Shown here one piece after another: positions 1 through 64,000 of a DNA stretch of 64,000 nucleotides (its first letter is position 1; the number at the start of each line of letters is the position of its first letter). The notes beneath the pieces were generated by a model, which searched no databases, was not told where the DNA came from, and saw only the letters and a program-made list of their open reading frames with translations. Origin of the DNA: Thermorudis peleae (GTDB taxonomy: Bacteria > Chloroflexota > Chloroflexia > Thermomicrobiales > Thermomicrobiaceae); contig NZ_JQMP01000003.1 of assembly GCF_000744775.1 (NCBI RefSeq), positions 620,001 to 684,000 on the forward strand. Reading direction: 5' to 3'. The position numbers were made by a program, and so were the translations under genes.

Positions 1-117
1 GATGTTGCCCAAACGCTCCAGGCTGCTGCCGAGGCTGCGGCCGACGTTGCAGCCTCACTGCGACGTCAGCCCGAAGGCGCTGGTTCCGTGACAACCATGT
101 CGGGCATTGCCCAGTAG
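1..117 (+). CDS. C-terminal end of an unidentified protein (5' truncated)
   Basis: An open frame enters from the left edge and stops at TAG 115-117, giving 38 residues. The tail is Ala-rich and mildly amphipathic (AQTLQAAAEAAADVAASLRR), then has a short Gly/Ser/Thr-containing end. This suggests a helical C-terminus, but no family can be named from it. A strong hairpin follows 33 bases later, which supports a true gene end. Confidence 0.55.
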   Translation, partial: DVAQTLQAAAEAAADVAASLRRQPEGAGSVTTMSGIAQ

Positions 118-150
118 GGGTGTCTGTGGCGCGATAGTTGAGAGCAAAGC

Positions 151-180
151 GAAGGCCGGACCCACCCGGGTCCGGCCTTC
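151..180. terminator. Bidirectional intrinsic terminator
   Basis: A perfect 13-bp inverted repeat (151-163 with 168-180) has a 4-base ACCC loop. It lies between the ends of two convergent genes, the + gene ending at 117 and the - gene ending at 205. The + side continues into TTC, so the T-tract is weak, but position and stem strength favour termination in both directions. Confidence 0.75.
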
Positions 181-204
181 TTCGGGGGAAGGGGATGAGC
201 GTGT

Positions 205-1995
205 TTAGGAGAGGAGGTTGAGCAGCACAATAACGTGGCGGCTCACCATCGTCACGTGGTTGTTTGCATCATAGGCACGGATAATGACAGTGACATTCAC
301 CTGCAATAGCCCTACCCCTGGCAGGAGATTCCCAGGCACGCTGGCCGATGTTGAGAATTGAACAGAGGGTTGTGGCGGAGTGAGCGTCTTGATCGTGATC
401 TCGCCAGTCGTACCGCGGCTTGTCACGATTTCGTAGGTGACGCGGGACACGCCGCACCGATCGCTTGCTGTACCGCTGATTGGGATTCCACCGAGCACGA
501 GGATAGCGATGGTCGCTCCTTCACTTGGCGAGGTCACGTTCAAGGTTGGGGCTGCCGGGCAGGTTGGTGTCGGTGTTGGGGTTGGTGTAGCAGGTGGGGT
601 TACTGTTGGTGTTGGCGTCGGAGTCGGTGTTGGCGTCGGAGTCGGTGTTGGCGTTGGTGTGCCACCACCCCCGGTGCCGCCACCACCGGCGCCACCGCCG
701 CTGCCGGAGCCACCACCAGGCGTCGGTGTCACCGTCGGCGTTGGGCTACTTCCACCCGAGGAACCACCCGAACCGCCAGATCCGCCAGGCCCACCGTTTC
801 CACCACTTGAACCACCAGATCCACTAGATCCACCGGTCCCACCGTTGCCACCACTTGAACCACCGGATCCGCCAGTGCCACTACCGGTTCCAGTGCTTCC
901 TCCTGACGAACCGCCGGTGCCTCCGCTTCCGGTATTCCCGCCACTGTTCCCGCCAGTACCGCCGCTCGTGCCACTACCGGTGCTACCACCGCTGCCTCCC
1001 GAGGTACCACCTCCACCACTGGTGCCGCCGGTATTGCTGCCCGCGCCACCAGATCCGCCTGAGCCTGGTGCTGGACAGGCAACGGCGCCCACCCCGTCGT
1101 AACGCCATCGATAATAGTGCTGACCGATGTTGCCCATCTCGACTTTCCAGGGATCAGGGTTGGACGGTGTGTAGGTTAGCACCCGGCGTTCAAAGACCTG
1201 AAACATCACCCACTGTTGCGTACCAGCTACCTTGGCCTGCACCCAGTAGGGCTCAGAGATTGGATAGCCCATCACGTAAATCCAGTTGAACCATGGAGTT
1301 TGCGTTTGATAGTTGCCGTTGTTGTAGATGATTCCTTCGTGGTTCATGAAATCCCAGAATGCCCGAGGGATATTATGACCAAGTGTCGTGTCGTAGTAGA
1401 CATACTCGAGGTCGGCGCTCTGTCCGCCTGGATAGGTACCTCGTGTCCCGTCTGGATTGAGCACGGTCATTGCGTAAGAACCAGTTTGTTGGGGAGCGCC
1501 CGTACCACTCGTATTAATAAGGTTGCGTAGATCGGCATAGGTTGGCCAGGCATTGTCAGGATCACCAACGACGGAAATATGGGCACCATCGCAACGATCG
1601 AGGAATTGAGCGTTGCCAACCTGAATACGCCCAAGAATCAGCTCTTCGCTGAGGAGTCCGTTCGTGATGTACCAAGGGCTATTGGGATCGGTGACATCGG
1701 TCAGGCTAATCTCCATGCGACTTTTGTCGAAATACTGAACGAGGCGTTTGCCTCCGGGGCTCTCGGTGTAGGGTTCGTAAAGCCCTGGCGTATTTGGCCC
1801 TGGGCCCCAGAGCCATGAGCGGTTGGTTGCGGTATGGGAGGAGACGGGGAGGTCGTAGCGCTCCCATAGCAATCGCATGGTCGGATCAGCAAAATCAGCA
1901 GCCTGGACAGGGTCATGAGCTGTCCAGAGTGGAAGAACGAGCGTCAACGCAAGCCAGCACATGGCTAGGCGTAACCAGAGGGAGTGGCGTCTCAT
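205..1995 (-). CDS. Secreted protein with Gly/Ser and Pro/Thr linkers and a C-terminal Ig-like domain
   Basis: A 596-residue exported protein of unknown function. The start at 1995 is chosen because GGAGGT lies 8 bases upstream; a longer in-frame start at 2049 has no such site. Residues 1-32 form a signal peptide (RR, hydrophobic core, cleavage near VQA). Residues 33-306 form a Trp/Tyr-rich globular domain of a type I associate with Chloroflexota secreted proteins. Residues about 309-440 are almost pure Gly/Ser/Thr, followed by a Pro-Thr repeat to about 478. The last 118 residues look like a beta-sandwich Ig-like domain with two Cys that could pair. The overall plan is head, stalk, beta domain, suggesting a cell-surface protein. 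The head has no catalytic motif that I recognise. Confidence 0.8.
   Translation of the reverse strand: MRRHSLWLRLAMCWLALTLVLPLWTAHDPVQAADFADPTMRLLWERYDLPVSSHTATNRSWLWGPGPNTPGLYEPYTESPGGKRLVQYFDKSRMEISLTDVTDPNSPWYITNGLLSEELILGRIQVGNAQFLDRCDGAHISVVGDPDNAWPTYADLRNLINTSGTGAPQQTGSYAMTVLNPDGTRGTYPGGQSADLEYVYYDTTLGHNIPRAFWDFMNHEGIIYNNGNYQTQTPWFNWIYVMGYPISEPYWVQAKVAGTQQWVMFQVFERRVLTYTPSNPDPWKVEMGNIGQHYYRWRYDGVGAVACPAPGSGGSGGAGSNTGGTSGGGGTSGGSGGSTGSGTSGGTGGNSGGNTGSGGTGGSSGGSTGTGSGTGGSGGSSGGNGGTGGSSGSGGSSGGNGGPGGSGGSGGSSGGSSPTPTVTPTPGGGSGSGGGAGGGGTGGGGTPTPTPTPTPTPTPTPTPTVTPPATPTPTPTPTCPAAPTLNVTSPSEGATIAILVLGGIPISGTASDRCGVSRVTYEIVTSRGTTGEITIKTLTPPQPSVQFSTSASVPGNLLPGVGLLQVNVTVIIRAYDANNHVTMVSRHVIVLLNLLS
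561..1075 (-). repeat. Low-complexity coding repeats (Pro-Thr and Gly-Ser tracts)
   Basis: Tandem degenerate repeats lie inside the secreted-protein gene. About 561-662 encodes alternating Pro-Thr, and about 663-1075 encodes Gly/Ser-rich stalk sequence. Near-identical short units recur in the DNA, so tract length may vary between strains by slippage. Confidence 0.8.
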
Positions 1996-2046
1996 CGCGG
2001 CACCTCCATGATGACAGCCATTGCACTGAGAGCCGACCGCCATTGC

Positions 2047-2062
2047 CACATGGGCCCATGTG
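2047..2062. promoter_or_regulatory. 16-bp perfect palindrome upstream of the secreted-protein gene
   Basis: The palindrome CACATGGGCCCATGTG sits about 50 bases upstream of the start at 1995. The interval 1996-2326 otherwise holds only the ferredoxin terminator. A dimeric regulator site is possible; chance or an RNA hairpin cannot be excluded. I could not place a convincing -35/-10 pair here. Confidence 0.35.
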
Positions 2063-2270
2063 ATGGATTGGTTGGTCGTTCTCTTATTCGAGTGTACGGA
2101 GGTGGCGCTGCGCTAGTTCATGAAGAAAAGGTCAGGGAGCTGCGCATGCTTTTGGGTGGGGGTGGTTGCCTGACTGTCACAGGGATCTGCAAAAGAAGAA
2201 AACTATTGCTCGGATTGCCCCCGTTTGCGTTGAGAAAGTGGGGGCTTGTAGAACGGCAGGAACGAAAGAA

Positions 2271-2300
2271 TCCCCGAAAGCGCACGATGGCTTTCGGGGA
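2271..2300 (-). terminator. Intrinsic terminator of the ferredoxin gene
   Basis: An 11-bp stem (2271-2281 with 2290-2300) with an 8-base loop lies just after the ferredoxin stop. On the - strand it runs into a T-rich stretch (TTCTTTCG), as expected for a Rho-independent terminator. Confidence 0.75.
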
Positions 2301-2326
2301 ATGTAGGCTATGAAAGGGGGAGAGCC

Positions 2327-2575
2327 TTACCCGCGCTTCTCGTAGTACTCGCGGTTCTTAACGAGATAGTGGGCCCACTTCTCGGGCAAGTCCTCTTCAA
2401 AGAAGATCGCCTCGACCGGGCAAACTTCTGCGCACACACCACAGTCGATGCATTCATTTGGATTAATGAAGTACTGGTCGGCTTCATCGTCCGAGTGAAT
2501 GCAGTCAACTGGGCAGACCTCCACGCAGGAGGCATCTTTCACACCGATGCATGGCTCTGCAATGACATAGGTCAT
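2327..2575 (-). CDS. fdxA: 7Fe ferredoxin ([3Fe-4S][4Fe-4S], FdxA type)
   Basis: An 82-residue soluble electron carrier. The N-terminus MTYVIAEPCIGVKDASC is typical of bacterial 7Fe ferredoxins. Cys9, Cys16, Cys20 and Cys24 match the CX7CX3CP arrangement that binds the [3Fe-4S] cluster and donates to the second cluster. A second motif CIDCGVCAEVCP binds the [4Fe-4S] cluster. The start at 2575 is preferred over an ATG 12 bases upstream because AAAGGA lies at normal distance only from the inner ATG, and family members begin MTYV. The gene is monocistronic, with its own terminator. Its redox partner is not identified in this window. Confidence 0.93.
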   Translation of the reverse strand: MTYVIAEPCIGVKDASCVEVCPVDCIHSDDEADQYFINPNECIDCGVCAEVCPVEAIFFEEDLPEKWAHYLVKNREYYEKRG

Positions 2576-2704
2576 GTGACATTCCATCCTTTCTGCTGGT
2601 CACGCATTGACCTGCTGGGCGGCGCCGTTGCCGCTGCAACCTCCACGCGTAGTGTACTGAGTGTGATTTCATATGCCTAGGGGGAAGCATACCAAGGAAA
2701 AGCG

Positions 2705-2734
2705 CGACAGCGCTGGACTGCTCCAGCGCTGTCG
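2705..2734 (-). terminator. Intrinsic terminator downstream of the 69-residue ORF
   Basis: A perfect 13-bp stem (2705-2717 with 2722-2734) has a CTGC loop, followed on the - strand by a T-rich run (TTTTCCTTGG). It lies 25 bases past the stop of the small gene at 2759. Confidence 0.8.
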
Positions 2735-2758
2735 TGAGGTTTGCTCTGTTCGCGATGC

Positions 2759-2968
2759 TTACCGCGGGATCTTGCCTTCAGCGTAGAGCCATTTCACGAA
2801 GCGCAAGCGGTTCCACTGCTTGCGCGAGTCCATGTACTCAATGTACGGGTACATATCTCGGAGCTCGCGAAGCCGGGCAATCTGCTCGGGTGTGAACCCT
2901 GCTTGCGCAAGCTCGCGCTCGGCGGCCTGATCCTCGGGGCGCGGCGACACAGATGGCATTCTGGTCAT
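2759..2968 (-). CDS. Small conserved-looking protein of unknown function (69 aa)
   Basis: The start at 2968 is set by GGAGGAG six bases upstream; a longer in-frame ATG at 3037 lacks a site. The protein is charged and predicted helical, with a segment ELAQAGFTPEQIARLRELRD followed by an aromatic and basic end (RKQWNRLRFVKWLYAEGKI). There is no Cys pair, membrane segment or signal peptide. The good ribosome site and the dedicated terminator argue that it is real. I do not recognise the family. Confidence 0.7.
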   Translation of the reverse strand: MTRMPSVSPRPEDQAAERELAQAGFTPEQIARLRELRDMYPYIEYMDSRKQWNRLRFVKWLYAEGKIPR

Positions 2969-3085
2969 CGCACTCTCCTCCCTGTTCCGCCCAGCGTTTT
3001 CACTGAGCGGCCGGAGCTTTCCTCGCCCCGGATGCATCTTCAGTATACCCCAGACATAGCCGTCTGTGAATCAGCCCATTCGTCC

Positions 3086-3418
3086 CTAGCGCTCGGCTTC
3101 GCTTGATGTCGCCTCTTCGTCGGGCGCTGTCAGCAATGCCTCGCGTTCGAGTTGCATGCGCTGGCTCAGTCGGCGCTGACGCCGCTCCTGCTTCTTCTTT
3201 CGTGGCTGCTCCGCTTGCGCTCGCTCGAGCTTGCGCATAAACCGCTCGACTTGCCCGCCGGTATCGACGATCTTTTGCTCACCGGTGTAGAACGGGTGGC
3301 AGCGAGGGCAGAGCTCAATCCGGATCATTGGCTTTGTCGAGCCGGTGACCCAGGTGTTACCACAGGAGCAGACAACTGTTGCCTGCGGGTAGAACTTTGG
3401 ATGGATGTCCTTCTTCAT
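3086..3418 (-). CDS. rpmE: 50S ribosomal protein L31 with C-terminal extension
   Basis: A 110-residue L31, against about 70 in most bacteria. It begins [11 protein letters not shown] and carries the zinc-type Cys residues in VVCSCGNTW and [12 protein letters not shown]. After the conserved GGQVERF motif comes a roughly 40-residue Lys/Arg/Gln/Glu-rich tail, probably helical. The start ATG overlaps the stop of rpmA by four bases (ATGA), so translation is probably coupled. The zinc-binding form usually implies a separate zinc-independent paralogue or none; neither is visible here. Two alternating extra Met codons upstream lie inside rpmA and are not used. Confidence 0.95.
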
Positions 3419-3717
3419 GCTCCCGCTCCCTGCGCCGCGACCTGAGCAGGCTGGGCGACAACCCTCTCGGGATAAACGCTGACGCGGCGCTTTTCTCGAT
3501 TGATCCACTCGTACTTCACATAGCCGTCGATGAGCGCGAAGAGGGTAAAATCGCGACCCATCCCGACGTTCGTGCCTGGGTGGAAGCGTGTCCCGCGCTG
3601 CCGCACCAGAATGTTGCCCGCACGGACGAACTGACCGTCAAAGCGCTTGGGCCCGAGGCGCTTGCCAGCGCTGTCGCGCCCGTTGCGCGTGCTTCCGCCA
3701 CCCTTCTTATGTGCCAT
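3415..3717 (-). CDS. rpmA: 50S ribosomal protein L27
   Basis: A 100-residue L27 starting [16 protein letters not shown], the conserved N-terminus that reaches the peptidyl transferase centre. There is no cleavable N-terminal extension of the Firmicutes kind before AHKKGGGS. The core ([33 protein letters not shown]) is standard. The last 15 residues are an Ala/Gln-rich tail. It lies between rplU and rpmE in one operon. Confidence 0.96.
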
Positions 3718-3735
3718 GGCGTTGTCCCTCCGTGT

Positions 3736-4047
3736 TTATGCCTGAATCTCTTTGATCTTCAGCCGGGTCAGGCGCTGCCGATGCCCATTCTTGCGGCGGT
3801 AGCGGGTCTTTGGCTTCATCTTGAAGACGATCAGCTTTGGCCCTTTGATCTGATCGACGACTTCAGCGATGACTCGAGCGCCAGGAACATACGGCCGCCC
3901 GACCTGCGCGCCACCCTCACCACCAACAAGGAGGACTTGCTCGAGGGTGACTTCGCTCCCAGGCTCAGCTTCGAGCTTCTCAACATCAAGTACGTCTCCA
4001 GCCTGGACGCGGTATTGCTTTCCACCTGTTTGGACGATCGCGTACAC
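3736..4047 (-). CDS. rplU: 50S ribosomal protein L21
   Basis: A 103-residue L21, the same length as the E. coli protein. I chose the second of two tandem GTG codons (4047) because it gives the family N-terminus (M)[13 protein letters not shown] and places GAGGAG seven bases upstream. The C-terminus [21 protein letters not shown] is the usual rRNA-binding end. It is followed 18 bases later by rpmA. The intergenic stretch 4048-4145 separates it from the rhomboid gene and could hold a promoter or leader. Confidence 0.95.
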
Positions 4048-4145
4048 CACGGCTCTCCTCGTTCGATGCTGAACAAAACGTGGACGTTGCCGTCCACATC
4101 CCTCAAGCTTAGCGTCTGGTGCCAACGCTGTCAATGCTTGCGTGC

Positions 4146-4901
4146 TTACACCCCGCGTGTGACGCGCTGGAAGGCCCGATTCATGCTACGTGCCAGGCGT
4201 TGGCGCCGCACGCGGTCGGGATCGCGGAAGATCCACACGAGGATCATGCCTGCGATGAAACCGCCAATGTGAGCCCAATAGGCCACGCCGCCGGTTGCCA
4301 TGGTCTCAACGCCCAGCGAAGCAAGGCCTGAGAAGAGCTGCAAGATGAACCAGATACCGATCCAGATCAGGGCGGGCATGTAGAAGAGCAGAGGGATCCA
4401 ACCGAGAAACGTAAGGGTGCGAATCAGCCCACCGGGATAGAGAACGAGGTAAGCACCCATGACAGCGCTAATCGCTCCACTTGCGCCAATCATTGGCACG
4501 CGACTGTCGGGGGCCGCAAGTGTTTGGGTGAGTGCAGCCGCAATACCACCGAGCAGGTAAAAGATGAGATAACGGAGATGCCCCATTGAATCTTCAACAT
4601 TGTCACCGAAAATCCAGAGATACCACATGTTCCCAAGAATATGCAGCCATCCACTGTGCAGGAACATTGCGGTGATGACAGTAAGGTAGATAGGGAACCC
4701 GACATGGGGCGCAAGATCCTGGCCATGGGTGAGTTCATAGGGGGTTGCGCCGTAGGCCAGGATGAAGTGCTCCAGTTTTCGAGGAGACTGTGCAGCGAGA
4801 CTCAGTTGGTAAATGAAGACAAGGACATTGATGAGGATGAGCGTGACGTTGACGATGGGAAAGCTCTGGCGTCCACTGTTGTCATCGCGAATCGGCAGCA
4901 T
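4146..4901 (-). CDS. Rhomboid-family intramembrane serine protease
   Basis: A 251-residue membrane protease with about six to seven transmembrane helices. The catalytic Ser141 is in the GASGAIS motif and His211 is in [10 protein letters not shown]. Asn91 in HILGNMW matches the helix-2 HxxxN motif, preceded by the L1-loop-like LHSGWLHI. The start at 4901 is preferred (GAGGGG just upstream) over an ATG 36 bases earlier. The C-terminal tail is short and basic. It cleaves membrane proteins within the lipid bilayer; the substrate is unknown. It lies upstream of, and in the same direction as, rplU-rpmA-rpmE. Confidence 0.92.
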
Positions 4902-4944
4902 CTCCCCCTCACCCCCCGGCCTACTTGCGCCCCTCAATTGTTTC

Positions 4945-4979
4945 CCTGATCCTAGCAGGATATTCCTGCTAAGATCAGG
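4945..4979. repeat. Near-perfect inverted repeat (16-bp arms)
   Basis: The arms 4945-4960 and 4964-4979 pair except for one C/A mismatch, with a 3-base loop. It lies between the small YtxH-like gene (ends 5032) and the rhomboid start (4901). Neither strand shows a T-tract after it, so it may be a weak terminator or a 5' leader structure of the rhomboid mRNA. Confidence 0.5.
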
Positions 4980-5031
4980 CTATGCTCTTCACAGAGAAGT
5001 TGCTGCGTTGTGGCTCGGTGCACTCGTGCGT

Positions 5032-5199
5032 CTAGCTTGCTGACGCCGAGTGCATCTGTTGCCAGCGTTCCTCGACTGTCTGCCAGACCCGACCAAGCAA
5101 GAGTCGTCGAGTCTCGGCTCCTGAGCGTGGTGCAACCAGCAACCCGATGGCTAAGCCGAGCGCTAGATACTTGAGCGCGGTGCGCGCCTGCCGTAGCAT
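5032..5199 (-). CDS. Small YtxH-like membrane protein (55 aa)
   Basis: A short gene with an ATG at 5199 behind AAAGGAG and a stop TAG at 5032. The protein begins MLRQARTALKYLALGL, with a single hydrophobic segment followed by GLLVAPRSGAETRR. This resembles the membrane-anchor motif of YtxH proteins (G-x-LxAPxSGxExR). A Trp/Glu/Arg helix and a short Ser-rich end follow. It lies 30 bases after a longer YtxH-like gene, so the two form an operon of paralogues. The role is unknown; YtxH-type proteins are small envelope-associated and often stress-linked. Confidence 0.7.
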   Translation of the reverse strand: MLRQARTALKYLALGLAIGLLVAPRSGAETRRLLLGRVWQTVEERWQQMHSASAS

Positions 5200-5229
5200 T
5201 CCGATCTCCTTTCAAGCCGCTCGGCTTCG

Positions 5230-5589
5230 CTAGGCGTGCTGGTCGGTTGCTTTCTCCACCTGCTTGCGAGCAGCATCGGCAGTATCGCGAGCAGCTTGCT
5301 CAGTGCGCTCCGCGACGTCGCGCAGTGTCTGCTCTGCTCGCTCCGCCGCGTCAGTCGCGGCTTCCTGCAGGCGCTGCCCAACGGTTGGCACTTGTTGCAG
5401 CGTGGACTGAGCGCGCTCGCGGATTTGATTTGTCAAGGTTTCCGCCTGCTCTTTCACCGGCTGCACGCGCTGCTTCAGTTCGCTGCGGATCTCCCTCCCC
5501 GACTTGGGGCTGAGAAACAGTGCAAGGAGGATACCAGCAGCCAATCCACTCAGGAAACCGACCAGAAACCCACCACGATCCTCGCGCAT
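5230..5589 (-). CDS. YtxH domain-containing membrane protein
   Basis: A 119-residue protein. Residues 8-27 form one Gly-rich membrane helix (GFLSGLAAGILLALFLSP) followed by the YtxH signature FLSPKSGREIRSELKQ. The remaining 85 residues form a long amphipathic helix with repeating Ala/Glu/Arg/Thr (AATDAAERAEQTLRDVAERT), apolipoprotein- or LEA-like. The start at 5589 has GGAGAG upstream. Its partner at 5032 repeats the membrane motif. Function is unknown; an envelope or stress role is inferred from the family only. Confidence 0.82.
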   Translation of the reverse strand: MREDRGGFLVGFLSGLAAGILLALFLSPKSGREIRSELKQRVQPVKEQAETLTNQIRERAQSTLQQVPTVGQRLQEAATDAAERAEQTLRDVAERTEQAARDTADAARKQVEKATDQHA

Positions 5590-5632
5590 GTCATTCTCTC
5601 CTTCCCTTTCGCACCATCACGCGCTTATTGGT

Positions 5633-5642
5633 TGGTATACCA
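5633..5642. promoter_or_regulatory. Palindromic extended -10 element between ytxH and sucC
   Basis: TGGTATACCA reads as an extended -10 (TGn-TATACC) on both strands, between divergent genes. No good -35 is visible on either side. A separate -10-like TATGAT at 5692-5697 lies closer to sucC. The same TGn-TATAC core precedes rpsU and nuoA in this window. Confidence 0.4.
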
Positions 5643-5738
5643 CAGAGCATGTCAGTATGGCGAAGGGAAAGCCCCAGCGTTGGCGCCAGTGCTATGATTC
5701 GCATTTAGGGAAACGTTCCAGGAAAGGGGTGCACGGGG

Positions 5739-6881
5739 GTGGATCTCCATGAGTATCAAGCGGCAGAGTTACTGAGCCGCTACGGCATTCCCGTTAACAG
5801 AGGGATTGTCTGCGAGACACCCGAGCAGGTGCGTGACGCTGCCCAGCAACTTGGTGGCCGCGTGGTGGTGAAGGCACAAGTGCATGCTGGTGGGCGTGGC
5901 AAGGCAGGTGGTATCAAACTTGCCAATGATCCGGACGAAGCTGCAACTGTGGCGAGCCAGATCCTTGGTATGGACATCCGCGGCCGGACCGTTCACCGGG
6001 TTTTGGTTGCCCCCGCGGTTCGCTATGTCCATGAATACTACCTTGGCGTTGTGCTTGACCGGGGCGCGCGTTCGGTTGTCGTCATGGCGAGCAGTGCGGG
6101 GGGCGTTGATATTGAGGAGGTTGCTCGCCAGACGCCGGAAAAGATTGTGCGAGAGTATGCTGATCCGTTCCTCGGTCTGCACGACTATCAAGCACGCCGC
6201 CTGGGCTTTGCCCTTGGCCTCACTCCAGACCAGGTGCGTGGCTTCGCGACAATTGCGCGGCAACTCTTTTCCGCATACAGTGAGCTCGATGCCTCGCTCG
6301 CTGAAATTAATCCTCTGGTGTTGACTGACACTGGGTCATGGCTTGCGCTCGACACCAAGATTGTTGTTGATGATAATGCGCTCTTCCGGCACCGTGAGTA
6401 TGAAGCGCTGCGGGACACGCAAGCAGAGGATCCACGGGAGCGCGAGGCGCGTGCAGCTGGCGTGAGCTTCGTTGCTCTTGATGGTGAAATTGGCTGTGTC
6501 GTCAACGGCGCTGGCCTTGCAATGGCAACGATGGATGCGATCAAGCTCTACGGTGGCACGCCAGCGAACTTCCTCGATGTTGGTGGTGGAGCGAGTGCTG
6601 AGCGGGTAGCCACTGCGTTCCGCCTTGTGCTCGCTGATCCCAAGGTCAAAGCCGTGCTGATCAACATCTTCGGTGGTATTACACGGGGCGATGTTGTGGC
6701 ACAAGGCATTCTTGACGCCTTGAAGGTTGTCCCTGTTCGAGTGCCGCTCGTCATTCGTCTTGTTGGCACAAACCAGGAAGAAGGGCGCCGCTTGTTAGAG
6801 GCAGCAGGCCTCACCGTTGTCGAGTCCATGGATGAGGCGGCGCAAAAGGTGGTAGCCGCGGCGAAAGGGGTGAGCGCGTGA
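5739..6881 (+). CDS. sucC: Succinyl-CoA ligase (ADP-forming) beta subunit
   Basis: A 380-residue ATP-grasp subunit of the TCA-cycle enzyme that makes succinate and ATP from succinyl-CoA. It begins [16 protein letters not shown] from a GTG codon with GGAAAGG upstream. Lys45 ([17 protein letters not shown]) contacts the nucleotide. Asn191 (EINPLV) and Asp205 (LALDTK) match the Mg-binding pair. The C-terminal flavodoxin-like domain contains NFLDVGGGA and [10 protein letters not shown]. The gene overlaps sucD by four bases (GTGA), as expected for a heterotetramer made in equal amounts. Confidence 0.96.
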
Positions 6882-7759
6882 GCATCTTGGTCGATGCAGA
6901 GACCCGTGTGTTAGTCCAGGGCATTACTGGCCGAGAAGGCTCATTCCATACGAGCCAAATGCTGGAATATGGCACGAAAATTGTTGCTGGTGTGACGCCC
7001 GGAGCCGGCGGGCGTACGGTGCATGGGGTGCCGGTCTTTGACACCGTCGCGCAGGCTGTCGCGGCTACGCAGCCGAACGCTTCGATCGTGTATGTGCCTG
7101 CTCCCTTCGCTCCTGACGCTGTCTATGAGGCGATTGATGCCGGAATTCCGCTCGTCGTTTGTATCACGGAGGGCATCCCTGTGCTCGACACCCTCAAGCT
7201 CTATCACTATGCGCGCCGCCATGGTACGAGACTAATCGGCCCAAACTGCCCGGGGTTGATTACACCAGGGCAAGCTAAGCTAGGGATCATGCCTGGCTAT
7301 ATTCACCGACCTGGGCCGGTTGGCATTGTCTCTCGAAGTGGAACCTTAACCTATGAAGTCGTCTGGGCGCTCACCCAAGCTGGCCTCGGTCAGTCGACGG
7401 CTGTTGGTATTGGCGGTGATCCCATTATTGGTACCTCCTTCGTTGATGTCCTCGAGCTCTTCGAAGCTGATCCGCAGACTGAGGCGATTGTGCTGATTGG
7501 AGAAATCGGCGGGACTGATGAAGAAACGGCCGCGGCGTTTATTCATGACCATGTGACGAAGCCTGTCGTTGGCTTTATTGCTGGGCGTACAGCGCCCCCA
7601 GGGAAGCGCATGGGGCATGCGGGCGCAATCATTGCTGGCGGACAGGGCACAGCTGTTGAAAAAGTTGCAGCGCTCGAAGCTGCTGGCGTCCGCGTTGCTG
7701 AGCGGCCAACGCAAGTTGCCGATCTCGTTCGCCAAGCGCTCGCGGCGCGTGCTGCATAG
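6878..7759 (+). CDS. sucD: Succinyl-CoA ligase (ADP-forming) alpha subunit
   Basis: A 293-residue CoA-binding and phospho-histidine subunit. The CoA-binding Rossmann domain begins with [11 protein letters not shown]. Cys123 lies in GPNCPG beside the CoA site. GEIGG (around Glu209) and the phosphorylated His247 in [10 protein letters not shown] are present. It starts at GTG within the sucC stop region. The downstream aldolase-like gene follows after 14 bases and may be cotranscribed. Confidence 0.96.
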
Positions 7760-7773
7760 CGTGAGGGGCTCCT

Positions 7774-8430
7774 ATGGCTGACCTGGCTTCATGCCGTTCA
7801 GCACTGATCACGGTCGGACGGCTAGCGGCGGCTCGCGGGCTTGTCTGGGGTACGAGTGGCAATATCAGCGCTCGGCTTGACGCAACAACCTTCCTCATCA
7901 CCGCCAGTGGGACAACGCTCGACCAGCTCCAGGCATCTTCATTTGTTGTTTGTGACCTTGACGGTGAGCCTGGCGAGCCGCCGCGTGCTTCCAGCGAGAT
8001 TCAGCTTCACCGGCGCATTTACCAGCGACGCCCCGATGTCAAGGCGGTGCTGCATCTCTCGCCGTTCTGGGCGACATTGGCTGCTTGTCTCGATCTGCCG
8101 TTACCGACAGATGTAACACCTGAGTCAATGCTCTATCTTGGCCAGGTCGTTCGTGTGCCCTACATTCAGCCTGGCACTGATGCGCTTGGGCTGAAGACAG
8201 CGGAACTGCTTGGTGAAGCGGGTTCCGTTGCGCTGTTGGAGAACCATGGCGCAGTCACAGTCGGGGCAACGCCTGCGGACGCGTTGCGGCGGATGGAGAC
8301 ACTCGAGTTTCTCTGCCGACTTGTACTGACTGCACGAACAATGCAGCTGCCACTCCGTCGGGTCGGCGAAGAGGCCGCAGAGGCCTTACGGCGAAGCGCC
8401 TATCGCCGTGCGCATCAGGAAGATCACTAA
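7774..8430 (+). CDS. Class II aldolase/adducin-family protein (one zinc ligand changed)
   Basis: A 218-residue protein of the L-fuculose-phosphate aldolase / ribulose-phosphate epimerase fold. Landmarks are GTSGNISAR (phosphate loop), ITASG, catalytic-type Glu75 in ASSEIQLH, His94, and His158 in LLENHGAV. In FucA the zinc is held by His92, His94 and His155. The aligned second histidine is Ser96 here (HLSPFWAT where HTHSPYAT is usual). The protein may bind metal weakly, use another ligand, or not be an aldolase. It is close behind sucD (14 bases). Its stop overlaps the opposing HEAT-repeat gene. The substrate is unknown. Confidence 0.85.
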
Positions 8431-9413
8431 ACTGGAGCTCCAGGACGACTACCGCCAGCGGCTGGCGAGCCACGGCGTGGATCGAGCAGCCGCTGGCCAA
8501 TGGCACGCACAGCTGGGTAAGGGCTCGTGAGCGCGGCCTGCGCAGGAAGCGGGTGCCGATGAAGTTGCCAGAGAATCTCGGCAGCCGCTTCTGCCACGAA
8601 TTGACAAGGATCGTTGACAAGCATAGCAAGAATGGGCGCGATTTCCGCTGTCGTAAGGTGTTGGGCAAGGGCTTCAAGCGCACTTACACGTACGCTTACC
8701 GGCGCATCTCGATCGCCGAGCAAAGAGGCGGCTTGCTCACGAGCGCGCTCCGTATCAAGCAGAAAAGTGAGAGCCCAGCACGCTGCTCGCATGCCCTGGC
8801 TCTCTGCATCAATGAGTCCTTGTTCCAGTCGTGAGACAAGCAATGCCGGTGCATATTCCTGCGCAATCGTTGCAGCAAGTCCACGCAGCGCAGGATCGCT
8901 ATCATCGAGCGCTTGTACAAGGAGTTGCTCGGCGTCCTCCTGAGGCAGGCGGAAGGGACTTGCTGGTTCAAGGAACAACAGGACGAGGGCGGTTTCACGC
9001 ACTGATGGTACGTCGTGCTGCACTGCGCGTGCTGTGATTATCCGCAGATGTGCAGGATCTGCAGCCGTGCGCTCCCAGAGTGCAAGAGCAGCGTTGCTCG
9101 CAAGCAGCCAGTCAGCATTGGCGAGCAGTGTTTCTCGATCGAGTGATGACACGACGTACCAGGTTGAGAAATCCCGCTGTGTTGTCATAAAGTCTTCTCG
9201 CCACGCAAGGAGTTGCCTTGCTACAGCCGCTGCTTGGTCGGGCGGTAGGGATGGCAGTGCACGCCGGAGTGCGCGACGGATTTCTGGATCGTGCAAGGCA
9301 GCGCTCGCGGACGCTGTATCCGCAGCCGAGTGCTGCTGTTCACTCAGAACGTGAAGGATCGTCAGCAGTGCGGCTTGGTCAGTGCAGGTGGTTCTCGCAT
9401 CGTTTGCCATCAT
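8427..9413 (-). CDS. HEAT-repeat protein
   Basis: About 328 residues of helical repeats, especially from residue 120 on, with units such as VQALDDSDPALRGLAATIA, LLGDRDAPVSVRVSALEALA and MLVNDPCQFVAEAAAEILW. These match HEAT/PBS-lyase-type repeats. The start is uncertain: GTG 9419 or ATG 9413; the latter has GGGGAG at 9 bases. There is no signal peptide or membrane helix. HEAT proteins are binding scaffolds. No partner is obvious, and it is the only - strand gene within the metabolic block, overlapping the aldolase-like gene tail to tail. Confidence 0.8.
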   Translation of the reverse strand: MMANDARTTCTDQAALLTILHVLSEQQHSAADTASASAALHDPEIRRALRRALPSLPPDQAAAVARQLLAWREDFMTTQRDFSTWYVVSSLDRETLLANADWLLASNAALALWERTAADPAHLRIITARAVQHDVPSVRETALVLLFLEPASPFRLPQEDAEQLLVQALDDSDPALRGLAATIAQEYAPALLVSRLEQGLIDAESQGMRAACWALTFLLDTERAREQAASLLGDRDAPVSVRVSALEALAQHLTTAEIAPILAMLVNDPCQFVAEAAAEILWQLHRHPLPAQAALTSPYPAVRAIGQRLLDPRRGSPAAGGSRPGAPV

Positions 9414-9525
9414 ATTCACGTGCTCCCCTCTTGCTCAATTCTCCGTCGGCTGCTATCACTACAGCAACCAAGGGTTGCAGGTGTCAGGAGAGGGTATTGT
9501 TCTAGGAGGCGTGAGGTTTCCGCCA

Positions 9526-9789
9526 ATGCGACGGATGCGCGGTTACCCAGAGGACTTTGATGACGATGTGGATGTCATGGAGGTGCGGGGCAAGCGCCCC
9601 CGTGGCCGGCCTGAGAGCATGGAGGCCGCACGTGATGCCTGGGAGCCAGTCGTCTGCCCACGGTGCGGTGCTGATCACCCTGACATGACGCGTGTCCGTT
9701 TGCGCCGGACGACCGGCGGGATTGAGGCACGCTGCGGCTACTGTGGCGCCGTTGCAGCGCGGTATGCTGCCGGCGTTTGGACATCCTGA
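9526..9789 (+). CDS. Small zinc-ribbon protein
   Basis: An 87-residue protein. Cys44-x2-Cys47 (VVCPRCGAD) and Cys70-x2-Cys73 (ARCGYCGAV) make a four-Cys zinc ribbon. The first 40 residues are Arg- and Asp-rich (RRMRGYPEDFDDDVDV). The start at 9526 has GTGAGG about 10 bases upstream; ATG 9535 is an alternative. Such ribbons bind nucleic acid or protein. No specific family is recognised. It sits just before the PrpD-family gene. Confidence 0.65.
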   Translation: MRRMRGYPEDFDDDVDVMEVRGKRPRGRPESMEAARDAWEPVVCPRCGADHPDMTRVRLRRTTGGIEARCGYCGAVAARYAAGVWTS

Positions 9790-9818
9790 GCACGAAAAGG
9801 AGAGAACCGACGAAGACC

Positions 9819-11216
9819 TTGCATTTCGGTCCTGCGCTTGACCAGCCTGCTGGACACATAGCCAGTCTGACGGAACGTCTTGCTGCTACTATCGAGGGTC
9901 TCACCCGAGCGGCGCTGCCTGAGGTTGTGCTCCATGAGGCACGCCGTGCGCTGCTCGATCACCTCGCTGTTGCAATTGCTGGCGGTACGCATCCCATTGC
10001 CCGAGCGGTAAGTGCATTGGTCACCCAGCAAATGCCTGGCGAGACAGCGACGGTGCTTGCCACAGGCGATTGCAGTAGCGCGCTCGGTGCGGCACTTGCC
10101 AATGGCGTTGCGGCACATGTCCTTGAACTCGATGATTTGCATCAAGGCGGCACGATCCATGCTGGTGCTCCGGTTATTGCCGCAGCGCTTGCCGCTGCTG
10201 AGCAAGCTGATGTCTCCTGCGGCCAACTCCTTGCCGCAATTGTTGCTGGCTACGATGTCGCGATTCGCTTAGCATGCGCGGTGAATCCTGGTCACTATCG
10301 CTTCTGGCATCCGACTGCGACCTGCGGCGTTTTTGGCGCAGCCACCGCTGCCAGTGTCGTTTGGGGCCTCAGTGCCACCCAGCTTGTCAATGCGCTTGGA
10401 ACAGCTGGAACCTTTGCGAGCGGCTTATGGGCGTTCCTTGACGATAGCGCGCAATCAAAGCCGCTCCACGCAGGCAAAGCAGCGCATGATGGCGTGCTCG
10501 CAGCCAGTCTTGCCCAATCAGGGATACGGGGAGCCCGTCGGATTCTTGAAGGGCCTCGAGGCTTCTTTGCGGCTATGGCTGAGGATGTCAATCCCGATTT
10601 CCTCACCATTGGTCTTGGACAACAGTTCATGATTGTGGACAATGGCTACAAGCGCCATGCCTGCTGTGGCCATACCCATACGGCTATTGATGCGGCGTTG
10701 ATGCTGCGACCCCAGCTTGAAGGCCGACCGATTGATCGGATTGACGTCGAAACGTACCAAGTTGCCCTCGATATCACTGATTGCCCTGAACCAGTGACTG
10801 AGCATGAAGCCAAATTCAGCTTGCAGCATGCTGTGGCTGTGGCGCTATGCGATGGACAGGCAGGACTTGCCCAGTTTCAATCAGAACGGGTCATGGCCCC
10901 TGAGGTCGCTGCCCTGCGTCGTTGTGTTGCGGTGCGAGCAGATCCGGCAATGACAGCAGCCTATCCACAGACGTGGCCTGCGCGTGTGCGTATCTGGCTC
11001 ACCGATGGTTCCGTGCTTGAAGCCCAGGTTGTGGTGCCGAAAGGCATGCCAGGGAACCCTCTCTCTGATGACGAATTGCGCGCCAAGGTATGCGTGTTGC
11101 TGACGGAGCGGCTTGGTTCGCAAGCCGCACTTTTGGCAGACAAGGTGTTGGCTCTTGAAGAAGACCAGCCGGTTCGGTCCGTAATGGACATGGTGCGGCG
11201 TATGCTCCGCCCCTAA
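9819..11216 (+). CDS. MmgE/PrpD-family protein
   Basis: About 465 residues. The family covers 2-methylcitrate dehydratase, cis-aconitate decarboxylase and iminodisuccinate epimerase. Recognisable features are LLDHLAVAIAG, the helical domain with LATGDCSSALGAALANGVAAHVLELDD (split here as seen), HAGAPVIAAALA, HPTATCGVFGAA, KPLHAGKAAHDGV and FMIVDNGYKRHACCGHTH. The start is uncertain: TTG 9819 is the best simple codon, but AAAGGAGA is 15 bases away; an in-frame TTG at 9777 overlaps the previous gene. It is followed 14 bases later by the divergent CoA-ligase pair. Substrate cannot be assigned by sequence alone. Confidence 0.85.
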   Translation: MHFGPALDQPAGHIASLTERLAATIEGLTRAALPEVVLHEARRALLDHLAVAIAGGTHPIARAVSALVTQQMPGETATVLATGDCSSALGAALANGVAAHVLELDDLHQGGTIHAGAPVIAAALAAAEQADVSCGQLLAAIVAGYDVAIRLACAVNPGHYRFWHPTATCGVFGAATAASVVWGLSATQLVNALGTAGTFASGLWAFLDDSAQSKPLHAGKAAHDGVLAASLAQSGIRGARRILEGPRGFFAAMAEDVNPDFLTIGLGQQFMIVDNGYKRHACCGHTHTAIDAALMLRPQLEGRPIDRIDVETYQVALDITDCPEPVTEHEAKFSLQHAVAVALCDGQAGLAQFQSERVMAPEVAALRRCVAVRADPAMTAAYPQTWPARVRIWLTDGSVLEAQVVVPKGMPGNPLSDDELRAKVCVLLTERLGSQAALLADKVLALEEDQPVRSVMDMVRRMLRP

Positions 11217-11230
11217 GAGGGAAGCCAATC

Positions 11231-12430
11231 ATGGCACGGTTGCTCGAGCACGACGCGAAAGTGTTGCTTGCAGCTCGGGGAGTACCAGTCCCGACTGGTG
11301 ACGCCGCCAGCACGCCGGCTGAAGCGGCGGCCATTGCTCACTCACTTAGTGGCCCTGTTGCCGTTAAGGCGTTAGTGCCAGTTGGCCACCGGGCCAAGGC
11401 TGGCGCCGTGCGACGGTGTGCTGATCCTGTCGATGCTGAGAAGGCAACAGAGGCATTGCTTGGGCAGTCGATCGGTGGCTTTACGGTCGATCAGGTGCGT
11501 GTTGAAGCCTGGCTTCCCGCGACGGCCGAGTATTACCTGGCGGCCTTCTTTAACGAAGTCACCGCGGATGTGATCGTCTTGGCGAGTTGCAGTGGTGGCA
11601 TTGAGATTGACCCCGCGTCGGCTTCCGAGCGCCTGGCCCGGATAACAATTCAGGCGCCGTTTGCTCCACTTCCGGCCTTTCGCGCACGTGAGTTATGGAA
11701 GCGGGCTGGAGCGCCGAGTGCTCTCCTACCAACATTAGCTGGCGTCACCCAACGCGCACTTGCGGCCTTTTTCGACCTCGATGCGCTCTTGCTTGAGCTG
11801 AACCCCCTCATTGTGACTGACCAACAGCACGTCTTTGCTGCAGGGGCAGTGCTTGTTGTCGATGATGCGGCGCTTGTTCGCCAGCCTGGGATCGCCGAAC
11901 GCGTGGTGCACGGCTTACCGTGGCGCCCGCTAACACCCCGTGAACAAGCTGTTGAGCGACTCAACCAGGAGGAGCCGTATCGGGGATCCGCTCGCTATCT
12001 CGAGCTTGATGGGGGCGATATTGGTTTCCTCTGTGGTGGAGGCGGAGCCAGCCTCTTACTCTTCGATGCATTGGTACGCGCTGGCGGGAAACCAGCGAAC
12101 TACGCTGAGCTTGGTGGCAACCCCACTGAACGCAAAGTTGCTGGTCTCGCTCGTGTCGTACTTGAAAAACCCGGTGTGCGTGGTCTCTTTGTCGCTCATA
12201 ATGTGACGAATAACACACAAATCGATGTCATTGCACGGGGTGTGGTTGCTGCGCTCCAAGCGACGGGGAAACTCCCGCCAGCATTCCCGGTCGTTGCCCG
12301 GGAGGTTGGATTGCATGATGGAGTTGGGCGTGCCATCTTCGAGCAAGCTGGGGTTCGTTGGCTTGGAGAGGATGTCTCGCTTGACGAAGCAGCGGCGCTA
12401 ATGGTCAGTTTGCTGCATGAGGCAGGATAG
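11231..12430 (+). CDS. Divergent succinyl-CoA-ligase-like beta subunit
   Basis: A 399-residue SucC paralogue. It keeps the ATP-grasp layout, Lys46 (VAVKALVP) and Asn191 (LELNPLIV). Relative to the SucC at 5739, the Mg-ligand Asp205 position is Gly (FAAGAV for LALDTK), the GGRGKAGG loop is GHRAKAGAV, and NIFGG near the C-terminus is replaced by HNVTNNTQID. The last change recalls ATP-citrate-lyase/citryl-CoA-synthetase-type chains (NFTNVA...), but that comparison is from memory. It likely forms a complex with the SucD-like gene four bases downstream. The acid substrate is unknown. Confidence 0.85.
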   Translation: MARLLEHDAKVLLAARGVPVPTGDAASTPAEAAAIAHSLSGPVAVKALVPVGHRAKAGAVRRCADPVDAEKATEALLGQSIGGFTVDQVRVEAWLPATAEYYLAAFFNEVTADVIVLASCSGGIEIDPASASERLARITIQAPFAPLPAFRARELWKRAGAPSALLPTLAGVTQRALAAFFDLDALLLELNPLIVTDQQHVFAAGAVLVVDDAALVRQPGIAERVVHGLPWRPLTPREQAVERLNQEEPYRGSARYLELDGGDIGFLCGGGGASLLLFDALVRAGGKPANYAELGGNPTERKVAGLARVVLEKPGVRGLFVAHNVTNNTQIDVIARGVVAALQATGKLPPAFPVVAREVGLHDGVGRAIFEQAGVRWLGEDVSLDEAAALMVSLLHEAG

Positions 12431-12433
12431 CGC

Positions 12434-13363
12434 ATGGCGGTGTTGTTCGATCGGCAAACGCGGTTGCTTGTCCAAGGCATTACAGGGCGCGAAGGGCAAA
12501 TGGTCACCGCGCACATGCTGCGCTACGGCACAGCAGTTGTCGCTGGGGTAACGCCGGGGCGTAGCGGCATGGCAGTTGCCGGAGTGCCGGTTTTCGACAC
12601 GGTGGCTGAGGCCGTTGCTGCGACACAACCGAACGCAACGCTGATTAGTGTGCCACCACTTGCTGTCCTTGATGCCGTCCTTGAAGCATTAACGCATGGG
12701 CTCCGATTGCTCGTGGTAGCAACAGAACGAGTTCCGCTGCACGATGCAGCCCAGATGCTGGCTGCAGTGCGGGAGGCCGGGGCAACGCTGATTGGCCCGA
12801 ACTCTGTGGGGGTGATCTGTCCAGGGGAACGTGTGAAAGTTGGGGCGATTGGTGGGGAATACCCGGAGCGCGTATTTGTCCCCGGCTCAATTGGCATCAT
12901 CTCGCGCAGTGGTGGAATGACAGCCGAGCTCGCGTTGATGGTAAAGCGCGCTGGATTTGGGGTAAGCACTGCTGTGAGCGTTGGTGGCGACGCCTGCATC
13001 GGCATGCCTCCTGCTGCGCTGTTGCCGCAGTTTATGGCTGATCCTGAGACGACGGCTATCGTTCTCTTTGGCGAGCCTGGCACGCAGTTTGAAGAGGACG
13101 TTGCTGCCTGGTATGCCGCTGTACGCCCGCCTAAGCCGGTGTTTGCGCTCATCGCGGGACGCTTTACGGAACAGTTGCCTGAAGGGACGCCATTTGGCCA
13201 TGCGGCGGCAGTCATCCGAGCGGCACAAGGACGGCCAAGTGCGAAGATCGCTGCGCTGCGGGCTGCTGGCGTGTGGGCTGGCGACCAACTCGCAGAACTG
13301 ACGGAGTTCCTCGCTCACCTCCGTCGACCACTCCTCCAGATGACGGAAGCGGAACATGCGTGA
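12434..13363 (+). CDS. Divergent succinyl-CoA-ligase-like alpha subunit
   Basis: A 309-residue SucD paralogue. The CoA-binding start [15 protein letters not shown] and the phospho-His motif GTPFGHAAAVI (His256) are intact, so phosphoryl transfer chemistry is plausible. The CoA-site Cys of the true SucD is Ser here (GPNSVG for GPNCPG), and GEIGG is GEPGT. It starts four bases after its partner and overlaps the fumarase-alpha gene by eight bases, so the block is probably one operon. Candidate substrates are C4-C6 di- or tricarboxylates. Confidence 0.86.
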   Translation: MAVLFDRQTRLLVQGITGREGQMVTAHMLRYGTAVVAGVTPGRSGMAVAGVPVFDTVAEAVAATQPNATLISVPPLAVLDAVLEALTHGLRLLVVATERVPLHDAAQMLAAVREAGATLIGPNSVGVICPGERVKVGAIGGEYPERVFVPGSIGIISRSGGMTAELALMVKRAGFGVSTAVSVGGDACIGMPPAALLPQFMADPETTAIVLFGEPGTQFEEDVAAWYAAVRPPKPVFALIAGRFTEQLPEGTPFGHAAAVIRAAQGRPSAKIAALRAAGVWAGDQLAELTEFLAHLRRPLLQMTEAEHA

Positions 13364-14219
13364 GATCAACGTCGTGACGATTCGTGATGCAATCCGTGAT
13401 CTTTGTCTTGAGCTCTGTGTCGTGGCGCGAAGCGACGTTCGCCGGGCTTTTGCTCATGCAGCGAAGCAAGAACGCTCGCCCATTGGCCGACGGGTACTGC
13501 TACAGCTCTTGGAGAACATGGATATTGCTGTACAGGACCGCTTACCGATGTGCCAAGATACAGGAACGGTCGTTGTCTTTGCCGAGGTCGGGCAAGACGT
13601 CCATATCGTTGGCGGCGGATTTGAAGAGGCGATTCTTGCTGGTGTCCATGATGCCTACACCTCTGGGCTATTACGCCCATCAATGGTGCAACGGCCAATT
13701 GGTGATCGGCGGAATACTGGTGATAACACGCCTGCTGTGATCCATACACGGTTGGTACCAGGAGATCGCATTCGGTTGGAAGTGTTTGCCAAGGGCGGCG
13801 GCGCCGAGAACATGAGTCGGCTTGCGATGCTCACACCAGCCGATGGTTGGGATGGTGTGAAGCGCTTCGTCGTCGACACTGTGCAACGCGCAGGGCCTAA
13901 TGCCTGTCCGCCGGTTATTGTTGGGGTAGGGATCGGCGGCACGTTTGACGCAGTTGGCAAGCTCGCCAAGCATGCCTTGCTGCGTGAGATCGGTAGCCAA
14001 AACCCGGATCCCGAACTTGCCGCGCTCGAGCGAGAATTACTGGATGCGATCAATCGTCTTGGCATTGGGCCGCAGGGATTTGGCGGTACTGTTACCGCGC
14101 TCGCTGTCCATATCGAAACGTATCCCTGTCATATTGCAAGCTTGCCGGTTGCGGTAAACCTGCAGTGTGGCCCAGCGGCACGGCATGGCGTGGTCATGCT
14201 GCCGCGAGATGATAGCTAA
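13356..14219 (+). CDS. Fe-S fumarase / tartrate dehydratase alpha subunit
   Basis: A 287-residue alpha subunit of a class I (4Fe-4S) hydro-lyase. The cluster cysteines are Cys66 (PMCQDTGT), Cys184 (NACPPVIVGVGIGG) and Cys271 (NLQCGPAARHG). Family members hydrate fumarate, mesaconate or dehydrate tartrate, and need a beta subunit of about 185 residues that is usually encoded next door. No beta gene is present here; the next gene is a sirtuin on the other strand. The start overlaps the end of the SucD-like gene. The function depends on an unlinked beta subunit. Confidence 0.9.
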   Translation: MREINVVTIRDAIRDLCLELCVVARSDVRRAFAHAAKQERSPIGRRVLLQLLENMDIAVQDRLPMCQDTGTVVVFAEVGQDVHIVGGGFEEAILAGVHDAYTSGLLRPSMVQRPIGDRRNTGDNTPAVIHTRLVPGDRIRLEVFAKGGGAENMSRLAMLTPADGWDGVKRFVVDTVQRAGPNACPPVIVGVGIGGTFDAVGKLAKHALLREIGSQNPDPELAALERELLDAINRLGIGPQGFGGTVTALAVHIETYPCHIASLPVAVNLQCGPAARHGVVMLPRDDS

Positions 14220-15010
14220 GCGAACGCGGTGGATTGCGGTGCGAGGAGGAGTGAGGCCAGGTATTCCAGTGCGGCACCGGCACTACTGTGGACAACAATG
14301 GTAGCCTGTGCATCGAGCGGCGTCGGTTCGTTGTTGATGACTGCAACAAGTGCCCCGTGCTGAAGTGCTCGTCGTGGGACATAGGCTGCTGGATACACGC
14401 TGAGTGATGTGCCGATCACAAGCATGAGGGCAGAACTCTGGGCTAGACGCAGGGCTCGGTTGAGTTCCGCCTTGTCCAGTGGCTCACCGAATGAGACTGT
14501 TGCCTCTTTGACAATGCCGCCACAGTGTGGACAAACCGGAATAGTATCTGGCGGACCTGGGTCAAAATCTGCCGCTGGCCAGCGCGCACCGCAATCAAGG
14601 CAGCGGATTTCGTGGGCCGTGCCATGCAGCTCAATGACCGAGTCAGGCGGAGAGCCTGCAGCTTGATGCAACCCATCAATGTTCTGAGTGATGATCTCTT
14701 GCAACAGACCGGCTTGCTGAAGGCGCGCGAGGACGAGGTGCCCAACATTGGGACGGGCTTGGCACAGTACCGGGTAACGCGCGCGACGACGATTCCAGTA
14801 AACACGGCGAATCTCTGGGTCACGAAGAAAGTCGCGGAATTTTGTGGGGTTGTGCTTTGACCAAAGACCGTTCGGCCCACGATAGTCAGGAATGCCAGAC
14901 TCGGTTGAGATTCCTGCTCCCGTGAAAGCGATCGCTGGTTGAGTCTGGTAAAGCTTGTCAGCGAGTTGCTCAAGCGCGCGCCGCTGCTCGTCCGTGAGCG
15001 CGATGTCCAT
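14216..15010 (-). CDS. Sir2-family NAD-dependent protein deacylase
   Basis: A 264-residue sirtuin. NAD-binding GAGIS (31-35) and IPDYRGPNGLW, then TQNIDGLH (108-115), catalytic His129 in ELHG, and structural zinc Cys137/140/160/163. It removes acyl groups from lysines and releases nicotinamide. The residues that mark desuccinylase (class III, Tyr-x2-Arg) type do not appear in the usual place, so a deacetylase is more likely. The start at 15010 has GGAGGTG upstream. It converges on the fumarase gene with a 4-base overlap. Confidence 0.93.
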   Translation of the reverse strand: MDIALTDEQRRALEQLADKLYQTQPAIAFTGAGISTESGIPDYRGPNGLWSKHNPTKFRDFLRDPEIRRVYWNRRRARYPVLCQARPNVGHLVLARLQQAGLLQEIITQNIDGLHQAAGSPPDSVIELHGTAHEIRCLDCGARWPAADFDPGPPDTIPVCPHCGGIVKEATVSFGEPLDKAELNRALRLAQSSALMLVIGTSLSVYPAAYVPRRALQHGALVAVINNEPTPLDAQATIVVHSSAGAALEYLASLLLAPQSTAFA

Positions 15011-15111
15011 GCAACGTCACCTCCTCGCACCTGCAAGGATACCGATCATGTCAAGGGCAAGTGTGTGGAGCCAGCTGTGGGGTATGCTGCCGTAAGAAAG
15101 GAGTGGATGGT

Positions 15112-16263
15112 ATGACAGCGGCGCGTGCAACAGTCGCGGTGATCGGCGGAGGGATTACGGGTCTCGCGATCGCGTTCCAGCTCTTGACACGAGGTGTGCA
15201 CGATGTTGTGGTGCTCGAGCGGGGGCAGATGGGCGGGCAGGCGATGATCGCCTATGCTGGCTTGCTCTCGATTCCAGGAACTGGACGTCTTGATGATCCT
15301 TTGAGCAGTCTCGGCATGGCGAGCTTGGCCCGCTTCCCTGATCTCGTTGCTGATCTTCGCGAGCGGAGCGGTGTCGATCCTGAGCTGCGTCCTACTGGTG
15401 CGCTCTACTTGGCTATGACTGCAGATGAAGAAGCGGCGTTACGTGCCTGGCTCCCAACCTTGCAGGCCTATGATGCACGCTGCCGATGGGTTGACCAGTA
15501 TGAGCTACGGGAGCTTGAACCAGCGGTTTCCCCGCTCTTTCGCGGGGCAGTGCTTGCTCCTTTTGAATGGCAAGTGCTGAGTCCGCGTCTTGTCCAGGCG
15601 TATGCCCGCGCGCTTGTACTTGGTGGCGGACGTATCCTTGAGGGGACAGAAGTTACTGGTGTCGAGGCTCATGGTGACCAGGTTGTCGGAATCGATACCT
15701 CGGCTGGACGCATAGCAGTGGAGCGGGTTGTCCTTGCTGCTGGTGCATGGTGTGGCGTGCTTGGCCCGCGACTCTTCGGTGTCGATGTGCCAGTTGGGCC
15801 ACTTCGGGGGCAACTCCTTCGATTTGAAGCACGAGAACTTCGCTTGCGGCATTCGCTTTATCGTGGCGAGCTGTACATTGCACAGAAAGCTGATGGAACT
15901 GTCGCGATTGGCTCAACGGAAGAGGCAGCGACGTTTGATCGTCGGCCGACGGGGGCTGGTGTGCGGTCGCTCGCCACTTTCGCGACGGATACGGTGCCGG
16001 CGCTTGAGCATGCCGTGTTCCTTGAAGCGCTGGCTGGGTTGCGGCCACTCGCAAGTGATGGCTTGCCCCTGCTCGGGCAGCTGCCGGGCTGGCGGAACGT
16101 CTGGATTGCAGCGGGACATGCGCGAAACGGTGTCTTGCTGAGCACGATCACTGGTGTGGTGATGGCTGAGTGTATTCTCGGCGCAACACCGACCGTCGAC
16201 CTTCATCCTTTTGATCCAGCTCGCTTAGTGCGACGGTATGGCGCACGGGACCGGTCAGCATGA
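15112..16263 (+). CDS. FAD-dependent amine/amino-acid oxidoreductase (DAO family)
   Basis: A 383-residue flavoprotein. The ADP-binding Rossmann motif VAVIGGGITGLAIAF covers residues 8-22, followed by the FAD-ribose acidic residue in VVLERG. Later come ELEPAVSPLFRGAVL, VVLAAGAWCG and the C-terminal GLRPLASDGLPLLGQLPG...AAGHARNGVLLS, typical of glycine oxidase/sarcosine oxidase relatives. The start at 15112 has AAAGGAG eight bases upstream. Upstream codons MCGASCGV... are not used. The substrate is uncertain; glycine oxidase (ThiO) is possible, but no thi gene is adjacent. Confidence 0.87.
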   Translation: MTAARATVAVIGGGITGLAIAFQLLTRGVHDVVVLERGQMGGQAMIAYAGLLSIPGTGRLDDPLSSLGMASLARFPDLVADLRERSGVDPELRPTGALYLAMTADEEAALRAWLPTLQAYDARCRWVDQYELRELEPAVSPLFRGAVLAPFEWQVLSPRLVQAYARALVLGGGRILEGTEVTGVEAHGDQVVGIDTSAGRIAVERVVLAAGAWCGVLGPRLFGVDVPVGPLRGQLLRFEARELRLRHSLYRGELYIAQKADGTVAIGSTEEAATFDRRPTGAGVRSLATFATDTVPALEHAVFLEALAGLRPLASDGLPLLGQLPGWRNVWIAAGHARNGVLLSTITGVVMAECILGATPTVDLHPFDPARLVRRYGARDRSA

Positions 16264-16297
16264 CGTTGCTTGTGGCGGCCAAGATCTTGCCCATTCT

Positions 16298-18793
16298 TTA
16301 TTGAGGTGAGCGAGTGACTGGTGCGAGCGCTCGACGGGGTGTTCGATGCGTTCGTTGACGGGTAAGACGTGGCAAGAACGCGAAGGCCAGCAACCCTAAC
16401 GTGCCAGCTGCAGCGGTGATCAGTCCTGCAGTCAGGAGGGGTGGCCAATATGCGAACGTGACCGTGTGTTGACCGGCAGGAAGCCAGAGTGCCTGGTAGA
16501 TACCATCGGCGAGTGCGATTGGAGCAGCCTGCCCGTCAATCGTCGCATGCCACCCTGGGTCAGCTGTTACCGCGAGCACGAGATAGACAGGTGCAGAGGT
16601 TGTTACCGTAAGGTGAATGCGGTTTGGCCCATCCTGCGCAAGGCTGATCGTGCCCTGTGCGTTGGGATCAGCAGCTGGGAGTGCAGGCCCGCTGAGGTAG
16701 AGCTTCGTCCGTGGATCAAAGGTGGCTGTGAGCACCCGATCAAGCGCGTGGTCGACAGGCACGACCTCAGCTTGGCTACTCAGCCAAGCGCGTGGCAAGG
16801 CTGTCGTGTCTTCCCAAATGGCCAGTCCATCGGTGGTGGTCAGCACGCGGTGGAAGCGTGTGCTTGGCGGTATCACATCGGCACGTGTGATCAGGTACCG
16901 GACATTGAGCAAGTCATATGCTGGCCAGTCGCGATGGTTTCGCAGCGTATCAAGTACGCGGGCATACGCAGCTGGCTGCATGGGATCGAAGAGTCCACTG
17001 GCATCCTCGAAGCCAAACACGGCTGCAGCGCTTGGTTGCAAGGGAGCCGCAGCCGACTCGATGCGGAACTGACCGCTTGCAGCACCGTGCTGCCGGAGGA
17101 AAGACACGACTTCTGGGTGTCGGTAACCGCTAAGGATGTCGTTGCTTGTAGGGTTAAAGCCTGCTTGAGCGGTTGCGAGATCAAAGAAGAGCAATCCGAG
17201 GCTCACAAGCCCAAGCAAGGAGCTTGTCAAGATCTGCCTGTACCAAGCCCAAAACAGAGCTGCAAGGAGACCAAGCAGCAGCAGAAGCACATTGAGATCG
17301 TCGATTGCGATGAGGATACGTGGGGGGATGTCTCGTGAGAGAAGCGTGTTGTAGAGCACCGGGAGTGCAATCCCAAGAATAAAGATGATCCCACCGACAA
17401 GAATGAAGATACCCCGACGGAGAATCACGCGTACAGCGTCCCAAGAGCATAGTGGACAAAGCAATGCATCGAGCCCAAGCGCGGCCAGGAATGCCACGGC
17501 GAAGTCGACATAGAGGAGAGTGCGGGCAGGAGCGCGGAGTAAGTTGTCAAATGGAACGAAGCGGTACACCCAGCCGTGGAGCGCACTGCTGGGCCCAAGC
17601 GCGTGGAGCAGCGCGATGGCTCCCAACGCGGCGAAGAACCAGCGTTGCCAATGGCGACTGAGGATGAGCCCGAGGGCGGCGAAAGCCAGAGCAATGATGC
17701 CAGGATAGCCCCAAGTCTCAGTTGTGCTGAAAGGCCCCCAGTAGTTCGTAGGGTTGCTGCCAAAGATGTGCGGCAGGAGGAAATGGGCGAGCATTACGGG
17801 TTCAAAGCTGAAAGCCGATGCATCATCATAGCTCAGCCCACCAGCGCGCACTGAGCGGCGTGCTAGCTCGAGCGAGGGGAGCACCGCCGGGGCGGCGAGT
17901 GCAAGGCCGCAAGCTATAGTGAATGCAATCCGGAGCGTGCTGATAAGCACAGGCCGAACTGCCTGCCAGAGCTGTAACCATGGAATAGGCTCGCGCTGGA
18001 GCGCTTGCCAAGCCGTACCAAGATCCATCCAATGTGTGGCACAGAGGACGGCAAGCCACCAAGCGGCAGAAGCCAACAGGCCGTAGAGCACGCTCTGCTG
18101 ATGCCCTGCTGTTCCGAGGAGCGCGACTGCGAGTGCAGTGAGGACAGCCCAATACCATTGTGATCGAACGGTTAGTCGCTCAAGACCAAGCCAAATCCAT
18201 GGGATCCACGCGCATGCCGCGATCATCGAGTAGTGGCCCAGGTGGGCAACGAAGAAGCCACTGAAGGCACACCCGATGCCAGCGCCCAGTGCCGCTATAC
18301 GACGCAAGTGCAAACTCAGCCGGGCAACGGTATACCCACCGAGGCTAACGATGAAGTAATGGACGAAAACGAGTGTCTCCACGGCCTGGTACGTAAACGG
18401 TCTGGCAATGAGGTAGGCAACCCAATTCAGAGGATAGAGTAGGCCAGCTTGGTAATTCGCCAGCTGGGGCATACCAGAAAACAGCGTCGGATTCCACAGT
18501 GGAAACTCGCCAGATTGGACCACCCGTGCGTTATAGGCGTGCAGTGGAAAAGTGAACGAGGCAAGGTCGCCTCCACCATTCGGCACGAAGGCTGGTGTTA
18601 GGAGCAGGCGCCAGAAGAAGAGCACATGAAAGATGCCGAGCAGGCCAAGCGTCGCAAGCTCGGTGGCAACTGCGCGCCAGCGCCCACCACGAAGCCAGCA
18701 GCCGACGATCACGAGCAACCAGAAAGCTGTGATGCTGGCGAGGAACCAGCGAGAGAGCAGAGGGCTAGCCTGGGCAATGGACGCGAGGGCCAT
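16298..18793 (-). CDS. YfhO-family large membrane protein
   Basis: An 831-residue protein with about 12-14 transmembrane helices. It has the YfhO/GT-C-like motif around GDLASFTFPLHAYNARVV and MPQLANYQAGLLYPLNW, which resembles the first periplasmic loop of lipid-linked sugar glycosyltransferases. A soluble C-terminal part of about 250 residues (YLITRADVIPP, LPRAWLSSQ, VYLVLAVTADPGWHATIDG) precedes a final membrane helix. Members are linked to glycosylation of lipoteichoic acid or cell-surface polymers. The donor and acceptor here are unknown. It converges with the FAD oxidoreductase. Confidence 0.83.
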   Translation of the reverse strand: MALASIAQASPLLSRWFLASITAFWLLVIVGCWLRGGRWRAVATELATLGLLGIFHVLFFWRLLLTPAFVPNGGGDLASFTFPLHAYNARVVQSGEFPLWNPTLFSGMPQLANYQAGLLYPLNWVAYLIARPFTYQAVETLVFVHYFIVSLGGYTVARLSLHLRRIAALGAGIGCAFSGFFVAHLGHYSMIAACAWIPWIWLGLERLTVRSQWYWAVLTALAVALLGTAGHQQSVLYGLLASAAWWLAVLCATHWMDLGTAWQALQREPIPWLQLWQAVRPVLISTLRIAFTIACGLALAAPAVLPSLELARRSVRAGGLSYDDASAFSFEPVMLAHFLLPHIFGSNPTNYWGPFSTTETWGYPGIIALAFAALGLILSRHWQRWFFAALGAIALLHALGPSSALHGWVYRFVPFDNLLRAPARTLLYVDFAVAFLAALGLDALLCPLCSWDAVRVILRRGIFILVGGIIFILGIALPVLYNTLLSRDIPPRILIAIDDLNVLLLLLGLLAALFWAWYRQILTSSLLGLVSLGLLFFDLATAQAGFNPTSNDILSGYRHPEVVSFLRQHGAASGQFRIESAAAPLQPSAAAVFGFEDASGLFDPMQPAAYARVLDTLRNHRDWPAYDLLNVRYLITRADVIPPSTRFHRVLTTTDGLAIWEDTTALPRAWLSSQAEVVPVDHALDRVLTATFDPRTKLYLSGPALPAADPNAQGTISLAQDGPNRIHLTVTTSAPVYLVLAVTADPGWHATIDGQAAPIALADGIYQALWLPAGQHTVTFAYWPPLLTAGLITAAAGTLGLLAFAFLPRLTRQRTHRTPRRALAPVTRSPQ

Positions 18794-18814
18794 AGAACCC
18801 TGCCGCGTTACTTG

Positions 18815-19921
18815 TTAGACATTGAAGAGGATGTGCAGAATGTCGCCGTCTTGGACGACATAGTGCTTCCCTTCAAGGCGCAGTAGCCCAGCGCGCCGAG
18901 CTTCAGCAAGTCCGCCGGTTGCAACGAGGTCGTCATAGCTCACGACTTCTGCGCGGATAAAGCCTTGCTGCAGATCCGAATGGATTGCGCCAGCTGCCTC
19001 GACGGCAGTCATGCCCCGACGGATTGTCCACGCTCGCACCTCATCTTCTCCGACGGTGAAGAACGAGATCAACCCGAGGAGCGCGTAGGATGTGCGGATA
19101 ACGCGGTTGCGTCCTGGTTCGCGAATGCCCAGCTCGCTCATAAACTGCTCAGCTTCTTCGGGCGAGAGTTGGGCAAGTTCAGCTTCGAGTTTGCCCGGGA
19201 GTGCGTCGACTGCAACATGTGGCCCGCTGAAACGCTCGACGGTCGCACTGAGGAGTGCTTCGGCAGCGGCACCAAGTTGCTCTTCGCCAAGGTTCAGGAG
19301 AATGAGGAGTGGTTTGGCTGTCAGGAACCCGAAGCCGCGGAGCAGTTTCTCTTCGTCTGGCTCAAGGGGAACTGCACGGATGGGCGTGCCGTCAGTGAGC
19401 GCTTGGTGGAGCCGCTGCAGTACTGCCTGCTCACGTTCATGCGCCTCACGTTCACTGCCACGCAGCTTTGGGATCATTGACGCAATGCGTTGCAGGCGCT
19501 TTTCAATGACCGCAAGGTCGGCAAAGGCCAGCTCCATATTCATGGTCTCGATATCCCGCAGCGGGTCAACTGACCCTTCGGGATGGGGTACTGCTGGATC
19601 ATCGAATGCACGCACGACGTGCACGAGCGCACTTGCCTGGCTCAAATAGCTCAACAGCCGCCCGCTCAATCCCCGTTCATGGATCCCTTTGGCTAGCCCG
19701 GCAACGTCATAGTACTGGACCTCAGCTGGAACGGTACGACGCGGGTTGAACATTCGGGTAAGCACGTCGAGTCGCGGATCGGGAACTTTGACCGTGGCCA
19801 GGTTCGGCTCAGACTCGAGATCACTAAACCCGCCCGTTGGTGCGTCTGCACCGGTCAGTGCATTGAAGACCGTTGTCTTACCACTCTGGGGAAGACCGAT
19901 TAAGACAAGTTGTACTGCCAT
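18815..19921 (-). CDS. ychF: YchF/OLA1-type P-loop NTPase
   Basis: A 368-residue translation-associated ATPase/GTPase of the Obg group. The P-loop GLPQSGKTT is at residues 9-17, with GLPNVGKST being the more common form. VQYYDVAGLAKGIHERGLSG matches the switch/G3 region, then a coiled-coil domain (residues about 130-200) and a C-terminal TGS domain beginning near ISFFTVGEDEVRAWTIRRG. It associates with ribosomes and is implicated in stress responses. The YfhO-like gene follows 21 bases later. Confidence 0.93.
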   Translation of the reverse strand: MAVQLVLIGLPQSGKTTVFNALTGADAPTGGFSDLESEPNLATVKVPDPRLDVLTRMFNPRRTVPAEVQYYDVAGLAKGIHERGLSGRLLSYLSQASALVHVVRAFDDPAVPHPEGSVDPLRDIETMNMELAFADLAVIEKRLQRIASMIPKLRGSEREAHEREQAVLQRLHQALTDGTPIRAVPLEPDEEKLLRGFGFLTAKPLLILLNLGEEQLGAAAEALLSATVERFSGPHVAVDALPGKLEAELAQLSPEEAEQFMSELGIREPGRNRVIRTSYALLGLISFFTVGEDEVRAWTIRRGMTAVEAAGAIHSDLQQGFIRAEVVSYDDLVATGGLAEARRAGLLRLEGKHYVVQDGDILHILFNV

Positions 19922-19948
19922 TACCCCTGTCCTTCGATTGGCCGCGTA

Positions 19949-20635
19949 TTACGCTTGCTCTGACTGACGCGCAAGCAGTGGGTCGGGAATTCCTACCTCA
20001 GCGAATGCGGCTGCGCGGAGCCGGCAAGCGTCGCATTGCTGACACGGCGTTGTCCCTCCCTGGTAGCATGACCACGTTAGGCCATAGTCTACGCCCAGGG
20101 CAAGACCAAGCCGAATGATGCCCGCCTTTGGGATGTAGAGAAACGGTGCAATGACGGAAATGCGCTGCCCGGTTTCAACGAACTGTTTGCTTGCGAGATC
20201 AGCCGCACGCTGGTACGCCTCAAGAAATTCGGCTCGGCAGTCGGGATAACCTGAGTAGTCAACCTGACTCACTCCAATGAAGATCGCACTGGCCCCAATT
20301 GCCTCAGCGTATCCCGAGGCAATGGCCAGGAAGATAAGATTGCGCGCTGGTACCCAGGTTGAGGGGATCCCTTGACTCGGCTGAGTGGGAATGGGCCCAG
20401 CACCAACAAGCGATGAACCACCCCACTGAGCAAGATCGATCGAGACAAGCCGGTGTTCAACGACATCCAAAGCCTGGGCAACCGCTTGGGCCGATTGCAG
20501 CTCGCGTTGGTGACGCTGACCATAAAGGAAGGAGAGGGCATAGAGGGCGAATCCTTGCGCACGGGCCAGATAGGCTGCTGTTGTGCTGTCAAGCCCTCCC
20601 GAGAGCAAGACGACCGCGCGTGGCTGTTGACTCAT
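19949..20635 (-). CDS. queC: 7-cyano-7-deazaguanine synthase QueC
   Basis: A 228-residue ATP-dependent enzyme converting 7-carboxy-7-deazaguanine to preQ0 in queuosine biosynthesis. The PP-loop SGGLDSTTA is at residues 12-20, FLYGQRHQRELQSA follows, and zinc is bound by four Cys near the C-terminus (SCYQGG, PCQQCDACR). The genes queD, queE and queF are not in the window. No preQ1 riboswitch is recognisable in the 137-base upstream interval. Confidence 0.95.
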   Translation of the reverse strand: MSQQPRAVVLLSGGLDSTTAAYLARAQGFALYALSFLYGQRHQRELQSAQAVAQALDVVEHRLVSIDLAQWGGSSLVGAGPIPTQPSQGIPSTWVPARNLIFLAIASGYAEAIGASAIFIGVSQVDYSGYPDCRAEFLEAYQRAADLASKQFVETGQRISVIAPFLYIPKAGIIRLGLALGVDYGLTWSCYQGGTTPCQQCDACRLRAAAFAEVGIPDPLLARQSEQA

Positions 20636-20772
20636 GCTTCCCTTGCTCCTCCTCGCGCACTCCGTGCACGCGAACGCACACCGGCGATTAAGGATGCCAT
20701 GGTTTTTGTGTTCTGTCGCGACAACGTATGCTTAAGGGCTTATAAGCGGCTGGCCCGTGGAGGTGAGCCAGA

Positions 20773-21414
20773 ATGGATCAGTGGCGGCGAAATGCAACGA
20801 GGGCGCGACAGGAGGCGAACTGGCATACCGTAGCGCTCGTAGCAGTAGCCAGTGGTATTGCAGCGGCATGTCACTGGGTATGGCAACGTGCTCCCGACCC
20901 AAGTCCACAGCGTGCTCTGGCTGACGGCTGTTGCCATGCTGCGACAGCGTTTGCCACTGCGTTGCCAGCTGCCTATCGTGTTCCTGATCCCTCACGATTC
21001 CTCGTCGCTGCCGTGCTCGGTGGTGTTGCTATTGACCTTGACCATGTTGCCGCTGCACGGTCACTGCGACTCACGGATTGCATGACGATGCCGTCTCGTC
21101 CCCCGACACACTCTCTGGCAACTATTCTCCTTGCCTCGAGTGTCGTGGCGTTGATCAGGCCATGGCGCGGGCTTGGCCTCGGTGCATTTTTAGGCTTGAG
21201 CAGCCATCTTCTTCGTGACGTAAGTACTGGTGGCGCGCCATTGTTCCGCCGCGATACGGTGTGGCGGCTCCCCTATCCACTTGCGCTCCTTGTCAATGGG
21301 ATGGTCGGGATACTTGGCTGGTGGCTCGCTGGGACCGCGCCCAAAGCCTCTATGCTCTCCACTATAACGACTCGCCAGATCTACCAGCATGCCACTTCCA
21401 GTGCAGCTGGCTAG
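20773..21414 (+). CDS. YdjM/DUF457-like membrane metal-dependent hydrolase
   Basis: A 213-residue membrane protein with about four to five hydrophobic segments. GGVAIDLDHV and RPPTHSLATILLAS match the Asp-x-Asp-His and Thr-His-Ser motifs of the LexA-regulated, membrane-bound hydrolase family (DUF457), which binds metal. A later HLLRDVSTGGAPLFRR supplies further His/Asp residues. GGAGGTGAG precedes the start. The reaction catalysed by this family is not established. Confidence 0.72.
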   Translation: MDQWRRNATRARQEANWHTVALVAVASGIAAACHWVWQRAPDPSPQRALADGCCHAATAFATALPAAYRVPDPSRFLVAAVLGGVAIDLDHVAAARSLRLTDCMTMPSRPPTHSLATILLASSVVALIRPWRGLGLGAFLGLSSHLLRDVSTGGAPLFRRDTVWRLPYPLALLVNGMVGILGWWLAGTAPKASMLSTITTRQIYQHATSSAAG

Positions 21415-21476
21415 AAAGTGCAGCAGGTTGGGCTGCTATCTGGTAGGATGAGGGAAAGGGAAGCTAAGGGGGTATT

Positions 21477-21830
21477 GTGTCAACGATATTGACGATCCAT
21501 GGGATGCTTGGGCAGGCGCTCGTTGTGATTTATCTCCTCATCGCCCTCGGCTCGTATGTACGACGCCAGCAGGGTGGCCTGCCGATGTGGGTGCTCGGCA
21601 TTGCCCATACTCTCCTGGTTCTGCAGGTAATCCTTGGCGTCACGCTCTACATCCGGGCTCCGCAGTCGATTTCTTGGGTCCATCCACTGAGTGGCATCGT
21701 GGCACTGCTGGCGTTAGGGCTCACAACGCCATTGCGGCGGCGAATGGGACGTGGTGAGGCAAACGCCTTGTCTGCGCTCGCTGTTGTGCTGTTTGCGGCG
21801 ATCGCCGTCGGTATTGCTGAGATGCGCTAA
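21477..21830 (+). CDS. Small four-helix membrane protein of unknown function
   Basis: A 117-residue protein from a GTG with AGGGGG four bases upstream. Four hydrophobic helices contain conserved-looking His8 (TIHGMLGQ), His44 (IAHTLL) and His69 (WVHPLSG) near helix ends. This pattern is compatible with heme b binding, as in cytochrome b561- or COX15-like proteins, but the similarity is weak. It converges on the RNase J gene with a 4-base overlap and follows the YdjM-like gene. Confidence 0.65.
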   Translation: MSTILTIHGMLGQALVVIYLLIALGSYVRRQQGGLPMWVLGIAHTLLVLQVILGVTLYIRAPQSISWVHPLSGIVALLALGLTTPLRRRMGRGEANALSALAVVLFAAIAVGIAEMR

Positions 21831-23488
21831 AGCTCACTGATAATTGGCAGGATAAGTGGGCGGGTTTTTGCTCGGCGATAGAGCTGGCGGCCGAGGACAT
21901 GCTTCGTCCGGCTGACAAGATAGCCGTGGCTAAACCCGCCCTTCTGCCGCTGGAGGAAGCGGCGGAAATCCTCGGTGACCTTGGCGAGTACCTCTGGACT
22001 GATCTGGCCGTTGAGCCCCTGGGCAGTTACTTCCGGTCCGGCAATCAGCTTGCCAGTCTCGCGATCGATCACAAAGGTTGCAATGATCACGCCACTCGTA
22101 GCAATTTCATCTCGGCGCCGCAGAATCGCATGCTGGCTCGTCACGAAATCAACGAGAATTGGCCCAGTGTCGACAGTGCCCTCGCGTCGTGCGTCATCGC
22201 GGCCGAAGGTAAGCACGCTACCAAGTTCGGGGATGATGATCCTCTCAGGTGGATAGCCGAGCTCCATAGCCAGCTCTCGGTAAAGGGCAAGGTGTCGGTA
22301 CTCACCGTGGATCGGTACACAGAACCGTGGCCGTACGAGCCGGAGCATCAGCTTGAGCTCTTCGCGGCTCGCATGACCTGAGACATGGACCATTGGCTCG
22401 ATTTCCGGATAAATAACGCGCACACCGCGACGGAAGAGGGCATCAATTGTCTGGCTCACGGTCTCTTCGTTGCCAGGGATCGGTGTCGCTGAGAAGATGA
22501 CCGTGTCGCCTTCTGCAAGATGAATGTGGGGGTGGTCGCCACTGGCAATCCGAGCGAGGGCAGCTGTTGCCTCCCCTTGGCTCCCGGTCGTAAGGAGCAT
22601 CACCTGTCTTGGGGGGAGTGCCATCGCGACGTCGAGCGGCACAATCACGCCGTCGGGCGGCTTGAGGTAGCCAAGTTCCATGGCGATACGTGTGCTCTGT
22701 TCCATGCTGCGGCCTGAAATTGCCACTTTGCGACCATGCCGGTGCGCAGCACGAATCGCCTGATCGATCCGCGTTATGTTGGACGCAAACGTCGTTAAAA
22801 CCACACGTCCCGGAGCTTGGCCGATAATACGATCAAGTGCTTCACTGACCACTGCCTCGGATGGGGTGTGTCCTGGTCGTTCGACGCGAACGGCATCGGA
22901 GAGCAGCACGAGAACGCCCTCACGCCCGATCTCGCGGAGCCGTTCCTCATCAGTCGTTGGGCCAAGTGGTGGGGTTGGATCAAATTTATAATCGCCTGTA
23001 TGAATGACCCAGCCGAGCGGCGTATGTAACGCAATGGCATAGCTGCCAGGGATGCTGTGGGTTACCGGAATGAACTCGGCTTCGAAATATTTCCCCAGCC
23101 GGTAACGTGTATGGGGGCGCACGACATCAAACTTTGCTAGCTTAGGATTGCCAAGTTCTTCAACTTTTGCTCGCGCATAGGCAATGGCAAACTCTGAGCC
23201 GTAAATGCGAATTGGTGCAGCGCTTGCCAGCTCGTTGAGGAGGAAGGGCACACCGCCGATGTGGTCTTCGTGACCGTGGGTCAAGAGCAGACCACGGAGT
23301 TTCGAGAGGCGTTCTTTGATATACCGTACATCAGGGATGATCAGGTCGATACCACGTAGCTCTTCTTCAGGGAACTTGGCACCGGCGTCGATAAGGACCA
23401 TCTCGCCGCGATACTCATACACTGTTAAGCTTTTGCCAATTTCGCCAACGCCGCCCAAGGGGATGATGCGTAGTCGCGGCTTTGCCAT
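21827..23488 (-). CDS. rnj: Ribonuclease J
   Basis: A 553-residue metallo-beta-lactamase/beta-CASP nuclease with endo- and 5'-3' exonuclease activity in mRNA decay and rRNA maturation. The zinc motif HGHEDH is at residues 71-76. Further motifs are VTHSIPGS, HTGDYKFDP, the beta-CASP region (TTFASNITRI, SGRSM, TTGSQGE, FSATPIPGNE) and HVSGHASREEL, HGEYRHL, with a C-terminal dimer domain. The start at 23488 (MAKPRLRIIPLGG) has AAGGGG 10 bases upstream; in-frame ATG codons further upstream have none. Confidence 0.95.
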   Translation of the reverse strand: MAKPRLRIIPLGGVGEIGKSLTVYEYRGEMVLIDAGAKFPEEELRGIDLIIPDVRYIKERLSKLRGLLLTHGHEDHIGGVPFLLNELASAAPIRIYGSEFAIAYARAKVEELGNPKLAKFDVVRPHTRYRLGKYFEAEFIPVTHSIPGSYAIALHTPLGWVIHTGDYKFDPTPPLGPTTDEERLREIGREGVLVLLSDAVRVERPGHTPSEAVVSEALDRIIGQAPGRVVLTTFASNITRIDQAIRAAHRHGRKVAISGRSMEQSTRIAMELGYLKPPDGVIVPLDVAMALPPRQVMLLTTGSQGEATAALARIASGDHPHIHLAEGDTVIFSATPIPGNEETVSQTIDALFRRGVRVIYPEIEPMVHVSGHASREELKLMLRLVRPRFCVPIHGEYRHLALYRELAMELGYPPERIIIPELGSVLTFGRDDARREGTVDTGPILVDFVTSQHAILRRRDEIATSGVIIATFVIDRETGKLIAGPEVTAQGLNGQISPEVLAKVTEDFRRFLQRQKGGFSHGYLVSRTKHVLGRQLYRRAKTRPLILPIISEL

Positions 23489-23730
23489 TGAATGTCTGCC
23501 CCTTTGTCCCATCGGCCTGCCCGATGACTCCCTTATCTCATTGATCGCCCTGGCTGGCCGCTTGGCTTGCACGCACAAGGCGGCTACTCAATCATACTGA
23601 GCGCTTGGCAAATTCTGCACAAAATGCAGCCGTTCGTCGACCAAGGCGGCTCTATCGTCTACAATAGACCCCATTGGGTAGAGACAAGCGTGGAGCCGGC
23701 CGTGGCAGCAGCGGTGGGGTGGGGGCGTGG

Positions 23731-24396
23731 ATGAACGAGCCACAGCGGTTTCGGGACCGTGCCGAAGCAGGCCAACGCTTAGCCGAACGTTTACGTGAAT
23801 TGCCGATCGAGCGTGGTATCGTCCTGGCGCTGCCGCGCGGCGGTGTGCTTGTCGGCTATGAAATTGCTCGCATACTGCAGTTGCCCCTTGATGTGATTCT
23901 GACCCGCAAAATCGGTGCGCCGTTCAACCCCGAATATGCCATTGGCGTCGTTGCAGAGAATGGATTCGTCTCAGTGAATCGCCAGGAGCTGGAACTGGGT
24001 ATTGCAACACCTGACTACATTGCTCGTGCTGTCCGAGAGCTCAGCGCTGAACTCATGCGACGCCGACAGCGCTACCGGGGTGGCCGCCCGTTACCTGATC
24101 TCACAGGTCGCACGGCCATTATCGTCGATGATGGCGTCGCAACCGGCTTTACCATGCTCGGCGCGATTGCTGCGGTCAAAGAGCAGCATCCGGCTCGCCT
24201 CATCGCTGCCCTGCCAGTGGCCCCACCCCAGGCCGTCGAGCAACTCGCTCCGCAGGTCGATGACCTCGTTGTCCTGCTGACCCCTGATCCCCTTGACGGC
24301 GTCGGCGCGTGGTACGAAGACTTCCGACAGCTTGACGACGATGAAGTCGTGGCGTTACTACAGCGTGCCCAGCAAGAACTTGCACAGGCACCATAG
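23731..24396 (+). CDS. Phosphoribosyltransferase-domain protein
   Basis: A 221-residue type I phosphoribosyltransferase fold. LALPRGGVLVGYEIA is the N-terminal phosphate loop, LDVILTRKIGAPFNPEYAIGVVAENG the flexible region, and AIIVDDGVATGFTM the PRPP-binding motif. This variant (often annotated as a predicted phosphoribosyltransferase, near erythromycin-esterase or dienelactone-hydrolase genes elsewhere) has no known substrate. The start at 23731 follows GGGGGCGTGG; the GTG three bases upstream is an alternative. A TACAAT hexamer at about 23659 could be its -10. Confidence 0.83.
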   Translation: MNEPQRFRDRAEAGQRLAERLRELPIERGIVLALPRGGVLVGYEIARILQLPLDVILTRKIGAPFNPEYAIGVVAENGFVSVNRQELELGIATPDYIARAVRELSAELMRRRQRYRGGRPLPDLTGRTAIIVDDGVATGFTMLGAIAAVKEQHPARLIAALPVAPPQAVEQLAPQVDDLVVLLTPDPLDGVGAWYEDFRQLDDDEVVALLQRAQQELAQAP

Positions 24397-24480
24397 CCAG
24401 CTGTGCAGAGCATTGCCTGCTCACAAGCGCTGCCTCGCTCGTGTCTTGCCTATCGACGTGCAGTGCTGACCTTGTCTGCA

Positions 24481-24496
24481 CACGCAGTCCTGCGTG
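24481..24496 (+). terminator. Short hairpin, possible weak terminator
   Basis: A 7-bp inverted repeat (CACGCAG at 24481-24487, CTGCGTG at 24490-24496) is followed by ATTTCCC, about 85 bases after the phosphoribosyltransferase stop. The loop is very short, so pairing would open by one base pair. The rest of 24397-24651 shows no gene. Confidence 0.3.
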
Positions 24497-24651
24497 CATT
24501 TCCCGATTGCGAGTTCGGGCAAGAAGAACCTAATGCATGTATGAATGAAGCGAGGAAGCCCCACGTCCCCATGCTGGAACAATGAGGTTGCAGAGGCACC
24601 GTTGTGCTCGCTAAGATCAGCGGGAGTGTACGAGATGCAGGAGAACCGGGT

Positions 24652-25386
24652 ATGACTACGTTACTGTATCTCGATGACAGCTATCTCCGTGTGTTCGACG
24701 CGACAGTGGTCGCGGTTACACCCGACCAAGGCGTCGTGTTAGATCGGACGGCCTTCTACCCCGGTGGTGGTGGTCAACCGCACGATGTTGGTTGGCTGCG
24801 GGCTGGTGACGCTGTTTGGCGTGTCATATCACTGCGCCGTGGTCTCACTCCTGGTGAAGTTGTTCATCTCCTTGATCATGCACCGGTGCCACCTGTCGGC
24901 ACGAAGGTTCAGGGTGAAATCGACTGGGATCGCCGCTATCGGCTCATGCGTACCCACACTGCGCTCCATGTCCTCTGTGGTGTCGTCTTCCGCGAGTATG
25001 GCGCGCTGGTCACGGGCGGCAACATGGATGTTGATAAAGCGCGCATGGACTTTGAACTCGAAGATCTTAATCCCGAGCGCGTAACTCGGATCGAGCGGTT
25101 GGCAAACGACGCCATTGCTCGAGGCTTGCCTGTGCAATGGTGGACGGTGTCACGCGAAGAGGCAGAGCGTATTCCGGACTTGATTCGTACAAAGGTCAAT
25201 CTCCTTCCTCCTGATCTTCGCGAAATTCGGATTGTTGAGATCGTTGGACTGGATCTGCAAGCGGATGGTGGCACCCATGTCCATAACACCCGTGAAATTG
25301 GGGGCATCCGGGTGATTGGCACGCGTTCGAAGGGACGTGCCAACAAGCGGCTTGAGATCGTAGTAGTTGATCCGGAGGAGCAATGA
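24652..25386 (+). CDS. AlaX-type alanyl-tRNA editing protein
   Basis: A 244-residue free-standing homologue of the AlaRS editing domain, which hydrolyses Ser-tRNA(Ala) or Gly-tRNA(Ala). The N-terminal barrel has DRTAFYPGGGGQPHDVG. Zinc motif one is His102-x3-His106 (HTALH). The second motif reads QADGGTHVHNTREIGG, with Asp205 where AlaRS has Cys, and His209. The start at 24652 has GGAG eight bases upstream. The stop overlaps the aminotransferase start (ATGA), so the two are translationally coupled. Confidence 0.92.
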   Translation: MTTLLYLDDSYLRVFDATVVAVTPDQGVVLDRTAFYPGGGGQPHDVGWLRAGDAVWRVISLRRGLTPGEVVHLLDHAPVPPVGTKVQGEIDWDRRYRLMRTHTALHVLCGVVFREYGALVTGGNMDVDKARMDFELEDLNPERVTRIERLANDAIARGLPVQWWTVSREEAERIPDLIRTKVNLLPPDLREIRIVEIVGLDLQADGGTHVHNTREIGGIRVIGTRSKGRANKRLEIVVVDPEEQ

Positions 25387-26585
25387 ACCGCTGGGCTGAT
25401 CGCGTCGCTGCTCGGGCCAAGCGTTTTCACCCGTCCGTCTGTATTGACTACGACGCTCTACCCGGTGACGCTGCACAGTGGATTGCGTTTACCGGTGGCA
25501 CACCACCGCGTGAGTGTTTGCCAACGACTGCACTCCTTACTGCCTTGAACGCCGCTTGGGATGCCGAGCCAGAAGCCCTTTGGTATGGCGATCCGCAAGG
25601 ATATGAACCACTGCGTGAGCAGATTGCAAGGCTCCTCGCTGAACGCGGCGTCTGCCTCTCGGCTGAAGAAGTGCTGATCACAAATGGCGCCCAGCAAGCA
25701 ATTGATGTCTTGGCGCGGCTGTTGCTTGAGCCGGGCGACCGTGTGCTCGTCGAAGGTCCGACCTATTTCGGTGCGCTTCAGGTCTTCGAGCCATATGACG
25801 TACAGATCGAAGCTATTCCACTCGATGAATACGGTATTCGCCTTGATATGCTGGAAGATGCACTTGCGCGTCAGCCACGTCCGAAGCTGCTCTACCTTGT
25901 CCCGACGTTTCAGAATCCTACCGGTGTGACCTTGACCGCTGAACGACGGGCTGAACTTGTCGCGTTAGCTGACCACTATGGTGTCGCGGTCATCGAGGAT
26001 GATCCCTATGGGGAACTATGGTTTGATGCTCCACCGCCACCACCGCTGCGAGCATATCATCCTGACGTCTTTTTCGTCGGAACCTTCTCGAAGTCCATTG
26101 CGCCGGGGCTCCGCATCGGCTGGCTCGTTGCCCCACGTGAATTGATTGGCACGTTGACCGATATTAAGGAGAGTATTGACTGTCAAGCCGATCGTTTGCA
26201 TCAGCGCTCCATAGCCCGGCTGCTTGCTGTGGGCTGGTACACTGAGCATGTCGCGAGTGTTCGTCCAGTCTATCGCCGCCGCTGCCAGATGCTTGAACGT
26301 GCCTTGGCTGAGCAGCTCACCGGTTGGGCGCGTTGGACGATACCCGGCGGTGGGTTTTTCCTCTGGTTGGAGTTGCCGCAAAATACAGACACTGATGCGC
26401 TCTTGCCCAAGTGCGCTGAGGCTGGCGTTGTCTACGTGCCAGGCTCTGCATTCTTTACGGAGCGTACCCCCCAACCAAGCATGCGACTTGGCTTCTCAAC
26501 CTTGCCAGAGGAACAGATTGTCCCAGGCGTTGAGCGCCTCGCGAGTGTCGTTCGTGCCCACGTTCGCCCTTCACTTGTGTCCTAG
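25383..26585 (+). CDS. PLP-dependent aminotransferase (class I, LysN/MocR-like)
   Basis: A 400-residue fold-type I aminotransferase. Motifs are YGDPQGYEPLREQIA, ITNGAQQAIDVLARLL, VEGPTYFGAL, VPTFQNPTGVTL, IEDDPYGEL and the PLP lysine Lys237 in VGTFSKSIAPGLRIGW. The closest well-known relatives are 2-aminoadipate aminotransferases of thermophiles; branched-chain or aromatic specificity cannot be excluded. No N-terminal HTH is present, so it is an enzyme rather than a MocR regulator. It is coupled to alaX and ends 15 bases inside the opposing acetyltransferase gene. Confidence 0.92.
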   Translation: MNRWADRVAARAKRFHPSVCIDYDALPGDAAQWIAFTGGTPPRECLPTTALLTALNAAWDAEPEALWYGDPQGYEPLREQIARLLAERGVCLSAEEVLITNGAQQAIDVLARLLLEPGDRVLVEGPTYFGALQVFEPYDVQIEAIPLDEYGIRLDMLEDALARQPRPKLLYLVPTFQNPTGVTLTAERRAELVALADHYGVAVIEDDPYGELWFDAPPPPPLRAYHPDVFFVGTFSKSIAPGLRIGWLVAPRELIGTLTDIKESIDCQADRLHQRSIARLLAVGWYTEHVASVRPVYRRRCQMLERALAEQLTGWARWTIPGGGFFLWLELPQNTDTDALLPKCAEAGVVYVPGSAFFTERTPQPSMRLGFSTLPEEQIVPGVERLASVVRAHVRPSLVS

Positions 26586-27524
26586 TGTGTCAGGCAAGGG
26601 GAGGACGACTGATTGATACGCTCGCCAGAGGTGTGCGCCGAGTCGACCATAGAATGAAGCAAGTTTGGTCCAATCGATCACGGCGAACGTGCAGCCATGC
26701 TCTCGCAGCCATTGCGCTGCTCCGCGAACGAGCGCGATGCCGAGTCCTTTGCCGCGTGCTTCGGGAGCAAGACCAAGCGGCCCCATGCCGCCAGCCGGTC
26801 CTGGCAAGGCCTGGGCCCAATATTGACTCGGGCCACGATACGATTGCCCTGAAACATAGACGGCGACAAAACCAATGAGCTTGCGCTTTGTCCAGAGGCC
26901 AAGCACTGTTCCCCCAACTTGCAGGTACTGTTCCATATCCGCTTCCCAGCGTCCGGGGAAGACACGAGCTAAGAATGGCAGCAGATGCGCTGCGTCTACT
27001 GGCTCAAGCGTTGTTGTTTCTGGTAGTGTGCCAGGAAGCGGTAGGCGCAAGTCGAGGAGCAGGTCAAAGAAGACCTCGCGGAGTGTCGCACCGCGGCTGC
27101 AGAAGAAGCGCCAGGTCGCGAGAGACGCTTCAAGCGGGATCCCTGGAACGAGATGGCCAGGATCACCCCCAACCAGGAGCCAGCGGCGACCGCGTGCTCG
27201 GATTGCCTCAACGAGCGTGGTATAGAGCGCCGAGCCGATACCACGGCGCTGCACTGCGGGATCGACAATGATGTAGCTGAGAAACCCAAGATCCGGTGGA
27301 AGCCAGGGGACGGTTGGCGCTTTGCCTGCAATGGCTCCCACAACATCGTCGTTATACTCGGCGATCCACGCAAGCGCTGGGTCATACCATGGCGTGCGGG
27401 CTAATTGTGCGAGCACTGATGGCTCAAGAGGATATCGCTCGCCGTAGTGTGCATTCCACATACGGGCAATAATAGGGAAATCAGCTGCGGTCGTCTGCCT
27501 CAGGCGAAAGTGTTCTGCATGCAT
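26571..27524 (-). CDS. Tandem GNAT-family acetyltransferase
   Basis: A 317-residue protein with two GNAT folds. The first (residues about 5-150) has the acetyl-CoA loop VDPAVQRRGIGSALY. The second (about 170-315) has LAPEARGKGLGIALVRGAAQ. Each keeps the Q/R-x2-G-x-G/A loop. The acceptor substrate is unknown; tandem GNATs include mycothiol synthase and antibiotic N-acetyltransferases. The start at 27524 has AGGG at eight bases; a TTG six bases earlier is less likely. Confidence 0.87.
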   Translation of the reverse strand: MHAEHFRLRQTTAADFPIIARMWNAHYGERYPLEPSVLAQLARTPWYDPALAWIAEYNDDVVGAIAGKAPTVPWLPPDLGFLSYIIVDPAVQRRGIGSALYTTLVEAIRARGRRWLLVGGDPGHLVPGIPLEASLATWRFFCSRGATLREVFFDLLLDLRLPLPGTLPETTTLEPVDAAHLLPFLARVFPGRWEADMEQYLQVGGTVLGLWTKRKLIGFVAVYVSGQSYRGPSQYWAQALPGPAGGMGPLGLAPEARGKGLGIALVRGAAQWLREHGCTFAVIDWTKLASFYGRLGAHLWRAYQSVVLPLPDTLGHK

Positions 27525-27678
27525 TCCCAATACCCTTTCAGGATACCTTCCTGAAATGCTACTGTAGTGTTATTGATCATTCCCTGTGGGGACAGCATAG
27601 GCGTTGCTGTTGATTGTGCGCAAGGGTGGCACATCTGTTACGCTCGAAGATGACGCTGGATAGAGCAGAGGGGATAAG

Positions 27679-28641
27679 ATGCCGAGAGAGCAGGAGCGGC
27701 AAGAGACCTGGCACGTTGACGGCCATGAATTAACGGTGACGCATCTTGATAAGGTGCTTTGGCCGGATGATGGTATGACCAAGCGCGATGTGCTTGCGTA
27801 CTACCGTACTATAGCCCCTGTTTTGCTCCCTTACCTGCGCAATCATCCCGTTGTCTTGCGCCTTTTCCCTGACGGCATTACCGGTCAGGGCTTTTACCTG
27901 CGAAATGCTCCCGAGTCAATGCCAGCCTGGATTCGGACTGCTCACTATCATCCTGTGACTGAGGAAGCGGAACGGGTCGTGCCGCTTATCGATGATGCAG
28001 CTGGTCTGCTCTGGTTCGTCAATCGTGGTGCGCTTGAAGTGCATGTCTGGGCAGCGCCAGCTGATCGTCCTGAATTCCCTGATTGGGTCGTCTTTGATCT
28101 TGATCCCGGTCCGCGTGCAGGCTTTGATCGGGTTATTGAGGCTGCACTTGTCCTACGTCAACGGCTTGCTTCGCTTGGAGTGCCGGCATTGCCGAAGACG
28201 AGTGGCGGCTCTGGTCTGCACCTGTGGGCACCGATCGAGCCGCGATATCACGTTGATATGCTTCGCACGTGGGTAGCATATCTCGCTGAGGAACTGAGCC
28301 GAGAATATGCAACGCTCTTTGCGCCGCCCGATGGCGCGACGCACGACGAGGACGAACGGATCACGCTCGATGCTGCGCAAAATAGTGTTGCTCGGAATAC
28401 TGCTGCCCCCTATACCTTGCGTGCGCGTCCCGGGGCGCCGGTTTCAACGCCCTTGACGTGGGAAGAGGTTGAAGGCGGACAGATCCGCCCCGAGCAGTTT
28501 ACGTGGCAGGCTGTCCTGCAACGGGTGCATGATCGTGGCGATGTCTGGCAAAAGGACTGGAAGCCTGGCAAGCTGCCGATTGACGGAACGATACAGTCAG
28601 CACGACGGCGCACGCGCCGTGGTGAACATCGTCAGGCATGA
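27679..28641 (+). CDS. LigD-type primase-polymerase domain protein
   Basis: A 320-residue stand-alone polymerase domain as found in LigD and related non-homologous end-joining proteins. LTHLDKVLWPDDGMTKRDVLAYY is the usual entry, catalytic Asp140 and Asp142 lie in VVFDLDPGP, and KTSGGSGLHLWAPI and TAAPYTLRARPGAPVSTPLTW are conserved. No ligase or nuclease domain is fused, and ku or ligase genes are not adjacent. It would add ribonucleotides at breaks if Ku and a ligase exist elsewhere. GAGGGG precedes the start. Confidence 0.92.
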   Translation: MPREQERQETWHVDGHELTVTHLDKVLWPDDGMTKRDVLAYYRTIAPVLLPYLRNHPVVLRLFPDGITGQGFYLRNAPESMPAWIRTAHYHPVTEEAERVVPLIDDAAGLLWFVNRGALEVHVWAAPADRPEFPDWVVFDLDPGPRAGFDRVIEAALVLRQRLASLGVPALPKTSGGSGLHLWAPIEPRYHVDMLRTWVAYLAEELSREYATLFAPPDGATHDEDERITLDAAQNSVARNTAAPYTLRARPGAPVSTPLTWEEVEGGQIRPEQFTWQAVLQRVHDRGDVWQKDWKPGKLPIDGTIQSARRRTRRGEHRQA

Positions 28642-28648
28642 TACCTGG

Positions 28649-30136
28649 CTAGGCAAATGCTTGCACCCAGCGCTGTGCAAGATCCAGTACCGGGCCTGAG
28701 AAAATCCCCAGTGCAATGTTGCCGAGCACCATGAGGGCAAGACCTAAGCCAAGCAGCGGTGTGCGCACGGCCTGCCAGGTCTGACTCGGCTCGCTAAACC
28801 ACATCACGGCGACAACGCGCAGGTAGAAGAATGCTGATACTGCGCTCATGATGACAATGGCGACAGCCAGCCAGAGGAGATTTGCTTCAATCAGCGCTAC
28901 AATCACGTAGTACTTGGCATAGAAGCCAACCAGCGGTGGCAGACCCATCAAGGAGAGCATGAACACGCTCATGGCAATGGCAGCGAGCGGGCTGCGCCCG
29001 GCAAGTCCCGCAAAGTCATCGAGTGTCGTGCCATATCCGCGCTCCTGGAGCCACGCCACTGCGCCGAATGCACCAATGTTCATGAAGGCATACGCAAGCA
29101 GATAGAAGAGCAGACTTCCGACACTATGGTCTCCCGGCTGAACGCGCGTAAAGGCTGCTAGGCCAGCGAGCATGTACCCCGTATGCCCGATTGAAGAGTA
29201 TCCGAGCATACGCTTGATATCGCGCTGCGCGATGGCGACGACATTGCCATAGACCATCGTGATCAAGGCCAGGATCGCAATAAGGGTGAGCCATTCCTGG
29301 CGGAGTGGCGCAAGCCCTTCGACAAAGATGCGTGCCATGGCCGCAAAACCTGCCAGCTTTGGTACCGAGGACATGTAACCGGATATTGGCGTTGGTGCTC
29401 CTTGGTAGGCATCTGGAGTCCACATGTGAAATGGCACTGCAGCGACTTTGAATCCTAGCCCGACGGCAAGCAACAGGAGGGCAAGTAGGACCGAGGCTTC
29501 GACACGCCCTCCGTTGCCCACCGCACGTTGTAACGCTGCCGCGATGTCGTCCAGCATGATGCTGCCGGTGAGGCCATATGTCCAAGCCATGCCATAGACC
29601 AGCAGCGCTGTGGCAAACGCACCGAGCAGGAAGTACTTCAGCGCTGCCTCCAGCGAAGTTGATCGCCGCCGTGCAAAGGCCGTTAGCGTATAGACGGCCA
29701 GAGAGCTCATCTCTAAGCCAAGCAACACCATCAGGAGATCACCGGCTGTACCCAGAATCATCGTGCCGAGAATTGAGAAGAGAAGGAGCGAGAGGTATTC
29801 CGCAAGAGCCATGCCACCTGGTTCAAATCCCGACTCAACGTAGCCTGCTGAGATGAGCACGGCTAAGATTCCCGCCGCCAAGGCAATAAGCATCACAAAG
29901 AAGGCGAAGGGATCGGCGCGATACATCCCGCCGAAGGTCCGCTGGCCAGCGGTCCAGTCAATTGTTGCCAGCGAGAGCAATGCCAGTGTCAGGCCAACAA
30001 TCGCAACACCGGTCAATATGGACTGACGTGTCCGCGGCAGGAACAGATCAGCCGCGAGCAAGACGATGATCGTGGCAAGCACAACGAGTGGTGGAACAAG
30101 CAAACCCCATTGTGGTGTCGTCAACTGCAGTGGCAC
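28649..30136 (-). CDS. nuoN: NADH-quinone oxidoreductase subunit N
   Basis: A 495-residue antiporter-like membrane subunit of complex I with about 14 helices. The start is GTG 30136, with GGAG seven bases upstream and 11 bases after the nuoM stop; a longer frame to 30238 would overlap nuoM. Conserved Glu ([12 protein letters not shown]), Lys ([12 protein letters not shown] then [25 protein letters not shown]) and [16 protein letters not shown] mark a proton channel. It is the last gene of the operon. Confidence 0.95.
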
Positions 30137-30147
30137 AGTTCCGCTCC

Positions 30148-31734
30148 TTACACCCCAATGTTGCCGAACAATGCTGCCAGCTGCGTGATCGCTTGCTGCA
30201 TCCAATGCAGGAAGTAGCCGGGATAGATGCCGATCCATATTGTCGCGAGAGCTAGTGGTATGAGCGTCAGCGCCTCTTTCCAGGTTACATCAGGGAATGT
30301 GCGTGGGTCGGGCGCATCATGGTGCTGCGTGTCAGCTCCACCAGCGATCGGCTGTGTCGCAAGTTCGGCTGTACGGCGCTCGGGATCATCCGGATCCGGC
30401 GGCTCGCCCGGTGCCCGAATTAAGGCCACGCGCTGGTAGACACGCAGCATGTACCACGCTGAGAGAATAACAACCAGCAACGCGATGGCTCCAAACCAGC
30501 GATTATAGCGGAAGCCGCCAAGAATCGCGAGGAACTCACCGACGAAGCCGCTGAGCCCCGGTAATCCCAGGGAAGCGAACGTGAACAGTCCGAAGAAGCT
30601 GGCGTAGATCGGCATGTTCCGCGCAAGACCACCAAAAACCCGTAACTCACGAGTATGGGCTCGCTCGTAGACGATGCCGACAATCAAGAACAGGGCACCT
30701 GTGACAACACCATGGCTGAGCATCACGATCATGCTGCCATAGAGCCCTTGTGCATTGAGGGCAAAGATGCCCAGGGTAGCAAACCCCATGTGGCTTACTG
30801 ATGAATACGCAATGAGGCGCTTGAAGTCTTCCTGAACGAGTGCCATGAGTGCGCCGTAGAGAATCGCAATAACTGACAGGACAAGCAAGACGGGGGCAAG
30901 TCGCTTCGTGGCATCTGGAAAGAGCGGCAAGTTGAAGCGTAAGAAGCCGTATCCCCCCATTTTCAGCAACACGCCGGCGAGCAAGAGTGAGCCAGCGGTT
31001 GGGGCTTCGGTGTGGGCATCGGGCAGCCAGGTATGGAATGGCCACATCGGCACCTTGATAGCGAAGGCGAAAAAGAACGCGAGGAATGCCCAGAACTGAA
31101 AACTCGAGTCGTAATGGGCATGGGTCAGCGTCAAAATGTCGAGCGTTCGTATGCCGGTCTGCTGGTAGTAGGCTTGGTAGAGCGAGACGATCCCGACAAG
31201 CATCAACAAGCTACCGGCTAGGGTGTAGAGGAAGAACTTCACTGCGGCATAAACGCGGTTTCCGCTGCCCCAGATGCCAATCAACAATGCCATCGGAATG
31301 AGCATAACTTCCCAGAAGATGTAGAACAGGAAAAGGTCCAAGCTCACGAAGACCCCGAGCATACCAGTAGCGAGCAGTAAGTAGGCGATGTAATAGGCAC
31401 GCACGCGCCGTTGGATAGGGTCCCATGAGGCGATGACGCCAATGAGGCTGAGCACTGTCGTGAGCAGCACGAGCGGTGCGCTAATACCGTCGACGCCAAG
31501 ACGATAGGCAATGCCAAGCGCTGGCAACCAGTTGACCTCTTCAACAAACTGCATGCCGCTTGCCGTGCGGTTGAAACCGAATACCATGACCAGTGAGAAG
31601 AGGAGGGAAAGCGCGGTCGCAATGAGCGCGATCCACCGCGTGATGCGCGGGCTCGCGTTTGGCCAGAAGAAGAGGATCAGTGCGCCAATGAGTGGCGTGA
31701 AAACTGTGAGTGTCAGCACCGGCAGTTGTGTCAT
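30148..31734 (-). CDS. nuoM: NADH-quinone oxidoreductase subunit M
   Basis: A 528-residue antiporter-like subunit. [20 protein letters not shown] contains the channel Glu. [26 protein letters not shown] and [16 protein letters not shown] are hallmark sequences. After the last helix pair there is a hydrophilic loop rich in Asp/Pro/Glu ([20 protein letters not shown]) before a final membrane helix, a lineage-specific insert. AGAGGGG precedes the start. Confidence 0.95.
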
Positions 31735-31767
31735 GGTTTGCCCCTCTGCTGCCCTGCTCGTGCTCGC

Positions 31768-33666
31768 CTACCGGAACAATGTGCTTCCCATCACCAGGTA
31801 GACGCCGACGATAATAACCGTCCCCAATGCGATGATGAGGGCGTAGTTTGCAACCAGCCCCGTTTGGAGTCGTCGCCAGGCTTGAGCCGTAGCCGCTACC
31901 ACTCGAGCCATTCCGTTGACCGCGCCATCGATAATCGCCACATCAACGCCGCGCCAGAGACCTCGCGCCAGTGCATAACCAGGCTGCACAATGAACCGAT
32001 CATAAATTTCATCGAAGTACCATTTGTGCGCAGCGAGCTGATAGAGCGGTCCAAGTCGTTGGGCAAGTGCTTCTGGAGATAAGCTGCGCTGAAGGTAGAG
32101 TGCCGCGGCGAGCCAAATTCCGCCGAGCACGACGAGTGTTGAGATGACTGCAAAACCGATCGTTAAGCTTAAGCTCGCCTCATGCGGTGTCGCGTCGGTG
32201 AAGACTGGTTCAAGGAAATGATGAATCCATCCCTGTTCCGGCGGCACGCCAACGAATCCAGCAATGAGTGAGCCTATGGCCAGGATCAGAAGCGGAAGTG
32301 ACATAGAGAGCGAAGGATCGTGCGGGTGCAAGTGGCGGTCATAGCGTGGCACGCCATGGAAGGCTAGGAAGACAGCGCGGAACATGTAGAGTGCGGTAAA
32401 GAACGCAGTGACAAGGCCAACAATTGCGACGAAGGGATGGCCACCGACCCACGATCCTACGATGATCTCGTCTTTGCTCCAGAATCCGGCGAACGGCACA
32501 AGCCCAGCGTTGGCGAACGCGCCGATCACGAACGTCCAGTATGTCAGCGGCATCACAGCCTTGAGTCCGCCCATACGTCGCATGTCAAGTTCGTCCTCAA
32601 GGGCGTGCATGATGCTGCCTGATCCGAGGAAGAGCAGTGCCTTAAAGAAGGCGTGGGTAAAGAGATGGAAGATCGCTGCGCTCCAGGCTCCAACGCCCAG
32701 CCCCATCGCCATGTAACCAAGCTGGCTCACAGTCGAGTAGGCGATGACTCGTTTAATGTCAAACTGTGTCACCGCGATAGTAGCAGCGATGAAGGCGGTT
32801 AACGCGCCGATGATGCTGACAACTTCCATCGCTGTGGGGGCAGCCAGGAAGATCGGGTGCGCCCGTGCTACCATGAAGATGCCGGCGGTCACCATTGTCG
32901 CTGCGTGGATCAGTGCGGAGACCGGCGTCGGCCCTTCCATGGCATCTGGCAACCAGACAAAGAGCGGCACCTGAGCTGACTTACCAATTGCCCCCATAAA
33001 GAGCAAGAGTGCAATCAGCGTCACTGTGCCTTGACTAAGCGATGACAACTTGGCGAAGACATCGTGGTAGACCAAGGAACCAGTCTTAAGGAACAGCAGC
33101 ATAATACCCAGCTCGAAGCCAAAGTCGCCAACGCGGTTGACGATGAAGGCTTTCTTGGCAGCGAGTGCGGCTGAACGCCGTCGGAACCAGAAACCGATCA
33201 ACAAATAAGAACACAGACCAACCCCTTCCCACCCGAAGAAGAGTAGGAGGAAGTTGTTGGACATGACGAGGATGAGCATGGCGAAAACGAATAAGGGAAG
33301 CCAGGCAAAGAACCGTGGATAACCAGGATCATGGTGCATATAGCCAATGGAATAGATATGAACGAGTAGGCTGACTCCAGTAACGACGACAAGCATGATG
33401 GCCGCGAGATGGTCGACGGAGAAAGCAACCGGGATCTGGAAATCACCTGCGGGGATCCAGGTATAGAGTGTCTGTTGCAGTGGTTCCTCACTGCCCGAGA
33501 CGGCAGCAAGGACAAAGAGGCTGAGGACAAAACTTATTGCAACAGCTGGGATCGCCAGCCAATGAGCACGCTTGCGAATCCACCAGCGCCCGAGGAGAGC
33601 ATTGAGCACCGCGGCAATGAGTGGTGCAAGCGGGATAACAAAGAGCCAATGGGCAATCCCGGCCAT
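31768..33666 (-). CDS. nuoL: NADH-quinone oxidoreductase subunit L
   Basis: A 632-residue distal antiporter-like subunit. LLLFFGWEGVGLCSYLLIGFW, GKSAQVPLFVWLPDAMEGPTPVSALIHAATMVTAG (given in part) and AYSTVSQLGYMAMGLG are canonical. The C-terminal region is predicted to form the long lateral helix and last transmembrane segment. GGGGAG lies seven bases before the ATG. It is followed by nuoM after 33 bases. Confidence 0.96.
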   Translation of the reverse strand: MAGIAHWLFVIPLAPLIAAVLNALLGRWWIRKRAHWLAIPAVAISFVLSLFVLAAVSGSEEPLQQTLYTWIPAGDFQIPVAFSVDHLAAIMLVVVTGVSLLVHIYSIGYMHHDPGYPRFFAWLPLFVFAMLILVMSNNFLLLFFGWEGVGLCSYLLIGFWFRRRSAALAAKKAFIVNRVGDFGFELGIMLLFLKTGSLVYHDVFAKLSSLSQGTVTLIALLLFMGAIGKSAQVPLFVWLPDAMEGPTPVSALIHAATMVTAGIFMVARAHPIFLAAPTAMEVVSIIGALTAFIAATIAVTQFDIKRVIAYSTVSQLGYMAMGLGVGAWSAAIFHLFTHAFFKALLFLGSGSIMHALEDELDMRRMGGLKAVMPLTYWTFVIGAFANAGLVPFAGFWSKDEIIVGSWVGGHPFVAIVGLVTAFFTALYMFRAVFLAFHGVPRYDRHLHPHDPSLSMSLPLLILAIGSLIAGFVGVPPEQGWIHHFLEPVFTDATPHEASLSLTIGFAVISTLVVLGGIWLAAALYLQRSLSPEALAQRLGPLYQLAAHKWYFDEIYDRFIVQPGYALARGLWRGVDVAIIDGAVNGMARVVAATAQAWRRLQTGLVANYALIIALGTVIIVGVYLVMGSTLFR

Positions 33667-33683
33667 TGCGTTACTCCCCTGCC

Positions 33684-33992
33684 TTACTCACGCAGTTGCC
33701 GAACCTCGTCGATGTCCACGGTATCGAGGCGTCGGCTCAGTGCCACAATAATGCCAAGTCCGATGACCGCTTCCGCAGCTGCTAAGGCGATGATGAAGAG
33801 TGCAAAGACTTGGCCAGTTAACGCTTGCTGTTCCCAGGCAAAGCCAATGAAACTCACGTTGACAGCGTTGAGCATAAGCTCGATCGACATAAAGATGACC
33901 AGCACGTTACGGCGTGTGAGGACGCCAACCATACCGATAATGAAGAGGGCAGCGCTGAGGAAGAGAAAATGAGCCGTCGTGAGGTGCGTCAT
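33684..33992 (-). CDS. nuoK: NADH-quinone oxidoreductase subunit K
   Basis: A 102-residue three-helix subunit. The start at 33992 overlaps the nuoJ stop by four bases (ATGA). The conserved glutamates are in IFMSIELMLNAVN and ALAAAEAVIGLGI. Together with NuoJ it links the quinone chamber to the antiporter subunits. Confidence 0.95.
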   Translation of the reverse strand: MTHLTTAHFLFLSAALFIIGMVGVLTRRNVLVIFMSIELMLNAVNVSFIGFAWEQQALTGQVFALFIIALAAAEAVIGLGIIVALSRRLDTVDIDEVRQLRE

Positions 33993-34711
33993 CGCCGAAC
34001 GACCTCCCCCCATGCCGGCTGCTCGGTGAACTCGTCAGCCGACTTCGCGAGAATAAGGGGCCGCGTAAAGCTCGCTGGTTTAAGCTCGGCCTGACTTGGC
34101 GCAGGTAGCTCGCCAATCGGCCCGAGATCCGTTCCTTTGGGGTGGCCCAAGGAGATGGTGAAAATACGTCGTGCTGCGGCTATTCGCTCGGCAAGTGTCT
34201 CTGGACGTGCGAGGAAGATAGCGCCAATCGTGGCCATGAGCAAAACAATTGCTGTCACCTGGATTGGTAACGTGTATGCCGAGTACAGCTCGCGCCCGAT
34301 CGCTTGAATGTTGCCTCCGACAGCTGCAACTGCATCCGGTGTCCAAGGCCCCGGTTGCCCGCGGAGCGAACGTGTCAAAATGGCGGCCAACACCTCAGCG
34401 AGTAGCAGGATGCCAAGCACAAAGCCAGTTGCGATGCGCAGTGGTCGCCCACCATGAAACTCCGGCAAATCCTGCTGTTGGACAAGCATAAGCACGAAAA
34501 CCACAAGGACGAGGATTGCGCCAGTATAGACAATAACTTGTGCCACAGCCAGGAACTCCGCACGGAGCATCACATAAATCGCCGCCACGTTAATGAACGT
34601 GACCATTAGCGCGATAGCGCTGTGCACAGGGTTTCGGGCAAGTACTACACCGGCTGCTGCACCGATGGAGACAATTGCAAGCAAATAGAACACCAGCACT
34701 TGAATGCTCAT
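33989..34711 (-). CDS. nuoJ: NADH-quinone oxidoreductase subunit J with C-terminal extension
   Basis: A 240-residue subunit. Five helices occupy about residues 1-165, with the conserved VAQVIVYTGAILVLVVFVLML motif in helix three. The last 70 or so residues (after AIFLARPETLAERIAAARR) are hydrophilic and Pro-rich, longer than the E. coli protein (184 residues). GGAGG is 10 bases upstream of the ATG. The gene nuoI would normally lie between nuoH and nuoJ, but only 43 bases separate them here. Confidence 0.94.
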   Translation of the reverse strand: MSIQVLVFYLLAIVSIGAAAGVVLARNPVHSAIALMVTFINVAAIYVMLRAEFLAVAQVIVYTGAILVLVVFVLMLVQQQDLPEFHGGRPLRIATGFVLGILLLAEVLAAILTRSLRGQPGPWTPDAVAAVGGNIQAIGRELYSAYTLPIQVTAIVLLMATIGAIFLARPETLAERIAAARRIFTISLGHPKGTDLGPIGELPAPSQAELKPASFTRPLILAKSADEFTEQPAWGEVVRR

Positions 34712-34754
34712 TGCTGCCGTGCCTCCTTTTTCCCGGCTCGTGTCCACTGCAGCA

Positions 34755-35780
34755 TTAGAGCAATCCTAATCCCCAGAGCCGGACCAAGCCGGTAAGCGCG
34801 ATGTTCAGCAGGGCTAAGGGCAGCAGCACTTTCCAGGCCAGCCCCATCAGCTGGTCATAGCGAAAGCGCGGAAGTGTTGCCCGCAGCCAGACGTAGAAGA
34901 ACAGGAAGATGAGCGCTTTGAGGATGAGCCACCACACTCCTCGGGCAAAGGGGCCGTCAATACCTCCAAGGAAGAGTGTTGAGGCCATGAGGGAAACCAC
35001 GATCATGTTAATGTACTCAGCTAAGAAGTAGAACGAGAAACGGAATCCGGAATATTCAGTGATATAGCCGGCGATCAACTCAGTTTCAGCCTCTGGCAGG
35101 TCAAAAGGCGCACGATTGGTCTCGGCAACGGCCGCGATGAGAAAAAGCACAAACGCCAAAGGCTGGCTCAGGATAAACCAGTTCGGCAGTTGCAACGGCC
35201 CAAGTGTCAACGTCTGTTCCTGCTCCCGCAGGATATCAACCAGGCTCAGTGAGCCGGTCAGGATGAAAATTCCGACGAGTGACAGCCCAAGCACGAGCTC
35301 ATAGCTAATAACCTGGGCCGTGGAGCGTAAGGCGCCGAGGATCGAGTAACGATTCCCTGATGCATAGCCGCCAAGAATAATGCCGTAGACGCCGACCGAC
35401 CCAAGCGCAAGGAAGTAGAGCACCGCGATGTTGATGTCAGTGACGTAGAGATGGACTGTCCGACCAAAGAGGGTAAGAGAGTCCCCAAACGGGATGACAA
35501 GCGCACCGAGCGGCGCAAGCATGAACGAGAGCAGTGGAGCAACAAGGAAAACCAATCGGTCAGCATTGGCCGGCACGATATCTTCTTTGGCCAGCAGCTT
35601 GACTGCGTCAGCAATTGGCTGGAGCAGGCCGAAAGGGCCGGTGCGGTTTGGCCCGACACGGTGCTGCATGAGAGCCAGCACACGCCGCTCAAACCACGTC
35701 ATGTAGGCCATGCAGAGCAACAACACGTTGAGCACGATGAATCCGAAGATGTAGCTGATGAGCAGCCCGATCCAGTCCAT
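34755..35780 (-). CDS. nuoH: NADH-quinone oxidoreductase subunit H
   Basis: A 341-residue membrane subunit forming the quinone site with NuoB and NuoD. FERRVLALMQHRVGPNRTGPFGLLQPIADAVKLL and NRAPFDLPEAETELIAGYITEYSG (each given in part) are invariant hallmarks, with the Glu residues facing the quinone chamber. The start at 35780 is the ATG three bases after AGGAG; spacing is short but no better codon exists. Confidence 0.95.
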   Translation of the reverse strand: MDWIGLLISYIFGFIVLNVLLLCMAYMTWFERRVLALMQHRVGPNRTGPFGLLQPIADAVKLLAKEDIVPANADRLVFLVAPLLSFMLAPLGALVIPFGDSLTLFGRTVHLYVTDINIAVLYFLALGSVGVYGIILGGYASGNRYSILGALRSTAQVISYELVLGLSLVGIFILTGSLSLVDILREQEQTLTLGPLQLPNWFILSQPLAFVLFLIAAVAETNRAPFDLPEAETELIAGYITEYSGFRFSFYFLAEYINMIVVSLMASTLFLGGIDGPFARGVWWLILKALIFLFFYVWLRATLPRFRYDQLMGLAWKVLLPLALLNIALTGLVRLWGLGLL

Positions 35781-35861
35781 GTGCTCCTCACTGTCTACTT
35801 GCCTCAGCGCCAAGCTACTGGTGCTTTGCGGTACGACGCGGCGCCGTAGCCTTGCCTGGCA

Positions 35862-37091
35862 TTATCGATCGACCGAGCCGAGCACGATATCGATCGTTCC
35901 AATCAGAGCAACCACGTCAGCGAGCATCGCTCCCTGGGCCATGTATGGGAGCGACTGTAGGTTGACAAAGTCTGGCGAGCGAATGCGCATACGATAGGGA
36001 ATCGGCGATCCGTCGCTCACTAAGTAGTATCCCTGTTCACCCTTTGAATGCTCAATCGCGTGATAGACCTCGCCCTTTGGCGGCGAGAACCCTTTGATGA
36101 CCCAAATGAAGTGCCGCTGCATATCTTCCGCCGTGCGCATGACGTTCTTATGTGGCGGAATGACATAGGGTGAGTCATGTGCCATGAGCGGCCCATCAGT
36201 CGGCACTTGCTCGAGGCATTGCTCAATGATGCGGATGGCTTGCCGCATCTCTTCGACACGCACAAGGTAGCGATCATAGACGTCGCCGTGCGTGCCAAGA
36301 GGAACGTCGAACTCGACGCGGTCATAGAGCAAGTACGGGTTGGCCTTGCGCACATCATAGTTCACACCTGATCCTCGCAGGCAGGCTCCCGTCAGCCCAT
36401 AATTGATGGCAACCTCTGGCTCGATGACCCCGATCCCTTTCGTGCGCGCGAGCCAAATTGGATTTTCGGTTAGTAAATCTTCGTATTGCCGGATGGCTGA
36501 GGGGAAGTAGCGAATAAAGTCTCGTACCATATCCGGCAAGTCAGGCGGGATTTCGCGCGAGAATCCGCCAATTTCCATCATGTTTGTCGTGAGCCGCGCC
36601 CCGCAGAACTTCTCAAAAATGTCCAGGATGAGCTCGCGGTCACGGAAGGTGTAGAGCGAAACCGAGAGCGCCCCAATGTCGAGTGCGTGAGTGCCGAGCC
36701 AGACAAGGTGCGAGGCAATGCGCGACAATTCGGCCATGATCATGCGCCAGTATTGGGCGCGTTCAGGAACCTCAAGTCCGCAAAGTTTCTCGACAGCCAG
36801 AACATACCCCAAGTTATTGAGTGGGGCAGCAACGTAGTCGGTTCGATCAGTCCACGGCACCACTTGGGCGTAGCGATGTGTTTCTCCGAGCTTCTCGACG
36901 CCGCGGTGCAGGTAGCCGATGACTGGATCACAGGCGATTACGACTTCGCCCTCGAGTGTCAGGCGAACGCGCAGCACGCCGTGCGTACTCGGGTGCTGTG
37001 GCCCCATATTGAGCACAAGTTCGCGCCGTGTCTCGCTAAGCTGCCGCTCCTCGCTAATGACAACTGGAGTCGGCTGAGAAAAGTCCAGCAT
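35862..37091 (-). CDS. nuoD: NADH-quinone oxidoreductase subunit D
   Basis: A 409-residue 49-kDa-type subunit, not fused to NuoC. NMGPQHPSTHGVLRVRLTLEGE carries the quinone-site His; GYLHRGVEKLGE, YVAAPLNNLGYVLAVEKL, RGSGVNYDVRKANPYLLYD and the C-terminal DVVALIGTIDIVLGSVDR are conserved. GGAGG lies nine bases upstream. NuoC ends four bases before. Confidence 0.96.
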   Translation of the reverse strand: MLDFSQPTPVVISEERQLSETRRELVLNMGPQHPSTHGVLRVRLTLEGEVVIACDPVIGYLHRGVEKLGETHRYAQVVPWTDRTDYVAAPLNNLGYVLAVEKLCGLEVPERAQYWRMIMAELSRIASHLVWLGTHALDIGALSVSLYTFRDRELILDIFEKFCGARLTTNMMEIGGFSREIPPDLPDMVRDFIRYFPSAIRQYEDLLTENPIWLARTKGIGVIEPEVAINYGLTGACLRGSGVNYDVRKANPYLLYDRVEFDVPLGTHGDVYDRYLVRVEEMRQAIRIIEQCLEQVPTDGPLMAHDSPYVIPPHKNVMRTAEDMQRHFIWVIKGFSPPKGEVYHAIEHSKGEQGYYLVSDGSPIPYRMRIRSPDFVNLQSLPYMAQGAMLADVVALIGTIDIVLGSVDR

Positions 37092-37094
37092 CGT

Positions 37095-37709
37095 TCACAG
37101 CCTCCGCAATGGCCCGTGTATCCGCGGCACAGGAGACTCATAGCCCGGCTGCACGTAGTCACGATACCCGCGTAGTGGATAGTCTTTTCGTAGCGGGTGT
37201 CCCTCGTCCCAGTCTTCGGGTAAGAGGATACGGCGGAGGTCAGGGTGTCCCTCAAAAACGATCCCGAACATGTCAAACACTTCGCGCTCAAACCAGTTTG
37301 CGCCGGCGAAGATCGGGACGAGTGACGGCACCGTCTCGCCGTCCTCCACGCCGCACTTAATGCGCAGACGTTGACGCCGCGGGATTGAGTAGAGCTGAAC
37401 AACCACGTCAAACCGCGGGGCTTCGCGCAGATACAGCATGTCAACGGCGGTAATATCGGTCAGATGGTTATAGCGTAATGCGGGGTTCTCACGAAGAAAC
37501 GCGACGACATTACGCAAGGCTTCTCGCTGAATACGAATGGTCATCTCGTCGCGGAACGTCGTTGCTTCAACGAATGCTTCGGGGAAATGTTCACGAATGG
37601 CTTGGACAGCTGGGTGTTGATCGGGATCAGTCGGCCCCCACCAGCCACATTGCCAGGGAACCCGTGAGGCCGACGCTGGAGCTGGCACGGGGTGCTCCTG
37701 CTGCTCCAT
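37095..37709 (-). CDS. nuoC: NADH-quinone oxidoreductase subunit C
   Basis: A 204-residue 30-kDa-type subunit. The signature is [41 protein letters not shown] (given here as the region around residues 140-180: [31 protein letters not shown]). The N-terminal 30 residues are Pro/Ala-rich and variable. GGAGGG precedes the start. It is separate from NuoD, unlike the fused NuoCD of E. coli. Confidence 0.95.
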
Positions 37710-37724
37710 CAGCCTCTATCCCTC

Positions 37725-38285
37725 CTAGCGTCGCGGCCCGAGCGCGGCCTTGGCCGCCTCGCGCTGCTCTTGTCGATACGCCTCAGCGGCCTCAAGCCCG
37801 TGCTTTTTCTTGAGCGTATCGTAGCGGATAATGCGGTTCTGGAGTTCAAGGACCCCATAGTAGAGTGATTCTGGCAAGGGCGGGCATCCTGGTACGTAGA
37901 TGTCGACGGGAATCACCTGATCGACGCCCTGGACGACAGCGTACGTGTCAAACGGGCCGCCAACGTTTGCGCAGCTGCCCATGCTAATGACCCACTTGGG
38001 ATCAGCCATTTGGTCATAGAGCTGGCGGACGATCGGCGCCATCTTCTTGGTGACCGTGCCAGCGACAAACATGAGATCGGCCTGGCGTGGTGAAGCGCGA
38101 TAGAGCATGCCAAAGCGCTCGGCCATATCGAAGCGCGGCATAGCCGAGCTGATCATCTCAATTGCACAACAGGCTAGGCCGAATTGCAGCCACCAGAGAC
38201 TTGAGCGTCGTCCCCAGTTGAAGAGCCAATCAACAGTCGTGAGGAAGACGTTTCGTTCTGCTTGCGGCTCGGCGGTTACACCCAT
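37725..38285 (-). CDS. nuoB: NADH-quinone oxidoreductase subunit B
   Basis: A 186-residue subunit carrying the N2 [4Fe-4S] cluster that reduces quinone. Ligands are Cys39, Cys40 ([10 protein letters not shown]), Cys105 (MGSCANVGG) and Cys134 (VPGCPPLPE). The start at 38285 has GGAG seven bases upstream and overlaps the nuoA end by ten bases. The C-terminus is a charged helix rich in Gln/Glu/Ala/Arg. Confidence 0.96.
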
Positions 38286-38626
38286 TCGAGGGCTCCTTTC
38301 CGCCATTCATAGAGCAGACCGAGCAGAAGGATAAGGACGAAGAGGCCTGCTTCAACGTAACCATAGAGGCGAAGCGCATCAAATGCTGCTGCCCAGGGAT
38401 AGAGAAAGAGCGCTTCAACATCAAAGACGACGAATAGCAAGGCAACCAGGTAAAAGCGTGGTGAGTAGCGTGATCGGGGCGGCTTCACATCTGGGACGCC
38501 ACTTTCAAATGGCTGCAACTTTGCCGGAATCGGCCGTGATGGACGGACAAAATGCCCGACAACTAACAGCACTGAGCCCATGATTGCCGCTGTGATCAAC
38601 AGCAGGCCGATAACCGCGTAGTGCAT
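38276..38626 (-). CDS. nuoA: NADH-quinone oxidoreductase subunit A
   Basis: A 116-residue three-helix subunit and first gene of the operon. [43 protein letters not shown] (residues about 42-84) contains the loop Cys position as Val (ESGVP for ESGCP), a substitution worth noting, and the conserved Asp-Val-Glu. The start at 38626 has GAGGAG eight bases upstream; a GTG nine bases earlier is too close to it. Confidence 0.94.
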
Positions 38627-38654
38627 GGGCAACACTCCTCACTCTCTACCCCAT

Positions 38655-38672
38655 TTGTGCAGTATAGCACAA
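38655..38672 (-). promoter_or_regulatory. Putative nuo promoter with operator-like inverted repeat
   Basis: On the - strand an extended -10, TGC-TATACT, occupies 38669-38661, about 35 bases before the nuoA ATG. It is embedded in a perfect inverted repeat TTGTGC (38655-38660), six-base spacer AGTATA, GCACAA (38667-38672). No convincing -35 is seen. A repressor bound here would cover the -10 box. Confidence 0.55.
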
Positions 38673-38709
38673 GTGCTTGGGCGGCTCTCCTCTCACGTGA
38701 GTAAAGCAG

Positions 38710-41211
38710 CTATGGCGTTGGTGTTGGTGAGCCCGGGGGCGCCGTTGGAGTTGGCGATCGTGGTGGACTGGGCGTTGGCATTGCCGGCAACGGTGTTGGT
38801 GTCACGCCTGGTGATGGAGTTACGGCAGGCGGTAGCGGTAGGCTCACCTGTGGCGTCGCTGTCGGTTGTCGCTCTGTATCAATGACCGGTCCGCCACGTC
38901 CCACCATCGCTGCATAGGCGAGCACGCGGGAACGTCCTTGCGCTGTCATCCCCTTTGGTGTTGCAAGAGCTGCGCGCAATTCCTGCGCTTCCCAGGCATT
39001 GACTTGGTCGCAGCGCAATCGTGGCCCACCATCTTTGGGCATGACTTCCATAACCGTGCGTACTCCAGGTATTGGTCGCTTGCCTGTTGCAGCACAGACT
39101 GGGGCTTCAATAATGCCTGAGGGGCGGACAAAGTCTGGTGCAATTGGTTTGCCATCAGGAGCAGCCAGCGCCTTGGCAAGCTGCGGATCTTGATGGACTT
39201 TAACCATGAAGTCGTGCCAGATGAGGGCGGCGCTGCTTACGCCATCAAGCCCGCGCGTTGGACTGTTGTCAGTATTGCCCACCCACACACCCACCACGAC
39301 ATCAGTGGTATACCCAACGGTCCAGAGGTCGCGTGCGTCCTCACTTGTACCAGTCTTGGCGGCAACCGGTCGATTGCCGAGTTCTGGAAGGATAAGCGGG
39401 TTGCGCAAGCCAAAGACGAGGGCCCGTGCGTTATTGTCACTCAAGATACTCGTGATCATGTAGGCGCTTTCAGGCCGAACGACTTGTTCGCCATGGGCGA
39501 GCGCATGGGCACGGTCAAGTTCGTACACCTTTTGATTGCCTGGCGCGATGATCTCAAGGAAAGGCGTGTATGGCACGTAACGACCATTATTCGCAATCGT
39601 TGCGAAGGCATTGGTGAGCTCGATCGGCTTGACTTCTCCTCCACCAAGGGTGATCGCTAGACCGTAGAAGCTAGGATCGCGCCAAAAGCCGGTGCGAATG
39701 CCAACCTTGTGTGCCATCTCAATCATCGTCGGTACACCGACTTGATCGATTGCTTGAACAGCAGGCACGTTCAAAGAATTTGCGAGTGCTTCTCGAACCG
39801 TCACAGCGCCGTAGTGAAGATTTGTGTAGTTATGTGGTGTATATGGCCCGCTCGGAAGCTTCCAGGTCTTCTCGTAATCAAAGAGAATCGTTCCTGGATA
39901 CCAGCCAAGCTTTTCAAAGGCCGTGAGGTACGTAATCGGTTTGATGGCGCTGCCCGGCTGGCGCTCCTGCGTCGTGACGTTGACCTGGCCGTCAATTGCC
40001 GTATTGTAGAAGTCGGCACTGCCGACCATCGCAATAATTTCGCCGCTCCATGGCAGCATGGCGACGAGGGCACCATTGTTGACATGATACGGCGCGAGCT
40101 GCTTGATGCGCTGGGCTACGACTTGCTCTGCCATGTGCTGAATATCAAGGTCGAGCGTTGTGCGCACCATTAAACCGCCGCGGTAAGCAGCATCACGCCC
40201 GTACTTCTCGGAGAGTTGCTCGAGCACAAAGTTCACGAAGTGCGGCGCTTCAATAGACTGCCCTTTGGCGCGCTGAGGAAAGAGTGGTTCGGCATAGGCT
40301 GCGTCGGCTTCAGCTCGAGTGATCATGCCGAGTTGTACCATACGATTCAGCACGTAGCGTTGCCGCGCTTTCGCAAGGTCATAGTTTTGCGTTGGGTCGT
40401 AGAGGCTTGGTGCTTGAGGCAGCCCAGCAAGCATGGAAGCTTCGGCTAAGTCCAGCTCCCAGGCAAATTTGTTGAAGTAGGTCTGTGATGCTGCATCAAT
40501 GCCGTACGACAGGTTTCCGTAATACACGTTGTTGAGATACATTTCCAGAATCTGCTGCTTGGTGTAATGCTGCGTGAAGCGAACTGCCATAATCGCTTCA
40601 CGCAACTTTCGGGTATACGTCCGCTCGTTGCCAATTCGCTCAGGATAGAGCAGTCGCACTAATTGCTGGGTGATTGTTGAGGCGCCAGATGTCGCATCGC
40701 CGGAAATGTTGGTGAAGAAGCTTCGAAGAATGGCCCGTGGATCGACGCCGGGATTCGTCCAAAACGTGGCATCTTCTGCAGCAATTGTCGCATCAATAAT
40801 CCAGGCACGGTGCGGCTTGGTTGGATCGTTTTGTTGCTGAGCGATGTGATCCATCAACTCTTGATACGTAATAACGGTGCGTCGGCCGAGATTCGGGTCA
40901 GAAATCTCAGCAAGGAGACGCCAGTTACGGTCATAAATTTTGGTGGTTTGGAACTGCAATGCTTCAAACTGCTCAGGCGAGGGAAGATCATCGGTGAGGT
41001 AGTGCCATCCGGCGAAGGCGGCTCCAGCTGCAACGCCCGTCGTGACGAGGGTTCCCAGTAGCAGCGCAAGCAGAAGGCCAAGGGCAAGGCGCAGGAACGG
41101 TACGCCGTGTTTCGTGCGGCGGCGGTGCATTGCGGCGAAGACTGCTGCCCGCGTGACTGGATGACTTGTGTAAGGAGTTCGTCGCTGGATTTGCCGCTTA
41201 TCCCGTCCCAT
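38710..41211 (-). CDS. Class A penicillin-binding protein (PBP1A type)
   Basis: An 833-residue bifunctional peptidoglycan synthase. The cytoplasmic N-terminus is basic and a membrane anchor covers about residues 40-70. The glycosyltransferase domain has Glu146 in AAEDATFWTNPGVDP and the motif GASTITQQLVRLLYP. The transpeptidase domain has Ser421 (PGSAIKP, SxxK), SLN at 479-481 and KTGTSED at 619. The C-terminus from about residue 785 is a Pro/Thr/Ser tail ending in PTPTP, like the linkers of other exported proteins here. The start at 41211 follows AAGG; ATG 41217 is an alternative. Confidence 0.95.
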   Translation of the reverse strand: MGRDKRQIQRRTPYTSHPVTRAAVFAAMHRRRTKHGVPFLRLALGLLLALLLGTLVTTGVAAGAAFAGWHYLTDDLPSPEQFEALQFQTTKIYDRNWRLLAEISDPNLGRRTVITYQELMDHIAQQQNDPTKPHRAWIIDATIAAEDATFWTNPGVDPRAILRSFFTNISGDATSGASTITQQLVRLLYPERIGNERTYTRKLREAIMAVRFTQHYTKQQILEMYLNNVYYGNLSYGIDAASQTYFNKFAWELDLAEASMLAGLPQAPSLYDPTQNYDLAKARQRYVLNRMVQLGMITRAEADAAYAEPLFPQRAKGQSIEAPHFVNFVLEQLSEKYGRDAAYRGGLMVRTTLDLDIQHMAEQVVAQRIKQLAPYHVNNGALVAMLPWSGEIIAMVGSADFYNTAIDGQVNVTTQERQPGSAIKPITYLTAFEKLGWYPGTILFDYEKTWKLPSGPYTPHNYTNLHYGAVTVREALANSLNVPAVQAIDQVGVPTMIEMAHKVGIRTGFWRDPSFYGLAITLGGGEVKPIELTNAFATIANNGRYVPYTPFLEIIAPGNQKVYELDRAHALAHGEQVVRPESAYMITSILSDNNARALVFGLRNPLILPELGNRPVAAKTGTSEDARDLWTVGYTTDVVVGVWVGNTDNSPTRGLDGVSSAALIWHDFMVKVHQDPQLAKALAAPDGKPIAPDFVRPSGIIEAPVCAATGKRPIPGVRTVMEVMPKDGGPRLRCDQVNAWEAQELRAALATPKGMTAQGRSRVLAYAAMVGRGGPVIDTERQPTATPQVSLPLPPAVTPSPGVTPTPLPAMPTPSPPRSPTPTAPPGSPTPTP

Positions 41212-41261
41212 GCTCATCCTTACATTCTTTACATTCTTTTGTCTCGCGGCCACGTGCTGCT

Positions 41262-41289
41262 AGTATGAACAGCGGGTAGCCAGTGTCTC
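41262..41289 (-). promoter_or_regulatory. Putative promoter of the PBP gene
   Basis: On the - strand GAGACA (41289-41284), a 16-base spacer and CATACT (41267-41262) give a moderate sigma70-like match about 50 bases before the PBP start. On the + strand TATGAT at 41300-41305 could be the -10 for the divergent PRC-barrel gene. Confidence 0.4.
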
Positions 41290-41346
41290 TTTCGCTCATT
41301 ATGATAGTGCCCAGAGGCAAGTGCAGTAGGGAGAGGGGCATCTCCT

Positions 41347-41880
41347 GTGGAACTCAAAGCCCTTCGTGGCCTTGCAGTGATTACCGTTGGAGACGGGCAA
41401 AAGATCGGCGAAGTGGCCGAACTCTACATTGACCCCGGGGAGCGTCGCATTGTCCGCCTGCGGATTGCAAGTGGTGGGCTCTTCGGCGGGCGTAAGATGC
41501 AGGTACCACTCAGTGCGGTACAGCAGATTGGTCAAGACGCGGTCTTACTGCCGAATGCTGATGTGCTTGAGGCAGAACCGAATGAGCAGGCGATTCGTGA
41601 TCTGCTCGACTTTGACGCATTTACCCGGCTGCGTGTTGTGAGCGATCATGGACGGCTCCTTGGCACAGTGAGCGGTGGCGAGTTTGATCCGGCAGATGGT
41701 CGGTTAACCGTCATTGCCTATCTCCCGACGGGACTTCGCAGCCTCTTCGGTCGACAGATACTTGTTGCCATAAGCGATGTCATTACCCTTGGTAAAGATG
41801 TTGTCGTTGTGCCTGAGGCAGTCGTGCATCCGGAATCAGCACAGGCTGAGGACGAGCAATCGGCAGAGCATACTGGATAA
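41347..41880 (+). CDS. Double PRC-barrel domain protein
   Basis: A 177-residue protein from GTG with GAGGGG eight bases upstream. Two PRC-barrel-like repeats are visible: residues 1-75 (ALRGLAVITVGDGQKIGEVAELYID...IVRLRIASGG) and 85-160 (FTRLRVVSDHGRLLGTVSGGEFDP...LTVIAYLPTG). The C-terminus is acidic. PRC barrels bind RNA or protein partners (RimM, photosynthetic reaction centre H). The role here is unknown. Confidence 0.82.
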   Translation: MELKALRGLAVITVGDGQKIGEVAELYIDPGERRIVRLRIASGGLFGGRKMQVPLSAVQQIGQDAVLLPNADVLEAEPNEQAIRDLLDFDAFTRLRVVSDHGRLLGTVSGGEFDPADGRLTVIAYLPTGLRSLFGRQILVAISDVITLGKDVVVVPEAVVHPESAQAEDEQSAEHTG

Positions 41881-41890
41881 CTGACGAGTG

Positions 41891-42067
41891 CTAACGCACG
41901 ATGTGGCCCAGTACAATGCCAAGCAGCGCTCCGGCGAAAACGTCTTGCAAGAGGGGTTGCCAGAGTGGAAGATGCTGACCGCGTATAGTTGGAGGGGCAA
42001 GGAGGATCCAGACTGTTGCAGCACTCCACCAAAGGCCTGTTGAAAGGAAGACAATGGGCCAGTTCAT
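41891..42067 (-). CDS. Small two-helix membrane protein (58 aa)
   Basis: An ATG at 42067 is preceded by GGAGCTGGAGG. The 58 residues comprise one hydrophobic segment (VFLSTGLWWSAATVWILL), a short polar loop (APPTIRGQHLPLWQ) and a second segment (DVFAGALLGIVLGHIV). It lies tail to tail with the PRC-barrel gene (11 bases apart) and divergent from the GT4 gene. It is a hairpin-type membrane protein with no recognisable family. Confidence 0.6.
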   Translation of the reverse strand: MNWPIVFLSTGLWWSAATVWILLAPPTIRGQHLPLWQPLLQDVFAGALLGIVLGHIVR

Positions 42068-42127
42068 CCTCCAGCTCCTGTCCTGGCATTGCCGCTGTGC
42101 GTGGCGACGAAGTCGAAGGACGGTAGC

Positions 42128-43324
42128 GTGAAGATCTTGTTTGTTTCTCCCTTCGACTTCACCAATCCTGGTGGTGTCAACGAGCATATTTTGCACCTTG
42201 ATGCGCAATTTCGTCGTCTTGGTCATGAAACACGTATCCTGACACCGCGCGCGTTGGGGGAAGATGAATCTGACGACGGGCATTTCATTAAACTTGGTAC
42301 GGCCGTGCCAATTCCCGCGAATGGTTCAACCGCGCGAATCACACTCTCCCCCTTCGTCTCTGGCAAGGTGAAGGAATTGCTGCAGCGCGAGCAGTTCGAC
42401 ATCATTCATCTGCATGAGCCCCTTGCCCCAGCCTTGCCGTTGCTCGTCCTGCTCCATTCCCAGACGGTCAATGTTGGCACGTTCCACGCGGCCCGTTCGT
42501 ATCACCTCGCCTATCTCTATGCCAAACCATTCCTTGGCTACTTCTTTAACAAGTTGCACGGTCGTATTGCTGTATCCCCCGCTGCGCTCGATTTCGTCAG
42601 TCGTTATTTCCCCGCTCACTATGAGCTCATTCCAAATGGTATTGATGTCACGCGTTTTCATCCCAATGTCCCACCGATTGCGACGTACGATCGCCCCACG
42701 ATTTTGTTTGTCGGGCGGTACAACGAGTCCCGAAAAGGACTGAAATACTTGATTGAGGCGATGGCGCTGGTGCGTCGTGAATTCCCGACATGCCAGCTCG
42801 TTGTCGTTGGCCCTGGAGATCCGGAACGCTATCGGCGGCTTATTGAACGGGTTAATGTTGCTGAGCACGTGCATTTTGTTGGGCCGGTCTCGGCTGATGA
42901 ACGACCGCGATATTACACTGCATGCGACGTCTTCTGCGCGCCAGCGACCGGCCGGGAGAGTTTTGGCATCGTCTTGCTTGAGGCCATGGCGTGCGGGCGG
43001 CCTGTCGTCGCAAGCGACATTCGTGGGTATCGCTTTGTCGTGCGCCATGGCGTTGAGGGCTTGTTGGTTGAGCGGAAGAATCCGGAAGCCCTTGCTCTCG
43101 CGCTTGTGCATCTCTTGGCTGATCCGGCACTGCGGCAACGGCTTGGGCAAGCTGGTCGAGCGCGTGCTGAACAGTTTGCTTGGCCAGTCATTGCCCAGCA
43201 AACACTTGAATACTATGAGCGGGTGCGGGCACGCGTTGCTCCGCGTCTTGTTCGGGCTGCCCAACGCTGGACAGCTGGACTACCGGCCTTTTTGCGTGGC
43301 CCATTTGATGGTGAGCAGTCATGA
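42128..43324 (+). CDS. GT4 glycosyltransferase, PimA-like (phosphatidylinositol mannosyltransferase)
   Basis: A 398-residue GT-B enzyme starting at GTG 42128 with AAGGA seven bases upstream. KILFVSPFDFTNPGGVNEHILHL is the acceptor-side motif seen in PimA-type enzymes. The donor domain shows LFVGRYNESRKGLKYLIEAM, VVGPGDPERYR and the ESFGIVLLEAMACGRPVV E-x7-E motif. The next gene, overlapping by four bases, encodes a phosphatidylinositol-phosphate-synthase-like enzyme, so transfer of mannose to a phosphoinositol lipid at the inner membrane face is the best inference. Other GDP- or UDP-sugar transfer is possible. Confidence 0.88.
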   Translation: MKILFVSPFDFTNPGGVNEHILHLDAQFRRLGHETRILTPRALGEDESDDGHFIKLGTAVPIPANGSTARITLSPFVSGKVKELLQREQFDIIHLHEPLAPALPLLVLLHSQTVNVGTFHAARSYHLAYLYAKPFLGYFFNKLHGRIAVSPAALDFVSRYFPAHYELIPNGIDVTRFHPNVPPIATYDRPTILFVGRYNESRKGLKYLIEAMALVRREFPTCQLVVVGPGDPERYRRLIERVNVAEHVHFVGPVSADERPRYYTACDVFCAPATGRESFGIVLLEAMACGRPVVASDIRGYRFVVRHGVEGLLVERKNPEALALALVHLLADPALRQRLGQAGRARAEQFAWPVIAQQTLEYYERVRARVAPRLVRAAQRWTAGLPAFLRGPFDGEQS

Positions 43325-43923
43325 TTAGTGATCTTCTCGCAGACCGCGTTCGTGCCCACTTGCAACATGTCGGCGCTGTGCTGGCACGAGGGCGCTTGAC
43401 CCCCAATATGCTAACGGTGCTTGGCTTCCTTCTTAACCTTGCTGTTGCGGTAGTCCTTGCTCTCGGTCATCTCCAAGCAGCAGGATTGCTGGCGCTGTTC
43501 GCTGGAGCCTTCGATATGCTTGATGGGGCAGTCGCGCGCGCAACCGGCAAAATAACGCTATTTGGTGGTTTTCTTGATTCGTTTATTGATCGCTATTCTG
43601 AAGCTGTCGTGTTTGGCGGCATCCTGATCTATTTCTTGCGCGTTCCTCATGGCGATCTTCCGATCGTGCTCTGTTATGCGGCTATTGTCGGCTCGTTGAT
43701 GGTCAGCTATGCTCGCGCACGAGCAGAAGCTGCTGGTATTGCGCTGACTGCCGGCATTTTTGCCCGCCCAGAGCGCATCGTCACGCTCGCGCTCTTTTTG
43801 CTGCTCAATCGTCCAATCTGGGCTCTCTGGCTCTTGGCCATTGTTGCCAATATCACTGCGCTGCAGCGAGCCTATCTTGTTTGGCGAGAAGCACATCGCG
43901 CTGGCCCACGTCAGCTTTCGTAA
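43321..43923 (+). CDS. CDP-alcohol phosphatidyltransferase (phosphatidylinositol-phosphate synthase-like)
   Basis: A 200-residue integral membrane enzyme with about six helices. The complete CDP-OH-P motif is present: Asp65-x2-Asp68-Gly-x2-Ala-Arg-x8-Gly-x3-Asp86-x3-Asp90 (DMLDGAVAR ... GGFLDSFIDR). It joins an alcohol phosphate, probably inositol phosphate, to CDP-diacylglycerol or a diol analogue. ATGA overlap with the upstream GT4 gene supports a shared lipid pathway. Thermomicrobium is reported to contain phosphoinositol and mannosyl lipids on long-chain diols (recalled from literature, not checked). Confidence 0.9.
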   Translation: MISDLLADRVRAHLQHVGAVLARGRLTPNMLTVLGFLLNLAVAVVLALGHLQAAGLLALFAGAFDMLDGAVARATGKITLFGGFLDSFIDRYSEAVVFGGILIYFLRVPHGDLPIVLCYAAIVGSLMVSYARARAEAAGIALTAGIFARPERIVTLALFLLLNRPIWALWLLAIVANITALQRAYLVWREAHRAGPRQLS

Positions 43924-43947
43924 CGGGCCTAGCAGTAGGGCGAACTA

Positions 43948-44859
43948 ATGCCTCAGCGGAAGCGCGGGTACCCAAGACAACGTGCCAGCTATGGGCTTCT
44001 ACTGCTGCTCAGCTGGCTGCTTTTTCTCAGTGGCTGTCAACCCTTCTCAAAGCCGGCAGCCATCTCGGCACGACTCACGGTTGCCGTCTTAGATGTTGGG
44101 CAGGGGCTGTCGGTCGCTGCCGTAACCGATGATGGTCATGCCTTGTTGTACGACGCCGGCAATGGCGCTTCGGATGTCCAAAACGTGATTATGCCGTTCC
44201 TGCGCCAGCATGGCGTGCAACGCTTGGACTATCTTGTCGTCAGTCACCCAGACCAAGATCACGTTGGCGGAATACCAGCAGTCTTATCGGCCATACCCGT
44301 TGGGTTGTTCCTTGATCCTGTCTTACCCACGACGAATCATGCGTATCTCCAAGCGCTGCAACTCGTCGCTTCGAAGCACATTCCTGTACAGCGTGCTCGG
44401 CGAGGACAGAGCTTCACTCTTGGGCAAGTCCGCGTTGAGGTACTCTGGCCGCGCGATCCGCTTATGCAGCAAGATGGCGCAGTCAGTGACAATGACAATG
44501 CTGTTGTTATTCGGCTTGTTCTTGACGATATTGCTGTCCTGTTGCCAGCTGACATCGAGGCCCCAGCAGAGTCGGCGTTGGTTGCTGCTGGAGCAGGCGC
44601 ACTCCGCGCGAATGTGCTCGTTGTTCCACATCATGGCAGTCGGACGTCAAGCACAACGCCGTTTTTGGCGGCCGTCGCACCGAAATTCGCCATTATCTCG
44701 GTTGGCGCGCACAATGCGTATGGCCATCCGCACCCCGAAGCGATCGCGCGACTGCGCGCGGCCGGGGCAACGATCTTCCGGACTGACCAGGATGGTACAG
44801 TAACAGTATTGACCGATGGCCAGAGTCTTCAAGTGAAAACCGAGCGGGGTAAACCATGA
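43948..44859 (+). CDS. Membrane-anchored metallo-beta-lactamase-fold protein (ComEC C-terminal-like)
   Basis: A 303-residue lipoprotein: basic N-terminus, hydrophobic segment, lipobox LSGC with Cys30. The MBL domain matches the ComEC/Rec2 nuclease-like domain: VAVLDVGQGLSVAAV, DAGNG, HPDQDH (100-105) as the metal motif, LLPADIEAP, VPHHGS, SVGAHNAYGHPHPEAI. The competence channel domain is absent. It may hydrolyse nucleic acid or another phosphodiester outside the membrane. The stop overlaps the DUF3006 gene start by four bases. Confidence 0.87.
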   Translation: MPQRKRGYPRQRASYGLLLLLSWLLFLSGCQPFSKPAAISARLTVAVLDVGQGLSVAAVTDDGHALLYDAGNGASDVQNVIMPFLRQHGVQRLDYLVVSHPDQDHVGGIPAVLSAIPVGLFLDPVLPTTNHAYLQALQLVASKHIPVQRARRGQSFTLGQVRVEVLWPRDPLMQQDGAVSDNDNAVVIRLVLDDIAVLLPADIEAPAESALVAAGAGALRANVLVVPHHGSRTSSTTPFLAAVAPKFAIISVGAHNAYGHPHPEAIARLRAAGATIFRTDQDGTVTVLTDGQSLQVKTERGKP

Positions 44860-45101
44860 CGATGTTGCGCGCTACCCTTGACCGCTTTGAAATCGATACT
44901 GCCGGGCAGGCTATCGCGGTCCTTGTGTTTGACGATGGCCAGCAGCTGGTTGTCCCACGATCCCTGCTCCCGTCCGGTGTCCGGCATGGTTCAGTGCTGC
45001 AGATTCAGTTCGTGCTCGACCCGGATGTCGAGGCACAACGTCGTGCGGAGATTGCAGCGTTGCAGGAACGGCTCTTTGGTGAAGCGCCCTCCAGTGCATG
45101 A
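44856..45101 (+). CDS. DUF3006 family small protein
   Basis: An 81-residue protein: a small beta domain (LRATLDRFEIDTAGQAIAVLVF, LVVPRSLLPSGVRHGSVLQI) then a charged C-terminal helix (DVEAQRRAEIAALQERLFG). DUF3006 proteins are commonly encoded beside ComEC-like MBL hydrolases, as here with ATGA overlap. A regulatory or accessory role to the hydrolase is inferred from context only. Confidence 0.8.
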   Translation: MTMLRATLDRFEIDTAGQAIAVLVFDDGQQLVVPRSLLPSGVRHGSVLQIQFVLDPDVEAQRRAEIAALQERLFGEAPSSA

Positions 45102-45163
45102 CCTCTCTTGGCGGTAGCATGATCCTTGGGTGGAGATGTTGACGCAAGGCTGAGGCTGAACCG

Positions 45164-45535
45164 ATGATGCCTATCCGACAGGTTGCAGCACTGCTCAGTT
45201 GCGTTGCTGCAATGGTGCTCGCAAGTTGCAGTTGGCCGGTGCATACAAGCAAGCCAACGCCAACAGCAGTGCCAACACCAACGCCGATCCCCGTGCTTGA
45301 AGTCGTGACGCCGACACCTGGGCCTGCCCTTCCGCCCGCTGGCACGCCAACGCCGCGACCTGGCGGTACACCGGCTGCTGGTACGTATGTCGTTCAGCCC
45401 GGGGATTCCTTGTTTACCATTGCTGCCCGGTTTCATGTTAGTGCCCAAGATTTGGCGGCTGCTAATCACCTGACAGATCCCAATACGATCCAGGTTGGTC
45501 AGGTGTTGATCATTCCGACTCCCAGCAGTCGGTGA
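45164..45535 (+). CDS. LysM-domain lipoprotein
   Basis: A 123-residue exported lipoprotein. The signal ends at lipobox LASC with Cys22. Residues about 27-72 are a Pro/Thr-rich linker. Residues 74-118 form one LysM domain (YVVQPGDSLFTIAARFHVSAQ...NTIQVGQVLIIP), which binds peptidoglycan N-acetylglucosamine. There is no catalytic domain. It resembles other PT-linker surface proteins in this window. Confidence 0.92.
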   Translation: MMPIRQVAALLSCVAAMVLASCSWPVHTSKPTPTAVPTPTPIPVLEVVTPTPGPALPPAGTPTPRPGGTPAAGTYVVQPGDSLFTIAARFHVSAQDLAAANHLTDPNTIQVGQVLIIPTPSSR

Positions 45536-45602
45536 GCAGAACGCTTTGCCCGTCGGTACGCCGTTTTTGGCTCGAGGAGTTGTGAAAAGAGAAGTGCTTA
45601 TC

Positions 45603-45631
45603 TTGACGGGCAGATTGGGGCATGATACGCT
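45603..45631 (+). promoter_or_regulatory. Promoter of the structured leader RNA
   Basis: TTGACG (45603-45608), a 17-base spacer and TACGCT (45626-45631), with TG at 45623-45624 forming an extended -10. This is one of the best promoter matches in the window and predicts a start near 45638. Confidence 0.65.
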
Positions 45632-45685
45632 CAGCGTGGTCGGTCTGAATATGACCGAGTAGGGTGAAAGGGGGTGATGCCCGGC

Positions 45686-45733
45686 ATGAGTAGTAGCGAA
45701 CGTCCGGGCGTCACCGCGGGGGTTACAGCTTAG
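45686..45733 (+). CDS. Possible 15-residue leader peptide
   Basis: ATG 45686 to TAG 45731-45733 encodes MSSSERPGVTAGVTA. AAAGGGGGTGATG upstream (45668-45679) matches the anti-Shine-Dalgarno over nearly its whole length, with the core about 7-11 bases from the ATG. The reading frame spans the switch between stems A and B, so ribosome movement would open A and allow or block B. No run of one codon suggests an amino-acid signal. Confidence 0.45.
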   Translation: MSSSERPGVTAGVTA

Positions 45734-45770
45734 TCTGTCACTATCCGCGGTGACGGCCCAAGAGACCGGA

Positions 45771-45802
45771 GGCCGGCTTTGAGAAGCCGGCCTTTGCTTT
45801 TT
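45771..45802 (+). terminator. Strong intrinsic terminator of the leader RNA
   Basis: A perfect 9-bp GC-rich stem (45771-45779 with 45784-45792) with a TGAG loop, followed by TTTGCTTTTT. It lies 70 bases before the DUF1684 start, so it would block or attenuate readthrough into that gene. Confidence 0.88.
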
Positions 45803-45871
45803 CGAGTCCTGATCGACATGCTTGGTATGCTTGTGCCAGTGGCAACGTACGAGGTGCACAAGGAGCAATCG

Positions 45872-46477
45872 ATGCAGCAGGAAGAGCAGGTCTACCAGCA
45901 GCGGATTGCTGATTATCGCAGGCGGCGGGATGAGTTTTTCCGTTCTCATCCCAATTCGCCGCTGCTGCCTGAGCAGCGCGAGCGGTTTACTGGCCTGGTG
46001 TACTATCCAGTGAATCCCGCACTGCGCTTCGTTGTCGAGCTGGATCGAGAGTCTGGTTCGAAAGAGCCCGTCTATCTTGGTACGACGACAGGGGAGCCGA
46101 AGGCATTCATCCCCGCAGGGAAAATTCGCGTAGAGATTGAAGGGAAGCCGGTTGAGTTGACCGTCTTCCGAGAGGTTGGCCGAGGACGATATTTCTTGCC
46201 CTTCCGTGATGCGACAGCTGGTAGTGAGACGTACGATGTTGGTCGCTACCTTGATCCACAAGAAATGCCGGACGGCAAGCTTGTTGTCGATTTCAATATG
46301 GCCTACAACCCATACTGTGCGTATAACGACCGTTGGACGTGCCCCATCCCGCCGCGCGAAAATGTTGTTGATGTGCCCATTCGCGCGGGTGAGAAGAAAT
46401 ATCCTGACTATGTCTCAGTTGCCGCCTCTGAAGAAGCGCCTGGCCTTTTCCTTGAACTTGGGAAGCACGACGACTAA
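45872..46477 (+). CDS. DUF1684 family protein
   Basis: A 201-residue soluble protein. The start at 45872 has GGAG six bases upstream; an in-frame start at 45779 would lie inside the terminator. The sequence has YRRRRDEFFRSHPNSPLLPEQRERFTGLVYYPV, then FLPFRDATAGSETYDVGRYLDP and DFNMAYNPYCAYNDRWTCPIPPRENVVDVPIRAGEK (quoted in pieces), which match DUF1684. The conserved Asn-Pro-Tyr-Cys-Ala-Tyr segment is complete. Function is not established for the family. It follows the structured leader RNA. Confidence 0.85.
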   Translation: MQQEEQVYQQRIADYRRRRDEFFRSHPNSPLLPEQRERFTGLVYYPVNPALRFVVELDRESGSKEPVYLGTTTGEPKAFIPAGKIRVEIEGKPVELTVFREVGRGRYFLPFRDATAGSETYDVGRYLDPQEMPDGKLVVDFNMAYNPYCAYNDRWTCPIPPRENVVDVPIRAGEKKYPDYVSVAASEEAPGLFLELGKHDD

Positions 46478-46524
46478 CGTAATGTTGTCGATCAACAGAC
46501 ACGAACCCTGAAAGCGGGCCGAGG

Positions 46525-46947
46525 ATGGGGCAGGTCTATACGAAGCGTATTCAAATCGCAACACGCGGGCATGATCAAATGCTTGATCTTACCCCGCAGG
46601 CCCAAGCAGCGCTTGCCGAAAGCGGCCTGACTGATGGGATCATCACCGTGTTTGTTGCCCATTCAACCGCGGCAGTGACAGTCAGCGAGTGTGAACCGGG
46701 CCTGATCGAAGATGTGCGGCTTGTTGCCGAGCGGCTTGCTCCGGAACACGAACGGTATCGCCACAATGCGTTGAATTTTGACGACAATGCTCATAGTCAC
46801 CTGCGAGCGCTCGTCCTTGGGCCCTCTGTCACTGTCCCCTTTGCCGATCGCGCACTCTTGCTCGGGACATGGCAGCGCATTGTGCTAATCGATTTTGATA
46901 CGCATCCGCGGCAACGGAATGTCGTCATTCAGGTGCTTGGTGTGTGA
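46525..46947 (+). CDS. YjbQ family protein (UPF0047)
   Basis: A 140-residue protein of the YjbQ family, sometimes called secondary thiamine-phosphate synthase. VFVAHSTAAVTVSECEPG, the conserved NFDDNAHSHLRALVLGPSVTVPF region, and GTWQRIVLIDFDTHPRQRNVVIQV are the family motifs, with His residues that bind metal. Members form trimers. The stop overlaps the Xre gene start (GTGA). The physiological role remains unclear. Confidence 0.92.
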   Translation: MGQVYTKRIQIATRGHDQMLDLTPQAQAALAESGLTDGIITVFVAHSTAAVTVSECEPGLIEDVRLVAERLAPEHERYRHNALNFDDNAHSHLRALVLGPSVTVPFADRALLLGTWQRIVLIDFDTHPRQRNVVIQVLGV

Positions 46948-47315
46948 ATAGTCAGGCTGTTTCTCCACTCATTCAAGCGTTGGCACACCTGCTCACACGG
47001 TGGCGTGGTGAACGCGGCTGGTCGCTGCGTGAGGTAAGCGAGCGCTCAGGTTTGTCGATCCCGTATCTGAGTGAACTGGAGCGTGCGCGAAAGGCTCCGT
47101 CAGTCGATGTCCTCGAGCATCTTGCTCGTGCCTATGGTGTTTCGCTTGCCGTACTCCTTCGCGAGTTGGCCTCGCTCCTGGATCGTTCGAGCGATTCACA
47201 CTATCACTTGCATCCAGAACTTCGTGAAATACTTCCGCTGCTCACTGAGGCCGAGCAGGGGGAACTTGTACGCTATGCGCACTATTTACACTGGCGTCGT
47301 CAGCAACCGCAGTAA
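46944..47315 (+). CDS. Xre-family helix-turn-helix regulator
   Basis: A 123-residue protein from GTG overlapping the yjbQ stop. Residues about 20-75 form an HTH_3 domain (RGWSLREVSERSGLSIPYLSELERARKAPSVDVLEHLARAYGVSL, quoted by region). The C-terminal 45 residues (LHPELREILPLLTEAEQGELVRYAHYLH) are helical and may dimerise. It resembles small LexA-less stress regulators. Its target is unknown; YjbQ is the coupled gene. Confidence 0.88.
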   Translation: MNSQAVSPLIQALAHLLTRWRGERGWSLREVSERSGLSIPYLSELERARKAPSVDVLEHLARAYGVSLAVLLRELASLLDRSSDSHYHLHPELREILPLLTEAEQGELVRYAHYLHWRRQQPQ

Positions 47316-47385
47316 TACGAAACGGCGTTGCGCATGATACGATGCGGCAATGAACGGCGAACGAGCTCGCGAGAGGATGTCATAT

Positions 47386-48267
47386 ATGCTACTTGAGCGT
47401 GAGGCTGTGCTTGTTTCGACAGATTGGCTCGCTCACCATCTTGACGATCCAGCTATCCGCATTCTTGATTGCCGCTATTACTTCGATGGGCGTGATCCGC
47501 GTGCCGAATACGCGCGTGGACATATTCTGGGCGCAATCTTCTTCGACTGGTATCAAGCACTCAATGACCTGTCGAATCCGATTGAATTCACGATGGCTCC
47601 CCCGCAACAGGTTGCGGATGCGCTCGGGGCACATGGCGTTGGCGATGAGCATCTCATTGTAGCGTACGATGATGAAGGTGGGCACTTCCCTGCGCGGCTC
47701 TGGCTCGTCTTGACGTGCTATGGCCGCGGCGATCGCGTACGGATTCTCGAAGGAGGCTGGACTGCCTGGGCCGCGGAAGGGCGGCCGATAAGTACCGATG
47801 TGCCCACAGTTGCCCCAGCGCGGTTTACGCTTTCTGGTGAGATTGATACGCGTCTCTTGGCAACGCTCGACGATGTGCGGCGCGCGATTGAAGCTGGTGA
47901 CACTGCCCTGCTCGATGTTCGTCGGCTGACTGAATATACGGGTGAAGAGATTCGGGCAGCTCACGGTGGTCATATTCCCGGCGCGTTACATTGCTTCTGG
48001 CAGGACAACCTCAATTGGGATGGCGACCGACGCTTCCTCTCGCCCGACGTGATTCGTGAGCGTTATGCAATGCTCGGCATTACCCCTGAAACGCCAGTCA
48101 TCACGTATTGTCAGGGTGGCGTGCGTGCGGCTCATGCGGCGTTAGCATTGATGCTCGCGGGGTTTCACAATGTGCGCGTGTATGAAGGAAGCTGGGCAGA
48201 GTGGGGCAATCGCGATGATGTGCCCATTGAAACGGGTGAGCCACGCTTGCCGTCTTCTCGAGCCTGA
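47386..48267 (+). CDS. Sulfurtransferase (tandem rhodanese)
   Basis: A 293-residue tandem rhodanese-domain enzyme. The inactive N-terminal domain has LDCRYYFDGRDPRAEYARGHILGA and YDDEGGHFPARLW where a catalytic Cys would be. The C-terminal domain has LLDVRRLTEYTGE, GHIPGA and active Cys242 in ITYCQGGVRAAH. The CQGGVRA loop differs from the CGSGVTA of 3-mercaptopyruvate sulfurtransferase and is nearer thiosulfate sulfurtransferases. The start at 47386 has GAGAGG at eight bases; ATG 47377 abuts it. Confidence 0.92.
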   Translation: MLLEREAVLVSTDWLAHHLDDPAIRILDCRYYFDGRDPRAEYARGHILGAIFFDWYQALNDLSNPIEFTMAPPQQVADALGAHGVGDEHLIVAYDDEGGHFPARLWLVLTCYGRGDRVRILEGGWTAWAAEGRPISTDVPTVAPARFTLSGEIDTRLLATLDDVRRAIEAGDTALLDVRRLTEYTGEEIRAAHGGHIPGALHCFWQDNLNWDGDRRFLSPDVIRERYAMLGITPETPVITYCQGGVRAAHAALALMLAGFHNVRVYEGSWAEWGNRDDVPIETGEPRLPSSRA

Positions 48268-48345
48268 TACTGGTACGCTAAGGCAGGAATCGACTAGGCT
48301 TAAGAGAGGACGCATGGTGGTGAAGTATGGAAGTGATGGATCCCG

Positions 48346-48966
48346 ATGTGGCTGCTCATTCCACTTGTGTATCTGATGGCCTGGCGGCTCTGCCGGCGCT
48401 TTGATCAGGCATTCAATGAAACCGTGGCATGGAGTGTTGGTTATCTGATTACCGCGGCGATCATCTGGATTACCGATGTTGGTGGCATTGACATTCTCTC
48501 GGCCCGTCCTGACGGTCCAGGTGCTGTTGTTGCCTATCTCGGTGGCTTTGCCGGGATGTGGCTCAGTCACTACCGCTGGAAGCGACGTGGTGGGCCGCTC
48601 CAACCAGCGCGTGACCCTATCACCCGGGCGATTCGAGCGTTGCGCGTTGGGTTCGCTGGGACAGTCCGCCCGCGAGCCGCCCGGCCGGCGACTTCTGCTC
48701 ACCCTCAGGTCACGGCGCGCGCACCCCAACGAACTCCTCCGCAGACTACTGCTTCGACCGGAGGCACGGCAAAAGCTTCCCCTGCACCAGCAACGCGTAA
48801 GACAACGTCAGCAACGCGCACTGTTCCCTTGAACAAGGCGATGGCTGCAGCAGTGCGTGCTGCTGGCACGAAGCCTGGTGGGAAGACAAATCGCTGGGCC
48901 CGGGCGATCAGTGCCTTTTTAGATGCTGACAGCGCACCATCACGTACGCGAACACGGAACCAGTGA
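48346..48966 (+). CDS. Membrane protein with histone H1-like basic tail
   Basis: A 206-residue protein. Residues 1-80 hold two to three hydrophobic helices (LLIPLVYLMAWRL, VGYLITAAIIWIT, VVAYLGGFAGMWLS). From about residue 90 the protein is disordered and rich in Ala, Pro, Thr, Arg and Lys (RAARPATSAHPQVTARAPQR, TRKTTSATRTVPLNKA), then ends in a short helix. This resembles a nucleic-acid-binding tail on a membrane anchor. A stop at 48334 limits the start to ATG 48346. No family recognised. Confidence 0.7.
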   Translation: MWLLIPLVYLMAWRLCRRFDQAFNETVAWSVGYLITAAIIWITDVGGIDILSARPDGPGAVVAYLGGFAGMWLSHYRWKRRGGPLQPARDPITRAIRALRVGFAGTVRPRAARPATSAHPQVTARAPQRTPPQTTASTGGTAKASPAPATRKTTSATRTVPLNKAMAAAVRAAGTKPGGKTNRWARAISAFLDADSAPSRTRTRNQ

Positions 48967-49012
48967 GGGCCGACGCTCTGCTGCTCAAGTTGGCTAAGGG
49001 AGGTGGGCAACG

Positions 49013-49615
49013 GTGAGTGAGCAGCGTTTGCCGACGCGCCACGAGGCGTGGCAACTCGTAACGGAATACACTACGGCACCCCATCTGATTCGCCATATGC
49101 TGGCCGTTGAGGCAGCAATGATGGCGTACGCTCGCCGCTTTGGCGAGGATCCGGAACTCTGGGGCCTTGTTGGTCTCCTCCATGATTTCGACTACGAGCG
49201 TTATCCCGATATTAGCCAGGAGGGGCATCCGGTCGTCGGTTCGCGAATTCTCCGTGAGCGAGGGTATCCGGAGGTCGTCATTCGTGCCATCCTTGCCCAT
49301 GCGAGTGAAGTGACGGGAGTGTATCCGGAAACCCCACTGGAAAAGACGCTGGTTGCGGTTGATGAACTAACGGGATTCCTCGTGGCGGTTGCCCTCGTTC
49401 GGCCCACGAAGAGCATTCTCGATGTTGAGCTGCCAAGTGTGAAGAAGAAGTGGAAGCAGAAGGAATTCGCCGCCGCAGTGAACCGCAAAGAGATTGAAGA
49501 GGCGGCAGCAGCGCTCGGAGTGCCACTCGACGAGCATATTCAAATCGTTCTTGACGCGATGAAAGCGATTGCCAGCGACCTTGGCCTTGAGCGCCAGCCG
49601 GTTGAGACACGGTGA
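49013..49615 (+). CDS. HD-domain hydrolase-like protein
   Basis: A 200-residue protein from GTG with GGGAGGTG upstream. The HD superfamily pattern is His28 (LIRHMLAVEAAM), His57-Asp58 (GLLHDFDYERYP), then His in EGHPVVGSRILRERGYP and AILAHASEV, with a late Asp in LVAVDELTGFL. This set is typical of HDIG-type metal-dependent phosphohydrolases of small size. The substrate is unknown. Confidence 0.88.
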   Translation: MSEQRLPTRHEAWQLVTEYTTAPHLIRHMLAVEAAMMAYARRFGEDPELWGLVGLLHDFDYERYPDISQEGHPVVGSRILRERGYPEVVIRAILAHASEVTGVYPETPLEKTLVAVDELTGFLVAVALVRPTKSILDVELPSVKKKWKQKEFAAAVNRKEIEEAAAALGVPLDEHIQIVLDAMKAIASDLGLERQPVETR

Positions 49616-49715
49616 GTGCTGCACTCCCCTGTGCCGCCGAGGGAAACGAAAGCCCGAGGGAGCCAGAGGCGAGCATTGTGCAGGGCGAATGACAACGTCG
49701 CGAGGACGTCATCCG

Positions 49716-49742
49716 GTGGGCCGCGGTTCAACCGCGGCCCAC
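49716..49742. terminator. Bidirectional intrinsic terminator
   Basis: An 11-bp perfect stem (49716-49726 with 49732-49742) with TTCAA loop lies between the convergent HD-domain gene and potD. T-tracts are weak on both sides; position and stability support termination. Confidence 0.7.
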
Positions 49743-49799
49743 GCTGTTGGGATTGCTCTGTTGTGTCCTGGCGACGCGCTGTTGAGGTGAAGCGCAGTA

Positions 49800-51029
49800 T
49801 TACGCTGTCTTTACTTCGGTCCAGAGTCGGTCGAACTTTTGGGTTGCCTCACCGATGTCTTTGATCCATTGCAGACGTTGCCAAACGTCCTGTGGTGGGT
49901 AGACCTTCGGGTCGTTCAGCATGCTCTCATCAATGAGCTTTTGCTCTCGTGCAGCTTTGTTCGGGCTAGCGTAGCCAATGTAGTTCGTATTGCGCCCGTT
50001 GACCTCTGGCCAGTTGAGGAAATCGATGAATACCATGGCAGTGTACTTATGCGGCGCGCTCTTGAGTACGCAAAGATTGTCTTGCCAGACTGTACAGCCT
50101 TCCTTCGGGATAACATAGGTGATCGTGCTCTTTTGGTTATGGGCTTGAATGTAATTTCCTGTCCAAAGATGCGCGAGTAGCGCTTCGCCGGAAACGAGTA
50201 AGTCAGTTTGGTTGTTGCTGGTATAGGCAAGCACTGCTGGTTTCTGCTGCATGAGCACGCTCTTTGCTTTCGCTAAGGCTTCGTCGCTGGTTTCATTGAT
50301 TGAATAGCCGAGATACATCAGTGCTGCGCCAATGACCTCGCGCTCATCGTTCAGCATGACGATCTTTTTCTGCAAGGCAGGCTGTGGCTCGAAAACGTCT
50401 TTCCAGCTCGAAAGCTCTTGCTTGATTGCCTCCGTGTTATAGCCGAAGCCGGATGTGCCCCACATATAGGGCACACTGTACTTGTTTTCTGGATCGTAAT
50501 ACGGCTTGAGGTTATTCGGATCGATATTGGAAATGCTTTTAATCACGGAGTAATCAAGTGGTTCGAGCATGTTGAGCTTGATCAAAATGCTGACGGTGTA
50601 ATCAGACGGGACGATGACGTCATACCCCGTTGCACCTCCTTGCAGCTTGGCGAGGAGGTCTTCGTTACTGTCATACGTGTCCTGGGTTACCTTGACACCA
50701 AAGATGCGCTCGAATTCATCTAACAATCCTGGTTCAATGTAATCTGACCAATTGAAGAAGTTGAGTTCTTTGGCTAGTTTGGTTTTGTCGACATAATCTG
50801 GGATTCCTCTGGCAATCGGACTTGGTTTGGCGGTTGCCTCGGTGCTTTGGGTTCCGCTTGCGCTGTTGCTCTGGTTCGACGACGAGGAGCCGCCACAGGC
50901 GCTGAGCAGCGCAGTGATTGCTGACATGCTCAGGCCAAGGGCAGTGAGCCGGCTAATCAGTTCACGACGGGTCATGCGCCCAGTCTGCCATTGGCGAAGG
51001 AGCCGCGCGATTGCCGCACTCCGTGTCAT
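49800..51029 (-). CDS. potD: Spermidine/putrescine-binding lipoprotein
   Basis: A 409-residue substrate-binding protein. Residues 19-47 hold a twin-Arg (MTRRELISRL), a hydrophobic stretch and lipobox LSAC with Cys45, so Tat or Sec export and lipid anchoring are both possible. A Ser/Thr/Asn linker follows. The PotD fold begins at LNFFNWSDYIEPGLLDEFE, with YDVIVPSDYTV, YSVPYMWGTSGFGYN and LWTGNYIQA contributing to the polyamine pocket. AAGGAGG precedes the start. It is last in the potABCD operon. Confidence 0.94.
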   Translation of the reverse strand: MTRSAAIARLLRQWQTGRMTRRELISRLTALGLSMSAITALLSACGGSSSSNQSNSASGTQSTEATAKPSPIARGIPDYVDKTKLAKELNFFNWSDYIEPGLLDEFERIFGVKVTQDTYDSNEDLLAKLQGGATGYDVIVPSDYTVSILIKLNMLEPLDYSVIKSISNIDPNNLKPYYDPENKYSVPYMWGTSGFGYNTEAIKQELSSWKDVFEPQPALQKKIVMLNDEREVIGAALMYLGYSINETSDEALAKAKSVLMQQKPAVLAYTSNNQTDLLVSGEALLAHLWTGNYIQAHNQKSTITYVIPKEGCTVWQDNLCVLKSAPHKYTAMVFIDFLNWPEVNGRNTNYIGYASPNKAAREQKLIDESMLNDPKVYPPQDVWQRLQWIKDIGEATQKFDRLWTEVKTA

Positions 51030-51096
51030 CTCCGACCTCCTTTATCCTTCTCTTGCCCGCGTTCAGCCTTCTGATATGCCTGCTTGCACGAGGAAA

Positions 51097-51954
51097 TCAG
51101 CGTCGCCGTTGGAGAAGTAGCGATCCGAGGACGAGCGTAATCGAGGCGAGAAGCAGCACTGCCGAAATTGCGTTGACTTCAGGGGTAATCGTGCGGCGGA
51201 TTCTGCCATAGATTTCGAGTGGCAACGTGGTTGCACCAATGCCTGCATTGAAGAAAGTAATGACGAAATCATCGATTGAGAGGGTGAAGGCGAGCAGTGC
51301 TCCCGCAATGATGCCGGGCATCAGTAATGGAAGGGTAATATGGCGAAGTACCTGCCATTCATTGGCTCCGAGGTCCTGGGCAGCTTGCTCGAGTGTGCGG
51401 TCGAAGTCGGCTAGGCGAGCACGTACGACAACGGCAACGAAGGGAAACGAAAACGCAATGTGTGCAATCGTGATCGTGCCAAGGCCAAACTTCAGGGTAA
51501 GTCCAACGAGGTCATCCAACCAGCGGAAGACCTGGTTGAAGAAGACGAGGAGCGAGATTGCCATAACGATCTCAGGAACAATGATTGGCAAATAGAGCGC
51601 ACCCTCGACCGTCGTCTTGAGGCGAAAGCGATACCGGTCAAGCGCTAACGCCGTCATCGTGCCAATGATCGTTGAGACAATCGTCGAAATTGTTGCGATC
51701 ACAATGCTGTTTTTAGCTGCCTCGAGAATTCGATCGTCCTGTAGCATCTGCTGATACCAGTCGAGTGTGAAACCGACCCAAACTTGCTGCTGGCGCGAAT
51801 CGTTGAAACTGAACACGATGAGCACGATGATCGGTGCGTAGAGAAAGAGAAAGGTAAGCACAACGTTAAGGTCGAGCATGATCCAGCCAAGCGAGATGTG
51901 CCGTCGTGGCTTCACCAGTGCTGTTATTGGCCGGGGCATCGAGGTGCTGCTCAT
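51097..51954 (-). CDS. potC: Polyamine ABC transporter permease PotC
   Basis: A 285-residue permease with six helices. The EAA-type cytoplasmic loop reads EQAAQDLGANEWQVLRHITLP. Typical PotC sequences are VLIVFSFNDS, LDWYQQMLQD and FTLSIDDFVITFF. The start overlaps the potB stop by four bases. It forms the membrane channel with PotB. Confidence 0.95.
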   Translation of the reverse strand: MSSTSMPRPITALVKPRRHISLGWIMLDLNVVLTFLFLYAPIIVLIVFSFNDSRQQQVWVGFTLDWYQQMLQDDRILEAAKNSIVIATISTIVSTIIGTMTALALDRYRFRLKTTVEGALYLPIIVPEIVMAISLLVFFNQVFRWLDDLVGLTLKFGLGTITIAHIAFSFPFVAVVVRARLADFDRTLEQAAQDLGANEWQVLRHITLPLLMPGIIAGALLAFTLSIDDFVITFFNAGIGATTLPLEIYGRIRRTITPEVNAISAVLLLASITLVLGSLLLQRRR

Positions 51955-52871
51955 ATAGGCCGTTCCTCTCCGGAGCGGAAGTAAATCAGCGTCGCGATCA
52001 GGACGATTGCCATCAGGATCAGCGAGATTGCAGAGCCAAATGGCCAGTGGCGAACCGTGAGGAATTGTTGCTGGATAAGATTGCCGATCATCACGACTTT
52101 GCCGCCCCCTAGGAGATCAGAGGTGACGAATGTGCCAACTGAGGGGATGAAGACCAGGATTGACCCAGCGATCGTTCCTGGCAGTGTCAATGGCCAGAGG
52201 ATTTCTCGGAACACTCGCCATGCATTGGCTCCGAGGTCTTGAGCAGCTTCAGCAAGAGTAAAATCAAATTTTTCAATCGAGGCGTAAATGGGCAAGATCA
52301 TAAACGGCAAGTAGCCATAGACCAGACCCAGCACAACCGCAAAGGGAGTAAACAGCATCGGGATTGGACGGTTGATGATTCCCAGCCACTGCAAGGCGGT
52401 GTTGATGAGGCCCTCGTTCCGGAGCAGAAACATAATCGCGTAGGTGCGTACCAGGAAGTTTGTCCAGAAGGGGATCATAACCAGAAGCATCAGCGCGTTG
52501 CGCCAGCGGCGTGGTGCTCGTGCCATGACAAATGCAAATGGATAGCCAATCATGAGGCAGATCACCGTAGCGAGGACCGAAAGCCAGATCGAAAGAAGGA
52601 AAGTGCGGATATAGAGCCAATCGAAGAACCGTCGGTAATTTTCAAGGGTGAAGTGCCAGACGATTTGGCCATATGTCCCGCGCGTTGCAAAGCTGTAGGC
52701 GAGCACAATGCAGAGTGGGAAGAGGAAGAAGAGCGTAAGCCACAGGATGCCTGGGCTGAGAATAACGCTCAGTTGCAGAAGCGGGCGGCGGCGCAGTACT
52801 TCTCCGATTGTTTCAGTAAGACGCGGTTTTGCCTGGACGGCTTTCTGACGAGCCTCTTCGGCAAGCGCCAT
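51951..52871 (-). CDS. potB: Polyamine ABC transporter permease PotB
   Basis: A 306-residue permease. After a cytoplasmic N-terminus of about 35 residues come six helices. PFWTNFLVRTYA and the EAA loop AEAAQDLGANAWRVFREILWP are typical, with FIPSVGTFVTSDLLGG following. It lies 12 bases after potA. Confidence 0.95.
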   Translation of the reverse strand: MALAEEARQKAVQAKPRLTETIGEVLRRRPLLQLSVILSPGILWLTLFFLFPLCIVLAYSFATRGTYGQIVWHFTLENYRRFFDWLYIRTFLLSIWLSVLATVICLMIGYPFAFVMARAPRRWRNALMLLVMIPFWTNFLVRTYAIMFLLRNEGLINTALQWLGIINRPIPMLFTPFAVVLGLVYGYLPFMILPIYASIEKFDFTLAEAAQDLGANAWRVFREILWPLTLPGTIAGSILVFIPSVGTFVTSDLLGGGKVVMIGNLIQQQFLTVRHWPFGSAISLILMAIVLIATLIYFRSGEERPI

Positions 52872-52883
52872 AGCGGCATCCCC

Positions 52884-53990
52884 CTATTCAGTAAGTAGCC
52901 GTGCTGCCTCTGGTGCCCAACGCAAGACTACCCATGTGCCGCGGCGAACGGAATCTGGACTGTCGAGGCGGTTTTGGGCGTTCTGGACGCGGACTCGGAT
53001 GGCTGTATGGTCATCGATGCGGACAAGGTAATGCGTGTCAGTGCCGATATAGACGATGTCCTGAACCGTCCCTGTGAGTGCTCCAGCCTCGTTCTGGCTG
53101 TCGCTCGTGGGAATGCAGAGGCGAATCTTTTCCGGGCGAATGGCAACCGTGACACGTTGCCCAGGCTGGATGCCGTGGTGCGTTTGCGCCAAAACTGGGA
53201 ACCGGTCGCTAATAACGACGGTCGCGGTGTCGCGCTCAATGCGTGTCACTTGCCCTTCGAGGAAGTTTGATTCGCCGATAAAGTCGGCGACGAAGCGGTT
53301 GGCTGGACGTTCGTAAATTTCAAGCGGTGTTCCAACTTGGAGAACGCGCCCTGCGTTCATGACGGCGATGCGATCAGACATGGTAAGCGCTTCTTCCTGA
53401 TCGTGCGTGACGTACAGAAATGTGATACCGACCGTTTCCTGCAAGCGTTTGAGTTCAAGCTGCATATCCTTGCGAAGTTTAAGGTCAAGGGCTCCAAGCG
53501 GCTCATCGAGGAGAAGAACCCGTGGTCGGTTCACCAATGCCCGGGCAAGCGCAACGCGTTGTTGCTGCCCACCAGAGAGTTGACGCGGATAGCGATTTTC
53601 GAAGCCACTGAGGCGTACAAGGTGCAGCGCTTCGCGTACTCGCTGGCGAATTTCGTCACGGGGTACGCCTTTCATTCGCAAGCCAAACGCAACGTTTTCC
53701 TCGACTGTCATGTGAGGAAAAAGGGCGTAGTTTTGAAATACGGTGTTGACATTACGCTTGAATGGCGGCGTGTTCCCAACGACGCGCCCTTCAATCAAGA
53801 TGTCGCCACTGGTTGGAAGCTCGAATCCGGCAATCATCCGCAGTGTCGTTGTCTTACCACATCCTGATGGGCCAAGTAGGGAGAAGAACTCGCCCTGGTA
53901 GATTTGTAGCGAAACGTGGTCAACGGCCTTTACATGTTGATCAAACACTTTGGTCACATCGCAGAGCTCGACATCGACTGGGCGCTCCAA
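52884..53990 (-). CDS. potA: Polyamine ABC transporter ATPase PotA
   Basis: A 368-residue ATPase. Walker A GPSGCGKTT, Q-loop FQNYALFPHMTVEENV, signature LSGGQQQR, Walker B VLLLDEPLGALD and switch His VTHDQEEAL are intact. The C-terminal TOBE domain (about 260-368) has VAIRPEKIRL. The start is TTG 53990 with GAGGAG seven bases upstream. It heads the pot operon. The 183-base interval to folC shows no gene and no clear promoter. Confidence 0.95.
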   Translation of the reverse strand: MERPVDVELCDVTKVFDQHVKAVDHVSLQIYQGEFFSLLGPSGCGKTTTLRMIAGFELPTSGDILIEGRVVGNTPPFKRNVNTVFQNYALFPHMTVEENVAFGLRMKGVPRDEIRQRVREALHLVRLSGFENRYPRQLSGGQQQRVALARALVNRPRVLLLDEPLGALDLKLRKDMQLELKRLQETVGITFLYVTHDQEEALTMSDRIAVMNAGRVLQVGTPLEIYERPANRFVADFIGESNFLEGQVTRIERDTATVVISDRFPVLAQTHHGIQPGQRVTVAIRPEKIRLCIPTSDSQNEAGALTGTVQDIVYIGTDTHYLVRIDDHTAIRVRVQNAQNRLDSPDSVRRGTWVVLRWAPEAARLLTE

Positions 53991-54173
53991 GCGCTCACTC
54001 CTCTCCCTCAGCTACCCAGCAGCCTGCGCCTGACGTTTGTGTGTATTCGATGTTGCCCCGAACGAACAAGCCTGCCGTTCGAGTACTTCCAGTCTTGCCT
54101 GGAACGACAGGTCATATCTTAAGCGCTTTGCTGCATTGTGTCTAGGGCAAGACGCACAACTTGGGTTGCCGCG

Positions 54174-55601
54174 TTATGAGCACGGTGCCTGGGTGACCGC
54201 TGGTGCTGGCCACGGAGTCGCAGCACAGATCATTGCCTCATGTGGATACCAGCGCTCACGCACTTGACCGACGAGATAGAGTGAGCCAGTCACAATGATC
54301 TGATCATCGGGGGCTGCGAGGGCAAGCGCTTGGGCGATGGCATCCTGCGGAAGCGGAACGATCTGCACGGGAACCTGGGCGTCAGCAAAGCAGCCCGCAA
54401 GGGCAGCTGGGTCTGCCGCTGGACGTTCAAGAGCTTGTGGTGTCGTCACAATGGCCATGGTGATATGTGGCGCAAGCAAGCGTGCCATCGTCAGTGCATC
54501 GTGCCCCTCCAATACACCAAAGACGAGGATGCGGCGCGATGGTTGAGGCAGGCAGGCAAGGCTCTCCAGTAGCCCGCGCATTTTGTCTGGATTGTGTGCG
54601 CCGTCGAGGATCACTGTCGGGCTCGTTTGCACAATTTCAAATCGACCAGGAATGCGTGCTTCAGCCAGGCCACGACGGACAACGTCTGTGGTAATTGGTC
54701 CACGCGGTAGATGGCCAAGTTTTTCCACTGCGGCCAATGCAGCAGCTGCGTTTGGTATCTGGAACTTACCGAGTAAGCCTAGTTGGAACACAGTCTTGCG
54801 CCGATAATCAAGGAGCCATGTTCCTGTCGCGTCACAACGCAACAGGGCATAGTCGTGCTCAGGCTGAACGATATCGAGTGGGGCGCCGACGGTCTCAGCT
54901 TCTCGACGAATAATCTCCAGCAGTTCTGGATCGGTAACAGTTGTCACTCCTGGACGGCCAGGTTTCAAGATACCCGCTTTATGCCAGGCAATATCGCGAA
55001 TCGTTGGACCAAGCGTGCGCACGTGATCTAGCCCGACTGAGGTAATTACTGCAACTTCCGGCATGATGACGTTGGTCAGATCAAAGCGGCCGCCAACACC
55101 AACTTCAATCACCGCGATGTCGACGCGCTCTTCGGCAAAGGCCAGGAATGTGAGTGCAGTCCAACATTCCCCATAGGTTAGTCGCTCTTCGCCTCTGGCA
55201 TTCCATCGTTGGATGGCTTGATCGAGTTCGGCGACGTATCGCGCAAAGCGGTCGGCTGGTAACAGGGCGCGGTCAAGCTGGAGCTTCTCAGTCTCGACTT
55301 GGAGGTAGGGTGAGGTGTGCAAGCCAACATGATAACCAGCAGCGGTTAGGATGCTTGCAATGAAGGTAGCAGTTGAGCCTTTTCCGGATGTGCCAGTAAC
55401 GTGAACGGTCGGGTATGAATCGTGTGGTCGCCCAAGGAACTCGAGGAAGCGACGAAGGCGAGCCAAGCGGGCCTGAGCGCGAGCCCGAATTTGCTCAGGC
55501 GTTGCTCCAGGGGGTGGGGAAGGGGGGCCTTGAATTAATCCGTTGAGGTATGCTGCAGCCTGCTGGTACTGTGCCAGTAACTTGGCACATAGTGCTGTCA
55601 C
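54174..55601 (-). CDS. folC: Folylpolyglutamate synthase / dihydrofolate synthase
   Basis: A 475-residue Mur-ligase-family enzyme adding glutamate to folates (and possibly to dihydropteroate). P-loop GTSGKGST at residues 70-77, the omega-loop region HTSPYLQVETEKLQ, VGVGGRFDLTNV, LDHVRTLGPTIRDIAWHKAGI and ILDGAHNPDKM are diagnostic. The start is GTG 55601 with GGGAG seven bases upstream. The N-terminus is longer than in E. coli. It is transcribed away from the NnrS-like gene. Confidence 0.94.
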   Translation of the reverse strand: MTALCAKLLAQYQQAAAYLNGLIQGPPSPPPGATPEQIRARAQARLARLRRFLEFLGRPHDSYPTVHVTGTSGKGSTATFIASILTAAGYHVGLHTSPYLQVETEKLQLDRALLPADRFARYVAELDQAIQRWNARGEERLTYGECWTALTFLAFAEERVDIAVIEVGVGGRFDLTNVIMPEVAVITSVGLDHVRTLGPTIRDIAWHKAGILKPGRPGVTTVTDPELLEIIRREAETVGAPLDIVQPEHDYALLRCDATGTWLLDYRRKTVFQLGLLGKFQIPNAAAALAAVEKLGHLPRGPITTDVVRRGLAEARIPGRFEIVQTSPTVILDGAHNPDKMRGLLESLACLPQPSRRILVFGVLEGHDALTMARLLAPHITMAIVTTPQALERPAADPAALAGCFADAQVPVQIVPLPQDAIAQALALAAPDDQIIVTGSLYLVGQVRERWYPHEAMICAATPWPAPAVTQAPCS

Positions 55602-55668
55602 TGCATTGCTCCCTTCACCCCGGCAATACATCTATCGGGATGATTCTAGCAACCGAGCATGGCTACGG

Positions 55669-56982
55669 ATGAGGAAGACGGCGCTGTTTCAGCATCACGC
55701 TCACACCCGCGACAGGACAGTTCAATCGCTCTGGCGTTCCTACACCCGAAGTGCTCTCGTGCTCGCAATCGCCACTGGCTTTCTCCTGGGGAGTTTCACA
55801 GCCTTGTTGGAGCAGCAGCCCGCTTCTGTGTCACTTGCGCTTACTCTTGCGCAGTTGCATGGCGAACTCCAGCTGATTGGCTTTCTCGGGCTTTTCACGC
55901 TTGGTGTCTTGTTTCACTTCTTCCCGCGTTTACGGGGTGTCGCCTCTCCACCGACACTGCTGCAACACATTGCACTCGTCGGGTTTGTCGTTGGGCTTCT
56001 TTTCCGCATCGTCGGCGTCCTGCTGCTTTCCGTTGGATGGATGCATCAGTGGAGCGCATGGCTGCACGTGCTCGCTGGAGGTTTCTTGCTCATCGGGGGA
56101 AGCGCAGCAGTGCTTACTGTTGGCTGGCTTTTGCGCCAAGCACCGCCGGCGGGGAAGACTGCCTCTCGCCTGTTTACGGTCACGGTTGCACTTGCCTCCT
56201 TGGCCCTTCTGCTTGCAGTTGCTGTGCTCGCGTGGGGATTCTTGCACATAAATGATGCGGGTGCTCTCCCTGCGCGGCTGGACATCATAGAAACTGCCCT
56301 ACTGCTTGAAGGTTTTGTCGTCCCGATCGCGCTTGTGATGGCGACACGCCTCTTCCCGCTGTTTTTCCAGCTCCAACGGCCGCGTGAGCGCTGGGTGGCT
56401 GTGAGTGTCGGCTTGGTTCTCCTAGGGCTGGCCTGCCGCATCCTTGGTCTTTGGCAAGGCGGCTGGTGGGTATGGGGTGGTCAGGGACTCATTGGGGGTG
56501 GCATGCTTGTGGGCCTCGTTGGGCTGCGGCTCTGCGAACCGCGACGCCAACTCCCCCGTGCTGGGCGTCTGTGGTATCGCGATCCATTGCATTGGCTGTT
56601 GCTCTGTGCTCATGCTTGGCTTGCACTCGCCGGCGGGATATTACTCTGGCACGGGTTTCATTTCCGTCCCGCGCCAATGATGCTCGAGTGGCATCTTGTT
56701 GGTTTGGGGTATCTTGTGACACTGGTGTTGGCCGTTGGCTCGCACCTCTTGCCAGGGTTCCTTGGAGTCCGTTTGCGATCTCAGGCAGCCAGTTGGGTGT
56801 TGCTCGGACTCTCGCAAGGGGCAGTGCTGTGTCGGCTCATCCCCTTTGTTCCCATGTTGCCGCTCTCTTTCCGCCAGGCACAGGATGGAGCCGTAATTGC
56901 TGGCATGCTCGGCCTTCTCAGTCTTGCCCTGTTTTCGTGGAACACGCAGCTTTTCCGGCGTGTGCGTAGGGGGTCTCCATAG
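55669..56982 (+). CDS. NnrS-like multi-pass membrane protein
   Basis: About 437 residues and 11-12 hydrophobic helices. LAQLHGELQLIGFLGLFTLGVLFHFFPRLRG resembles the His-containing helices of NnrS and heme-copper oxidase-like proteins (His in helix two, His-x-x-Pro-Arg at helix end; quoted region spans residues about 57-89). A second His set lies in EWHLVGLGYLVTLVLAVGSHLLPGF. NnrS is a heme/copper membrane protein tied to nitric oxide tolerance. The start at 55669 lacks a Shine-Dalgarno site and may be leaderless. Confidence 0.7.
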   Translation: MRKTALFQHHAHTRDRTVQSLWRSYTRSALVLAIATGFLLGSFTALLEQQPASVSLALTLAQLHGELQLIGFLGLFTLGVLFHFFPRLRGVASPPTLLQHIALVGFVVGLLFRIVGVLLLSVGWMHQWSAWLHVLAGGFLLIGGSAAVLTVGWLLRQAPPAGKTASRLFTVTVALASLALLLAVAVLAWGFLHINDAGALPARLDIIETALLLEGFVVPIALVMATRLFPLFFQLQRPRERWVAVSVGLVLLGLACRILGLWQGGWWVWGGQGLIGGGMLVGLVGLRLCEPRRQLPRAGRLWYRDPLHWLLLCAHAWLALAGGILLWHGFHFRPAPMMLEWHLVGLGYLVTLVLAVGSHLLPGFLGVRLRSQAASWVLLGLSQGAVLCRLIPFVPMLPLSFRQAQDGAVIAGMLGLLSLALFSWNTQLFRRVRRGSP

Positions 56983-57076
56983 AGGAAACTTCATTGCCGA
57001 GATAGACGGGGCAAAGGTATTTCGATACTATTGGGTTCGGAAAGTTGATGGATCGCGCAGAAGAGAGGCAGCAGCG

Positions 57077-58165
57077 ATGACGGAGCTGACACGCGAGCAA
57101 GTGATTGAGGCCTTGCGGCCAGTCTATGATCCAGAGCTGCGTCGCAGCATCGTCGACCTCGGTATGGTGAAAGATGTGCAGATTGATCAAGGGTGCGTGC
57201 GGGTGCACGTTGAACTGACCACGCCCGCGTGTCCGCTCCGGGCCCAGATTCAGCGCGACGTGCACGCGGCGATTGAGCAGTTACCGGGCGTGCAGCAGGT
57301 CGAAGTGACCTTCGGCGCTCGGGTTCGCGCTGCTGGGACGGGAATGCCCGATCGCCAGCCGATTCCTGGGGTGAAGAATACGATTGCCGTTGCGAGCGGT
57401 AAGGGCGGTGTTGGGAAATCGACTGTCGCGGTTAACATCGCTGTTGCCCTCGCGCAAGACGGTGCGAGCGTGGGGTTGCTCGATGCCGATGTCTATGGGC
57501 CAAGCATCCCGTTGATGATGGGTACCCGGGCCCGCCCGATGCTCGAGAATGACAAGATTCTCCCGGTCGAAGCCTATGGCTTACGGATAATGTCGGTTGG
57601 TTTCATTCTCGATCCCGAAAAGGCGCTGATTTGGCGTGGGCCGCTGGTTTCCCAGCTTGTGCGCCAATTTCTCCACGACGTTGTGTGGGGTGAGCTCGAC
57701 TACCTGGTTATCGATCTGCCACCGGGGACAGGTGATGTTCAGCTCACGCTCGTGCAACAGATTCCGCTGTCTGGGGCGATTATTGTGACGACGCCACAGG
57801 ATGTCGCTCTGGCCGATGCCATTAAAGGTCTGCAGATGTTCCGAGAAGTGAAGACGCCGGTGCTTGGCATTGTCGAGAACATGAGCTACTTTATCTGCCC
57901 ACACTGTGGTGAGCGCTCCGATATTTTCGGGACGGGCGGGGGGCGACGAACTGCCGAGCGGTATGATGTCCCCTTGCTTGGTGAAATCCCGATCGATCCA
58001 CTGGTGCGTGAAGGTGGCGATACTGGGCAGCCAATTGTGCTTGCGGCACCAGAGTCGCCAACGGCGCAAGCGTTTCGTGATGCAGCTCGCCGTGCGGCGG
58101 GGCGGCTTTCGATTGAGGCTGTGCGCAAGCCGCGTCGGCCGGTCCTCATGCTGCGTCGGAGTTAG
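57077..58165 (+). CDS. mrp: Mrp/NBP35-type Fe-S cluster carrier ATPase
   Basis: A 362-residue protein. Residues 1-85 are a MIP18/DUF59 domain (REQVIEALRPVYDPELRRSIVDLGMV, including LTTPACPLR). The P-loop ATPase follows, with deviant Walker A GKGGVGKST at 108-116, LLDADVYGPSIPLMMG and DLPPGTGDVQLTLVQ. Cys274-x2-Cys277 (FICPHCGE) binds a bridging [4Fe-4S] cluster in the dimer. The start at 57077 has AGAGAGG eight bases upstream. It delivers Fe-S clusters, plausibly to proteins such as fumarase, NuoB and ferredoxin encoded here. Confidence 0.94.
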   Translation: MTELTREQVIEALRPVYDPELRRSIVDLGMVKDVQIDQGCVRVHVELTTPACPLRAQIQRDVHAAIEQLPGVQQVEVTFGARVRAAGTGMPDRQPIPGVKNTIAVASGKGGVGKSTVAVNIAVALAQDGASVGLLDADVYGPSIPLMMGTRARPMLENDKILPVEAYGLRIMSVGFILDPEKALIWRGPLVSQLVRQFLHDVVWGELDYLVIDLPPGTGDVQLTLVQQIPLSGAIIVTTPQDVALADAIKGLQMFREVKTPVLGIVENMSYFICPHCGERSDIFGTGGGRRTAERYDVPLLGEIPIDPLVREGGDTGQPIVLAAPESPTAQAFRDAARRAAGRLSIEAVRKPRRPVLMLRRS

Positions 58166-58241
58166 TCCCTTCATCTGCTCCTGCGTTGCCAGCACGCTTC
58201 TGTTAGCATCACACTGAGAGTGTGGCTCCGGGTGATGCGGT

Positions 58242-59585
58242 GTGGGGGGCAACGTGAACTGTCACGAGTGTGGAGCACGATTACCAGCTGATGCGCGCTT
58301 TTGCCCGCAGTGTGGCCGACCAGTAAGCGGTGAGCGGCATCCGCGACGCGTGGTCGTCACTGGACTGGGAGCAGTTACGCCGCTTGGATTGACGGCAGAG
58401 GAAACCTGGCAACGGGTACGTGCTGGCCAGTCGGGCATTCAGCGGATCTCGCGGTTTGACCCCGCTGATCTTCCAGTGCAGATCGCCGGCGAAGTTCGCG
58501 GTTTCGTTTTTGGCGATTGGGTTGATCCGAAAACTGCCCGGCAGATGGCAATCTTTAGTCAGTATGCTGTCCATGCGGCAGGGATGGCGCTGCAGGACGC
58601 TGGGCTTGACCAGGGCGGCTTTGATCCAGCGCGCGCGGCTGTCGTCGTTGGCACCGGCGCTGGCGGCATGGCCACGATTATTGAAGCGCAGGATGCCGCA
58701 ACGCGTCGCGGACTGATGCGCGTCAGTCCGCATTTCATGACAACCTTTCCGCATAACATGCCCGCCTATCACATTGCTCAGGCATTTCGGTTTCTTGGCC
58801 CAAGCTTGACTGTTTCCACAGCCTGTGCCACTGGCGCGCAGGCGATCGGCGAGGCGGTGATTGCAATTCGGCGTGGGCAGGCGGATCTTGCGCTAGCCGG
58901 CGGCACAGAATACGCGGTGTTTCCCCTGTTTCTTGCAAGCTTTGCCGTCCAGCGGGCGGCTTCGCCCGATAATGCATGCCCAGAGCGTGCGAGCCGGCCG
59001 TTTGATGCGACGCGCAACGGGTTTGTGGTGAGTGAAGGGGCCGGCATGCTCGTCCTTGAGTCGCTTGAGCATGCACAGGCGCGTGGCGCGCGCATCTATG
59101 CCGAAGTCCTTGGCTATGCTTCGAGTAATGATGGCTATCACCCGATTGCCCCCGAACCGGAAGGAGAAGGGGCGGCTCGCGCTATTCGTGCCGCCCTCGC
59201 TGACGCTGGCGTAACGCCAGATCAGGTTGACTACATTAATGCGCATGCTGCAAGTACGCCTTTAGGCGATAAAGCGGAAACGCTGGCGATTAAGCGAGCG
59301 CTTGGCGAACATGCGGAACGAATTCCTGTCAGTGCGCCTAAGTCGATGCTTGGTCATCTCATGGGAGCTGCAGGCGCGGTTGAAACCATTGTGACGATCC
59401 TTGCGCTCCGCGATCAAATCCTGCCCCCGACTATTAACTATGAGCATCCGGATCCTGACTGCGACCTCGACTATGTGCCAAATGTCGCTCGTCCAGCATC
59501 GATTCGCATTGCACTGAAAAACTCATTTGGTCTTGGTGGGCAGAATGCCTGCTTGGTCATACGTCGTTGGGAACAGGGAGTGTAA
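58242..59585 (+). CDS. Zinc-ribbon fused to beta-ketoacyl-ACP synthase II
   Basis: 447 residues. Residues 5-28 form a four-Cys zinc ribbon (CHECG, CPQCG; Cys7/10/21/24). From residue 35 the protein is a complete KAS II/FabF: RRVVVTGLGAVTPLG, catalytic Cys195 (STACATGA), His335 (NAHAASTPLGD), Lys367 and His372 (PKSMLGHLMGAAGA), and SFGLGGQNACL. The ribbon is not part of FabF. GTG 58254 is an alternative start but still includes the ribbon. No acp or other fab gene is nearby. Chain elongation of acyl-ACP or a specialised acyl product is expected. Confidence 0.9.
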   Translation: MGGNVNCHECGARLPADARFCPQCGRPVSGERHPRRVVVTGLGAVTPLGLTAEETWQRVRAGQSGIQRISRFDPADLPVQIAGEVRGFVFGDWVDPKTARQMAIFSQYAVHAAGMALQDAGLDQGGFDPARAAVVVGTGAGGMATIIEAQDAATRRGLMRVSPHFMTTFPHNMPAYHIAQAFRFLGPSLTVSTACATGAQAIGEAVIAIRRGQADLALAGGTEYAVFPLFLASFAVQRAASPDNACPERASRPFDATRNGFVVSEGAGMLVLESLEHAQARGARIYAEVLGYASSNDGYHPIAPEPEGEGAARAIRAALADAGVTPDQVDYINAHAASTPLGDKAETLAIKRALGEHAERIPVSAPKSMLGHLMGAAGAVETIVTILALRDQILPPTINYEHPDPDCDLDYVPNVARPASIRIALKNSFGLGGQNACLVIRRWEQGV

Positions 59586-59604
59586 AGAGAGGAGCAGCCA
59601 AGGT

Positions 59605-60570
59605 ATGCCACGTGGTTATGCTCCGGTCAGCGGGTTGGAGAGCCCACGGTTTAGCGGAATTCGAACCTTCGCACGCTTGCCGCATACGCGCGATCTTGCT
59701 GGTGTTGATGTTGCCATTGTTGGTGTGCCGTTTGATACAGGCGTGACGTACCGCGTTGGAGCGCGGTTTGGGCCGGCGGCAGTCCGCGAGATGTCAGCGA
59801 TGTTGCGGGTGTACCACCCTGCACTCAACGTCAATGTGTACGATGTACTGTCCGTGGTTGACTATGGCGATGTCCCAGTTGTCCCGGGCTTTATCGAGGC
59901 AAGCTATGACCGCATTGTCGATGGCTTGCGCCCTATCCTTGCTGCTGGCGTTGTGCCGATCTGCATCGGCGGTGATCATTCAATTGCGCTAGCCGAACTG
60001 CGGGCTGTGGCAGAACGCTATGGCCCGGTGGGGATGGTGCAATTCGACTCTCACACTGATACCTGGGATGAGTACTGGGGGCAGAAGTACACTCACGGCA
60101 CGCCGTTTCGCCGTGCTGTCGAAGAGGGCTTGCTCGATCCTCGCCGCGTGATTCAGGTCGGCATGCGTGGTTCGCTCTATGGGCCTGAGGATCTGGATCA
60201 GTCGCGAGACCTCGGCTTTGAAGTGTGGACAACGGATGACGTGCGACGTGAGGGCATCGCCGCTGTCGTGCAGGCGATCCATCGTCGGGTGGCGGACGGC
60301 CCGGTGTTCCTATCGTTCGATATTGATTTCGTTGATCCAAGTTTTGCGCCTGGCACTGGTACGCCAGAAATTGGCGGATTTACTAGTCGCGAGGCACAGG
60401 AATTGCTCCGCGGCCTCGTTGGACTTAAGCTTGTCGCCTGTGATCTTGTTGAAGTCCTGCCAGCACATGATCCTGCTGGTATAACCGCTCTTATCGCGGC
60501 GAATCTCATCTTCGAAATACTTGCGGTCCTGGCGGCGACACGACGTCAAGCGCAGGAGGCAGATGCATGA
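59605..60570 (+). CDS. Ureohydrolase (agmatinase/guanidino-hydrolase family)
   Basis: A 321-residue Mn- or Ni-dependent arginase-fold enzyme that releases urea from a guanidino compound. The metal motifs are GGDHS, DSHTD and SFDIDFVDP. The loop DTWDEYWGQKYTHGTPFRRAVEEG and the tail DLVEVLPAHDPAGITALIAANL are typical of agmatinases and guanidinobutyrases; guanidine hydrolases belong to the same group. The start at 59605 follows GAGGAG and AAGG. The DUF1989 gene overlaps its stop by four bases, pointing to guanidino or urea chemistry beyond polyamine synthesis. Confidence 0.92.
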   Translation: MPRGYAPVSGLESPRFSGIRTFARLPHTRDLAGVDVAIVGVPFDTGVTYRVGARFGPAAVREMSAMLRVYHPALNVNVYDVLSVVDYGDVPVVPGFIEASYDRIVDGLRPILAAGVVPICIGGDHSIALAELRAVAERYGPVGMVQFDSHTDTWDEYWGQKYTHGTPFRRAVEEGLLDPRRVIQVGMRGSLYGPEDLDQSRDLGFEVWTTDDVRREGIAAVVQAIHRRVADGPVFLSFDIDFVDPSFAPGTGTPEIGGFTSREAQELLRGLVGLKLVACDLVEVLPAHDPAGITALIAANLIFEILAVLAATRRQAQEADA

Positions 60571-61199
60571 CCGTGATTTCAACGGAGCATATTCTGTTTG
60601 GCCGCATTCCGCGGCGAGCGGCACAGCTACGCCCGTCTGCCCCAATGGCGTTTCCGATGACGAGCGGGCAGCTTTTGCAAATTACTGACCTTGAGGGCAA
60701 GCAGGTCGCTACCATGGTTGCGTTTGCTGCTCACGATCAGACTGAGTATCTCTCTTGCACCCAGACAAGGGCTGTCAACAACACGCTGATGCTCGAGCAA
60801 GGCATGGTGTTGGTCAGCAATCGGCGCAATCCGATGTTCGTTGTTGTCGAGGATACGGTCGGACGACACGATATTCTGCTCCCGGCTTGTGATCAGCGGA
60901 AGTATCTCGAAGACTATGGGCTTGTTGACCACCCGAACTGCCATGATAATCTCCTTGCTGCCCTGCGTGAACACGGATTGACCGTTGAGAGCCTTCCTGA
61001 CCCGGTCAACTGGTTTATGCATGTTGGGTTCAAGGCGCGCGGCCGCCTTGAAATCCGTGAGCCCCTTTCTGAACCGAATGATTACGTTCTGCTTCGCGCA
61101 TTAATGGACGTCGTTGTGGCGATCACACCGTGTCCGCAGGATCAAAATGCCAGCAATGCGTTTAACCCAACTGATATTCTGATTCGTGTCTATGACTAG
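60567..61199 (+). CDS. DUF1989 (urea carboxylase-associated / carboxyguanidine deiminase-like)
   Basis: A 210-residue protein of the urea-carboxylase-associated family DUF1989, two members of which are known as carboxyguanidine deiminase subunits CgdA/CgdB. Conserved Cys and His residues occur in EYLSCTQTRAVNNTLML, LPACDQRKY, HPNCHDNLLAAL and WFMHVGF, with ITPCPQDQNASNAFNPTDI near the end. It is translationally coupled to the ureohydrolase (ATGA). No guanidine or urea carboxylase gene lies within the window. Confidence 0.88.
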   Translation: MTVISTEHILFGRIPRRAAQLRPSAPMAFPMTSGQLLQITDLEGKQVATMVAFAAHDQTEYLSCTQTRAVNNTLMLEQGMVLVSNRRNPMFVVVEDTVGRHDILLPACDQRKYLEDYGLVDHPNCHDNLLAALREHGLTVESLPDPVNWFMHVGFKARGRLEIREPLSEPNDYVLLRALMDVVVAITPCPQDQNASNAFNPTDILIRVYD

Positions 61200-61534
61200 T
61201 CCGTACGGTGAGCTGTAGAGGGCGAATGCGTCTGGCGTTGTGGAGTGTGATCAGCTGTTGATGTTGTCATGATCAGTTGATAGCGTGTGCGATACGGAAT
61301 GCGATAATCGCGGAGCAGTTTTCGGACGTCAATCCGCCGGTAGCCTGCTGGGGTCTCCGGGCGAGCATGGCGTGAGAGTGCAAGCTTCGTTGGCAGCAGC
61401 GAACCAAGCTTGCCTGCTGCGACTGCCTCAGCAAGAATGGCGAGGTCAGCGCGGCCTGGAATGTCGTCAATCTCGTAGTCTGGCGGTTGACTGAGTGGAT
61501 CTCTGTCAAGCCAGATATAGAGCTTTGCTGGCAT
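61196..61534 (-). CDS. Small protein of unknown function (112 aa)
   Basis: The start at 61534 has AAGGAG nine bases upstream. The first part (MPAKLYIWLDRDPLSQPPDYEIDDIPG, by region) looks like a short beta-strand domain; the middle has LAEAVAAGKLGSLLPTKLAL. The last 20 residues are Thr/His/Gln-rich and probably disordered. No family recognised. It overlaps the DUF1989 gene tail to tail by four bases. Confidence 0.6.
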   Translation of the reverse strand: MPAKLYIWLDRDPLSQPPDYEIDDIPGRADLAILAEAVAAGKLGSLLPTKLALSRHARPETPAGYRRIDVRKLLRDYRIPYRTRYQLIMTTSTADHTPQRQTHSPSTAHRTD

Positions 61535-61666
61535 TCGTACACACTCCTTGTGCTTTCTCGAAGGTCGATGCCGTTCCACCGTCCAGAGCGATTAGTACTG
61601 CCTGAAATGTATAATCTTAGGAGAGTCTCCGTGACTATGGGAGTTTTTCGTCTGTGCGGCATTGCG

Positions 61667-61675
61667 TGGTATACT
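61667..61675 (+). promoter_or_regulatory. Extended -10 promoter of rpsU
   Basis: TGG-TATACT at 61667-61675 is a near-consensus extended -10; the -35 region is weak. It lies 84 bases before the rpsU start. The same core occurs at 5633 and, on the - strand, at 38661. Confidence 0.55.
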
Positions 61676-61758
61676 TTCTTCTCGCGAGTCCGACGGGCTG
61701 GCCTGTCGGGTCGAGCACGGAACGTATGCACACGTGCGTAGAGGGGGCGTGAACAGCA

Positions 61759-61983
61759 GTGGCGAAGTCGGTACATGTCGAACTTCGCGAGAACGAGAGC
61801 TTTGAGGCGCTACTCAAGCGCTTCACGAAGGAACTGCAGAAGTCAGGCGTTCTGCGCGACTACCGCGCAAAGCGTCACTATGTAAGTAAGAGTGAGCAGC
61901 GCCGAGCGAAGATTCGCAAGGCAGAGCATCGCCGCCGTCGCAAGCTGGCCAAGCTGGCGAAGAAGGGGCAGGTTCTTCTCTAA
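61759..61983 (+). CDS. rpsU: 30S ribosomal protein S21
   Basis: A 74-residue S21 from GTG. Residues 1-40 (VHVELRENESFEALLKRFTKELQKSGVLRDYRAKRHYV, by region) are the conserved core; the C-terminus is the usual Arg/Lys-rich helix (AKIRKAEHRRRRKLAKLAKK). GGGGGCG lies about 11-13 bases upstream, a slightly long spacing. S21 helps initiation by contacting the 16S 3' end. Confidence 0.95.
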   Translation: MAKSVHVELRENESFEALLKRFTKELQKSGVLRDYRAKRHYVSKSEQRRAKIRKAEHRRRRKLAKLAKKGQVLL

Positions 61984-62044
61984 CCCCATACCTTGTCACG
62001 CTTCTGCCTTCTTGCTCGGTCGCTCAGGGTCGGAAGAAGATTGG

Positions 62045-62398
62045 GTGATCACGCCGAACGCTGAAGCACGAACAACGCCAACAAGTTCAACGCGAGCTTC
62101 GCTGTTGACAACGCAGACGTGGGTGTTGCCGACAGCGACGCTCGTATTCTTGGCATATCTGGCTTTCGTGATTGTCGGCCGGCTTTTCGCGCATCTTCCC
62201 TTTGTTGTCGTGCTCTTGCCAATCTTACCATCGTTTCTTCTCACCTGGTTTGCACTCGCGGTTGCCCTGACTGATATCGTGTCTCGTCCCTCGTTTACCA
62301 CTGCGGCAAAGATCCGCTGGGCGGCGATTATCGCGCTCTTCAATGTTCTGGCGTTCTTGCCCTATTGGTTCTTTGTTGTTCGCCCTGGGCGGAAGTAG
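62045..62398 (+). CDS. Small membrane protein of unknown function (117 aa)
   Basis: The best start is GTG 62045 after GGAAGAAG. A polar Thr/Ser-rich N-terminus of about 25 residues is followed by three hydrophobic segments (TATLVFLAYLAFVIVG, FVVVLLPILPSFLLTWFALA, WAAIIALFNVLAFLPYWFFV) and a basic end (RPGRK). No family recognised. It lies 61 bases after rpsU and 36 bases before the last gene. Confidence 0.6.
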   Translation: MITPNAEARTTPTSSTRASLLTTQTWVLPTATLVFLAYLAFVIVGRLFAHLPFVVVLLPILPSFLLTWFALAVALTDIVSRPSFTTAAKIRWAAIIALFNVLAFLPYWFFVVRPGRK

Positions 62399-62434
62399 GC
62401 CGCTCCTGTTTAGTATCGCAACGGAGAGACGCGG

Positions 62435-64000
62435 GTGGACAACGCGAGGCAGACGGAGCTACCTGGTAAGCGCGAGGTTGATCTCTACGTCCAGACGTAT
62501 TTGACGCTTCTCCGTACGTCAGGTCCCGTTCCGGTTGCCACACTTATTCCAGCACATCTTCAGAGTGCCCCGTTGCTCCATCAGGGTGCGAATGAACCTG
62601 ATATTGATGCCGGGGCGTTTCTCTATAGTACGCTTCGCCTTCCCCGAGAAATTGTTTGGGTTGAGCACATTCTGTTTGGCCAGTCGGTTGCGAGTTTCGC
62701 TCGGCATGGCTATCGCGACATACTCAGTTGGCGACAGGTTACCGCACCTGGTCGTCGGCGTCGCTGGTATACGAACGATCAGGGAGTCCTCGCAGCCTTC
62801 GTCAGCTCGTCTTCTGACCTCGATGATGTTGTCCCAACCATCGTCGCCTGGCAGATCGAGTGGAATAAGTTGCACCGTATGTTTGAGGAGAATCCTGTAC
62901 TACGGGACATCGTGCGCCAGGTGACACAAACGCAGGCCAACGCACAGCGTGAGGCAGACGAGCGACTGCGTGAAGCACTTGGATTATCAGCCTATGATTG
63001 GGGGAGACTTGCTCAGGCGTGGGGAGAGCAGTTCTGGGCAATTCTCGCGTTCGCGGCTGAGCAGCGGAAGCGACTCACAATCCAGTTGCTGCCAGGCGGT
63101 TATGCGGGCTATACCCGTGCTGCCCGTACCTGGTGGACGCCGATTGAGCGATATTTGCTTGAACATCAGTTGATGGATCGGCCGCTCTTCTTTGTTTCTT
63201 CCAACATGCACAGCATTGCAAATGTGCTGTCGGGAACTGCGCGTCGTCGCCAAGATGCGCTCGTGCGCTTTATTGAGCAGACTCGTCATCCTGAACTCTA
63301 CCCTGAACTCGAACGTTTTCGAGCGGGGCAGAGCCGCAGCAATTGGGACAATTTGTTGTACTACACCGCGCGACTTTATTTTGCTGCCCATCCTGAGGAA
63401 CGAGAAGCGCGGAATCGCGAAGAAGCAGAACGTGGTATCGTCACGATTAACCCTGAAGGCCCTGTTGATGTTGGGGTGCAGATCATCACGCTTTCGCAAC
63501 TCTCTCCTGAGGACTTTGATCCTCGCCTCGGCCAACTCTCTCTCGATCGACTTGCGCATTGCCAAGCGGTGATCCTGAACATTAACTATCCTCTTGGTAT
63601 GGGGGCGTATCATCTTCTCCACCAGATCGTTGCCAGCACTGAGCGGCTTGTTGGTGTCTATATCCTTGGCAAAGCGGCAACACTGAACGCACGGATTGGC
63701 GACGTCATGCTATCGGACGTCGTCTATGATGAGCATAGTGGGAATACATACTGGTTACGGAACTGTTTTAGTGCTGCTGACCTTCGACCATATTTGATTT
63801 ATGGCTCAGCTCTTGACCACCAGCGTGCTGTAACCGTCTTTGGCACATTTTTGCAAAACCGCGGATACCTCGACTTCTTCTATCGCGAGAACTTTACGGT
63901 AGTTGAGATGGAAGCTGGCCCGTATCTCAGCGCACTCTACGAGGATCTCTTCCTGACACGTTACGGCACTGGCGAGCAGGTCAACTTGACGGCTGTGCCA
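62435..64000 (+). CDS. Uncharacterised large protein (3' end outside window)
   Basis: An open frame from GTG 62435 (GGAGA seven bases upstream) runs to the window edge: 522 residues without a stop. It starts VDNARQTELPGKREVDLYVQ (quoted start). The first 250 residues are helical with many Arg/Gln/Trp. The later part has an alpha/beta pattern: HCQAVILNINYPLGMGAYHLLHQ, RLVGVYILGKAATLNARIGDVML and VVYDEHSGNTYWLRNCFS, which recall nucleoside-phosphorylase-like sugar/base sites. It also has no membrane helices. I recognise it as a conserved-looking family but cannot name a function. Confidence 0.8.
   Translation, partial: MDNARQTELPGKREVDLYVQTYLTLLRTSGPVPVATLIPAHLQSAPLLHQGANEPDIDAGAFLYSTLRLPREIVWVEHILFGQSVASFARHGYRDILSWRQVTAPGRRRRWYTNDQGVLAAFVSSSSDLDDVVPTIVAWQIEWNKLHRMFEENPVLRDIVRQVTQTQANAQREADERLREALGLSAYDWGRLAQAWGEQFWAILAFAAEQRKRLTIQLLPGGYAGYTRAARTWWTPIERYLLEHQLMDRPLFFVSSNMHSIANVLSGTARRRQDALVRFIEQTRHPELYPELERFRAGQSRSNWDNLLYYTARLYFAAHPEEREARNREEAERGIVTINPEGPVDVGVQIITLSQLSPEDFDPRLGQLSLDRLAHCQAVILNINYPLGMGAYHLLHQIVASTERLVGVYILGKAATLNARIGDVMLSDVVYDEHSGNTYWLRNCFSAADLRPYLIYGSALDHQRAVTVFGTFLQNRGYLDFFYRENFTVVEMEAGPYLSALYEDLFLTRYGTGEQVNLTAVP

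Follow-up and report, generated by a model that had tools for sequence, protein, structure and literature searches.

A candidate self-gated, stand-alone mini-mRNA in Thermorudis peleae and other Chloroflexota

The trpL, thrL and pheL leader-peptide attenuators combine a short ORF with a strong Shine-Dalgarno, hairpins that share an arm and a terminator that follows them. In dual-function small RNAs such as SgrS/SgrT, SR1/SR1P and RNAIII, a small transcript with its own promoter and terminator carries a short ORF, and in type I toxin mRNAs such as hok and AapA1 the newborn RNA hides its Shine-Dalgarno and refolds later. In Sinorhizobium meliloti, the attenuator RNA rnTrpL and its peptide, peTrpL, are described as acting in trans (PMC7298713). 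Comparative genomics has also yielded the Downstream-peptide/yfr6 RNAs and the Chloroflexi-1 motif, of which the Downstream-peptide RNA precedes a short conserved ORF and Chloroflexi-1 is listed only for Chloroflexus aggregans (PMC2864571).

Here we describe a locus in a 64,000-nucleotide stretch of the Thermorudis peleae genome (contig NZ_JQMP01000003.1, positions 620,001 to 684,000; hereafter the window, numbered from its first base) that we class as a self-gated, stand-alone mini-mRNA, in part attenuator-like and type I toxin-like, and organized as a dual-function small RNA. Our leading reading, which we consider probable, is that the locus is a free-standing gene, present in single copy, for a very short mRNA that controls its own translation through its fold. 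Comparison of homologues supports a separate transcription unit, both stems and a selected reading frame. The locus resembles the trpL, thrL and pheL attenuators in all four features named above, and its short ORF overlaps alternative stems, with comparison supporting translation; however, it has neither a controlled downstream gene nor a run of codons for a single amino acid, and its terminator shares no bases with the switch. The neighborhoods in relatives contained no conserved co-directional gene downstream that could be under control, and we found no terminator arm pairing alternatively with an anti-terminator. A predicted promoter and terminator of its own and a short ORF are shared with the dual-function small RNAs, but compared with SgrS/SgrT, SR1/SR1P and RNAIII the ORF has 12-22 codons, lies inside both switch stems and occurs class-wide, and neither a target nor an Hfq site was seen. 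Unlike hok and AapA1, the mini-mRNA is a single-copy chromosomal gene without a hydrophobic toxin-like peptide, and its refolding is predicted to open, not lock, the Shine-Dalgarno. As with rnTrpL, a short RNA with a tiny ORF, able to act in trans, would be released; rnTrpL derives from a trp attenuator, whereas the mini-mRNA gene stands free, carries a switch of its own and has no link to trp. Chloroflexi-1 belongs to the same phylum, but the mini-mRNA has no Rfam match.

Table 1. Features of the mini-mRNA locus (positions in the window).
Feature	Position	Strand	Basis
Sigma-70 type promoter TTGACG-17-TACGCT with extended -10 TG (TTGACG 45603-45608, 17-nt spacer, TG 45623-45624, TACGCT 45626-45631)	45603..45631	+	read from sequence
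Predicted transcript, ~165 nt, stand-alone mini-mRNA	45638..45802	+	deduced from predicted promoter and terminator
Conserved 5' segment GACCGAGTAGGG (consensus ACCGnGCAGGG)	45653..45664	+	alignment of relatives
Shine-Dalgarno AAAGGGGGTGAT	45667..45678	+	12-nt match to 16S rRNA tail, one G-U
Stem A 5' arm GGTGATGCCCGG, overlapping Shine-Dalgarno	45673..45684	+	
15-codon frame MSSSERPGVTAGVTA (ATG 45686, TAG 45731-45733)	45686..45733	+	62 homologues
Shared arm, the stem A 3' arm CCGGGCGTCACC (codons 7-10)	45704..45715	+	
Stem B 5' arm GGGCGTCACCGCGG, within frame	45706..45719	+	
Stem B 3' arm CCGCGGTGACGGCCC, near-copy of Shine-Dalgarno arm	45745..45759	+	
Intrinsic terminator of the mini-mRNA (hairpin 45767-45796, T-tract to 45802)	45767..45802	+	

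The original prediction had named the promoter, the Shine-Dalgarno, the 15-codon frame, both stems and the terminator from the letters alone, and their places proved exact to the base. The extended -10 promoter that it had claimed is present (TACGCT with its upstream TG, 45623-45631), as is the terminator with a T-tract ahead of a DUF1684 gene (PF07920), whose likely start is ATG 45872. Stem A comprises 12 pairs in the window, one of them G-U, and had been thought to hide the Shine-Dalgarno; this held for GGTGAT, but AAGG is open in the predicted window fold. The ATG, described as exposed in the loop of stem A, is instead partly paired in the predicted fold, within its apical part. A weak promoter-like match lies on the minus strand (45649-45622). 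Within the order, the 5' segment that precedes the Shine-Dalgarno shows strong conservation, and its GGGU might pair with ACCC after stem B in some members.

Searches of Rfam 15 gave no match at the gathering score in the window; near the element at E<=10, hits stayed at chance level and none exceeded the gathering score (the highest had 15.9 bits where 50 are required), and a search over the element in 18 homologous loci gave no match. These results agree with the initial failure to assign the RNA to a known class. In the literature on Thermomicrobium and Chloroflexus small RNAs that we covered, we found no description of the element; many journals and the 224 candidate RNAs listed in NAR in 2017 fall outside this coverage, and the element may already be among the latter. 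Nor did we find a described equivalent of its layout: the translation switch is compact and self-contained, and it has no gene downstream to control. The idea of a T-box, raised by the string ACCGCGG, was dropped as there is neither a specifier domain nor an Rfam match. Judged by a tRNA-like domain, an RF00023 match and one gene per genome, tmRNA was likewise rejected, separate canonical tmRNA genes being present in six genomes tested, that of the window included.

The Shine-Dalgarno, which has the form AAAGGAGGTGAT in most relatives, can pair with every one of the 12 bases in the 16S rRNA tail. There are three copies of AAAGGRGGTGAT, the complement of this 12-nt end, in the 2.93-Mb genome: two are the complements of the two 16S rRNA 3' ends and the third is the mini-mRNA. 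Other Chloroflexota genomes hold a few more full complements of the 16S tail. Spacing between Shine-Dalgarno and ATG is 11-12 nt inside families f1 and f2 and 8 nt outside them. The notion that AAAGGGGG of the RNA tracks an altered 16S tail in the window's genus was rejected, because the 16S ends in ATCACCTCCTTT.

A DNA search with the core of the element (45653-45723) recovered it in 13 of 60 relatives, and the pattern GGTGATGCC-N2-8-ATGAGTAG matched a single site per genome in 23 of the 158 class genomes, all of them in families f1 and f2; the reversed control pattern had no sites in the same 158 genomes. Covariance models (R1, R2 and R3) were built from homologues and searched across the phylum. 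With R1, the element was found in 135 of 158 class genomes at E<=0.1, and R3, run on an even sample of 400, located it in 53 of 54 class genomes and in 25 genomes of other classes. It is nearly always present in one copy per genome; two diverged copies were seen in three genomes (L109/L110 in G113, L114/L115 in G131, and G122). We read 39 divergent members from the class and from families f20 and f65, together with further members from other classes. Their layout runs from a promoter (in most) through AAAGGAGGTGATGCCC, ATG AGT AGT or similar, GGGCATCACC in frame, a stop and GGTGATGCCC, which is the form of the stem B 3' arm in many relatives, to a terminator. One model match (L136) was left out as a false positive in G-rich coding sequence. 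A pattern scan of genome contigs covered the f1/f2 form only (3-8 nt between GCC and ATG) and therefore says little on other phyla. Being near-universal and single-copy in the class and reaching other classes, the gene probably does something basic; a gene so small escapes ordinary annotation.

Both stems fold better than dinucleotide shuffles of their sequences (z = -5.3 for stem A alone and -6.7 for stem B alone), with 0 of 200 shuffles matching either fold, and the entire leader folds at z = -5.0 against shuffles. Nine core pairs of the twelve in stem A were formed in 100% of 207 cells among 23 order-level sequences, and core pairs were formed in 95.4% of 414 cells among 46 phylum-wide sequences. 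In these 46 sequences, whose alignment was fitted to stem A, two-sided changes occurred at three pairs and 0 of 500 shuffles matched the covariation score. On the arm that faces the near-invariant Shine-Dalgarno, almost all changes retain a standard or G-U pair. Stem B was found in 62 of 62 homologues, always ending at the same motif. When arms were exchanged between genera or between families, pairing fell far below that of a member's own arms (genera, 0 of 20,000 permutations; families, ten draws with 0 of 5,000 permutations each), in tests that correct incompletely for the relatedness of the sequences. At position 2 of codon 11, stem B contains U-A, A-U, G-C and C-G combinations, and the encoded amino acid is free (V, E, G or A). 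Because both stems need the same arm, A and B are mutually exclusive in every member. The two hairpins with a common arm that had been predicted are thus present, and covariation in relatives, proposed earlier as their test, favors the element. Together, these alignments indicate that both stems are under selection.

Micro-ORF length ranges from 12 to 21 codons in the 62 homologues and reaches 22 in family f85, hence 12-22 across the phylum. The ATG lies 15, 18, 21 or 24 nt from the shared arm in 61 of 62 by automatic arm call; the exception (L131), and L132, in which the arm was also miscalled, measured 21 and 18 nt by eye. Counted by family, there were at least nine independent length changes, every one of them a multiple of three. 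All 23 members in f1/f2, with sequences such as MSSHGTTGITEEVAG and MSSSSTLGVAMEAVS, have a 15-codon frame, save one that a 3-nt deletion has shortened to 14 codons. A Blosum-type coding test on 18 distinct ORFs scored frame 0 best on the plus strand by a small margin, and minus-strand frame 0 scored above it; given this weak substitution signal, the coding case rests on the in-frame length changes, which indicate that the 15-codon frame is under selection. Beyond the residues that the RNA arm imposes (Gly-Ile/Val-Thr/Ala), the peptide sequence is poorly conserved, so translation is better supported than any given peptide. The 62 micro-ORFs stop at TAG (46), TAA (12) or TGA (4). TAG ended 106 of 340 neighboring ORFs of at least 150 aa, an excess in the micro-ORFs that is a hint only, since the sequences are related and some neighboring ORFs are perhaps spurious. 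In family f85 (L160, L163, L164) and in L165, peptides of 17-22 codons contain cysteines (for example MDYPRCEACKPSTIRSTSEAVS and MDYSSCRCTWASPEVSR), unlike the Thermomicrobia forms.

Folding order and the assignment of on and off states were predicted by equilibrium folding, not kinetics. Prefix transcripts up to the shared arm are predicted to fold into stem A in 62 of 62 homologues, and upon addition of the 3' arm stem B becomes the main predicted form in 41, among them the window's own RNA (B at about 0.7). These folds point to silencing of the newborn RNA by A and its release by B. In the other 21, which include Thermomicrobium-type members of genus g6, A is still favored once the 3' arm has been made, so B as the on-state is not uniform. 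Predicted opening of the Shine-Dalgarno upon addition of the 3' arm is modest on average (0.27 to 0.40). These predictions suggest that A and B are poised near balance.

In the mechanism that we propose, hairpin A would form first in the newborn transcript, pairing the Shine-Dalgarno with codons 8-10 (Gly-Ile/Val-Thr/Ala). The 3' arm, made after the stop codon, would allow hairpin B to take the shared arm from A, exposing the 12-base complement of the 16S tail and leaving the finished RNA open to translation of its 12-22 codon peptide. A ribosome translating the frame would open the two stems, and once it has left, either A or B would form again. Three arms would suffice for this design: the Shine-Dalgarno arm, the anti-Shine-Dalgarno codons and a near-copy of the Shine-Dalgarno arm. 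The transcript is predicted to stop at its own terminator without controlling any gene beyond it, which leaves the peptide, the RNA or ribosome binding itself as the output. We infer that this product works in trans, perhaps in translation. The element is a definite target for testing in cultured Thermomicrobium, Sphaerobacter or Chloroflexus strains.

It is possible, although on the whole unlikely, that the locus instead encodes a trans-acting regulatory RNA in which translation merely resets the fold and the peptide itself does nothing; ribosome loading would then free or mask an arm that pairs with putative target mRNAs or the 16S tail. The wide variation in peptide sequence beside two stems and a frame that are kept, the absence of a downstream target gene and a loop start, ATGAGTAGT, that shows almost no nucleotide variation in Thermomicrobia would all fit such an RNA, but the shared arm always lies within the frame and the frame itself appears to be selected. 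More tentatively still, and with low probability, the mini-mRNA may be a housekeeping Chloroflexota RNA that monitors free ribosomes or translation and is reset by ribosome passage through a 15-codon test frame, with an output in trans. If so, the complement of the 16S tail would be toggled by an internal near-copy, and the output would fall on translation or ribosome rescue. The 16S-tail complement, the smpB and bL25 neighbors and the TAG-rich stops offer a lead, and only a lead, towards such a link.

The promoter and terminator recur beyond the window. A TTGAC-type promoter stands at the equivalent place in nearly all 62 homologues, with at least 9 of 12 consensus bases in 48 (3% of shuffles, on average, do as well); it is weak or unseen in some members, and L134 has none that is convincing. 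A terminator-like hairpin with a T-rich tail follows in 60 of 62. The layout in the window, and a DUF1684 gene next after the RNA in genera g1, g3, g4 and g6, would suit a cis-acting attenuator or riboswitch of that gene, as originally proposed, in which A/B refolding or ribosome position sets read-through. Yet the RNA is intact in sister family f2, where the DUF1684 gene lies on a different contig, and in three g2 genomes (named records: Sphaerobacter) in which DUF1684 was not found. The next gene downstream in relatives is often convergent, most often that for ribosomal protein bL25, and neighbors differ from clade to clade: in all seven genomes of family f22 that were read (L140, L141, L155-L159), the gene immediately after the mini-mRNA is smpB. 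Moreover, the terminator (45767-45802) has no base in common with stem A or B, which leaves A/B pairing without the classical means of switching it. Therefore, we consider control of a downstream gene very improbable and read the adjacency of DUF1684, from gene order in relatives, as a local accident beside an independent gene with its own promoter and terminator in most members; the suggestion of a new cis-regulator or small RNA holds in its second part and, with these changing neighbors, fails in its first for DUF1684. Local co-option as a cis-regulator may have occurred in some genera. In L140, the one locus of this family checked for it, tmRNA lies behind smpB, and the smpB/tmRNA neighborhood in f22 is a possible tie to ribosome rescue.

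An early hairpin that sequesters the Shine-Dalgarno and a later competitor recall hok/AapA-type mRNAs, and the locus might be a type I toxin-antitoxin mRNA encoding a small toxic peptide and silenced by a metastable hairpin. This is very improbable: the peptides are short (12-22 aa) and polar, with no hydrophobic membrane stretch, the gene is fixed across the class at one copy per genome, and viral contigs gave no match to one strict pattern. That the arms, which are G+C-rich, reflect no RNA but an inverted repeat acting as DNA, or a palindrome that arose by chance beside a strong Shine-Dalgarno, is scarcely credible in view of G-U pairs throughout, in-frame length changes, a conserved promoter and terminator, and covariation.

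Upstream of the mini-mRNA, a LysM lipoprotein gene is a commoner neighbor than DUF1684, being present in the window, in g2, g4, g5 and f2 and at no fewer than 17 divergent loci; it is absent beside the RNA in g3 and g6. Across f1/f2, gene order is conserved at 42089-45535, starting with glycosyltransferase, CDP-alcohol phosphatidyltransferase and metallo-beta-lactamase-fold lipoprotein genes and ending with DUF3006 and then the LysM lipoprotein.
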